IMG/VR virus record: IMGVR_UViG_3300033233_000126
Span: 1-30,530 of that record
Strand: one strand, 5' to 3'
Source of the DNA: a virus
Length of the DNA: 30,530 nucleotides
Shown: one piece after another, positions 1 to 30,530 of the stretch
Layout of the letters: each line of letters opens with the position of its first letter
How positions within the stretch are numbered: the stretch's first letter is position 1
Position numbers and translations under genes: made by a program
Notes under the pieces: generated by a model
What the model was told of the DNA's origin: nothing
The model's input: the letters and a program-made list of their open reading frames with translations, nothing else
Databases searched by the model: none

Positions 1-3000
1 AAGGTTGAAACACCAGCAACTTGGAAGTTACCACCAACACTTAAATCAGTCGTAACTGCTTGTAATCCAACTGTTGCAACACCAATAATTGCATTTGTTG
101 CAGTAACGAATCCAACAGTGGCAACACCAATTTGAGTACTATTTAAGAATGATGAAGTGATGGTAGAAAATCCAACAGTTGCAACACCAACATTTAAACT
201 TGTTACATTTAAAGTTGTGGCAGTTATAACACCAGCAGAAATATTTGTGGAACTTGTAAATCCAACATATAGATTTCTCCAAGATTGTGAAGATGATCCA
301 AGATCAAAGGTATTATTGGTATTGGGTACTACGTTTGAATTAACATCTGCAGTAAATACAACATTGTCCGTATTTGCATCTCCAAGATTAATTGTTCCAC
401 CTTGGAAAGTTACATTACCAACAAAAGTAGAAACACCAGCAACTTGGAAGTTTCTACCAACATTTAAATCAGTTGTAACTGTTTGCAATCCAACTGTTGC
501 AACACCAATAATTGCATTTGTTGCAGTAACGAATCCAACAGTGGCAACACCAATTTGAGTACTATTTAAGAATGATGAAGTGATGGTAGAAAATCCAACA
601 GTTGCAACACCAATATAACCACTAGTAATAGTTGAGAATCCAACAGAAGAAATTCCAATGTAAGCAGTAGTAATTCCAGTTTGTTTGAGAGTTGTAATAC
701 CTGAAGTTACTGATAAGTTATTTGTAACTGTAAGATTTGTCGATACAAATACATTTTGGAAGTTTACTGGTTCAACAAATGTTGAAACTCCAGCAGTATA
801 TAAGTTAGATAAAGTTACATTTCCAAATTGTGCATCTCCATTGACTTGGAGTTTTAATGGAGTTTGAGTAACTCCAATTCCCAATCTATCAATAAAGAGA
901 TCAACAGAATCTCTAGTAGTACTAATTGGAGCAAATCTCTTCCAAGAATCTGTCCAAACCCAACCTAAGAAAGATCCACCAGAAGGAGAATCTTGAAGAA
1001 CAAGATCCCCACCTTGTCCAGTAGAAGTTGGAGTTTGAGTTCCAACAGTTATTGTTGATGCATTATCAGAATTACCCTTAACTAAGAAACTCTTAGCTTC
1101 AATTGTTGAAGTTGATGTAGTCTTATTTGAAAACAGAACTGGGCCATTAAATTCACTTCTTACAATATTTCCAGAACCACCATCAACTTTAATACGATCT
1201 CTAACGTTGATGTCATCAAAAATGGCACTGAGTTTTTGTTCTGTAATTGGTTCTCCATAATATTCAAAGATAGGAGCATCAAGAGTTTCTTCCTGTGCAG
1301 TATTTGAACTTAATCTTTTATTACCAATATAAAAATCACCATCACTGTTCATACCAGTGTAGACTACTACACCACCAGATTCTGATCTTTTCTGTGCAAG
1401 TAACTGATCATTTTTTGTAAGAACTTTAGATTGTCTTTGTGGTAATGCAGTTGAATAGTTACCTGGGCCAAATCCCATGTATTCAAAAGTATGATTTGAT
1501 GAACGAATAAAGGATGGACGACGAAGTTCTAAAGGAAGAACTTTAATTTTCTTAACTTCAGAACCAGATGAATGAGAAGCAGAGATTGTTCCTAATGAAC
1601 CTCTAATAATTGAAATTGAAGATCCAGTTGGATCATCAGCAATTCTTACAATTTCTTCATCAATCTGAACATAATCGCCTTTTTTAAGTTCAACATTTGT
1701 AGAAACTCCAACAGAAGTTGCAGATGCAGCAATTGTTGCTGTTGTATAAGTTGTCTGGTTTGCATATATTGGGAACAATCTATTACCAATATTTTCATCA
1801 GTGGATCCAGTAACTTGTCCATAGGATGAAATAATATTTTTAGCAATATAAGAATTTCCGCTATATGATGGTAAAGTCAATCCTTTACCAATAAATGCAG
1901 ATACTGTAGTAAGTCCTACTTTAGTATCAACAATAAAGGATCCATTATATTGAGTTTGTGGAGTTCCAACAATATTAAATCTATTGTAAGTGAACAAACC
2001 ATGTGCAGTTGAACCAGTAGAAACTGTTGCAATTCCACTAGTCGAATCATAAACAATTGATGTAATTTTTATACCATTATCGGAAATATAGAATTGTCCG
2101 CCAGAACTATAAGTTCCACCAGTAGTAGAAATTCCATAAGAAAATTGTTTTAATCCATCAATAGAAGTAATTCTAAATACTCCATTATATGGATTAGATT
2201 CTCCACCATATCCAGTTGTTGCAATTCCAGTAACTTGTACGATTTTACCAACATCATTTCTAATACTTGCAATGGTAAATGATGCATTACCGCCACCATT
2301 ACCGTAAGCAGTTACCGCAGTTCCAACAGAATAGTTACTACCACCATCTACAATTTCCCAACCATTAATTGCACCACTGCTAACAGAAGTAACATTAATA
2401 GATAATCCCTCACCAGTTCTATTAGTAAGTAAAACGTTTCTATTTGTAGTAGCGTATCCAGTTCCTCCAGAAACTAATGTAAGTGAAACTGCTGGATTTA
2501 AACGATGTGCAGAAGTAGAATAAAGAGTGGCACTTGTTCCAGTTGATACAACACTTGTAACTCCAATTGCAATATTTGTATTTTTTAAAATATCATTGAC
2601 AGTTTCTTTTGTAGGACTATTACGAGTATCATTTAAAAGTGTTATTCCAATACTTGAGTTAAGAGCAACTGTTTTTGAAGCTTCAGGATCAGTATTATAG
2701 TTATCTCTATCTTGAGATGGATATAAATCACGAACTGGTTGATTAAATTTAAAACTTGAGAATTGAGATGCAGTTGGAGAAATACTTCCTTTAAGAAGAG
2801 TTAAGTGATAGATACCATCTCTTTTTAATGAACTGTAAGCTTGAATAGTTTCAGTTCTGTAAACTGAAAAAATATCATTAAATTTATTTCTAGAAACTAC
2901 TGGAAGATTTGAATCTCTAGTAGAAATAATATTTGTAAATGTTCCAGGATTAGTTGTTAACGCATAAGTAAAAGTTTTTGTAGTTGGAACAGATACAACA

Positions 3001-5615
3001 GTAAAAATACCATTGTATCCAACATTATCTGTTCCTGCAGTATTAATTCCACTGGTTACTTTAGAAATTTTTACATTATCTCCAACTAACAATGCATGTG
3101 GTTTTTCTGTCCTGACAGTTGCAGTATTAGCACTCCAAGAAGCTGTTGCAATAATCTTAGTATTACGAAGTTGAGATGAATTTGTTAAAGATGATGTCGT
3201 ATCTTCTAAAACAGTTTTAGATTCCTGTAAAATAAAACCATCACTAGGAATTCTTGCAGAGGTAACTTCTTTTGGAATGACATATCTTACACGATAAATC
3301 CTATCAGATAAAGATCTACTATCTTGTTTTCTCTTAATATAAGTTGTTGGAGATTGCAAATTAATAGCAGTTACTCCAATTGAAATCATTCCACTACGAA
3401 TTCCATTAGTGGAAGTTGATTGCAAATACCATTTATTATTTGTAGAATCAAATTGAATTGGATGTCCAAATTCTCCTGGTTTTTTATCAGAAACTCTACT
3501 TACAATTCTTAATTTACCACCATTTGTTTGAATATTGTTAATAGTGATTGGAGATGAAGCAGTTGCATTGTTATAACTATCAGAAAGTTTAACTGATGTA
3601 GAACCAACACTTACAACATAGTAAAGAGTATTTGCAGATAATCCATCAGGAATATTTCCATCTTCTGCAAATAAAATAACTTTTTCTCCAGAAGTAAAAT
3701 TATGAGTCCCAGTTAAAACAATAGTTTCATTGGAATTAATTTGATTTGTAGATCCATTTCTATAAACATTGAAAGACTTCTCAAAAGATGTAGAAGTCGA
3801 TCCTTGCATTATAATTGGAGCAGAATAAGTTGTTACTGTTCCACTATTGTTTATGTTAATATAAACAATATCATTTTGTCTAGCACCAATTTTATATGAA
3901 TCTACATTGTGTGGTGGTAAAGTATCAGAATCAGTAAACCCATCCAAATAAAGTTTATCAGTGTATCCAACTCCAGCATTAATAATTGAAGATGAATCTA
4001 AACTCAACCAAGGAACATTCGTTTCATCAGATAAATTTTCTTTTGGTGGGACAATATGAGTGATATATCCTGCATCATCTTTATCAAAAGATTCAACTCT
4101 AAATCCTCCAGCTTTTAATGCAAGAGAACCAAAGTTTGAGTTGGAATTTGTAACAGATTGATCTCCACCAGTTTGAGTTACATATTGTTCTGCAAATCCA
4201 ATAGCAAAAACAGAAACTGCCTGAATAATTGCACCGTTAGAGGATTTAATATGGAAATTTGCATAATCAGGATTATATACAGAATCACTATCAGTATGTA
4301 AAGAAACAGATGATCCTAATTGTGTTTGAGTTTTATATGATCCACTATCATACTTTAAGAAAGCATTATCATCTTTTTGCAGAGAAACACCAGTAAACTG
4401 GGCAACAAGCATTGACTTGAATCCAGTTGCTTTGTTTCCATCAGCGTGCATACCACTCATTCCATATACTGATCTCAATGTACAATTGAGAATATATGGA
4501 GATGAAGAACTAACGCTATCAGCTTCGATCATCACTTTGGATGATCCAGTTGTTGGAATTAAAGTTGTTGGAATTGAACTTGCAGTATATTGGAATTGAT
4601 TTGTAGAGGTAATTCCAGAAACTACAAAAGATCCATTATAAATGGATGCATCCTGAGAAATGCCAGTGATTCGAATTGGACTATCAACTTGTAGATTATG
4701 AGTACTATTTGTAGTAACGGTAATTGTAGATGTTCCAGTTACTCCATTTCCAGAACGAATAGAGGAAATACCAAGATCGGTTGAAGATACTTCAGCAACA
4801 ATACGATATTCATCAATTTTAGGTTCAAAATCAGTGGTAGATGGGAAATCTCCAATTGATCTACCAGAATCTGAACCAAATGCCTGTGCAACTTTATAAT
4901 AATACATCTGCAGATCTGTGAGATCTGTAGTTCCTATTTTGTTGATACCATCAGCATATTCAAATGAAGTAAGTTTATGGTGAGAGAATAAAGGAGTAGA
5001 TTTAGTTGTTGTATAATCTTTATAACAAAATCCTTGAGGATTTGCATCAAACAATGTAAACTGAGAAAAATAACAAGCACCAGTGATTTTAAAGATTGCA
5101 GAACTTGAAATAGAACTATTTGTAGGATCAGGAACAAACAAAGGTCTTACCTTTGTTTTACGAAGATCCATACCAACAATTGAAGTTCCTCTTGGAATAA
5201 TTACACCACCAGAAGAACTATTAAAAGTATAAAGAATATTATTTGGATCAGAAAGATCAAAGTTTGAAGATTGAGTTAATCCTGTTGTAAGATATGAAGA
5301 TATAGTGTTTCCATTAATATCCTTATATACCGCAGATCCAGAGTTATTATATGCAGTATATCCAGGTCTGTTATCAATTGTATATTCACCAGGATAAACA
5401 ATAATTGTAGTCTTATCAAATTTATCGTTATTACTTCCAGTCAGATATGAGAATCTTGATGCTTCAATTAATGCTCTTTGAATTGATTTAAATGGCCTAG
5501 TCAAAGAGTTACCCTGATTCAAAATAGAATCAGATGCATCTAAATCGTTAGGATTTACATATAAAATATTGCCTTCAACGTTTTTGATGAAATTCTCTAA
5601 TCTGGTTAAGGCCAT
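1..5615 (-). CDS. giant virion fibre-like structural protein, C-terminus beyond window
   Basis: The reading frame is open from an ATG at 5615 to the left edge: 1871 codons in the window with no stop. The N-terminus begins MALTRLENFIKN and continues YVNPNDLDASDS, the hallmark of a very large structural protein of T4-like cyanophages. Residues 1 to about 150 include a TRPFKSIQRAL segment and a TIIVYPGEYTIDNRPG segment, then IPRGTSIVGMDLRKTKVRP, which looks like a right-handed beta-helix of the pectate-lyase type. The long middle is Ser/Thr/Gly/Val-rich beta structure. Towards the left edge come GVATVGF repeats and an FDLGSSSQSWRNLYVG motif of the kind seen in trimeric fibres. It is the last gene of the minus-strand structural block, 56 bases after the 793-codon gene, with an ATAAATA motif 34 bases upstream and no clear Shine-Dalgarno. 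Fibre or baseplate-peripheral role is inferred; host recognition is possible but not shown. Confidence 0.88.
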   Translation of the reverse strand, partial: MALTRLENFIKNVEGNILYVNPNDLDASDSILNQGNSLTRPFKSIQRALIEASRFSYLTGSNNDKFDKTTIIVYPGEYTIDNRPGYTAYNNSGSAVYKDINGNTISSYLTTGLTQSSNFDLSDPNNILYTFNSSSGGVIIPRGTSIVGMDLRKTKVRPLFVPDPTNSSISSSAIFKITGACYFSQFTLFDANPQGFCYKDYTTTKSTPLFSHHKLTSFEYADGINKIGTTDLTDLQMYYYKVAQAFGSDSGRSIGDFPSTTDFEPKIDEYRIVAEVSSTDLGISSIRSGNGVTGTSTITVTTNSTHNLQVDSPIRITGISQDASIYNGSFVVSGITSTNQFQYTASSIPTTLIPTTGSSKVMIEADSVSSSSPYILNCTLRSVYGMSGMHADGNKATGFKSMLVAQFTGVSLQKDDNAFLKYDSGSYKTQTQLGSSVSLHTDSDSVYNPDYANFHIKSSNGAIIQAVSVFAIGFAEQYVTQTGGDQSVTNSNSNFGSLALKAGGFRVESFDKDDAGYITHIVPPKENLSDETNVPWLSLDSSSIINAGVGYTDKLYLDGFTDSDTLPPHNVDSYKIGARQNDIVYININNSGTVTTYSAPIIMQGSTSTSFEKSFNVYRNGSTNQINSNETIVLTGTHNFTSGEKVILFAEDGNIPDGLSANTLYYVVSVGSTSVKLSDSYNNATASSPITINNIQTNGGKLRIVSRVSDKKPGEFGHPIQFDSTNNKWYLQSTSTNGIRSGMISIGVTAINLQSPTTYIKRKQDSRSLSDRIYRVRYVIPKEVTSARIPSDGFILQESKTVLEDTTSSLTNSSQLRNTKIIATASWSANTATVRTEKPHALLVGDNVKISKVTSGINTAGTDNVGYNGIFTVVSVPTTKTFTYALTTNPGTFTNIISTRDSNLPVVSRNKFNDIFSVYRTETIQAYSSLKRDGIYHLTLLKGSISPTASQFSSFKFNQPVRDLYPSQDRDNYNTDPEASKTVALNSSIGITLLNDTRNSPTKETVNDILKNTNIAIGVTSVVSTGTSATLYSTSAHRLNPAVSLTLVSGGTGYATTNRNVLLTNRTGEGLSINVTSVSSGAINGWEIVDGGSNYSVGTAVTAYGNGGGNASFTIASIRNDVGKIVQVTGIATTGYGGESNPYNGVFRITSIDGLKQFSYGISTTGGTYSSGGQFYISDNGIKITSIVYDSTSGIATVSTGSTAHGLFTYNRFNIVGTPQTQYNGSFIVDTKVGLTTVSAFIGKGLTLPSYSGNSYIAKNIISSYGQVTGSTDENIGNRLFPIYANQTTYTTATIAASATSVGVSTNVELKKGDYVQIDEEIVRIADDPTGSSISIIRGSLGTISASHSSGSEVKKIKVLPLELRRPSFIRSSNHTFEYMGFGPGNYSTALPQRQSKVLTKNDQLLAQKRSESGGVVVYTGMNSDGDFYIGNKRLSSNTAQEETLDAPIFEYYGEPITEQKLSAIFDDINVRDRIKVDGGSGNIVRSEFNGPVLFSNKTTSTSTIEAKSFLVKGNSDNASTITVGTQTPTSTGQGGDLVLQDSPSGGSFLGWVWTDSWKRFAPISTTRDSVDLFIDRLGIGVTQTPLKLQVNGDAQFGNVTLSNLYTAGVSTFVEPVNFQNVFVSTNLTVTNNLSVTSGITTLKQTGITTAYIGISSVGFSTITSGYIGVATVGFSTITSSFLNSTQIGVATVGFVTATNAIIGVATVGLQTVTTDLNVGRNFQVAGVSTFVGNVTFQGGTINLGDANTDNVVFTADVNSNVVPNTNNTFDLGSSSQSWRNLYVGFTSSTNISAGVITATTLNVTSLNVGVATVGFSTITSSFLNSTQIGVATVGFVTATNAIIGVATVGLQAVTTDLSVGGNFQVAGVST
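11..615. repeat. direct intragenic repeat, period 423 bp
   Basis: Positions 11-192 recur at 434-615 with an offset of exactly 423 bases (141 codons). The stretch 64-190 matches 487-613 without a mismatch (127 bases). It encodes a Val/Thr/Gly-rich fibre module inside the giant structural protein. The frame is kept, so unequal recombination would add or remove one 141-residue module. Confidence 0.9.
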
Positions 5616-5648
5616 CTGGATATTATGTGAGGATTTTTTCTTCTGTAA

Positions 5649-5655
5649 TATTTAT
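5649..5655 (-). promoter_or_regulatory. late-promoter-like motif ATAAATA upstream of giant fibre gene
   Basis: The minus strand reads GATAAATATTAC about 34 bases upstream of the ATG at 5615. T4 late promoters have TATAAATA as their only essential element, and cyanophages use close variants. The same core followed by TT occurs ahead of the preceding gene at 8081-8075. AT-rich sequence gives chance matches, so this is tentative. Confidence 0.5.
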
Positions 5656-5671
5656 CAATTAAGGAAGGACA

Positions 5672-8053
5672 CTATGTTATAATTCCAACTATAAGAGGAT
5701 CATTTAAATAAGTTTGAGTGTTCTGATATTCTGAAATTTCATTTAACATATGCCCAATCAATTGTCTCTTACCCCAAATTTGAATATTTAATTCATTTCT
5801 TTGTTTTCTGAATATCGTTGAAACTGAGATTTTTTTATTTAAAGTAGATATACCAGCTTGAATATCTGATTTTGCAGTATTAACAATGTTTTGTGCAGAA
5901 GTAATTGCTGTTCCATATCCACCAGTATCAGATAGACAAGAAGTAACATAATTTTGTAATTCTGAAGGATCTGTAAGAGTAAGTGTAAGAGTAAGAACAT
6001 CTCCTTCTACAGCATCTCTCCAAGAACCATTTGTAGGATATCTTGGTTTATAAGTAAATCCTTCATTATAATAAATTTTACCAGAACCAACAACAGGTTC
6101 TCTAATTGCTGGATAAACAACGGAACCACCAACTACAAATTCATCACAAGCTAACTCTGGACGCCATGTTTGAACAGAATCAACTTCACCAGAGTTATCA
6201 TATTTTAAAGAAACTCCAATTCCAACTTGATTTCTCTTCATAATTCCAATATTTTCTGCAGAATATGGATTGGATCCAAATGGAATAGCAATTGTTGTGG
6301 ATGCAATTGATGTAATATCTGCAGAATCAGTTAAGACAGTAAAAGTTACAAAACTTCCATTGCTTTCTGGATAGGAAGCGGAATCAATTGCTGGAGTTTT
6401 TAAATAAAGAACAGGAACCAAATCATTATATGGAAGTTGAATCGAAACTGAAGGAGTAAACGTATATCCTGTTCCAGGATTTGTAATATTAATTGAAGAA
6501 ATTGTTCCAGCTATAGACACAGTTGCTGTTGCAGAGGCACCAATAAATGATGGAGAACTAAATGAAACTGAAGGAATATAAGAACGACTATAACCAACTC
6601 CAGGATTTGTAATACTAATGGATGTAATAGAACCTAATGATACAGAAGCACTAGCAGTTGCAGTTGTAAATCCTGGTGATGAAAATGAAACAGTGGGAGA
6701 AGTTATATATCCAAATCCAACATTTGTAATTGTAACTGATGTTACAATTCCTGCGGTGATGTTTGCTGTTCCTGTGGCAGTTGTTCCAATTCCAACACCA
6801 ATTGAAGGTGGATTTGAGAACGTGACTGTTGGAGGACTACTATAAAGAAATCCTCCATTTGAAATTACAACACTTGTAATAATTCCAGAAGTTCCAGTTA
6901 ATCCATATCCAGATGCTGCTGATCTATAAGGAGCAGCAATAGTAATAATTGGAGCAACTGTATATCCTACTCCTGGATTAGATAATTGAATTGAAGAGAT
7001 TGTTCCTGCTGCTGAAACAACAGCGGTTCCAATTGCTACAGTTCCTGATGCTGGTTGAATTGTTACCGTTGGAGGAAGTGCCGAACTATATCCCAATCCA
7101 GGATTTGAAACCGTGATTGCATTTACGGTTCCAACACCAGAAATTGATGCTGTTGCTGTTGCAGGTGTTTTTTGTGTTGCAGGATCAATGTTGATAATTG
7201 ATGTTCCAATTCCTACAATCTCATTTCCATCAGCAAAAACAGAAGTTTTATTGCAAATAATATTCTGATGAACTTTGATTTTTTGAGTAACTCCACTATC
7301 AACTATTTGTCGAATTGTCAATACAGTAGATCCAGCACCAATTGATCCAGGAAAACTTGCAACATAAGTATCTAAAATATCTACGGCATATGGTTGATCA
7401 TAATATTTAATTCCATACAAATTATCATATTGCAATCCCAATGGAGGTACAGCACTTATTGAAATTCTTCCTATTCCAGAAGGAGTGACATATTGAAGAG
7501 TTCTTCCATCATCAATTGGAGGAAGAGGAATTCCATAATAACGATTATAGTAACTTTGATTTTCGTCATGTGAAGTAACTCCACTTACTGAAATTGCAGG
7601 ATATCCATTTGGAGAAGATTTAACACATGTTAAAGTAACAGTTCTAGTTGAATAAAAAAGAAATCTACTATAAGATGTGGAGTCTTGAGTCACTCTCCAA
7701 AATAAATCAGTTGTTACACCAGCATTTATTCTATTTTGATATGCAGTTTGCAAATCTCTCAATTTATTGTTTACAGTTTCAGTGTCATCTAAAATGGAAT
7801 TATCCATTCTTCTAATTGCATTATCAATATAAATTTTTTTTCCATCTAAAATAATAATACTATCCAAGAAAAAATCAATTTCTTTTTCTTTTTGTGATAT
7901 AGAATAATCCAATCCATTACTAAGATTTCCAGCTGTTGTCGATGTTGTTACTGGAGACAAAGAAGAAATAGAATTTGATACTGAATTTTCTGCAGTTTGA
8001 TTAAAAGCAGTTAAAATTCCAACAGAATTTACAAGAGAAGTGGAAACCGGCAT
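5672..8053 (-). CDS. virion structural protein with six GxGY beta repeats
   Basis: This 793-aa protein has a start region with helical heptads (about residues 50-110). A mixed domain follows to about residue 300. Residues about 310-541 hold six repeats of roughly 40-45 residues with the pattern I-x-S-[IV]-x-[IL]-[ST]-N-x-G-x-G-Y-x-x-x-P-x-[IV]-x-[IF], for example SNPGVGYTVAPIITI and TNPGTGYTFTPSVSI. The third repeat keeps the spacing but reads NGGFLY. The C-terminus (about 690-793) is helical and charged. Repeats of this type occur in uncharacterised structural proteins of T4-like marine phages. The gene lies between the 2OG oxygenase and the giant fibre gene in the late block. A virion role, perhaps fibre attachment or baseplate decoration, is inferred from context. 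The ATG at 8053 has an ATAAATA motif 22 bases upstream. Confidence 0.85.
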   Translation of the reverse strand: MPVSTSLVNSVGILTAFNQTAENSVSNSISSLSPVTTSTTAGNLSNGLDYSISQKEKEIDFFLDSIIILDGKKIYIDNAIRRMDNSILDDTETVNNKLRDLQTAYQNRINAGVTTDLFWRVTQDSTSYSRFLFYSTRTVTLTCVKSSPNGYPAISVSGVTSHDENQSYYNRYYGIPLPPIDDGRTLQYVTPSGIGRISISAVPPLGLQYDNLYGIKYYDQPYAVDILDTYVASFPGSIGAGSTVLTIRQIVDSGVTQKIKVHQNIICNKTSVFADGNEIVGIGTSIINIDPATQKTPATATASISGVGTVNAITVSNPGLGYSSALPPTVTIQPASGTVAIGTAVVSAAGTISSIQLSNPGVGYTVAPIITIAAPYRSAASGYGLTGTSGIITSVVISNGGFLYSSPPTVTFSNPPSIGVGIGTTATGTANITAGIVTSVTITNVGFGYITSPTVSFSSPGFTTATASASVSLGSITSISITNPGVGYSRSYIPSVSFSSPSFIGASATATVSIAGTISSINITNPGTGYTFTPSVSIQLPYNDLVPVLYLKTPAIDSASYPESNGSFVTFTVLTDSADITSIASTTIAIPFGSNPYSAENIGIMKRNQVGIGVSLKYDNSGEVDSVQTWRPELACDEFVVGGSVVYPAIREPVVGSGKIYYNEGFTYKPRYPTNGSWRDAVEGDVLTLTLTLTDPSELQNYVTSCLSDTGGYGTAITSAQNIVNTAKSDIQAGISTLNKKISVSTIFRKQRNELNIQIWGKRQLIGHMLNEISEYQNTQTYLNDPLIVGIIT

Positions 8054-8074
8054 AATAATTTAGATTGATTTAAA

Positions 8075-8081
8075 TATTTAT
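8075..8081 (-). promoter_or_regulatory. late-promoter-like motif ATAAATA
   Basis: The minus strand reads AATAAATATT just after the oxygenase stop codon at 8085 and 22 bases before the ATG at 8053. Together with the motif at 5655-5649 it suggests that the last two structural genes have their own late promoters. Confidence 0.5.
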
Positions 8082-8084
8082 TGA

Positions 8085-8804
8085 TTAAAACTTACGCCAC
8101 AATGAAGGATCTACTCTACTATATTCGCACTTAACAATATCATCACGAAGAGTAAGAGTGATGTCTCCACAAATGGAAATTCTTTTTCCATTTCTTTCAA
8201 CCATTTGCATAGTAGAATGCCTCATATTACTTGGAAATAAAACTACAGTTCCTTCAATAGGAGTAACTGTATATTGATTGCAATTATACTTATTATAGTT
8301 TGTAATTAAATTATATTTTCCACTTCTAGTTGTCTGAAACATAAATCCAGACACTTCATTATTATTTTCTATTTGATGAAAACAAAGTTTATCAGAATTT
8401 TCATCACAATTTAAATAATAACAAAACGAAATATCACTACAATTGTGAGTATGAATTTTAATATTTGGAAGATTTTCCTTATGAATATTTACCCAAGATT
8501 TTGTAATATAAACATTCATCATAGATTCATCAACACACATTATTTTTAAATATTGACGAACATTATCTACGAGACAATTAAAAAAATTTTGATAATTTAT
8601 TTCATGATGAAGAAAATATCTACCAGAGTTTTCTGGAGATTCTAATTCTTCTCTAGGAAGATCTTCAGCATAATGCCAATATTCACAAAGATTTTCAAGA
8701 TGTTTCTCCTTAAATTCATCATGACATTTTATTTCACCACGATAAATTACAGTTGGAAAAATCTCATAAATCTGATGATTTAGATTCTCCTTTGTGTCTT
8801 GCAT
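8085..8804 (-). CDS. 2OG-Fe(II) oxygenase-like protein
   Basis: The 239-aa product resembles phage proteins of the 2OG-Fe(II) oxygenase superfamily (PF13759-type). Seen in order: IHTH with H118 and H120, SDISFCYYL, then TPIEGTVVLFPSNMRHST with H196, and NGKRISICGD with R208, which would bind the 2-oxoglutarate carboxylate. This spacing of the first histidine pair, a distal His and a downstream Arg is what the double-stranded beta-helix fold needs. I chose the ATG at 8804 because AGGTGG lies 8 bases upstream; a GTG at 8816 would add four residues. The start overlaps the end of the preceding structural gene by 41 bases, so translation is probably coupled. The substrate is unknown; hydroxylation of a neighbouring fibre protein is an attractive inference. 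Such genes are frequent in cyanophage structural clusters. Confidence 0.78.
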   Translation of the reverse strand: MQDTKENLNHQIYEIFPTVIYRGEIKCHDEFKEKHLENLCEYWHYAEDLPREELESPENSGRYFLHHEINYQNFFNCLVDNVRQYLKIMCVDESMMNVYITKSWVNIHKENLPNIKIHTHNCSDISFCYYLNCDENSDKLCFHQIENNNEVSGFMFQTTRSGKYNLITNYNKYNCNQYTVTPIEGTVVLFPSNMRHSTMQMVERNGKRISICGDITLTLRDDIVKCEYSRVDPSLWRKF

Positions 8805-9810
8805 AATCCCAACCACCTAAAGCATATTCACTATTATCTCCTGGATAATCGTCTGGTGTCAAGCCTTTATATTCTACATTCAAATTATCTTGAGTAATTC
8901 TTTCAGCAAAAACCGTATAATGACAATGAACTGAAGATCCTGCTGCATTCCTGACTTTAACTTTAGTTCCCCATTGAGTAGCTTCTTCAACATATAATTC
9001 TTGATATCTTCCAACTGGAGTTAAATTCACCGTAATTGTTTCTGGTTTACATAAAGTTCTCCAATAATCTGGAAGTTCAATAGTATCTGAATCTTTCAAA
9101 GTTCCACGAATATATGCACCAACTTCTGGGCCTTCCAAACAAATATATCTCAATCTATGATCTTTTTTTGTTGGATGAGGAATATCAAATCCCTTACCAG
9201 CAAGTGCAAGTGCTTTAGTTGCAATAGTAAAATTTCTTTCTGTAGTTGGGGAAGTTATTTCAGAAGCTACAGAAACTGTTGAAGCTTGAGCTGCAGCAGA
9301 AGCCTCACATCTTACCCCAACATCAGATTTTGCTCCAGTTTTTGCAGAAGCGCCTGTTTGAGCATGAGTGCCAGCTTGAGTATCAGCTCCAGTATGAGTT
9401 TTTGATCCCACATGAATTTCATTAGTTATTAAACTAAATGTAGGAGTCAAAACAGTTATACTTGCAGGATTAATTAAAATTCCACTCTCTAATGTAGAAG
9501 CAATTACATGTCCAATTGCAGAGTTTGCAACTATACCTTGAGTTGGATAAGGAACTGCACCTAATCCATCAGAACTAATCGTTAAAGCATTTCCTGCAGG
9601 AACACTTAAAGAAGGAACAATATTTACAACTGACATTGGAGCACCAGCAGCAAATTGAACTGGTGTTGGTTGTCCAAAAAATACTGGGCCAGACAATAAT
9701 CCAATTCCACCTAAAGCCGAAGCAGCTGAAGCACCACAATATTGAGATGGTAAAACAGTTTGTTGTCCAACTACTAAAACATCTGCATGTAACTGGGAAG
9801 TATTTGACAT
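8764..9810 (-). CDS. virion structural protein with hexapeptide repeat and conserved C-terminal domain
   Basis: This 348-aa protein has a hydrophobic, Gly/Ala-rich N-terminus. Residues 135-176 follow a strict six-residue period (GSKTHT, GADTQA, GTHAQT, GASAKT, GAKSDV, GVRCEA, SAAAQA). A C-terminal domain from about residue 208 contains GFDIPHPTKKDHRLRYICLE, GAYIRG, and IELPDYW followed by TVNLTPVGRYQEL. That C-terminal block recurs at the ends of many marine-phage structural proteins, where it may act as a capping or folding domain. The gene sits directly after the spike-like gene in the hub operon, and its 3' end overlaps the oxygenase gene. I infer a fibre or spike-tip component; the exact T4 counterpart is not clear. 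Confidence 0.8.
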   Translation of the reverse strand: MSNTSQLHADVLVVGQQTVLPSQYCGASAASALGGIGLLSGPVFFGQPTPVQFAAGAPMSVVNIVPSLSVPAGNALTISSDGLGAVPYPTQGIVANSAIGHVIASTLESGILINPASITVLTPTFSLITNEIHVGSKTHTGADTQAGTHAQTGASAKTGAKSDVGVRCEASAAAQASTVSVASEITSPTTERNFTIATKALALAGKGFDIPHPTKKDHRLRYICLEGPEVGAYIRGTLKDSDTIELPDYWRTLCKPETITVNLTPVGRYQELYVEEATQWGTKVKVRNAAGSSVHCHYTVFAERITQDNLNVEYKGLTPDDYPGDNSEYALGGWDYARHKGESKSSDL

Positions 9811-9811
9811 A

Positions 9812-10423
9812 TTATAAAAGAATCGATTTTATTGTATCTAGAATTGTAGAAGCTTTTGTGATTATTCCTCCACACGGATTTAGAGCATCTCCAGTAACTG
9901 TGGAATTATGAAATCCTGCAATTGTATCCAAATAATTTTGTCCTATTATGGTAACAGAATGACTTCCACTAATTGCTGTTTTTGAACCCTTTACTTGAAT
10001 AGATGGGGCATTAATTTTTACAGAAGAATTTGCATTAATAAAAACATTTCCAGTTTTATCTATTACTTGATCTCCAGTTGCAGTAATTTGAATTTGAGAA
10101 GCACTAAGTATAATTTTACCTTGTGGAGCTTCAAGTATTATATCACCTTTTTCAGCTCGAATCAACTTAGCAGGATTAGTTCCATTTTCTGAAGCTGACG
10201 TACTGTATGAATTAATTCCTGTAACATTTAATTTTGTTCCAAGAATTTCTAAAGATCTTTCTTGGGCAACAGTAACTTCTCGTCCACCTTTATACCAAAC
10301 AGTTCCATCAGACTGTCCTGTTAACATTCCATGCATAACCTCACCATGAGGTGCAATTTTTTCACCAGATAAAATTTGAAATCTTTCTCTGTTTTTATAA
10401 TATTTTTGTGGTTTTCTTGCCAT
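9812..10423 (-). CDS. beta-helix spike-like baseplate protein
   Basis: The 203-aa protein has a small basic N-terminus (MARKPQKYYKNRERF), then a mixed region. From about residue 85 it shows regular short beta-strand repeats: GDIILEA, GKIILSA, QIQITATG, NVFINAN, SVKINAPS, IQVKGSK, SVTIIGQ. This resembles the C-terminal triple-stranded beta-helix of T4 gp5 and other myovirus spike proteins. Its start codon overlaps the last base of the gp5-like hub gene (position 10423). I infer that it forms, or continues, the central spike below the hub, with the beta-helix split from the OB-fold protein. It could instead be a short tail-fibre component. Confidence 0.72.
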   Translation of the reverse strand: MARKPQKYYKNRERFQILSGEKIAPHGEVMHGMLTGQSDGTVWYKGGREVTVAQERSLEILGTKLNVTGINSYSTSASENGTNPAKLIRAEKGDIILEAPQGKIILSASQIQITATGDQVIDKTGNVFINANSSVKINAPSIQVKGSKTAISGSHSVTIIGQNYLDTIAGFHNSTVTGDALNPCGGIITKASTILDTIKSILL

Positions 10424-12783
10424 TATTTACTTATACAATCAATAATAGAAATCTGTTTAACTGATTCTGGATCTTTCGGAGTAATTCCTTGATACTTGAG
10501 ACTTGGTTTTAAAATAGCACCAGATCCTGTTTTAGTATTTATTCTAATTTCTGGAAGATATCCGCAGAAGATTGCAGAAGCTGTAATTTCTGCTGCAATA
10601 ATTGAATTATTAGGACCTAAAACAAGATTAATTTTAACTTCTGGAACAAGATTTCCATCTCTATCATAAACACTTACTGTATCACTTGAAGAATAATTAT
10701 AACCAATTTTTTTCACAAGAATACCAGCAATAAATCCACACTTAGTTATTGGTCCTATTGGTTCAGGAGTTGGATTATCAATCTGAACACAAACTCCATT
10801 TCTACAAATATATCCTTCAGGACAATCTGAGTTATTAGTACATCTTGTACTACCGCCATCATTATCAAGATTGGTAACTTGAATATTAGCAGTTCTAGAG
10901 TTATAAATTGGTTGTCTAGAACTAGATACTGCCCTAATTGTATAAGTAATGTCACCATCAAAAATATTGTCATCAACTCCAGTAACAGTAACTGTTTGTT
11001 TGACGTTCCAATTAGTCCTAGTAAATGTAAGTTGAGATCTATCAATTCTTCCTTCTGTCAAATCTTGAACTGTAAGATTTACTATTACATCTCTGGTTGG
11101 TTGAGTCTTAAGACATACTTTAAATGTAGCAGTTCTTCCATTTTCTGCAGTATCTCCAGATAAATCTCCCATAAAAATTCCAGAGGAATTTCTAGTTCCA
11201 CCATCATGATAATCATCTCCAGGTTCATCTACTATGACATCAATTACTCCTCCATCACCAGGATCAATAATTGGAATTAATTCTCCACCATATCCACCAC
11301 AATTATCTTGAATAGAAATACTAGGTAAAGTAAGATATCCAAATCCACTATCAATCAAATTAACTCCAATAATTTGTCCATCGCTAACAATTGGTTCAGC
11401 ATAAGCACCAGAACCACCTCCACCAGTAATAGAAATACCAGTCTGACAATTTAAACTATTATCACAAGGTCCAAAATCTCTACCACCTAATTGATCAATT
11501 AAAGTATTAAAATCATCACCAAAGTTAAATGTCAATCCACCAGAAGCTGACCAAGTTGATGGGGTTGGACAATCAGAGTTACAATTGGTAATCAAATTTA
11601 AAGCAAGTCCTGCATATCCAAGAGCTTGACTTAGTATGTTAGTTACACTTCCTAAAGCTCCACCAAAAACTGAATTAATATCCTCTAATAGTGGAGTAAG
11701 ATTTTTTCCAATAAAATCATTAACTGCAATAAATATATCATCTAAAAAATTATCTAATGTACATTGAACAATATCAAATAAATTATCCAATAAATCAGTT
11801 AAAAGTTGTTTAATTATATCAAACAAATATTGAAGAAGTTGTTCGAGTAAACAAAAAATTAAATCTAATATGGTTTTTGTGGTTTGTCCAAGAACTGGTT
11901 GTTGAGATTTTGGAAATAAAGATGCCAAAAGTGGAGCAATTGCTTTTCCAATTTGAGCCATCAAATAATCTCTAAGTTTGGCTATTTGCCCACTTACTAC
12001 CCCAAGAATTAATTTGGTAAATCTTAAAATTTCATCATCAAGATTTACAAGTTCATTTAAAATAGGATCAACATAAGAATCTAGAAAAAATTGAATTTGT
12101 TTCATACGATTCATGAAATCAACCAAGATGGTTTGAATTCTTGAAATATCGTTATTTTGACAAGGATTTGGAGGAGTTACAGTTACATTTGAAAGTAATG
12201 CGTGTGCCGCTAATGCTTTTGTAGGATTTAATGGAATTCCTGGTGGTTGTTGAGTTGGTGTTGCAGGAGTAGAAGATTCACCTGTTGCAACATTAGTTCC
12301 ACCAGAAGAATCCGTCTTTTCTGAAAGATGATTTTGTTCAGTATCTGGTAAACTCTTTTTTCCAGAAAATCTATTAAATGTTGCATCTTCACCTTCTGCA
12401 AAGGTTTCATCAGTCTGATCTCTTTGTCTATAAAAAGCACCAAAAATTATTGGTTGTTGACAATCATCTCCATCAGCAAAAAATCCTAATACACTTTCTC
12501 CACCTTGAATATCATGACTTTCTGCAATATTGTTAACTCCAGTGCCTTGTCCAAGAGGAACTAACACATGAGCAAAAGGTAAATCTTGATCTGCTAATTT
12601 ATTTCTGCTTGGATGATATCCTAATATTCTAACTTTAACTCGATAATATTGACAATCTTCTTTTTCTACAAGAGTAGCAGCTCTGGACCATCCACTAGAT
12701 TCTGGATCAGCAACTTGTCCAATCCACCATTTAAATCCATCTCTGCCTAAAAAATTACTTTGAAAAAAAGACTGTTCAATCAT
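10423..12783 (-). CDS. 5: gp5-like baseplate hub protein, OB-fold, no lysozyme domain seen
   Basis: This 786-aa protein starts with an OB-fold-like hub domain (about 1-120; GRDGFKWWIGQV, then RVKVRILGYHP, AHVLVPLGQG and ESVLGFFADGDDCQQPIIFG) typical of T4 gp5 and VgrG-type spike proteins. T4 gp5 next has a lysozyme domain. Here a Pro/Thr linker (about 140-205) leads to roughly 190 residues (212-400) of Leu/Ile-rich amphipathic helix. Then come one GxGY repeat (about 465-495), a Calx-beta-like segment (about 540-640), a short Cys-rich module with the C-x5-C-x5-C-x4-C pattern (648-665), and a beta-rich C-terminus. It is translated after the 73-aa gene, overlapping it by 8 bases. The hub assignment is firm from the N-terminus and the context; the roles of the inserted modules are unknown. 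Confidence 0.8.
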   Translation of the reverse strand: MIEQSFFQSNFLGRDGFKWWIGQVADPESSGWSRAATLVEKEDCQYYRVKVRILGYHPSRNKLADQDLPFAHVLVPLGQGTGVNNIAESHDIQGGESVLGFFADGDDCQQPIIFGAFYRQRDQTDETFAEGEDATFNRFSGKKSLPDTEQNHLSEKTDSSGGTNVATGESSTPATPTQQPPGIPLNPTKALAAHALLSNVTVTPPNPCQNNDISRIQTILVDFMNRMKQIQFFLDSYVDPILNELVNLDDEILRFTKLILGVVSGQIAKLRDYLMAQIGKAIAPLLASLFPKSQQPVLGQTTKTILDLIFCLLEQLLQYLFDIIKQLLTDLLDNLFDIVQCTLDNFLDDIFIAVNDFIGKNLTPLLEDINSVFGGALGSVTNILSQALGYAGLALNLITNCNSDCPTPSTWSASGGLTFNFGDDFNTLIDQLGGRDFGPCDNSLNCQTGISITGGGGSGAYAEPIVSDGQIIGVNLIDSGFGYLTLPSISIQDNCGGYGGELIPIIDPGDGGVIDVIVDEPGDDYHDGGTRNSSGIFMGDLSGDTAENGRTATFKVCLKTQPTRDVIVNLTVQDLTEGRIDRSQLTFTRTNWNVKQTVTVTGVDDNIFDGDITYTIRAVSSSRQPIYNSRTANIQVTNLDNDGGSTRCTNNSDCPEGYICRNGVCVQIDNPTPEPIGPITKCGFIAGILVKKIGYNYSSSDTVSVYDRDGNLVPEVKINLVLGPNNSIIAAEITASAIFCGYLPEIRINTKTGSGAILKPSLKYQGITPKDPESVKQISIIDCISK

Positions 12784-12997
12784 CGTATATTCTACACTCT
12801 AATGCTTCTGGATTTTCATCACAATATAATTCTAATGGGGATGGATCATGATCATCTGTTGGATGATTATTCTTATATCTTTCTAATTGTTCAACTTCAT
12901 CTTCCAAATGACGACGACGTTGACTATTAACAATGGGATTATCTAGTTCTATTAGATCATCAGTAATATGTTGATCTATTGTTTTCTTTTGTTCCAT
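12776..12997 (-). CDS. small acidic cyanophage-type protein between hub genes
   Basis: The product is 73 aa from the ATG at 12997, starting MEQKKTIDQHITDDLIE. The stop of the upstream hub gene is one base away (TAATATG), which favours this start over the in-frame ATG at 13027, which would overlap the hub gene. A central charged helix (SQRRRHLEDEVEQLERY) is followed by NHPTDDHDPSPLELYC and an ECRIYDD C-terminus. Proteins with this layout recur beside hub genes in T4-like cyanophages, but I know of no function. The position between gp27-like and gp5-like genes suggests hub assembly. Confidence 0.75.
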   Translation of the reverse strand: MEQKKTIDQHITDDLIELDNPIVNSQRRRHLEDEVEQLERYKNNHPTDDHDPSPLELYCDENPEALECRIYDD

Positions 12998-12998
12998 A

Positions 12999-14273
12999 TT
13001 ATGTATTAGATATTGAATAGGAATCACTAACTAATTCAAGACTACTAAAATTATTATCACCTTGAATAGTATGACGTATTTTTGATATCATATATCTTTG
13101 ATCTACTAAACTTTGATCAACTTTAGATTGTGGATTTCCTTTTTGTGCTTTAGCAATTTGCAATTTAACCACATCACCAGCACATAAAGTAATATTATAA
13201 GGAAGAGTAATCTTTGTGGTAGTTGTAAATAACAAATTATATCTCATATAAGAATTAGCTTGATATTTAGCTAACTGTTCATCAGGAACTACATTTCCAT
13301 CTTTATCCATTACTCCAGGATCTAAAAGTCTATACATTAATCTAGATGGATAATCTTCAAGACCATTTAATGTAGGTGTTTCTGATGATTCATATGATGG
13401 AGTTAAACCACCGTCATTATATTTAGTAGACAATTTTGATATTATAACATCATATTTCATTGTTTTCATATTTAAGAAAATTGAGTTATGTGCATATCCA
13501 CCCATTCTTAAAGTTTTCAAAACATCATTACCTTCTGTAACGTTAATATCAGAAAAAGTTTTATAATAATCCGAAGATGAATTAGGAACTGGAATTTGAC
13601 TTTGAACTAAAGTTACTGGATTTGTTGCATCTTCAAAAGTTTTATCAATACTTTTAAAGCAATATCCCTTTCTATTTTCATAAAAAAGAAATCCTGCTGA
13701 TCCAGATTCATCAGATCCTCCAGATGAAAGAGTTGAGGGAACAGATTTGGGACATAACCAGTTAATAATATCAAAAGGCCTTTTATAACAACCAATAAAA
13801 GAATATGAATTATTTGTTGATTCGACAAATAATTCTTTTTGTGTTCCAATTAAATCATTATCAGTAAGAATGTTTTCAACAGATGAAGAAATACTTGCAT
13901 CATATCTATTCACAACTCTTGTAGTTTCATTTGCAAGTATTTCTACACTAACCAATCTAAAACTATAAAGATTGACATTATTATCTGGAAGAATACGCAT
14001 ATTCACAATGCACAATGGGTTATTATCATCAACAGTAAAGGAAATTGTTTCTAAATCTTCATATGTTGCTTCTACTTTTAAATTGAAATATTCTCCACCC
14101 AAGATTGGTAGATCTGCAATTGCACCATCACCATCAATCACAACAACATCAAAAATTACAGTAGGGGATGTAATATCTTCATAGTAATCCAAAGACACAA
14201 ATCCACGACTAATATCGACTAATTTATCTGCAGTTTGTATTGAAAGAGTTTTGACTTTAAAATTTTGGGACAT
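12999..14273 (-). CDS. gp27-like baseplate hub protein
   Basis: The 424-aa protein begins with beta-rich sequence (KVKTLSIQTADKLVDISRGF) and contains RPFDIINWLCPKSVP (about 162-176), then AGFLFYENRKGYCFKSID, a pattern shared by T4 gp27/gpD-type hub proteins. The C-terminal third is again beta-rich (ITLCAGDVVKLQI, DQRYMISKIRHTI). It lies between the M23 peptidase gene and the gp5-like gene; in T4, gp27 forms the trimeric torus that carries gp5. The assignment rests on this position and the fold-like sequence pattern; direct identity with T4 gp27 is likely low. The ATG at 14273 lies next to the M23 gene stop. Confidence 0.68.
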   Translation of the reverse strand: MSQNFKVKTLSIQTADKLVDISRGFVSLDYYEDITSPTVIFDVVVIDGDGAIADLPILGGEYFNLKVEATYEDLETISFTVDDNNPLCIVNMRILPDNNVNLYSFRLVSVEILANETTRVVNRYDASISSSVENILTDNDLIGTQKELFVESTNNSYSFIGCYKRPFDIINWLCPKSVPSTLSSGGSDESGSAGFLFYENRKGYCFKSIDKTFEDATNPVTLVQSQIPVPNSSSDYYKTFSDINVTEGNDVLKTLRMGGYAHNSIFLNMKTMKYDVIISKLSTKYNDGGLTPSYESSETPTLNGLEDYPSRLMYRLLDPGVMDKDGNVVPDEQLAKYQANSYMRYNLLFTTTTKITLPYNITLCAGDVVKLQIAKAQKGNPQSKVDQSLVDQRYMISKIRHTIQGDNNFSSLELVSDSYSISNT

Positions 14274-15355
14274 TATACTACACTATTAAATTGAAGTATT
14301 GATAGGAAATCAGTAGATTTTTGAGATGAAGATTGATCACTATTACTAGAAATTGGTATCATTTGATTTTTACCAGAAGGTGATTGAATCATAGAAATTT
14401 CTTTAGATTCCTTAGTTTTATATTCAGATTTCAATGAAGAAGGATCTGTTTTATTTACACTTGTAGTTAATTGACTTGGAGTTGCTTTTGTTTTTACTTT
14501 TCCTCCAGCACGAACATAAGAATCAATATAAGATGTTGGATTCATATGTCCAGTAATTACACCCTTCCATCCACTTCCCAACTCAAAATGCAAATGAGGC
14601 CCAGTTACATGTCCAGTACTTCCTACTGTTCCAATTACTGTTGCTGATCCAGATTTATTTTCAATCTTATCTCCATTTTTAACATTTAACGAATTCATAT
14701 GCCCATATAGAGAATAGGTTCCATCATCATGTTGAATTACAACATGATTTCCCCATCCACTTCCACCATCTCCAGTTGAAACAATAACTTTTCCTGGTTT
14801 AATTACTGAGATTGGAGCTCCAGATTGCCATGGGCCTCCAGCAACGTCAATACCTTTATGTTCTCTACCTCTCCATTCTTGATATCCATATCCAGATGTT
14901 ATGTATGGACTCGCTTTTGCACCACCTTCAGCTTCCATTCCTGGAGAAACAGATCCCAAAACTGATCCCATTGTACCTAAAACTGCACCACCACCCAAAG
15001 CAGCAAGAATAGTTTTTTTATCTAATTTACTTAAAAATTTTGTTGCTAAATCATTTTCTTCTTGTAAGTCTTCAATTTTTTGACTTAAAGTCTTAATAAT
15101 ACTTTGTTGATATAAATTTTTATTTTGAAGATCTTGAACTGCTTGAATCATATCTGGAGAAACTTCTCCATTTTTTGATGATTTAGAACTATTATTTCCA
15201 ATACTGGATAAAATATCTTTCAATTCTTGATTGTTTTTATTTTCAGATTGAAGAAATTTTTTAATAAATCTCTGATTATTTGTAATCGTTTTTTTAATAA
15301 CAGGATTTAATTTTTCTACTTTTCTTGATAATTTAACGATTGTTTCTGAAGACAT
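14273..15355 (-). CDS. virion-associated M23 (LytM-type) peptidase
   Basis: This 360-aa protein has an N-terminal coiled coil (about 1-110, IVKLSRKVEKLNPVIKK onward), a small hydrophobic Gly-rich segment (about 115-140) and an M23 metallopeptidase domain (about 152-280). The zinc ligands are visible: HKGID gives H166 and D170, and HLHFE gives H256, with H254 as the general catalytic His; YGHM (H219) also fits. M23 enzymes cut peptide cross-links in peptidoglycan. The C-terminus is low-complexity Ser/Lys/Gln. It is the second of two adjacent cell-wall-active genes, followed by the gp27-like gene. I infer a baseplate-hub or tail-tip enzyme that opens the cell wall during infection rather than a lysis endolysin, because no holin or signal peptide is nearby. 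Confidence 0.85.
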   Translation of the reverse strand: MSSETIVKLSRKVEKLNPVIKKTITNNQRFIKKFLQSENKNNQELKDILSSIGNNSSKSSKNGEVSPDMIQAVQDLQNKNLYQQSIIKTLSQKIEDLQEENDLATKFLSKLDKKTILAALGGGAVLGTMGSVLGSVSPGMEAEGGAKASPYITSGYGYQEWRGREHKGIDVAGGPWQSGAPISVIKPGKVIVSTGDGGSGWGNHVVIQHDDGTYSLYGHMNSLNVKNGDKIENKSGSATVIGTVGSTGHVTGPHLHFELGSGWKGVITGHMNPTSYIDSYVRAGGKVKTKATPSQLTTSVNKTDPSSLKSEYKTKESKEISMIQSPSGKNQMIPISSNSDQSSSQKSTDFLSILQFNSVV

Positions 15356-15361
15356 ATTACG

Positions 15362-16528
15362 TTACCCCATGTTTGAAATGCCCATACTAAATCGGGCTAT
15401 TTCAGATAACCAATGCCCAGATCCTGGTGGAGCAGTTGCTGATGTTGAACTTCTAGCAGCAACTGAAGTTTGTTTGGAAATTGCAGAATTTGGAGAAATA
15501 CTAACAGAAGAAACTAATTCTTGTGTATTTTGTGATGGAACTATTCCAGAAGCTAGTTTAGATGAATTATTTACCTTAATAACTTGTGCATCAGATGATT
15601 GAGATGATTGTGGATTTGATGAAATAGATGATGATTGAGATGATTGTGGATTTGATGAAATAGATGATGATTGAGATGATTGTGGATTTGATGAAGTTTT
15701 TGTTACAGATTTTTGAGTTTTAAGTTTTTCTACTGCTTTTTGTGCTTGAGGTAAATATTGTTTATATGTACCAGATTTATAAACACTCCAAGCACTAAAA
15801 CCCTGACGTTTTTTTACTTTTTTTGCAGCATTAATATTTGTTGCTGGATCAAGTAATTGTTCGTTACTATTAATTCCAAATTGTTTTCTTCTTTCTGGGC
15901 CTAATTTATCAATCATATTGATTTGCCACAATCCATAAGAAAGATCATTCGTCTTAGGATTATCATTTATTTTACTTGAAACTCCACCAGATTCTGCCAT
16001 AGCAATTGCAGCCATAGTTGCAGAATCTTCATCATTAAATCCTGCACTTTTTGCAAGAGATACTAACTTTTCGGTTCCTAAACTACCACTAGGAACTGAA
16101 CCTGAAGGAACTTCTGGATCAGTTCCAGTACTAGATAATAATCCAGCAATTGTTGCTGTTAAACCACCAGCTGCAGCTCCACCAAGTAAACTCATGTTTG
16201 GAATAGTATTACTAGATTGTAAAGCTCCAACTGGTGCTGGAGTAATATCTGACAATGAAGAATCTCCAACGCCACCAATTCCAATTTCAGCTAATTTTTT
16301 CTTTGATTGAATTTCGGTAATATAAGTGTCTAAAATTTTGTTTTCTTGTTGTTGTCCAAAAATAATATTTTTAGAAAAATTACCAAGTTCTGAACTCAAT
16401 CTAATAATACTTGAACCAAGAATTTGAAAATTTGAATCTAATCTAGCATCAGCCCTATCTCTCTGATTATTACTTGCAAGAATAGATGCAGTATCAGTAT
16501 TAAAAAAAGATTTAGGTGAAATTGACAT
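15362..16528 (-). CDS. virion-associated lysozyme-like/lytic transglycosylase protein
   Basis: This 388-aa protein has a helical N-terminus (about 1-80), a hydrophobic Gly-rich segment (111-133), and a lysozyme-like domain (about 152-262). The domain shows AIAMAESGG with probable catalytic E179, SYGLWQIN (198-204) and a final AWSVYKSGTYKQYL, as in SLT-type enzymes that cut the glycan strand. A low-complexity linker with a 12-residue unit (SSNPQSSQSS core) in three copies follows. The C-terminus ends GSGHWLSEIARFS. Its ATG overlaps the stop of the gp26 frameshift extension (TAATG). This gene directly follows the tail-assembly-chaperone-like pair, the place where many phages encode the tape measure. 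I see no long tape measure here. Confidence 0.8.
   Translation of the reverse strand: MSISPKSFFNTDTASILASNNQRDRADARLDSNFQILGSSIIRLSSELGNFSKNIIFGQQQENKILDTYITEIQSKKKLAEIGIGGVGDSSLSDITPAPVGALQSSNTIPNMSLLGGAAAGGLTATIAGLLSSTGTDPEVPSGSVPSGSLGTEKLVSLAKSAGFNDEDSATMAAIAMAESGGVSSKINDNPKTNDLSYGLWQINMIDKLGPERRKQFGINSNEQLLDPATNINAAKKVKKRQGFSAWSVYKSGTYKQYLPQAQKAVEKLKTQKSVTKTSSNPQSSQSSSISSNPQSSQSSSISSNPQSSQSSDAQVIKVNNSSKLASGIVPSQNTQELVSSVSISPNSAISKQTSVAARSSTSATAPPGSGHWLSEIARFSMGISNMG
15591..15698. repeat. 36-bp tandem repeat, three copies
   Basis: Three consecutive 36-base units (15591-15626, 15627-15662, 15663-15698) differ only in the first codon of the first copy and the last codon of the third. They encode three 12-residue Ser/Gln/Asn/Pro units in the linker of the lysozyme-like protein. 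The unit length keeps the frame, so copy number can vary without breaking the gene. Confidence 0.92.
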
Positions 16529-16706
16529 TACTGTTGTTGTTTTTGTTTTTGTTCTTCAAGGTATTCTTTCAACAACTCAAGATAGATTTCTCTTTCCCAA
16601 GGCAACATATTTTCAACTTCTGTTAATGAATATTTATGGTATTGCATGAGATTGAAATTTACCCGAAAGTAATTTTCTAATGTATCTCTTGCAATACTTA
16701 AGCGAA
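16528..16706 (-). CDS. -1 frameshift extension of gp26 (tail assembly chaperone-like, gp51 position)
   Basis: The space between the gp26 stop and the lysozyme-like gene is open in the -1 frame relative to gp26. After a slip on TTTTTTC the reading continues CGC TTA AGT ATT GCA and runs 58 residues to TAA at 16530-16528, overlapping the next ATG (TAATG). The extension contains ARDTLENYFRVNFNL, then SLTEVENMLPWEREIYLELL, then a charged Glu/Lys/Gln tail. The fusion would be 297 aa. An in-frame ATG at MQYHKYS could give a separate 39-aa protein, but I see no good ribosome binding site. T4 has two hub-assembly proteins, gp26 and gp51; many other tailed phages make their tail assembly chaperones as a short form and a -1 frameshifted long form. 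Family assignment is inferred. Confidence 0.75.
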
Positions 16707-17420
16707 AAAATCAGATAACCCTTCCAAAACTATAAAATTATCATTTTCAGTATTTGGATTCTTAATTGTTGTTTCATAACGAAGTTTTGGCATTGTCGCA
16801 AAGAATTTTTCAATATCTTTATATTGTTGTGGTGTCAATCGTTCTAAGAATTTAAGAAGATCTTCCTCAGAATAATCTTGTGCAGCCCAACAATTTTCAC
16901 CATCAATTACCATCTCCATACAAGAAGAAATAATTTTAAAAGATAACTCAAGAAGATCTTCTTTACTATTTTTATTAAAGTTATCTTTTACAAATCTTTC
17001 AAAAGAAGGATATTTCATTCTCATGATCATTTTGTCACTCAATTGAATATCTCTATTGTGATCCTCACTTGTTTTAACTTCTATTTCATCAATATAAATT
17101 GTCAAAGGAACTTCAGTTTTGCCATCATCACCACAAGTGATAATGAGATCAATAGACTCACCAATGGATTTTCCTCTAATGTTTAAAAATAGGTATTCAA
17201 TATCAAAAATTGGAAGTTCATTTACTTTAATTCCTTTTGTAATAATGCAGTTTTCAAGAACATCAATAATTGCATTATTAATTTGAGTAATATCTTCAGA
17301 TTCCATTGCAAGAAGAAGAATTTTTTCTTCTTTAACTAAAAATGGACGATACTTAATTTTTTTATTATTTGAAGGCAAAACCAATTCATAAGTTGGTGTA
17401 GAAATAACAGGTAATGTCAT
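16698..17420 (-). CDS. 26: gp26-like baseplate hub assembly protein
   Basis: The 240-aa protein matches the T4 gp26 type (PF12322-like). It opens with short beta strands (STPTYELVLPSNNKKIKYRP, then FLVKEEKILLLA) and has IKVNELPIFDIEYLFLNIR in the middle. KMIMRMKYPSFERF and a C-terminal helix set (EEDLLKFLERLTPQQYKDIE) follow. In T4, gp26 is needed for assembly of the hub. The stop comes one codon after a slippery TTTTTTC, so this is probably the short form of a frameshift pair. Its ATG overlaps the gp54 stop by four bases (17417-17420), indicating coupled translation. Confidence 0.85.
   Translation of the reverse strand: MTLPVISTPTYELVLPSNNKKIKYRPFLVKEEKILLLAMESEDITQINNAIIDVLENCIITKGIKVNELPIFDIEYLFLNIRGKSIGESIDLIITCGDDGKTEVPLTIYIDEIEVKTSEDHNRDIQLSDKMIMRMKYPSFERFVKDNFNKNSKEDLLELSFKIISSCMEMVIDGENCWAAQDYSEEDLLKFLERLTPQQYKDIEKFFATMPKLRYETTIKNPNTENDNFIVLEGLSDFFA
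16704..16725 (-). promoter_or_regulatory. programmed -1 ribosomal frameshift signal
   Basis: The heptamer T TTT TTC (16710-16704) sits in the right phase (GAT TTT TTC) for tandem -1 slippage. GGAAGGG (16725-16719) lies 8 bases upstream and could act as an internal Shine-Dalgarno stimulator, as AGGGAG does in E. coli dnaX. The zero-frame stop TAA follows after one codon (GCT). Downstream an imperfect stem (AAGTA with TACTT) is possible but weak. Confidence 0.75.
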
Positions 17421-18148
17421 AGATTATTAAAAACAGCTCTTGGTTTATTTCTAGTTATATATCTTTGATAAGCCATGGTTACAGAAATAGTCAATTTATC
17501 AGATGTTCCATAAGATACTTTCATTGGAGAAATGATGATAGGAAAAGCATCAACAAATTCATAGGAAAGATAATCACTTGCAGTTTGATTATATCCAACA
17601 TCCTTTTCAAATTTTGTAATTAGAAAATTAAATCTATATGATTTTGGGTATCTCATTCTAGTCACGTTATTTGAATTTAACGGTGATTTAGAAAGATTCT
17701 GTCCATTATTCGTAGAATCTACCTTTCCAACTGAAGAAACTAAAGGATTCATAAAGTTCATCCATTCTTCAAAAAAACGAATAACTTTATGTTCAGTATC
17801 AACATAAAAATTTAAAGTTATTTGTCTACCAAAATCTCTAGTTGATGGAAAAATTTCAAATTGCCCTTGACGATCTCCAACAACTTGATACATATCAAAA
17901 GCAGATCCAGGTAAACTTGTATTGAAACATAACAATTCAAGTTTTTCTTTAAATTGACCATCTGATGTCAATCCCAATACTCCAGCATCCTTAAGATGTT
18001 GCATTAGAGTATAAGAAGAAATTGATCTATCATTTGGAGGATCATCAAATGTTACTTTAAATTCTGGCGTTAAAGATATTTTTGAAAAAATATTTTTAAC
18101 ACTGTCAATACTATATCTAAGTTTTCCTGGGCTCCTTTCTAAAGACAT
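17417..18148 (-). CDS. 54: baseplate tail-tube initiator gp54
   Basis: The 243-aa protein begins MSLERSPGKLRYSIDSVKNI and shows FKVTFDDPP, then LLCFNTSLPGSAFD and GDRQGQFEIFPSTRDF, then FFEEWMNFMNPL, the pattern of the gp54 protein of T4-like cyanophages. It shares the tail-tube-like beta fold of gp19-type proteins. In T4, gp54 works with gp48 at the top of the baseplate to start polymerisation of the tail tube. It is shorter than T4 gp54 (about 320 aa). It is the first gene of the minus-strand hub operon, divergent from gp4. A TATAAAA sequence about 13 bases upstream of the ATG is a possible late promoter. Confidence 0.8.
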   Translation of the reverse strand: MSLERSPGKLRYSIDSVKNIFSKISLTPEFKVTFDDPPNDRSISSYTLMQHLKDAGVLGLTSDGQFKEKLELLCFNTSLPGSAFDMYQVVGDRQGQFEIFPSTRDFGRQITLNFYVDTEHKVIRFFEEWMNFMNPLVSSVGKVDSTNNGQNLSKSPLNSNNVTRMRYPKSYRFNFLITKFEKDVGYNQTASDYLSYEFVDAFPIIISPMKVSYGTSDKLTISVTMAYQRYITRNKPRAVFNNL

Positions 18149-18151
18149 TAG

Positions 18152-18158
18152 ATAAATA
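18152..18158 (+). promoter_or_regulatory. late-promoter-like motif ATAAATA upstream of gp4
   Basis: The plus strand reads GATAAATAAG in the 40-base divergent gap, about 30 bases before the gp4 ATG at 18189. The placement fits a late promoter for the gp4-gp48-gp53 group. The minus strand of the same gap carries GATATAAAAG ahead of gp54, so the gap may be a divergent late promoter. Confidence 0.55.
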
Positions 18159-18188
18159 AGCTTTTATATCCTTTGCTATGTATAAGAG

Positions 18189-18632
18189 ATGTCTCAACCT
18201 CTCAAAGGAAAATATAGTCCTGTAAATTATAAAAAATATAAAGGTGATCCAACCAATATCATCTACAGGAGTTCTTGGGAGTTGAAGTTTATGAGATATC
18301 TTGATCTAAATGAAAATATTATACAATGGTCTTCTGAAGAGTTTTGTATTCCATATAAAGATCCAACAACAGGCAAATATAGAAGATATTTTCCAGATTT
18401 TTATATGAAATACATTGATAAAGACAAAAAAATTAAAGAATCTGTAATTGAAATAAAACCCAAAAAACAAGTCATAGGGCCACAAGTCAATCCAAAGAAA
18501 AGAACAAAGAGTTGGATTAATGAGGTTTATGAATATGCAAAGAATCAATCAAAATGGGAAGCAGCAAAAGAATATTGTGGTAATAGATTGTGGGAATTTA
18601 AAGTCCTTACAGAGGATGATTTAGGCGTATGA
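18189..18632 (+). CDS. 4: head completion protein gp4
   Basis: This 147-aa protein starts MSQPLKGKYSPVNYKKYKGD, the gp4 signature of T4-like phages. gp4 acts late in head maturation, after DNA packaging, before tails join. The sequence also carries a nuclease-like arrangement: SSWELKFMRYLD with E31, RRYFPDF with D70, and VIEIKPKKQ with E88 and K90, i.e. a D...ExK pattern as in PD-(D/E)XK enzymes. That activity is an inference from the pattern. Its stop overlaps the next start (ATGA at 18629-18632). Confidence 0.88.
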   Translation: MSQPLKGKYSPVNYKKYKGDPTNIIYRSSWELKFMRYLDLNENIIQWSSEEFCIPYKDPTTGKYRRYFPDFYMKYIDKDKKIKESVIEIKPKKQVIGPQVNPKKRTKSWINEVYEYAKNQSKWEAAKEYCGNRLWEFKVLTEDDLGV

Positions 18633-19123
18633 GTATTTCACAAGAGATTAAAAAAAGAGCTGGAAAAAAAGATCAAAGTCCAGATTGGTATGCAAAACAA
18701 TTAAGTGATTCTCTAAATAAATTTCAAAAAGTTGATTCTAGTACTAGAGATACTAAAGGATTGACAGTAGGACAACTTTATTTTTTTAGATATACTCCAC
18801 AAAAACCAAGAAAAAGTTTGGTATATGATCGCAATCCACTTGCATTTATTATGGATATTCAAGGAGAAACAATTTTAGGAGTTAATCTTCATCATGCATC
18901 TCCACAAATTCGTAAAATTATAGCAAAATCTCTTCTAAATAAACTAGACGCAACATCAATACCTAGAGATTGTTATAGAACATATTATGTAAGAGGGTGC
19001 AGCAATTTCCAAAAAGTTCCTGAAAAATATTGGGAGGATATATCAGATCTTCCAACAGAAAAATTCTTCAGTATTAATCAGAATTACATTCAATCCAACA
19101 AAGCCTGGGAAAATAAAAGTTAA
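18629..19123 (+). CDS. conserved phage protein of unknown function between gp4 and gp48
   Basis: I do not recognise a named function for this 164-aa protein. It has a helical, charged N-terminus (MSISQEIKKRAGKKDQSPDW). A core follows: GQLYFFRYTPQKPRKSLVYD, then RNPLAFIMDI and GVNLHHASPQIRK. The core pattern of aromatic strand, tyrosine-aspartate turn, GxNLHH and helix recurs in virion-gene neighbourhoods of T4-like and other large phages. Start and stop are coupled to both neighbours (ATGA upstream, TAATG downstream), so it is co-translated with gp4 and gp48. A role in head completion, head-tail joining or baseplate assembly would fit the context. Confidence 0.8.
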   Translation: MSISQEIKKRAGKKDQSPDWYAKQLSDSLNKFQKVDSSTRDTKGLTVGQLYFFRYTPQKPRKSLVYDRNPLAFIMDIQGETILGVNLHHASPQIRKIIAKSLLNKLDATSIPRDCYRTYYVRGCSNFQKVPEKYWEDISDLPTEKFFSINQNYIQSNKAWENKS

Positions 19124-20457
19124 TGGCAACCCAACCAAGTTCTTTACAATCATTTAATGCCACAGGAATTTCTGGAGTGACTGGATCTGTATCAGTTACA
19201 TACGAATCCAATAGTTCAAATAATTCCGTAGGTAGAGTTAGAGAAATTGAAGTAAATGGATCAATTATAGATCCATCAAGTTCTACAGCATCAACAATTC
19301 TTTCAAACTCAAATACAATTAGTGCATTTAGAACATCTTTGAGTCAAACAAATCCATCTTATGCAAGAAGAGTTGGATCAAATGTAACTCCAAGTTATTC
19401 TGGTAATGCTTCTCAATTATATAACGCAAGTTTAGTATCTCAACAAAATGTATCTTCAACTGCCCAACAGGCAGCTTCTGGATCAACCCCAACTACAACA
19501 AATACATCAAAGCCAAATCCATTTAATGGAAGTACTTTGGCATATCCAAAAGATATTCTAACAGAAATTCAAGAATATCTTCAAATTAAAGCAATTAAAT
19601 ATGATGCTCCAAATGCATCCAATTTATCTGGAGGAGGACAAGGAACAGGACTTGGAATTCTTTCTGGTGGATTGGATAGTAGATATCAAAATATAACACA
19701 ATCAACACTTAGAGGAATATCAAATGATCTTGGAACAGTAATTCTTCCTATGCCAGGTGGTGTAACTGATGTAAACGGAAGTAATTGGGGAGATGCATAT
19801 TTAAATCCATTATCTTCTGTTGGATTAGGAGCAATGGCAGATATTGGAGGATCTATTACAAATCCATCTAACGTTTTAGGTAGTACTCTTGATCAACTTA
19901 ATGATGCAAAAAATGCAGTGAATTCAGATGCTGGTAAGTTTGCAGCAGCTTATGGAGTATCAAGAGCTTTACAACAAGTCAATTTAAATGTGGATGAAAA
20001 CGAACTTTTAGCAAGAACAACTGGTTATATTTCAAATCCAAATGCAGAGTTATTATATAAAGGCCCGAGATTAAGACAATTTTCATTCACTTATAGAATG
20101 ACGCCTAGAACTAGTGCAGAAGCAATTATAATCAGAAAAATTGTAAGGTTCTTCAAACAAAGTATGGCAGCTAAAAAATCCACATTTTTACTTGCAACTC
20201 CAAGTGTATTTTTCTTAGAATATAAAAGAAAAAGTGGCAATAAAACTATAAAATCGTTAAATAAATTTAAACCTTGTGCATTAACTCAATTTAATATTGA
20301 TAACTCCACAAGTCAATATTGGAATTCTTATTATGATGATATATCTGATGAATCTCAACCAATATCAACAACAATTCAATTGAGTTTTCAAGAAATAACA
20401 CCCATATTTTATGAAAGTTATAGTGAATTTTCAGATACAGACGATGTAGGTTACTAA
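19123..20457 (+). CDS. 48: baseplate tail-tube cap protein gp48
   Basis: This 444-aa protein is Ser/Thr/Asn-rich for about 300 residues. It then has LLYKGPRLRQFSFTYRMTPR, a run of helix (EAIIIRKIVRFFKQSM), FLLATPSVFFLEYKRKSG, and CALTQFNIDNSTSQYWNSYY before the end, typical for gp48 of T4-like marine phages. In T4, gp48 sits on the hub with gp54 and is the platform for the tail tube. T4 gp48 is about 364 aa, so the N-terminal low-complexity part is an extension. The gene follows the 164-aa gene with a TAATG overlap and precedes gp53 by two bases. Confidence 0.85.
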   Translation: MATQPSSLQSFNATGISGVTGSVSVTYESNSSNNSVGRVREIEVNGSIIDPSSSTASTILSNSNTISAFRTSLSQTNPSYARRVGSNVTPSYSGNASQLYNASLVSQQNVSSTAQQAASGSTPTTTNTSKPNPFNGSTLAYPKDILTEIQEYLQIKAIKYDAPNASNLSGGGQGTGLGILSGGLDSRYQNITQSTLRGISNDLGTVILPMPGGVTDVNGSNWGDAYLNPLSSVGLGAMADIGGSITNPSNVLGSTLDQLNDAKNAVNSDAGKFAAAYGVSRALQQVNLNVDENELLARTTGYISNPNAELLYKGPRLRQFSFTYRMTPRTSAEAIIIRKIVRFFKQSMAAKKSTFLLATPSVFFLEYKRKSGNKTIKSLNKFKPCALTQFNIDNSTSQYWNSYYDDISDESQPISTTIQLSFQEITPIFYESYSEFSDTDDVGY

Positions 20458-20459
20458 AA

Positions 20460-21110
20460 ATGGCATATTTCAAATACGTTCCAGATTTACTTTACAGATC
20501 ACTTCAACAACAAGGATCTTCATTTGATACTGCAAAAGTAAAAAATTTGTTTAGAAGAGGTAAAATTAGAGATGATATTTATAACGTAGTTGTTTACTTT
20601 GATAAGTATTCAATTAAAGGTGATGATAGGCCAGATAACGTTGCAAATGAAATTTACGGAAGTTCCGAGTACGATTGGATTGTTCTATTATCAAATAATA
20701 TTATTAATGTCCGTGATGAATGGCCTCTTGACAATAGATCATTTGAAAATTATCTAAAATCTAAGTACACTACTGCAGAAAGATCACAAATAAAACATTA
20801 TGAAACATCAGAAATTAGAGATTCAAGAAATAGATTGATTAGAAAAGATGGACTAATTATCAATAATGAATCATATGATGATTATACATTCTCTTATTTT
20901 GATGGAGTCACATTAATTACTTTAGATAAAACAGATTTAACACCAATCACAAATTATGATTATGAAGTAGGTTTAAATGAAGATAAAAGAAATATTTACT
21001 TATTAAAATCTAGATTTCTCAATACTGTTGTTCAAAATTTGGGCAATATTATGAAGTATGAAAATTCATCACAATATATCAATAAAACTACTAAAAAAAC
21101 TGTGGCATAA
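20460..21110 (+). CDS. 53: baseplate wedge protein gp53
   Basis: The 216-aa protein starts MAYFKYVPDLLYRSLQQQGS and shows YNVVVYFDKYSIKGDDRPDN, then VANEIYGSSEYDWIVLLSNN, then INVRDEWPLDNRSFENYL. This YG-x-x-EYDWIVLL-x-NN pattern is the mark of gp53-type wedge proteins. In T4, gp53 joins wedges to the hub late in baseplate assembly. It is the last gene of the plus-strand group; a hairpin directly follows its stop codon. Confidence 0.88.
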   Translation: MAYFKYVPDLLYRSLQQQGSSFDTAKVKNLFRRGKIRDDIYNVVVYFDKYSIKGDDRPDNVANEIYGSSEYDWIVLLSNNIINVRDEWPLDNRSFENYLKSKYTTAERSQIKHYETSEIRDSRNRLIRKDGLIINNESYDDYTFSYFDGVTLITLDKTDLTPITNYDYEVGLNEDKRNIYLLKSRFLNTVVQNLGNIMKYENSSQYINKTTKKTVA

Positions 21111-21142
21111 AAAATGGCCGGAAAAACTTTTCCAGCCATTTT
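21111..21142. terminator. bidirectional terminator between gp53 and gp32
   Basis: AAAATGGC at 21111-21118 pairs with GCCATTTT at 21135-21142, and GGAAA with TTTCC inside, leaving one C-A mismatch and a small loop. A and T runs on both sides allow termination in both directions between the convergent gp53 and gp32 genes. A second inverted repeat, AGTGATTT with AAATCACT (21153-21170), overlaps the gp32 stop codon. Confidence 0.8.
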
Positions 21143-21165
21143 GAAATTAAAAAGTGATTTTCAAA

Positions 21166-22053
21166 TCACTCTTCAGCTAACCTTTGGAAATAACTAAGGG
21201 TATCATCATCACCATTATCTTCAACAACAGATCGAGAACTTGAAACTGTTTTGACTGGTTTCAAATCCTCTTCCTCATTATCAAAAGATTCATCCCGAGG
21301 AGCAGGTTGATTCCTTTTATTCAAAACTGAATTCAAACGAGTTTCAAGTTGTTCATAAGTTTTGAAGTTACTCTCAGAAACAAACTCTTTCAGTGAGTAC
21401 TGTTTCTTCCAGATAGTTTCCAGTTCTTCATCATCAAAACTTCCAAGAACAGAAGGAGAATCGAATTCTGATTTATCATAATTTGGATAACCATCAGCCA
21501 TACGAACCTTAAGTTTAAAGTTTGCACCTTTCCAAAGATCGAAAGCATCTACTGGAGTTTCATCTTCAAACTCAGGTTGAAGAGCACTGGTAATCTTTTC
21601 AAAGATTTTCTTACCATATTTGAAAAGAAAAACTTTACCTTCATTCTCAGGATGTGCAGGATCCTTTACAACATAGATGTTACTATAGTATGAAAGTTTC
21701 CTTTTACGTTGACGAACAATATCTTGATCGGACTTATTACCACTATTCCACAGTTCACGATTCATCTCAGACACAGGATCTTTACGTCCAAGAGTAGTCA
21801 GAGAATTCTCAATATACCAACCACCAGTACCTTGGAATGCGTGACTCCATACTTGAACGAAGGAATCATCTTCACCATCAGGAGCTGGAAGAAAACGAAT
21901 TACTGCATAACCATTACCAGATTTATCCCGTTCAATTTTCCAAAGACGATCATCGCCACTGGAACTAGTTTTATTCAATTTTTCTACCTCTTGAACAAGT
22001 TTAGCAGTCAAACTGCCCAAAGAGGATTGTTTTTTAAGATTTGCGAAAGACAT
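21166..22053 (-). CDS. 32: single-stranded DNA-binding protein gp32
   Basis: This 295-aa protein begins with a basic-helical N-terminus for cooperative binding (MSFANLKKQSSLGSLTAKLV). The OB-fold core follows: GYAVIRFLPAPDGEDDSFVQ, VWSHAFQGTGGWYIENSLTT, then KRKLSYYSNIYVVKDPAHPE and GKVFLFKYGKKIFEKI. The C-terminus is acidic and unstructured (EDNGDDDTLSYFQRLAEE), as needed for contacts with gp59 and other replication proteins. T4 gp32 binds zinc through His64, Cys77, Cys87 and Cys90; this protein keeps a His (H71) but contains no cysteine at all, so it lacks the T4-type zinc site. It is the last gene of the replication block and has its own sigma70-like promoter. Confidence 0.95.
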   Translation of the reverse strand: MSFANLKKQSSLGSLTAKLVQEVEKLNKTSSSGDDRLWKIERDKSGNGYAVIRFLPAPDGEDDSFVQVWSHAFQGTGGWYIENSLTTLGRKDPVSEMNRELWNSGNKSDQDIVRQRKRKLSYYSNIYVVKDPAHPENEGKVFLFKYGKKIFEKITSALQPEFEDETPVDAFDLWKGANFKLKVRMADGYPNYDKSEFDSPSVLGSFDDEELETIWKKQYSLKEFVSESNFKTYEQLETRLNSVLNKRNQPAPRDESFDNEEEDLKPVKTVSSSRSVVEDNGDDDTLSYFQRLAEE

Positions 22054-22095
22054 TGTATTTTCGGTATTCGATGTATTTGATGTGTGTACTTGTTT

Positions 22096-22124
22096 ATTCT
22101 ACTATTCAATTGGATTTCTGTCAA
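22096..22124 (-). promoter_or_regulatory. sigma70-like promoter of gp32
   Basis: The minus strand has TTGACA (22124-22119), a 17-base spacer and TAGAAT (22101-22096). The -35 box lies inside the end of the upstream 87-aa gene, whose stop codon TAG abuts the -10 box. Predicted start is near 22089, giving a leader of about 36 bases before the ATG at 22053. Confidence 0.7.
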
Positions 22125-22365
22125 TCTGGTTTTCTTCCCTTCTCTTTAGAAATTCTTCTTTATCTTCCTCAGTGACTTCATCGGGAATTACTTCTTCTGG
22201 TTGAGGAAGAGTGACTCCCAGTTGAGTAAGATACTCAACTACACCTTGAAGTTTCAAAATCATATCTCGAATTGAAGTGGATTGTCCATTCAATTGAGTA
22301 AGTTGATCATTCAAGTTTTTTTGTTGTTGAAGAACACTTTGAAGATGTTGTTGTTGATCAGTCAT
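22102..22365 (-). CDS. small coiled-coil protein between gp59 and gp32
   Basis: This 87-aa protein is a likely coiled coil over residues 1-50 (MTDQQQHLQSVLQQQKNLND, LTQLNGQSTSIRDMILKLQG). A Pro/Glu-rich acidic tail follows (EEVIPDEVTEEDKEEFLKR). The ATG at 22365 has AAGGAG 10 bases upstream and overlaps the gp59 end by 8 bases. Similar small proteins occur beside gp32 in cyanophages, but I know of no function. A replisome or transcription accessory role would fit the neighbours. Confidence 0.8.
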   Translation of the reverse strand: MTDQQQHLQSVLQQQKNLNDQLTQLNGQSTSIRDMILKLQGVVEYLTQLGVTLPQPEEVIPDEVTEEDKEEFLKRREENQIDRNPIE

Positions 22366-22951
22366 TTAAGATTTTCTCCTTAAGTAATTTTTTATAATTG
22401 TCAATGTCGAGATTTAAAAAAGGTGTGTATTTTTTAATCTTTAAACTGCATGATTCCCAAATAGGATCATTCAGTATTCTATCATAGTTTTTTGAAAATT
22501 TCAAAATTTGATTCAATATTATAAACGTTTCTAATGAAATTCTTCCAGATAAATATTCTTTTAAAACTATTGGATGTTGGCCTTTAGTTTCAAATACACT
22601 ATCAAAATGGCAATCATCAAAAAGATTGGAAATTTCATTAGTAAATATATATTTCAAACTTTGTATTCTTTTTTGCCATTTAGTATGGTTTTCCTCACCA
22701 GTAGAAATGATTTCACCAATCCAAAGTTTGGATGAATCAGAACATTCTATAAAATTTGCAAGGAAATATTGACGAATTTGTTCTTCAGATTTTTGTCGAG
22801 ATATTTTTTCAAAAAAGTATTTGTCTTTCCTTTTATTAAATGTATTTACTGATGCTTTGGATTTACCATGGTATTTAAAGAAATCATAATTAGGTTTACT
22901 AAAATGATTTTTAAACGCAAGATAACAACAATAAACATCAAAAGGTGTCAT
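22358..22951 (-). CDS. 59: helicase loader gp59
   Basis: The 197-aa protein begins MTPFDVYCCYLAFKNHFSKP and continues YDFFKYHGKSKASVNTFNKR and KDKYFFEKISRQKSEEQIRQ, the gp59 pattern of T4-like phages. It is almost entirely helical and basic. In T4, gp59 binds forks and gp32 and loads the gp41 helicase. Length is close to T4 gp59 (217 aa). The start overlaps the gp33 stop (ATGA, 22948-22951), and gp32 is two genes downstream, so loader and ssDNA-binding protein are co-expressed. Confidence 0.9.
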   Translation of the reverse strand: MTPFDVYCCYLAFKNHFSKPNYDFFKYHGKSKASVNTFNKRKDKYFFEKISRQKSEEQIRQYFLANFIECSDSSKLWIGEIISTGEENHTKWQKRIQSLKYIFTNEISNLFDDCHFDSVFETKGQHPIVLKEYLSGRISLETFIILNQILKFSKNYDRILNDPIWESCSLKIKKYTPFLNLDIDNYKKLLKEKILND

Positions 22952-23202
22952 AAAGGAAGTTTAGCTCTAGAACTTTTTTTTAGATAATTTAATTGCATTG
23001 CTTCACATCTAAGTCTTTCCTTTAAAGGTTTTGAAATTAATTTAGATACTGATTCAATTTCAATTATATTTTCATCACAATAAGTCACAATAGATTCGAT
23101 ATAAGTTAATCCACTTTCTTTAACTAATTCCTCAATGTCATTTGAGAACTTTGATTGACTTAAAAATTTGGATTCTAACTCTTTAATTAATTCATTTTCC
23201 AT
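22948..23202 (-). CDS. 33: late transcription co-activator gp33
   Basis: The 84-aa protein has the gp33 layout of cyanophages: SNDIEELVKESGLTYIESIV, then YCDENIIEIESVSKLISKPL, then KERLRCEAMQLNYLKKSSRA and a short hydrophobic end (KLPL). In T4, gp33 binds host RNA polymerase and the gp45 sliding clamp, linking late transcription to replication. The C-terminal hydrophobic residues could be the clamp contact. The gene lies between a PD-(D/E)XK nuclease gene (11-base overlap) and gp59 (ATGA overlap). Its product would act at the ATAAATA-type late promoters seen elsewhere in the window. Confidence 0.85.
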   Translation of the reverse strand: MENELIKELESKFLSQSKFSNDIEELVKESGLTYIESIVTYCDENIIEIESVSKLISKPLKERLRCEAMQLNYLKKSSRAKLPL

Positions 23203-23872
23203 AGGTTTCTAGTTTTTCATTTACAAATTCTTTAATGTACTGGATAAGTAAACGGATATATTTTTCCTTATCGTACTCTTCATATACCACACATTCTCCA
23301 TTTTCGCAAGCCATAATGATGACAAGTTTCTTAGCAACTAAACCAGTCAACTCATACAACATGCAGGCATATGCTGCAGCTTGAACAAAATACCCCTCAA
23401 TCCAGTGTCTGGGTTTTGGTTTCTTTGATGTTTTAAAATCAATGATTGCAAGTTCACCATTGTATTCTGCAATACAATCTACAGTACCAGCAACCCCAAG
23501 AACTTTACTATACATTGAAGATTCAAGTGCATGAATATTATCAATATTGTCTAGTTTTGGAATAGCAATCTTAAAAAGAAACTCAGACAAAGGAAGAAGA
23601 TCAGAAGGAGAATTTTCATTCTTCAAATAAAATTCTGTCAAAGTATGCATATCAGTACCACGACTTGTTGCATCTTTGGTAATACGATCTGCTTCTTCTT
23701 CCCCTACTTTTTTTCTCCATTCAGCAAAGAACTGCCGACTCTTATGACTCGTTACAGAAGTAATCGAAACAAGTTTCAGCAGTTCATCATTATTTGGAAT
23801 TTTATAGTAACGAATACCATCTATAGTCTCCCTTTCAAGTTTTGGGAGATTCAAATCAACATGATTGAACAT
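23192..23872 (-). CDS. PD-(D/E)XK nuclease (exonuclease-like)
   Basis: This 226-aa protein carries the motifs of the RecB/Cas4-like exonuclease family. H76 lies in RGTDMHTLTEFYL, a possible helix-borne Glu is at 117 (ALESSM), D132 is in GVAGTVDCIAEY, and LAIIDFKTSKK gives D145 and K147. Motif QAAAY follows (Q164 to Y168). Such enzymes degrade or process DNA ends; in phages they can support recombination or break down host DNA. Its ATG overlaps the phoH stop by one base (position 23872) and its end overlaps gp33. The exact T4 counterpart is unclear. Confidence 0.85.
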   Translation of the reverse strand: MFNHVDLNLPKLERETIDGIRYYKIPNNDELLKLVSITSVTSHKSRQFFAEWRKKVGEEEADRITKDATSRGTDMHTLTEFYLKNENSPSDLLPLSEFLFKIAIPKLDNIDNIHALESSMYSKVLGVAGTVDCIAEYNGELAIIDFKTSKKPKPRHWIEGYFVQAAAYACMLYELTGLVAKKLVIIMACENGECVVYEEYDKEKYIRLLIQYIKEFVNEKLETYGK

Positions 23873-24627
23873 TAGAAACCTAAATTAATTTTATTTACAA
23901 TATAAGATTTAACTAAGCCAGATCTTACAATATCATCAACACCAAATTCGACACATTCAAATTCAGGCATTGCTTGAAGAATACGAGTGAAATCAATGAT
24001 TCCATTTTTTTCATTTGTTTTGATCAAGTCAGTTTGAGTAGCATCACCACAGAACATAATTTTACAATCTTCACCAACACGGGTGATGATAGAATCTAAC
24101 TCATGGAAATTAAGATTTTGACATTCATCCACAATAATGATAGATCTATCAAAAGTAGTTCCACGAATAAAAGAAGTACTCCAAAAACTAATTGTTTCTT
24201 GAGCTTTAAGATTTCCATAGAGCATTTCAAACTCTTGATCACTTGACATTTCAAACATATACTTTACCATATTCTTATAAGGAATTTGATAAAGTGAAGA
24301 TTTGTCTTCATGATCTCCAGGAAGAAAACCAATTTCTCTTGTCGAAACAAGAGATCTTACAATATAAATTTTATCATATGGAGTAACTTCGTCAAGAACT
24401 TCTTTGAGTGCATTGTAGAGAGTGATAAAAGTTTTACCAGTTCCTGCAGCACCATATGCAAATAAATTTTTACCTTGTTTATAAGCAGCAAAGAGTTTCT
24501 TTTGATTTTCAGTTAGTGGTTCAATGTCAGAAAGAAAATCTGAATTGATTGGTTTTTTTCTTCTCATTTGTTTGGCACTCATACCAATGCCTACTGGGCC
24601 CGAATCTTTTCTTCTTTTAGCTGGCAT
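23872..24627 (-). CDS. phoH: PhoH-like ATPase
   Basis: The 251-aa protein has a basic N-terminus (MPAKRRKDSG) and a PhoH-type P-loop domain: LTENQKKLFAAYKQGKNLF, Walker A GAAGTGKT (59-66), RSLVSTREIGFLPGD (91-105), Walker B SIIIVDECQN (162-171) and FCGDATQTD. PhoH is an ATPase with an RNA-helicase-like core, widespread in marine phages; the biochemical role in infection is not settled, and a link to phosphate stress is not established for phages. The gene sits in the replication block, 4 bases after the 80-aa gene. Confidence 0.93.
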   Translation of the reverse strand: MPAKRRKDSGPVGIGMSAKQMRRKKPINSDFLSDIEPLTENQKKLFAAYKQGKNLFAYGAAGTGKTFITLYNALKEVLDEVTPYDKIYIVRSLVSTREIGFLPGDHEDKSSLYQIPYKNMVKYMFEMSSDQEFEMLYGNLKAQETISFWSTSFIRGTTFDRSIIIVDECQNLNFHELDSIITRVGEDCKIMFCGDATQTDLIKTNEKNGIIDFTRILQAMPEFECVEFGVDDIVRSGLVKSYIVNKINLGF

Positions 24628-24631
24628 AAAT

Positions 24632-24874
24632 CTACAGTGTTTTTATGTTTGATCCAGGCATCATTTGAGCACGACGTAAAACATCGTTCCAACCTGGATG
24701 AGACTTCTTCAATTTGTTTTGCCAATCACCGACTTCGCCGACACCAGCAACACCAGCACTCCAATCCTTATCCCAATCAGGATTATCTTTTCTCCACTGA
24801 GTATAAGAATCAACTGTCATAGACAGTTCTTCTTTTTCGCCAGTGACTTTATTCACTATAGGGTATAGGGGCAT
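24632..24874 (-). CDS. small conserved cyanophage-type protein (MPLYPIVNK family)
   Basis: The 80-aa product begins MPLYPIVNKVTGEKEELSMT, then TQWRKDNPDWDKDWSAGVAG and GDWQNKLKKSHPGWNDVLRR, with a short basic end. The N-terminal layout, MP-x-Y-x-x-x-NKxTGE followed by a helix ending in NPDW, resembles FmdB-type zinc-ribbon proteins, but the zinc-binding cysteines are absent. The ATG is preceded by GAGGAG 6 bases away, with the stop of the 51-aa ORF adjoining (TGAATG). Function unknown. Confidence 0.8.
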   Translation of the reverse strand: MPLYPIVNKVTGEKEELSMTVDSYTQWRKDNPDWDKDWSAGVAGVGEVGDWQNKLKKSHPGWNDVLRRAQMMPGSNIKTL

Positions 24875-25030
24875 TCAGTTCTCCTCCAGGGATTCCTGGT
24901 TGTTGTATTTAGTTTCAAATTCTTTCTTTAAATGTGAACGAAGTCTTTGATAAAAATCAAGAATATCATGATTATTATTATAAATCAATCCACATTCTTT
25001 TGCAAGAGAAATTATTTCTTGGTTACTCAT
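24875..25030 (-). CDS. small ORF (51 aa) downstream of thyX
   Basis: The ORF begins at an ATG overlapping the thyX stop codon by one base (TAATG at position 25030) and ends in TGA directly before the ATG of the 80-aa gene. The protein starts MSNQEIISLAKECGLIYNNN and continues with DILDFYQRLRSHLKKEFETK, all predicted helical. Its last codons contain the GAGGAG that serves the next gene. The tight coupling on both sides supports it as a real gene. Function unknown. Confidence 0.7.
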   Translation of the reverse strand: MSNQEIISLAKECGLIYNNNHDILDFYQRLRSHLKKEFETKYNNQESLEEN

Positions 25031-25722
25031 TAGTCAATCCTCAATGATGGTTGAATAAGTTCTGAACAATTACATTCTTCACAAATCCATCCAAGTGTTT
25101 CTGCAACAGTAGGAAATGCACAAATAAAAATCTTACGAATCGATTCAGCAACATCCATATGTTCTTGTTGAGTTCCATTAGAAGTTCTTAATTGAATATA
25201 ATGAATCCAAGAACGACAAGAACCTGTCATATAAATCCTAGTTGGCGTTGCCAGAGGCAATACAAACCTAGCACACTCCTTGGCAACTTCATGTTCCAGT
25301 AGTCTCTCATAGAGTCTCTGGCCCTGTTCAAAGTGCAAACGAATATCTTCCTGCAATTTAAGTTTTAGATCGGCTGGCAAGTCATCTGTGGAGTTCTGGC
25401 GGTTCTTTGTATCCTGTCTACGAAGATCAGGAACAGGAATCTTTTCTGTAATTAGATTAGTTGCAGCATACCTCTGAGAGAACTCTTGGAATGTAAAACT
25501 CCTGTGCCTCAAAATCTGTGCTGCAATACCACGAGTAGTATTAATTTCAACAGTCATTGATGCCTGTTCAAAGATGCTCCAATGCTGATGCTTAATACAA
25601 TACTTAAGTAGTCCAGAGAAGTTATCGTTCTCTTGGTTGTTTGGATTACTTACACGAGCACAGTATGCCATATGCTTTTCTGCATCTGGAGTAACTGAGA
25701 TTAATTTAACTTCTGGTTTCAT
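25030..25722 (-). CDS. thyX: FAD-dependent thymidylate synthase ThyX
   Basis: The 230-aa protein has the ThyX signature RHR-x7-S as RHRSFTFQEFS (R72-S82), followed by QRYAA. The N-terminal YCARVSNP and the C-terminal RSWIHYIQLRTSNGTQQEHM motif are also typical. ThyX converts dUMP to dTMP with methylenetetrahydrofolate, FAD and NADPH. Length is close to the usual 220-250 aa. GAGGA lies 7 bases before the ATG at 25722, which overlaps the stop of the 56-aa ORF (ATGA). It is the second gene behind the terminator-embedded promoter, so dTMP supply is co-expressed with replication genes. Confidence 0.95.
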   Translation of the reverse strand: MKPEVKLISVTPDAEKHMAYCARVSNPNNQENDNFSGLLKYCIKHQHWSIFEQASMTVEINTTRGIAAQILRHRSFTFQEFSQRYAATNLITEKIPVPDLRRQDTKNRQNSTDDLPADLKLKLQEDIRLHFEQGQRLYERLLEHEVAKECARFVLPLATPTRIYMTGSCRSWIHYIQLRTSNGTQQEHMDVAESIRKIFICAFPTVAETLGWICEECNCSELIQPSLRID

Positions 25723-25889
25723 TTAAAGTCCTCATCTTCATCTTCAAATACCTCATCATAATCATTCAGATAAGGTGCAATTTCTTCGTAGTTCAATTGA
25801 GAAATCTCATCAGAACCAATTTCTTCTTTTAGATTATTCACAAGCAATTCAAGATTGTGAACAATCAATTTCAATCGTTCTTTGTCCAT
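25719..25889 (-). CDS. small acidic ORF (56 aa), first gene of thyX operon
   Basis: The ORF runs from an ATG at 25889, 22 bases after a consensus -10 box, to a TGA that overlaps the thyX ATG. The product starts MDKERLKLIVHNLELLVNNL, an amphipathic helix, and ends strongly acidic (DYDEVFEDEDEDFK). The position directly behind the promoter and the ATGA coupling to thyX support it as a real gene. It has no clear Shine-Dalgarno. Function unknown; an acidic helix could bind a protein partner. Confidence 0.72.
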   Translation of the reverse strand: MDKERLKLIVHNLELLVNNLKEEIGSDEISQLNYEEIAPYLNDYDEVFEDEDEDFK

Positions 25890-25911
25890 TCAGTAGTGAG
25901 TTTCTTCAAAC

Positions 25912-25940
25912 ATTATAGACAAAAAAAAGGAGGATGTCAA
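25912..25940 (-). promoter_or_regulatory. consensus sigma70-like promoter of thyX-gp32 block
   Basis: The minus strand reads TTGACA (25940-25935), a 17-base spacer and TATAAT (25917-25912). Both hexamers match the bacterial consensus exactly. The predicted start near 25905 leaves a leader of about 16 bases before the ATG at 25889. The -35 box lies in the loop and closing pairs of a terminator hairpin, and the T-tract is the spacer. Confidence 0.85.
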
Positions 25941-25949
25941 TCCTCCTTT
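25921..25949 (-). terminator. rho-independent terminator downstream of the 433-aa gene
   Basis: On the minus strand GGAGGAT (25946-25940), loop TGAC, ATCCTCC (25935-25929) and eight Ts (25928-25921) form a strong intrinsic terminator; three A-T pairs can extend the stem. It ends transcripts of the upstream 433-aa gene, yet overlaps the thyX-operon promoter. Confidence 0.9.
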
Positions 25950-25973
25950 AAATCACTGATAATCCTTTTTTAG

Positions 25974-25981
25974 TATTTATA
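25974..25981 (-). promoter_or_regulatory. TATAAATA late-promoter-like motif ahead of a terminator
   Basis: The minus strand reads CTATAAATACT right after the stop codon of the 433-aa gene (25985-25983). It matches the T4 late consensus, yet the hairpin terminator starts about 25 bases downstream, so a transcript from here would be very short unless read through. It may be a chance motif or a promoter for a small RNA. Confidence 0.35.
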
Positions 25982-25982
25982 G

Positions 25983-27284
25983 TTATTTAACACCTAATGA
26001 CTTCTTATAAGATGCTGTTCCTGCTTGTGCTTTCTTCAGTTGTGATGCTTTTGCTGCAGTATCTTGCTTAGCATAAGCACCAGGATTTATTGATCTACCA
26101 ATTCTTTCTAAGGGATTGCTAGAAGTTTTAGCAAGAGTTGAAGGATCTGCAGCAGTCTTATAAGTTGCCTGACCACCTTTATAAGCAAGGTATCCTGCTT
26201 TACCTGTGGATGGATTTACTTGCATCTTAGGAAGTGCAACAGTCTTACCACCAGTAGTAATTGTATTCTTTTTGGTATTAACTTTTGTTGGACCACCAGT
26301 TCCTACCAGTCCACTACCTGCTTGTTTCTGACGATTTGATGTTGCCATTGCTTTCTTCTGTTGTGGAGTTGCACCAGCAGCAGTATCAGCAGCAGTATCA
26401 AATGCCTTACCAGCAACACCAGAACCTGCCATGTAACCAGCAACTCCACCTACGACAGTACCAGCACCAGGAAGAATTGCTGTACCAAGTGCAGCACCTG
26501 CAGCAGCACCAGCAAGACCACCACCTGTTTCCACAGCACCACCCGCAATAGATCTCTTCCAAGATTGTCCTGACATTTTTCTATTTGCAACATTCAATGC
26601 AGCATCAACAGGCACAGATGCCTTTGAAGCAAATTTTCCAACTGCTCCAAGACCTTTCAATGTTGCAGATCCACCAGGAACTTTAGCAGCAGTTTGAGTG
26701 ATCTTTTGTCCTGCTTTTACAAATGGGGTATTAATTTTTGATGCAAGAGGATCTCTTACATTTTTAACATAAGAACCAGCAGCTCCCTTTACTCTGGATG
26801 AGACAGAGGTTCCAAGATTTTTTACTGACTGACGCAATCCAGGAGTAGATGCTGGTGCTCCTGCGGTTGATGCTTGAGATGGTGAAATAGTTGAAGATCC
26901 ACTTGCTGCAGGTTGCGAAGTTGGTCTTTGGAATGGAACTCTTTTATTAACACCACCTGCAGGTTGTGGAGTTGTAGTTGAACCTTGAGCACTTGCTGCA
27001 GGTTGTGAAGTTGGTCTTTGAAAAGGAACTCTTTTATTAGTACCTAATTTCTTAACTGCTTGAGATCTGGTAAAGGGAGATATTTTATTTGCAATTACTT
27101 CTGAAATATAAACTTTCAACCAAGAAAGATTTTCAAGATCTTGTTCCGATAATTCTTCAAGAACTTCTATCTGCTCTTCTTCAGTTAGATCCTCATCAAA
27201 AATACTAAACCACTCAACTGCCTCAGTCAAGTCAAGTGGCATAGAATTTTCTGATTCAGTCAGAAATTGATTAAAAGTTTTCAT
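25983..27284 (-). CDS. candidate capsid-internal protein with capsid-targeting-like N-terminus and glycine zipper
   Basis: The 433-aa product opens MKTFNQFLTESENS, close to the capsid-targeting sequence of T4 internal proteins (MKTYQEFIAEA in IPIII), with FLTE as a plausible cleavage site for the gp21 prohead protease. Residues 15-65 are acidic and helical. A Pro/Ser/Thr-rich zone carries the unit NKRVPFQRPTSQPAAS twice (83-98 and 113-128). A basic Ala/Gly/Lys-rich body contains a glycine-zipper hydrophobic segment (about 247-292: GGGLAGAAAGAALGTAILPG, then VVGGVAGYMAGSGVAG). The C-terminus is Lys/Ala-rich. It is preceded by an ATAAATA motif and followed by a strong terminator, so it can be expressed as a single late gene. 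Packaging inside the head and ejection with DNA are inferred. AGTAGG lies just upstream of the ATG. Confidence 0.72.
   Translation of the reverse strand: MKTFNQFLTESENSMPLDLTEAVEWFSIFDEDLTEEEQIEVLEELSEQDLENLSWLKVYISEVIANKISPFTRSQAVKKLGTNKRVPFQRPTSQPAASAQGSTTTPQPAGGVNKRVPFQRPTSQPAASGSSTISPSQASTAGAPASTPGLRQSVKNLGTSVSSRVKGAAGSYVKNVRDPLASKINTPFVKAGQKITQTAAKVPGGSATLKGLGAVGKFASKASVPVDAALNVANRKMSGQSWKRSIAGGAVETGGGLAGAAAGAALGTAILPGAGTVVGGVAGYMAGSGVAGKAFDTAADTAAGATPQQKKAMATSNRQKQAGSGLVGTGGPTKVNTKKNTITTGGKTVALPKMQVNPSTGKAGYLAYKGGQATYKTAADPSTLAKTSSNPLERIGRSINPGAYAKQDTAAKASQLKKAQAGTASYKKSLGVK
26901..27039. repeat. direct repeat of about 49 bp, 90 bp apart
   Basis: Positions 26901-26949 recur at 26991-27039 with four differences. 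The repeat encodes NKRVPFQRPTSQPAAS within the candidate internal protein. The spacing is a multiple of three. Confidence 0.85.
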
Positions 27285-27291
27285 TTACCTA

Positions 27292-27561
27292 CTAATATTC
27301 TTCCTTGTAGTATTTATTCATTAGTCCATTTACAATCTTCTCAGTTCCATCCATTTTCTTTATTTGATAAAGAGAGGATTTCATATACTTCTTCAGTTTT
27401 TTATAACGTTTCATGATAGGTTGTAGTTGATCTAAATCAACATCAACATTAATATCACCTTTTTTTACGTTCGGGTTTTGTGTATCCGTAGGATTTTGGA
27501 TTAACTCTTCCGTCTGTCCACTTGATTGATTTGATTGAGTTTCCATTTCCGAGTTTGTCAT
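27292..27561 (-). CDS. small basic protein upstream of the internal-protein gene
   Basis: The product is 89 aa from the ATG at 27561 (MTNSEMETQSNQSS); an ATG at 27546 is also possible. The first 35 residues are Asn/Gln/Thr-rich and encoded in an overlap with the preceding gene. The rest is DINVDVDLDQLQPIMKRYKK, then LKKYMKSSLYQIKKMDGTEK, then a short helix. The basic helical part looks like a real, compact domain. Function not recognised. It ends 7 bases before the ATG of the 433-aa gene, and an ATAAATA motif lies within its 3' end. Confidence 0.65.
   Translation of the reverse strand: MTNSEMETQSNQSSGQTEELIQNPTDTQNPNVKKGDINVDVDLDQLQPIMKRYKKLKKYMKSSLYQIKKMDGTEKIVNGLMNKYYKEEY
27311..27317 (-). 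promoter_or_regulatory. late-promoter-like motif ATAAATA upstream of candidate internal protein
   Basis: The minus strand reads GAATAAATACT, 26 bases before the ATG at 27284. Spacing is like that at 18152 and 5655, which fits late expression of a virion protein. Confidence 0.55.
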
Positions 27562-27817
27562 AATAACAGTCAAAGATTTTTACTTTAGCATTTGATTGAA
27601 CAATGTCATAACAGATTATACCTTGATACTCATAAGTTACAATATGAGAATTGAGAGGTAAAGATTTATTGTTCGCAAGAGACTTATCACAATTCTCATG
27701 AATCATAAAAAGTCCATATTTTTTAAAATTTTCTAAATCAGATGGAGTCCAACAAGACTTTTTTGATTTAGGTTCTGTTTCCCCATTCGATTGCTGGGAA
27801 GGCTTCGGAGACGACAT
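27455..27817 (-). CDS. unrecognised phage protein, overlapping both neighbours
   Basis: The 120-aa product from the ATG at 27817 starts MSSPKPSQQSNGETEPKSKK. A compact domain follows: SCWTPSDLENFKKYGLFMIH, LPLNSHIVTYEYQGIICYDI and VQSNAKVKIFDCYYDKLGNG. It ends with a basic tail (TKPERKKR). The first 50 bases overlap the DUF6433-like gene in another frame, and the last 107 bases overlap the next gene. The start is uncertain: a later start near MIHEN would avoid the first overlap. No function is recognised. Confidence 0.65.
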   Translation of the reverse strand: MSSPKPSQQSNGETEPKSKKSCWTPSDLENFKKYGLFMIHENCDKSLANNKSLPLNSHIVTYEYQGIICYDIVQSNAKVKIFDCYYDKLGNGNSIKSIKWTDGRVNPKSYGYTKPERKKR

Positions 27818-28217
27818 TCTGAGTAATTCTATATTTTTTTCCAAGATTTTTATCCTTTACTAAACACAATAATTCTGCTTCGGATTCATGAAGTCCTTCA
27901 AGCATCTGAAGAAACATCATTTCTTTTTTGCTACTAGAAAGATCATTGTTTCCACCTTCCACGAAGTTATAAAACAAACGATGTTCATGATCTAAACGAG
28001 TATGTTCTGTTCCCGCAGGAGCATCATTGGGTGTATAAGGAACATCACCCTCGGGTAGACAACTCCTGATAGAATTATCAAAATTCCAAATAAGAAGTTT
28101 TTTAAGAGCAGGAGTCTCATTCTCTCGGAGAATAGTCGCCTTCTCTTCTTTTGTTTTTGCGTTATGTGCTTTCTGTAGAATTTCAGAAATCAGGGGATTG
28201 GTTGGTAATTTAGTCAT
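27768..28217 (-). CDS. DUF6433-like conserved cyanophage protein
   Basis: This 149-aa protein begins MTKLPTNPLISEILQKAHNA and continues TKEEKATILRENETPALKKL and LIWNFDNSIRSCLPEGDVPY, then FYNFVEGGNNDLSSSKKEMM, then FLQMLEGLHESEAELLCLVK, ending near SEAFPAIEW. This layout (helical N-terminus, LPEG turn, FxxGG, MFLQMLEGLH) matches a family common to T4-like cyanophages with no assigned function. It lies after the membrane protein gene with a 17-base gap. No Shine-Dalgarno is evident. Confidence 0.82.
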   Translation of the reverse strand: MTKLPTNPLISEILQKAHNAKTKEEKATILRENETPALKKLLIWNFDNSIRSCLPEGDVPYTPNDAPAGTEHTRLDHEHRLFYNFVEGGNNDLSSSKKEMMFLQMLEGLHESEAELLCLVKDKNLGKKYRITQNVVSEAFPAIEWGNRT

Positions 28218-28234
28218 GTCAGGTTAAATAAAAT

Positions 28235-28459
28235 TTATTCTTCGTTTTCAGATTCATCATCATAATAGTTATCAAAGTTGAAGGCAATCAATGTATTATC
28301 TATAAGATTGCCGTTTTCATCATACATTTCTGGATGGGTACTAATTTTAATTTTTTCAATAAAAATATCTTTTGCAACTAAAACTACTATTCCACCCATC
28401 ATAAAAAACAAAATAGAAAACATTATACTAAAGGTTAGAATAACTGAGGTGTAATCCAT
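28235..28459 (-). CDS. small single-span membrane protein
   Basis: The 74-aa protein has an N-terminal transmembrane segment (about residues 5-30, VILTFSIMFSILFFMMGGIV), then VAKDIFIEKIKI, a conserved-looking STHPEMYDENGNL and an acidic end (NYYDDESENEE). AAAGGAG lies 8 bases upstream of the ATG, inside the last codons of the previous gene. Small membrane proteins with an HPEMYDENG motif are frequent in T4-like cyanophages; function is unknown. The acidic tail would most likely face the cytoplasm. Confidence 0.85.
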   Translation of the reverse strand: MDYTSVILTFSIMFSILFFMMGGIVVLVAKDIFIEKIKISTHPEMYDENGNLIDNTLIAFNFDNYYDDESENEE

Positions 28460-28460
28460 T

Positions 28461-28673
28461 CTAGTTCTCCTTTTGATTTGGTTTTCTTACATCAAGAGAA
28501 AATTCAAAGTATACTGTTATCTCCCGTTTAACAAGATTAAGTAGTTTTCCAAATTTGAATAATATAATATTATGTTTTAGTTCCTTCTTTTTTCTAAGAA
28601 GTAACTCTACTCCTCTATTTAGAGGAAGTTTTTCTTTTCTTGCGGGGTTTTCTAGTTTTTTTTGATTTTTCAT
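28461..28673 (-). CDS. small basic protein upstream of the membrane protein
   Basis: From the ATG at 28673 the product is 70 aa, basic, with RGVELLLRKKKELKHNIILF and KFGKLLNLVKREITVYFEFS as the likely conserved part. The first 59 bases overlap the Lys-rich end of the previous gene, so the true start may be later at a non-ATG codon. The stop TAG is one base before the next ATG, and the last codons provide the Shine-Dalgarno of the membrane protein gene, which supports it as real. Function unknown. Confidence 0.6.
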   Translation of the reverse strand: MKNQKKLENPARKEKLPLNRGVELLLRKKKELKHNIILFKFGKLLNLVKREITVYFEFSLDVRKPNQKEN

Positions 28674-28977
28674 ATTCAGATGCAGCATTAATTAGTCCTT
28701 CAAGATATTCTTTCATTCTACGAATTTCAGGTTTGGAATATCCAGGATATGCTTCCCTAAGGAAATTATCACCTCCTTTTAAAAAGTCACCAAATTCATC
28801 AATTTGAAATTGAATAGTGTGAATGAAACTACAAGTATTAAATTCTTCAATATCTTTTCTTGAAATATTTTCTCCCTCAAGATAATGATAGAAATCAAAC
28901 GTAAATTTTCTGTTTATAATAACATCATCAATTACATGATTTAACATGTCAATTATTTCGTTACAAACAGTCATCAT
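28615..28977 (-). CDS. conserved phage protein with basic C-terminal tail
   Basis: The 120-aa product begins at the ATG at 28977, which overlaps the glutaredoxin stop (ATGA) and has AAAGGTGG upstream; a longer frame exists to 29019 but would overlap glutaredoxin. Contents: MMTVCNEIIDMLNHVIDDVI, FTFDFYHYLEGENISRKDIE, EFNTCSFIHTIQFQIDEFGD, FLKGGDNFLREAYPGYSKPE and a tail of KKTRKPRKKRK type. The body is helical; the tail could bind nucleic acid. Function not recognised. Confidence 0.75.
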   Translation of the reverse strand: MMTVCNEIIDMLNHVIDDVIINRKFTFDFYHYLEGENISRKDIEEFNTCSFIHTIQFQIDEFGDFLKGGDNFLREAYPGYSKPEIRRMKEYLEGLINAASEYEKSKKTRKPRKKRKTSSK

Positions 28978-29213
28978 ACCACCTTTTGTTCTTGCAACCA
29001 TTTTACAGTTTCGGTACAACCTCCAATTAATTTATCATTTAGAACTACTCTAGGAAAAGTAGATCCTGCACCGAACTGATTATAGAACTCTTCTCTTGTA
29101 AAGTCAACTCCCAATTTATATTCCCTAAAGTTTTGTCCTGTCATTTCAAAAATTTCTTTTACTTTGACACAATATGGACATCCATCCTTAGAATAGACAG
29201 CAAAATTTCCCAT
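28974..29213 (-). CDS. glutaredoxin
   Basis: The 79-aa protein has the glutaredoxin layout: FAVYSKDGCPYCVKVKEIFE with active site CPYC (C12 and C15), then YKLGVDFTREEFYNQFGAG, the cis-Pro loop STFPRVVLNDKLIGG, CTETVKWLQ and a short end. It reduces disulfides or donates electrons to ribonucleotide reductase, as T4 NrdC does. Its ATG overlaps the speD stop by one base, with AGAGGT upstream, and its stop overlaps the next start (ATGA). No nrd gene is in the window, so the partner is not visible. Confidence 0.92.
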   Translation of the reverse strand: MGNFAVYSKDGCPYCVKVKEIFEMTGQNFREYKLGVDFTREEFYNQFGAGSTFPRVVLNDKLIGGCTETVKWLQEQKVV

Positions 29214-29557
29214 TAGATACCTCTTTCAATTAATTGTAATTTATGTATTTTAGATTGAAATGCATCGACTAAAAAGTCACATGCTAGATTTGGAGTTGTA
29301 TGATCACCACAAGTAAAAACATCCACTGCAGCATATTCTTTTTCTGGCCAAGTATGAATACTCATATGAGATTCTGAAAGTAAACATACTGCAGTAATAC
29401 CTTGTGGAGTAAATTCGACTGCAATTTCCTCAAGTAATGTAGCGTTTGCAACTTTAATTGCTTCTCTTAATGATGTTAAAATATATTCTTTATTATTTAA
29501 ATAGTCTTCATTTGCACTACAAAGTTCTAAAATGTAATGTCTTCCTAATTTTTCCAA
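29213..29557 (-). CDS. speD: S-adenosylmethionine decarboxylase, prokaryotic class
   Basis: The 114-aa proenzyme contains LLSESHMSIHTWPEKEYAAV and DVFTCG. With the TTG at 29557 as residue 1, the self-cleavage site is E62-S63, with H68 and C83 as catalytic residues, the same numbering as in the well-studied Thermotoga enzyme. Cleavage makes the pyruvoyl group that decarboxylates S-adenosylmethionine, giving the aminopropyl donor for spermidine. No in-frame ATG exists between the TTG and the upstream stop at 29590-29588, so a non-ATG start is required. A TATAAATA motif lies 28 bases upstream, overlapping the stop of the 53-aa gene. speD is a known auxiliary gene of cyanophages. Confidence 0.93.
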   Translation of the reverse strand: MEKLGRHYILELCSANEDYLNNKEYILTSLREAIKVANATLLEEIAVEFTPQGITAVCLLSESHMSIHTWPEKEYAAVDVFTCGDHTTPNLACDFLVDAFQSKIHKLQLIERGI

Positions 29558-29583
29558 TTCATATTGTGCATGTTTCTGAAATT

Positions 29584-29745
29584 TTATTTATACTTATCTC
29601 TAAGTTCTGCAATAATATCCATTGATCTTTTTATACCATTTGAATATTTAAGATCACTTAGAGAATTAGCATTCTTTCTGGATAGTTGTTCTATATGTTG
29701 AAGTCTATCAATTAATTCTTTAAAAAATTGATCTTCGTCTTTCAT
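29584..29745 (-). CDS. small ORF (53 aa) upstream of speD
   Basis: The ORF begins at an ATG overlapping the stop of the 102-aa gene (ATGA at 29745-29742) and ends in TAA at 29586-29584. The product starts MKDEDQFFKELIDRLQHIEQ and continues LSRKNANSLSDLKYSNGIKR and MDIIAELRDKYK, all charged helix. Coupling to the preceding gene supports it. Its last codons, AAG TAT AAA TAA, contain the TATAAATA motif. Function unknown. Confidence 0.7.
   Translation of the reverse strand: MKDEDQFFKELIDRLQHIEQLSRKNANSLSDLKYSNGIKRSMDIIAELRDKYK
29585..29592 (-). promoter_or_regulatory. TATAAATA late-promoter consensus upstream of speD
   Basis: The minus strand reads GTATAAATAAAAT, a full match to the T4 late consensus TATAAATA, 28 bases before the TTG start of speD. 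It overlaps the stop codon of the upstream 53-aa gene, so speD and glutaredoxin could be boosted late. Confidence 0.6.
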
Positions 29746-30050
29746 ACAACAAACTTCTCCAATTTACTTTCTGGTAGTTTTAGTTCTCCATTATCTTCAA
29801 GTTGTTTATAAAGAGAGACACATTCATTCTCTTGAACATTAGATACGGCAATATTTGTAGTTGGAAGTGCTTTGGGCATTTCAATATCAATCACCTGTCC
29901 CATTAGAAACTTATTTCTCATATAACTTCTATTGACAGGATCAAAAGCAACCATGGCAATAGCGTCTTGTTCCTCACCACAATCTAAAATTTTTCTACCA
30001 GTCTTAGTCTCAATGACAGAAAAGTAATCTTCAGTATTATACTTGTTCAT
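29742..30050 (-). CDS. unrecognised phage protein (102 aa)
   Basis: I do not recognise this protein. It begins MNKYNTEDYFSVIETKTGRK, ILDCGEEQDAIAMVAFDPVN, then RSYMRNKFLMGQVIDIEMPK, and ends in a Lys/Glu helix. The first 50 residues look like a small beta domain. Its start overlaps the end of the 77-aa gene by 14 bases in another frame, and its stop overlaps the next ATG. It belongs to the early-type group behind the promoter at 30321-30293. Confidence 0.75.
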   Translation of the reverse strand: MNKYNTEDYFSVIETKTGRKILDCGEEQDAIAMVAFDPVNRSYMRNKFLMGQVIDIEMPKALPTTNIAVSNVQENECVSLYKQLEDNGELKLPESKLEKFVV

Positions 30051-30270
30051 TATTAGGTTGCGAAGGAATTACAGGACTACGAGTTTCATTCTTAATAACG
30101 ATAAAGGCATCTTTCTGATAGGTTACACTACCATAAGGTTTAGACCACTTTGGATTTGATGTTGCGACTGTCTTGGTTCCCGTTGCGGCAACACCACCGA
30201 CTTGCACCACAATCTCATCAGTTGGTTCCCATCCAAGTTCTGCGATGAGTTCGTTAATCCTTTCTATCAT
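30037..30270 (-). CDS. small phage protein (77 aa), first gene behind an early-type promoter
   Basis: From the ATG at 30270 the product is MIERINELIAELGWEPTDEI, then VVQVGGVAATGTKTVATSNP and KWSKPYGSVTYQKDAFIVIK, ending in a short Pro/Asn-rich tail. The beta-rich middle looks compact. A GTG at 30291 (with AGGGAG 7 bases upstream) would add seven residues. However, a promoter with -10 box at 30298-30293 predicts a transcript start near 30286, which would exclude that GTG. The distance from -10 box to this ATG (22 bases) equals that in the thyX operon. Function not recognised. Confidence 0.72.
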   Translation of the reverse strand: MIERINELIAELGWEPTDEIVVQVGGVAATGTKTVATSNPKWSKPYGSVTYQKDAFIVIKNETRSPVIPSQPNNEQV

Positions 30271-30382
30271 TTTGATTTTGAGTTCTTTCACTATTATACT
30301 CCCTTTTAATCGGTCTGTAAAGGTTGGGCCAAGTATCGTGAATAATCTCTACAAGCTTATATGGAGTGGTGGAGGATATCAT
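30254..30382 (-). CDS. possible small ORF (42 aa)
   Basis: The frame reads MISSTTPYKLVEIIHDTWPN then LYRPIKREYN and a polar end. The aromatic and charged pattern looks more protein-like than random AT-rich sequence. The ATG overlaps the stop of a 21-residue hydrophobic frame (ATGA). It overlaps the first bases of the 77-aa gene. Start and expression are uncertain because the promoter at 30321-30293 lies inside it. Confidence 0.35.
   Translation of the reverse strand: MISSTTPYKLVEIIHDTWPNLYRPIKREYNSERTQNQNDRKD
30293..30321 (-). promoter_or_regulatory. sigma70-like promoter of the 77-aa gene operon
   Basis: The minus strand has TTTACA (30321-30316), a 17-base spacer and TATAAT (30298-30293). 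One mismatch to the -35 consensus, none to the -10. It lies 22 bases upstream of the ATG at 30270, the same as the thyX-operon promoter. Confidence 0.7.
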
Positions 30383-30444
30383 AGTAGGGACATTAGAAAG
30401 AGGAATACTCCGAAGAGTTGGAATGCTAGGAGGATGAGGAGCAT
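30379..30444 (-). CDS. possible 21-residue hydrophobic peptide
   Basis: Directly after the T-tract of the terminator an ATG at 30444 opens a frame MLLILLAFQLFGVFLFLMSL plus one more Leu, a single hydrophobic span. Its stop overlaps the ATG of the 42-aa frame (ATGA). There is no ribosome binding site and the start adjoins a terminator, so expression would need readthrough. Weak evidence. Confidence 0.2.
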   Translation of the reverse strand: MLLILLAFQLFGVFLFLMSLL

Positions 30445-30470
30445 AAAAAAAGGAGTTCTAGGAACTCCTC
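30445..30470. terminator. bidirectional intrinsic terminator
   Basis: AGGAGTTC (30451-30458) pairs with GAACTCCT (30462-30469) around a three-base loop. On the minus strand it is followed by a run of Ts (30451-30445), giving a strong terminator for the gene ending at 30480. The plus strand has a T-rich tail as well. Confidence 0.85.
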
Positions 30471-30479
30471 TTATTTATT

Positions 30480-30530
30480 TTAGAGTGCGTTGCCTCTCGG
30501 AAGAACCTCATCGGGAAATACGAACCGTTC
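30480..30530 (-). CDS. C-terminal end of an upstream gene, truncated by the window
   Basis: The last 51 bases are open in one minus-strand frame and end in TAA at 30482-30480. The visible C-terminus is ERFVFPDEVLPRGNAL. The intrinsic terminator begins ten bases after the stop, which supports a real gene end. Sixteen residues are too few to name the protein. Confidence 0.55.
   Translation of the reverse strand, partial: ERFVFPDEVLPRGNAL

Follow-up and report, generated by a model that had tools for sequence, protein, structure and literature searches.

A probable programmed −1 frameshift joining gp26 to a gp51-like extension in a T4-like phage

The stretch of DNA analysed here, an IMG/VR virus record of 30,530 bases (hereafter the window) from a cyanophage-like relative of T4, carries on its minus strand a gp26 gene whose last codons hold a slippery heptamer and whose −1 frame continues into a gp51-like extension. 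We posit that programmed −1 frameshifting at this site makes both the gp26 short form and a 297-aa gp51-like long form, a reading that sequence comparisons lead us to hold with a probability of about 0.93. We infer both the slippage and its partial efficiency: most ribosomes would stop at the zero-frame TAA and release the 240-aa short form (gp26, TAC-N), whereas some would pause on TTT TTC, where a Shine-Dalgarno (SD)-like GGAAGGG paired to 16S rRNA would help, together with a stem-loop on the 3′ side. Re-pairing one base back would take the two Phe-tRNAs from UUU-UUC to UUU-UUU, and the slipped ribosomes would then continue to the end of the −1 frame, yielding the long form (TAC-NC) with its gp51-like C-terminal domain.

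Frameshifting tail assembly chaperones of T4-like phages have already been published (Vladimirov, Gautam & Davidson 2022, doi 10.1016/j.virol.2021.11.003, as represented in PMC12846349 and PMC10885494). To the extent that the citing literature conveys that study, poly-T slippery signals were described in T4-like TAC-N genes, and one of the citing papers (PMC10885494) refers to it for T4-like phages in which the short and long forms are two genes. The window resembles the published systems in its gp26-family TAC-N, its 3′ poly-T slippery sequence and its −1 frame C-terminal extension, and its cassette is a well-supported further instance, independently reached, of this known system; new detail may lie in the stem-loops that differ between clades and in the constrained SD-like motif, both set out below.

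The junction cassette in the window

The cassette is present in the sequence (Table 1), and the preliminary description of this DNA had drawn its parts correctly. On the minus strand the 3′ end of gp26 reads GAA GGG TTA TCT GAT TTT TTC GCT TAA. The heptamer thus sits at the very end of the gene in what had been called the right phase, its first T occupying the third codon position, which is the phase required for a −1 tandem slip; GGAAGGG lies upstream across the 8-nt gap that had been claimed, and the zero-frame stop comes one codon after TTT TTC, as had been said. In the −1 frame a TGA directly precedes TTT TTT, so that the opening of this frame coincides with the heptamer; entry would be possible only there or from a later start, and the first ATG, GTG or TTG stands 21 codons in. 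The frame continues for the 58 further codons described earlier, to a TAA (16530-16528) that overlaps the next ATG (16528-16526) as TAATG. Translation across the slip gives a product of 297 aa with the junction DFFRLSIAR, matching the size and junction peptide given beforehand, and the hole of 169 bases that an annotation without frameshift logic was said to leave is indeed 169 nt between the annotated genes. The N-terminal domain belongs to the gp26 family by its Pfam match. The extension matches phrog_634, “baseplate hub assembly catalyst”, that is, gp51 (E = 3.9e-25), and would constitute the gp51-like C-terminal domain of the long form.

Table 1. Features of the gp26 junction and its immediate neighbours in the window
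Feature	Coordinates	Strand	Basis
Upstream neighbour, tail tube protein	17417..18148	−	phrog_45, E = 2.8e-25; PF23849, E = 1e-8
gp26 short form, TAC-N-like protein, 240 aa	16698..17420	−	Pfam T4_baseplate PF12322, E = 7.4e-65; phrog_150, E = 6e-68
GGAAGGG, Shine-Dalgarno-like element, 8 nt 5′ of heptamer	16719..16725	−	sequence; codon constraint in relatives
Slippery heptamer T_TTT_TTC	16704..16710	−	sequence; invariant poly-T in all relatives examined; synonymous constraint
Zero-frame stop TAA of short form, within heptamer-stem spacer	16698..16700	−	sequence
Stem-loop, 6 nt after heptamer, GUAUUGCA.GAGAU / AUCUC.UGCAAUAC	16639..16697	−	folding energy, shuffles, recoding, clade pairing
−1 frame extension FFRLSIAR...QQQ, 60 aa including FF, with TAA stop	16528..16710	−	phrog_634, dN/dS, T4 gp51 alignment
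Downstream neighbour, 388-aa protein with transglycosylase domain; ATG overlaps extension stop	15362..16528	−	PF18896, E = 2.9e-16

By itself TTTTTTC is common in a window of 32.5% GC (22 occurrences against 27 expected). Of 7,416 codon positions, two have it in the required phase, and among 29 genes only gp26 has it in phase near a gene end. The chance that the −1 frame would stay open for 57 codons is about 1%.

Conservation of the site and selection on the extension

The expectation that relatives would share the heptamer and the open frame at this junction was borne out across 79 readable related IMG/VR metagenomic loci and the isolates S-PM2 and ACG-2014b. An in-phase poly-T heptamer is present in all 79 loci and in both isolates, as TTTTTTC or, in three, TTTTTTT; its distance from the stop is two or three codons, or four in a single locus, and a −1 frame of 171-189 nt follows it in every locus whose contig reaches the end of the frame. 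Besides cyanophages, the slippery site and −1 frame are also conserved in phages of Vibrio, Aeromonas, Caulobacter, Sinorhizobium and others. In 46 representatives less than 90% identical, codon choice around the site is constrained beyond what the protein asks for. All have T as the last base of the codon that precedes Phe-Phe, whether this stands for Asp, Ser, Ala or Asn; the first Phe codon is TTT in 46/46, and the second is TTC in 44 although TTT makes up 76% of the background. Relatives carry GAGGG or GAAGGG 5′ of the heptamer; most representatives use GAG for the upstream Glu (background 27%), and those with GAA invariably follow it with GGG for Gly (background 8%). Multiplying these codon usages naively yields very small values, but since the loci are related rather than independent the products are descriptive and not a probability.

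For the extension itself the median dN/dS is 0.18-0.20 when read in the −1 frame, whereas the remaining frames give 1.0 and 2.9, values that point to purifying selection on a sequence evolving as protein in the −1 frame only. Selection of this strength speaks against a decaying remnant, and recurrence of the same arrangement in about 80 contigs and many isolates speaks against a sequencing or assembly error that broke a single fused ORF. Poly-T runs are error-prone, and the record of Stenotrophomonas phage IME-SM1 is one base short relative to near-identical relatives, yet we find an error or a remnant scarcely credible as the explanation of the frame break. The IME-SM1 record (KR560069) is an observation in its own right: around 4718-4726 it is one base shorter than all 14 other near-identical records, a T having probably been lost from its slippery run by homopolymer error, with gp26 there running about 28 codons too far. 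An apparent +1/−2 frameshift in this phage was set aside on the same comparison.

A different account is implicit in most cyanophage annotations, in which gp51 is a small downstream gene in its own right, with its own start and possibly translationally coupled to the gp26 stop. Many cyanophages do carry, five codons into the frame and immediately beyond the gp26 stop, an ATG from which the gene is annotated, S-PM2 gp51 being one case (at 1216 in our S-PM2 locus, L002; compare P-SSM4). Among relatives, however, the position of the extension's start codon is not conserved and the heptamer is: the Met used elsewhere as the gp51 start is missing from the window's own clade, and in that clade, in loci L012 and L016 and in ACG-2014b, Ile or Leu codons replace the ATG where the heptamer persists. 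A separate gene would, moreover, leave the synonymous constraint on the heptamer and the upstream motif unexplained, and it sits poorly with T4 gp51, in which the same C-terminus is fused to a gp26 domain. We therefore regard independent initiation of gp51 as very improbable and favor the programmed frameshift.

In tblastn searches gp26 was found in 884 phage records and the extension in 553, mostly of cyanophages; in nearly all records listed, the extension match starts with the first Phe, overlapping the gp26 end by about 10 nt. No joined gp26-extension feature is annotated in the records opened, where the extension is called gp51 or a short hypothetical protein or is left blank. On the frameshift reading, what hundreds of public phage records show behind gp26 as a gap or as a small ORF would be the C-terminal part of a longer protein. 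The closest annotated relative of the window is Synechococcus phage DSL-LC02 from Dishui Lake (L085, 1-24720), which has the same gene order and a gp26 69% identical; in its annotation a hypothetical protein of 40 aa stands for the gp51 extension.

The downstream stem-loop and the composition of the proposed signal

Signals for −1 frameshifting are usually laid out as a heptamer, a spacer of 5-6 nt and a stem, and an SD-like element upstream is the dnaX-like part of such a signal. The window has all of these in the manner of E. coli dnaX, with an SD-like element, a slippery heptamer and a downstream stem-loop, although dnaX is an unrelated gene and protein, and its heptamer is A AAA AAG. The window stem-loop has a folding energy of −18.5 kcal/mol (z = −4.3 against dinucleotide shuffles), and the structure remains strong when compared with synonymous recoding that preserves the protein and the phage's own codon use (z = −3.15); over the 46 representatives the recoding control gives a median z of −2.6, with 35 below −2. 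The window's stem is kept in its nearest clade (98.9% of cells paired), where it hardly varies and covariation thus says little. The main other clade has instead an 11-bp hairpin, GUAUGGCUCA/UGAGUCAUAC, with a 9-nt loop and 5 nt after the heptamer, and S-PM2 has a third, different stem at the downstream site. Strong structure is also found there in Vibrio phage ValKK3 (z = −4.0), Aeromonas phage Ah1 (−6.4) and Caulobacter phage Cr30 (−3.9); it is weak in several relatives (L001, L018, L082) and does not exceed the control in Det7, Bue1, D493 and BX-1. In a covariation count on 33 sequences that uses the majority stem, paired cells make up 77.7%, compared with 73.2% for shuffles, and an Rfam search for a known frameshift element gave nothing above gathering scores. 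The stem-loop is likely a stimulator of slippage.

We lean, by a modest degree, toward a broader picture in which the T4-like signal is three-part (SD-like element, U UUU UUC and stem-loop) in marine and freshwater phages. The stem would have been rebuilt clade by clade with different partners as the overlapping protein stayed constrained, selection would act on the balance between the two chaperone forms, short and long, and Kuttervirus and some other groups would keep the extension without the canonical heptamer. In Kuttervirus and other Ackermannviridae (L092, L102, L105-L119) the −1 frame extension at the gp26 end is conserved, DFHLIFEIDLLSYF..., and no XXXYYYZ heptamer occurs at that gp26 end, which has only ATTTTC before ATT TAA; the two loci tested for downstream structure show none beyond control. 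If these phages frameshift, the slip would be non-canonical.

T4 gp26 and gp51 and a probable chaperone role

Comparison with T4 reveals the same two-part architecture. T4 gp26 matches the PF12322 family over its whole length; T4 gp51 (249 aa) matches PF12322 over residues 1-201 (E = 4e-52), and its C-terminus (200-247) matches the extension profile from the first Phe pair, so that gp51 consists of a gp26-like domain plus the extension, with the junction at the same place as in the window. The preliminary description had proposed comparing the extension with T4 gp51, and had put forward the idea that a single protein, in a short and a long form, provides the gp26 and gp51 functions here; this architecture supports that idea. 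Judged by homology, the window's short form corresponds to gp26 and its long form, PF12322 domain plus extension, to gp51, which supports the view that T4 gp26 and gp51, whose roles have long been unclear, are the short and long forms of a chaperone. In T4 these forms are separate genes on opposite strands, with no frameshift, whereas the window phage would make both from one gene. Frameshifting is reportedly conserved in several T4-like groups, T4 itself using genes 26 and 51. Straboviridae hold both solutions, with the frameshift arrangement in ValKK3 and Ah1 and two genes in T4 and IME13, and relatives of T4 gp51 over at least 80% of its length number 1,334 records in the phages collection. 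Cyanophage and marine vibriophage gp51 proteins have been described without the first ~200 residues (Sullivan et al. 2010, PMC3037559); in cyanophages these would be missing because they are gp26, joined to the extension by the frameshift.

The fold predicted for gp26 is suggestive of a tail assembly chaperone. In an AlphaFold2 model (mean pLDDT 85), residues 1-86 are matched best by 2ob9, the tail assembly chaperone of HK97 (Z 7.8, rmsd 3.8, 84 aligned), followed by rbstp2171 (3fgx, 7.8) and YqbN (3klu, 7.4) before a drop to 5.0; Z values under 8 are suggestive only, as common arrangements also occur at this level. The Foldseek match of the model has an E that is not significant, the gp26 profile finds no relative by sequence among solved structures, and no NCBIfam family exceeds its cut-off.

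By analogy, the two forms probably act like lambda gpG/gpGT, chaperoning tape measure or hub assembly. On one side the gene order is lambda-like: the chaperone gene directly follows the tail tube gene, the lambda G/GT-type position. On the other, where the preliminary description had placed the tape measure of lambda G/GT-type systems, no recognisable tape measure gene lies directly downstream, and the next genes, for proteins of 388 aa and 360 aa, carry muralytic domains. The window differs from lambda in this respect and in its heptamer, TTTTTTC; that of lambda G/GT is GGGAAAG. It could be that slippage is real but that the long form, unlike lambda gpGT, serves baseplate hub assembly only, with no link to a tape measure. 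This possibility, which we consider unlikely though worth keeping in mind, draws on the listing of T4 gp26 and gp51 as hub assembly chaperones, gp51 being absent from the virion (PMC3004832), as well as on the lack of a recognisable tape measure gene directly downstream; the G/GT-like genetic logic, the tail tube gene directly upstream and the HK97 chaperone-like N-domain argue the other way, and the T4 hub includes the tape measure gp29 (PMC3004832), so the two roles may be one. We continue to favor a G/GT-like pair of chaperones.

Several features of the neighbourhood deserve mention. Two mid-sized genes follow the chaperone gene (14273-16528, minus strand), encoding the transglycosylase-domain protein of 388 aa and a 360-aa protein with an M23 peptidase domain, neither of which resembles a complete tape measure; the proteins encoded at this place in S-PM2 are 1167 and 749 aa long (phrog_5453). 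The larger cyanophage neighbours give weak tape-measure-like matches, and when the large S-PM2 proteins are used as tape measure guides for the window only the M23 domain matches clearly. Within the transglycosylase-domain gene, at 15594-15695, lies a perfect 36-bp tandem repeat of 2.8 copies that encodes a Ser/Gln-rich 12-aa repeat. Finally, between a tail protein gene and a gp5-like hub gene the window encodes a CP12-domain protein (PF02672, E = 9e-15; 12776-13027, minus strand); CP12 is a regulator of carbon metabolism and points to a cyanobacterial host.
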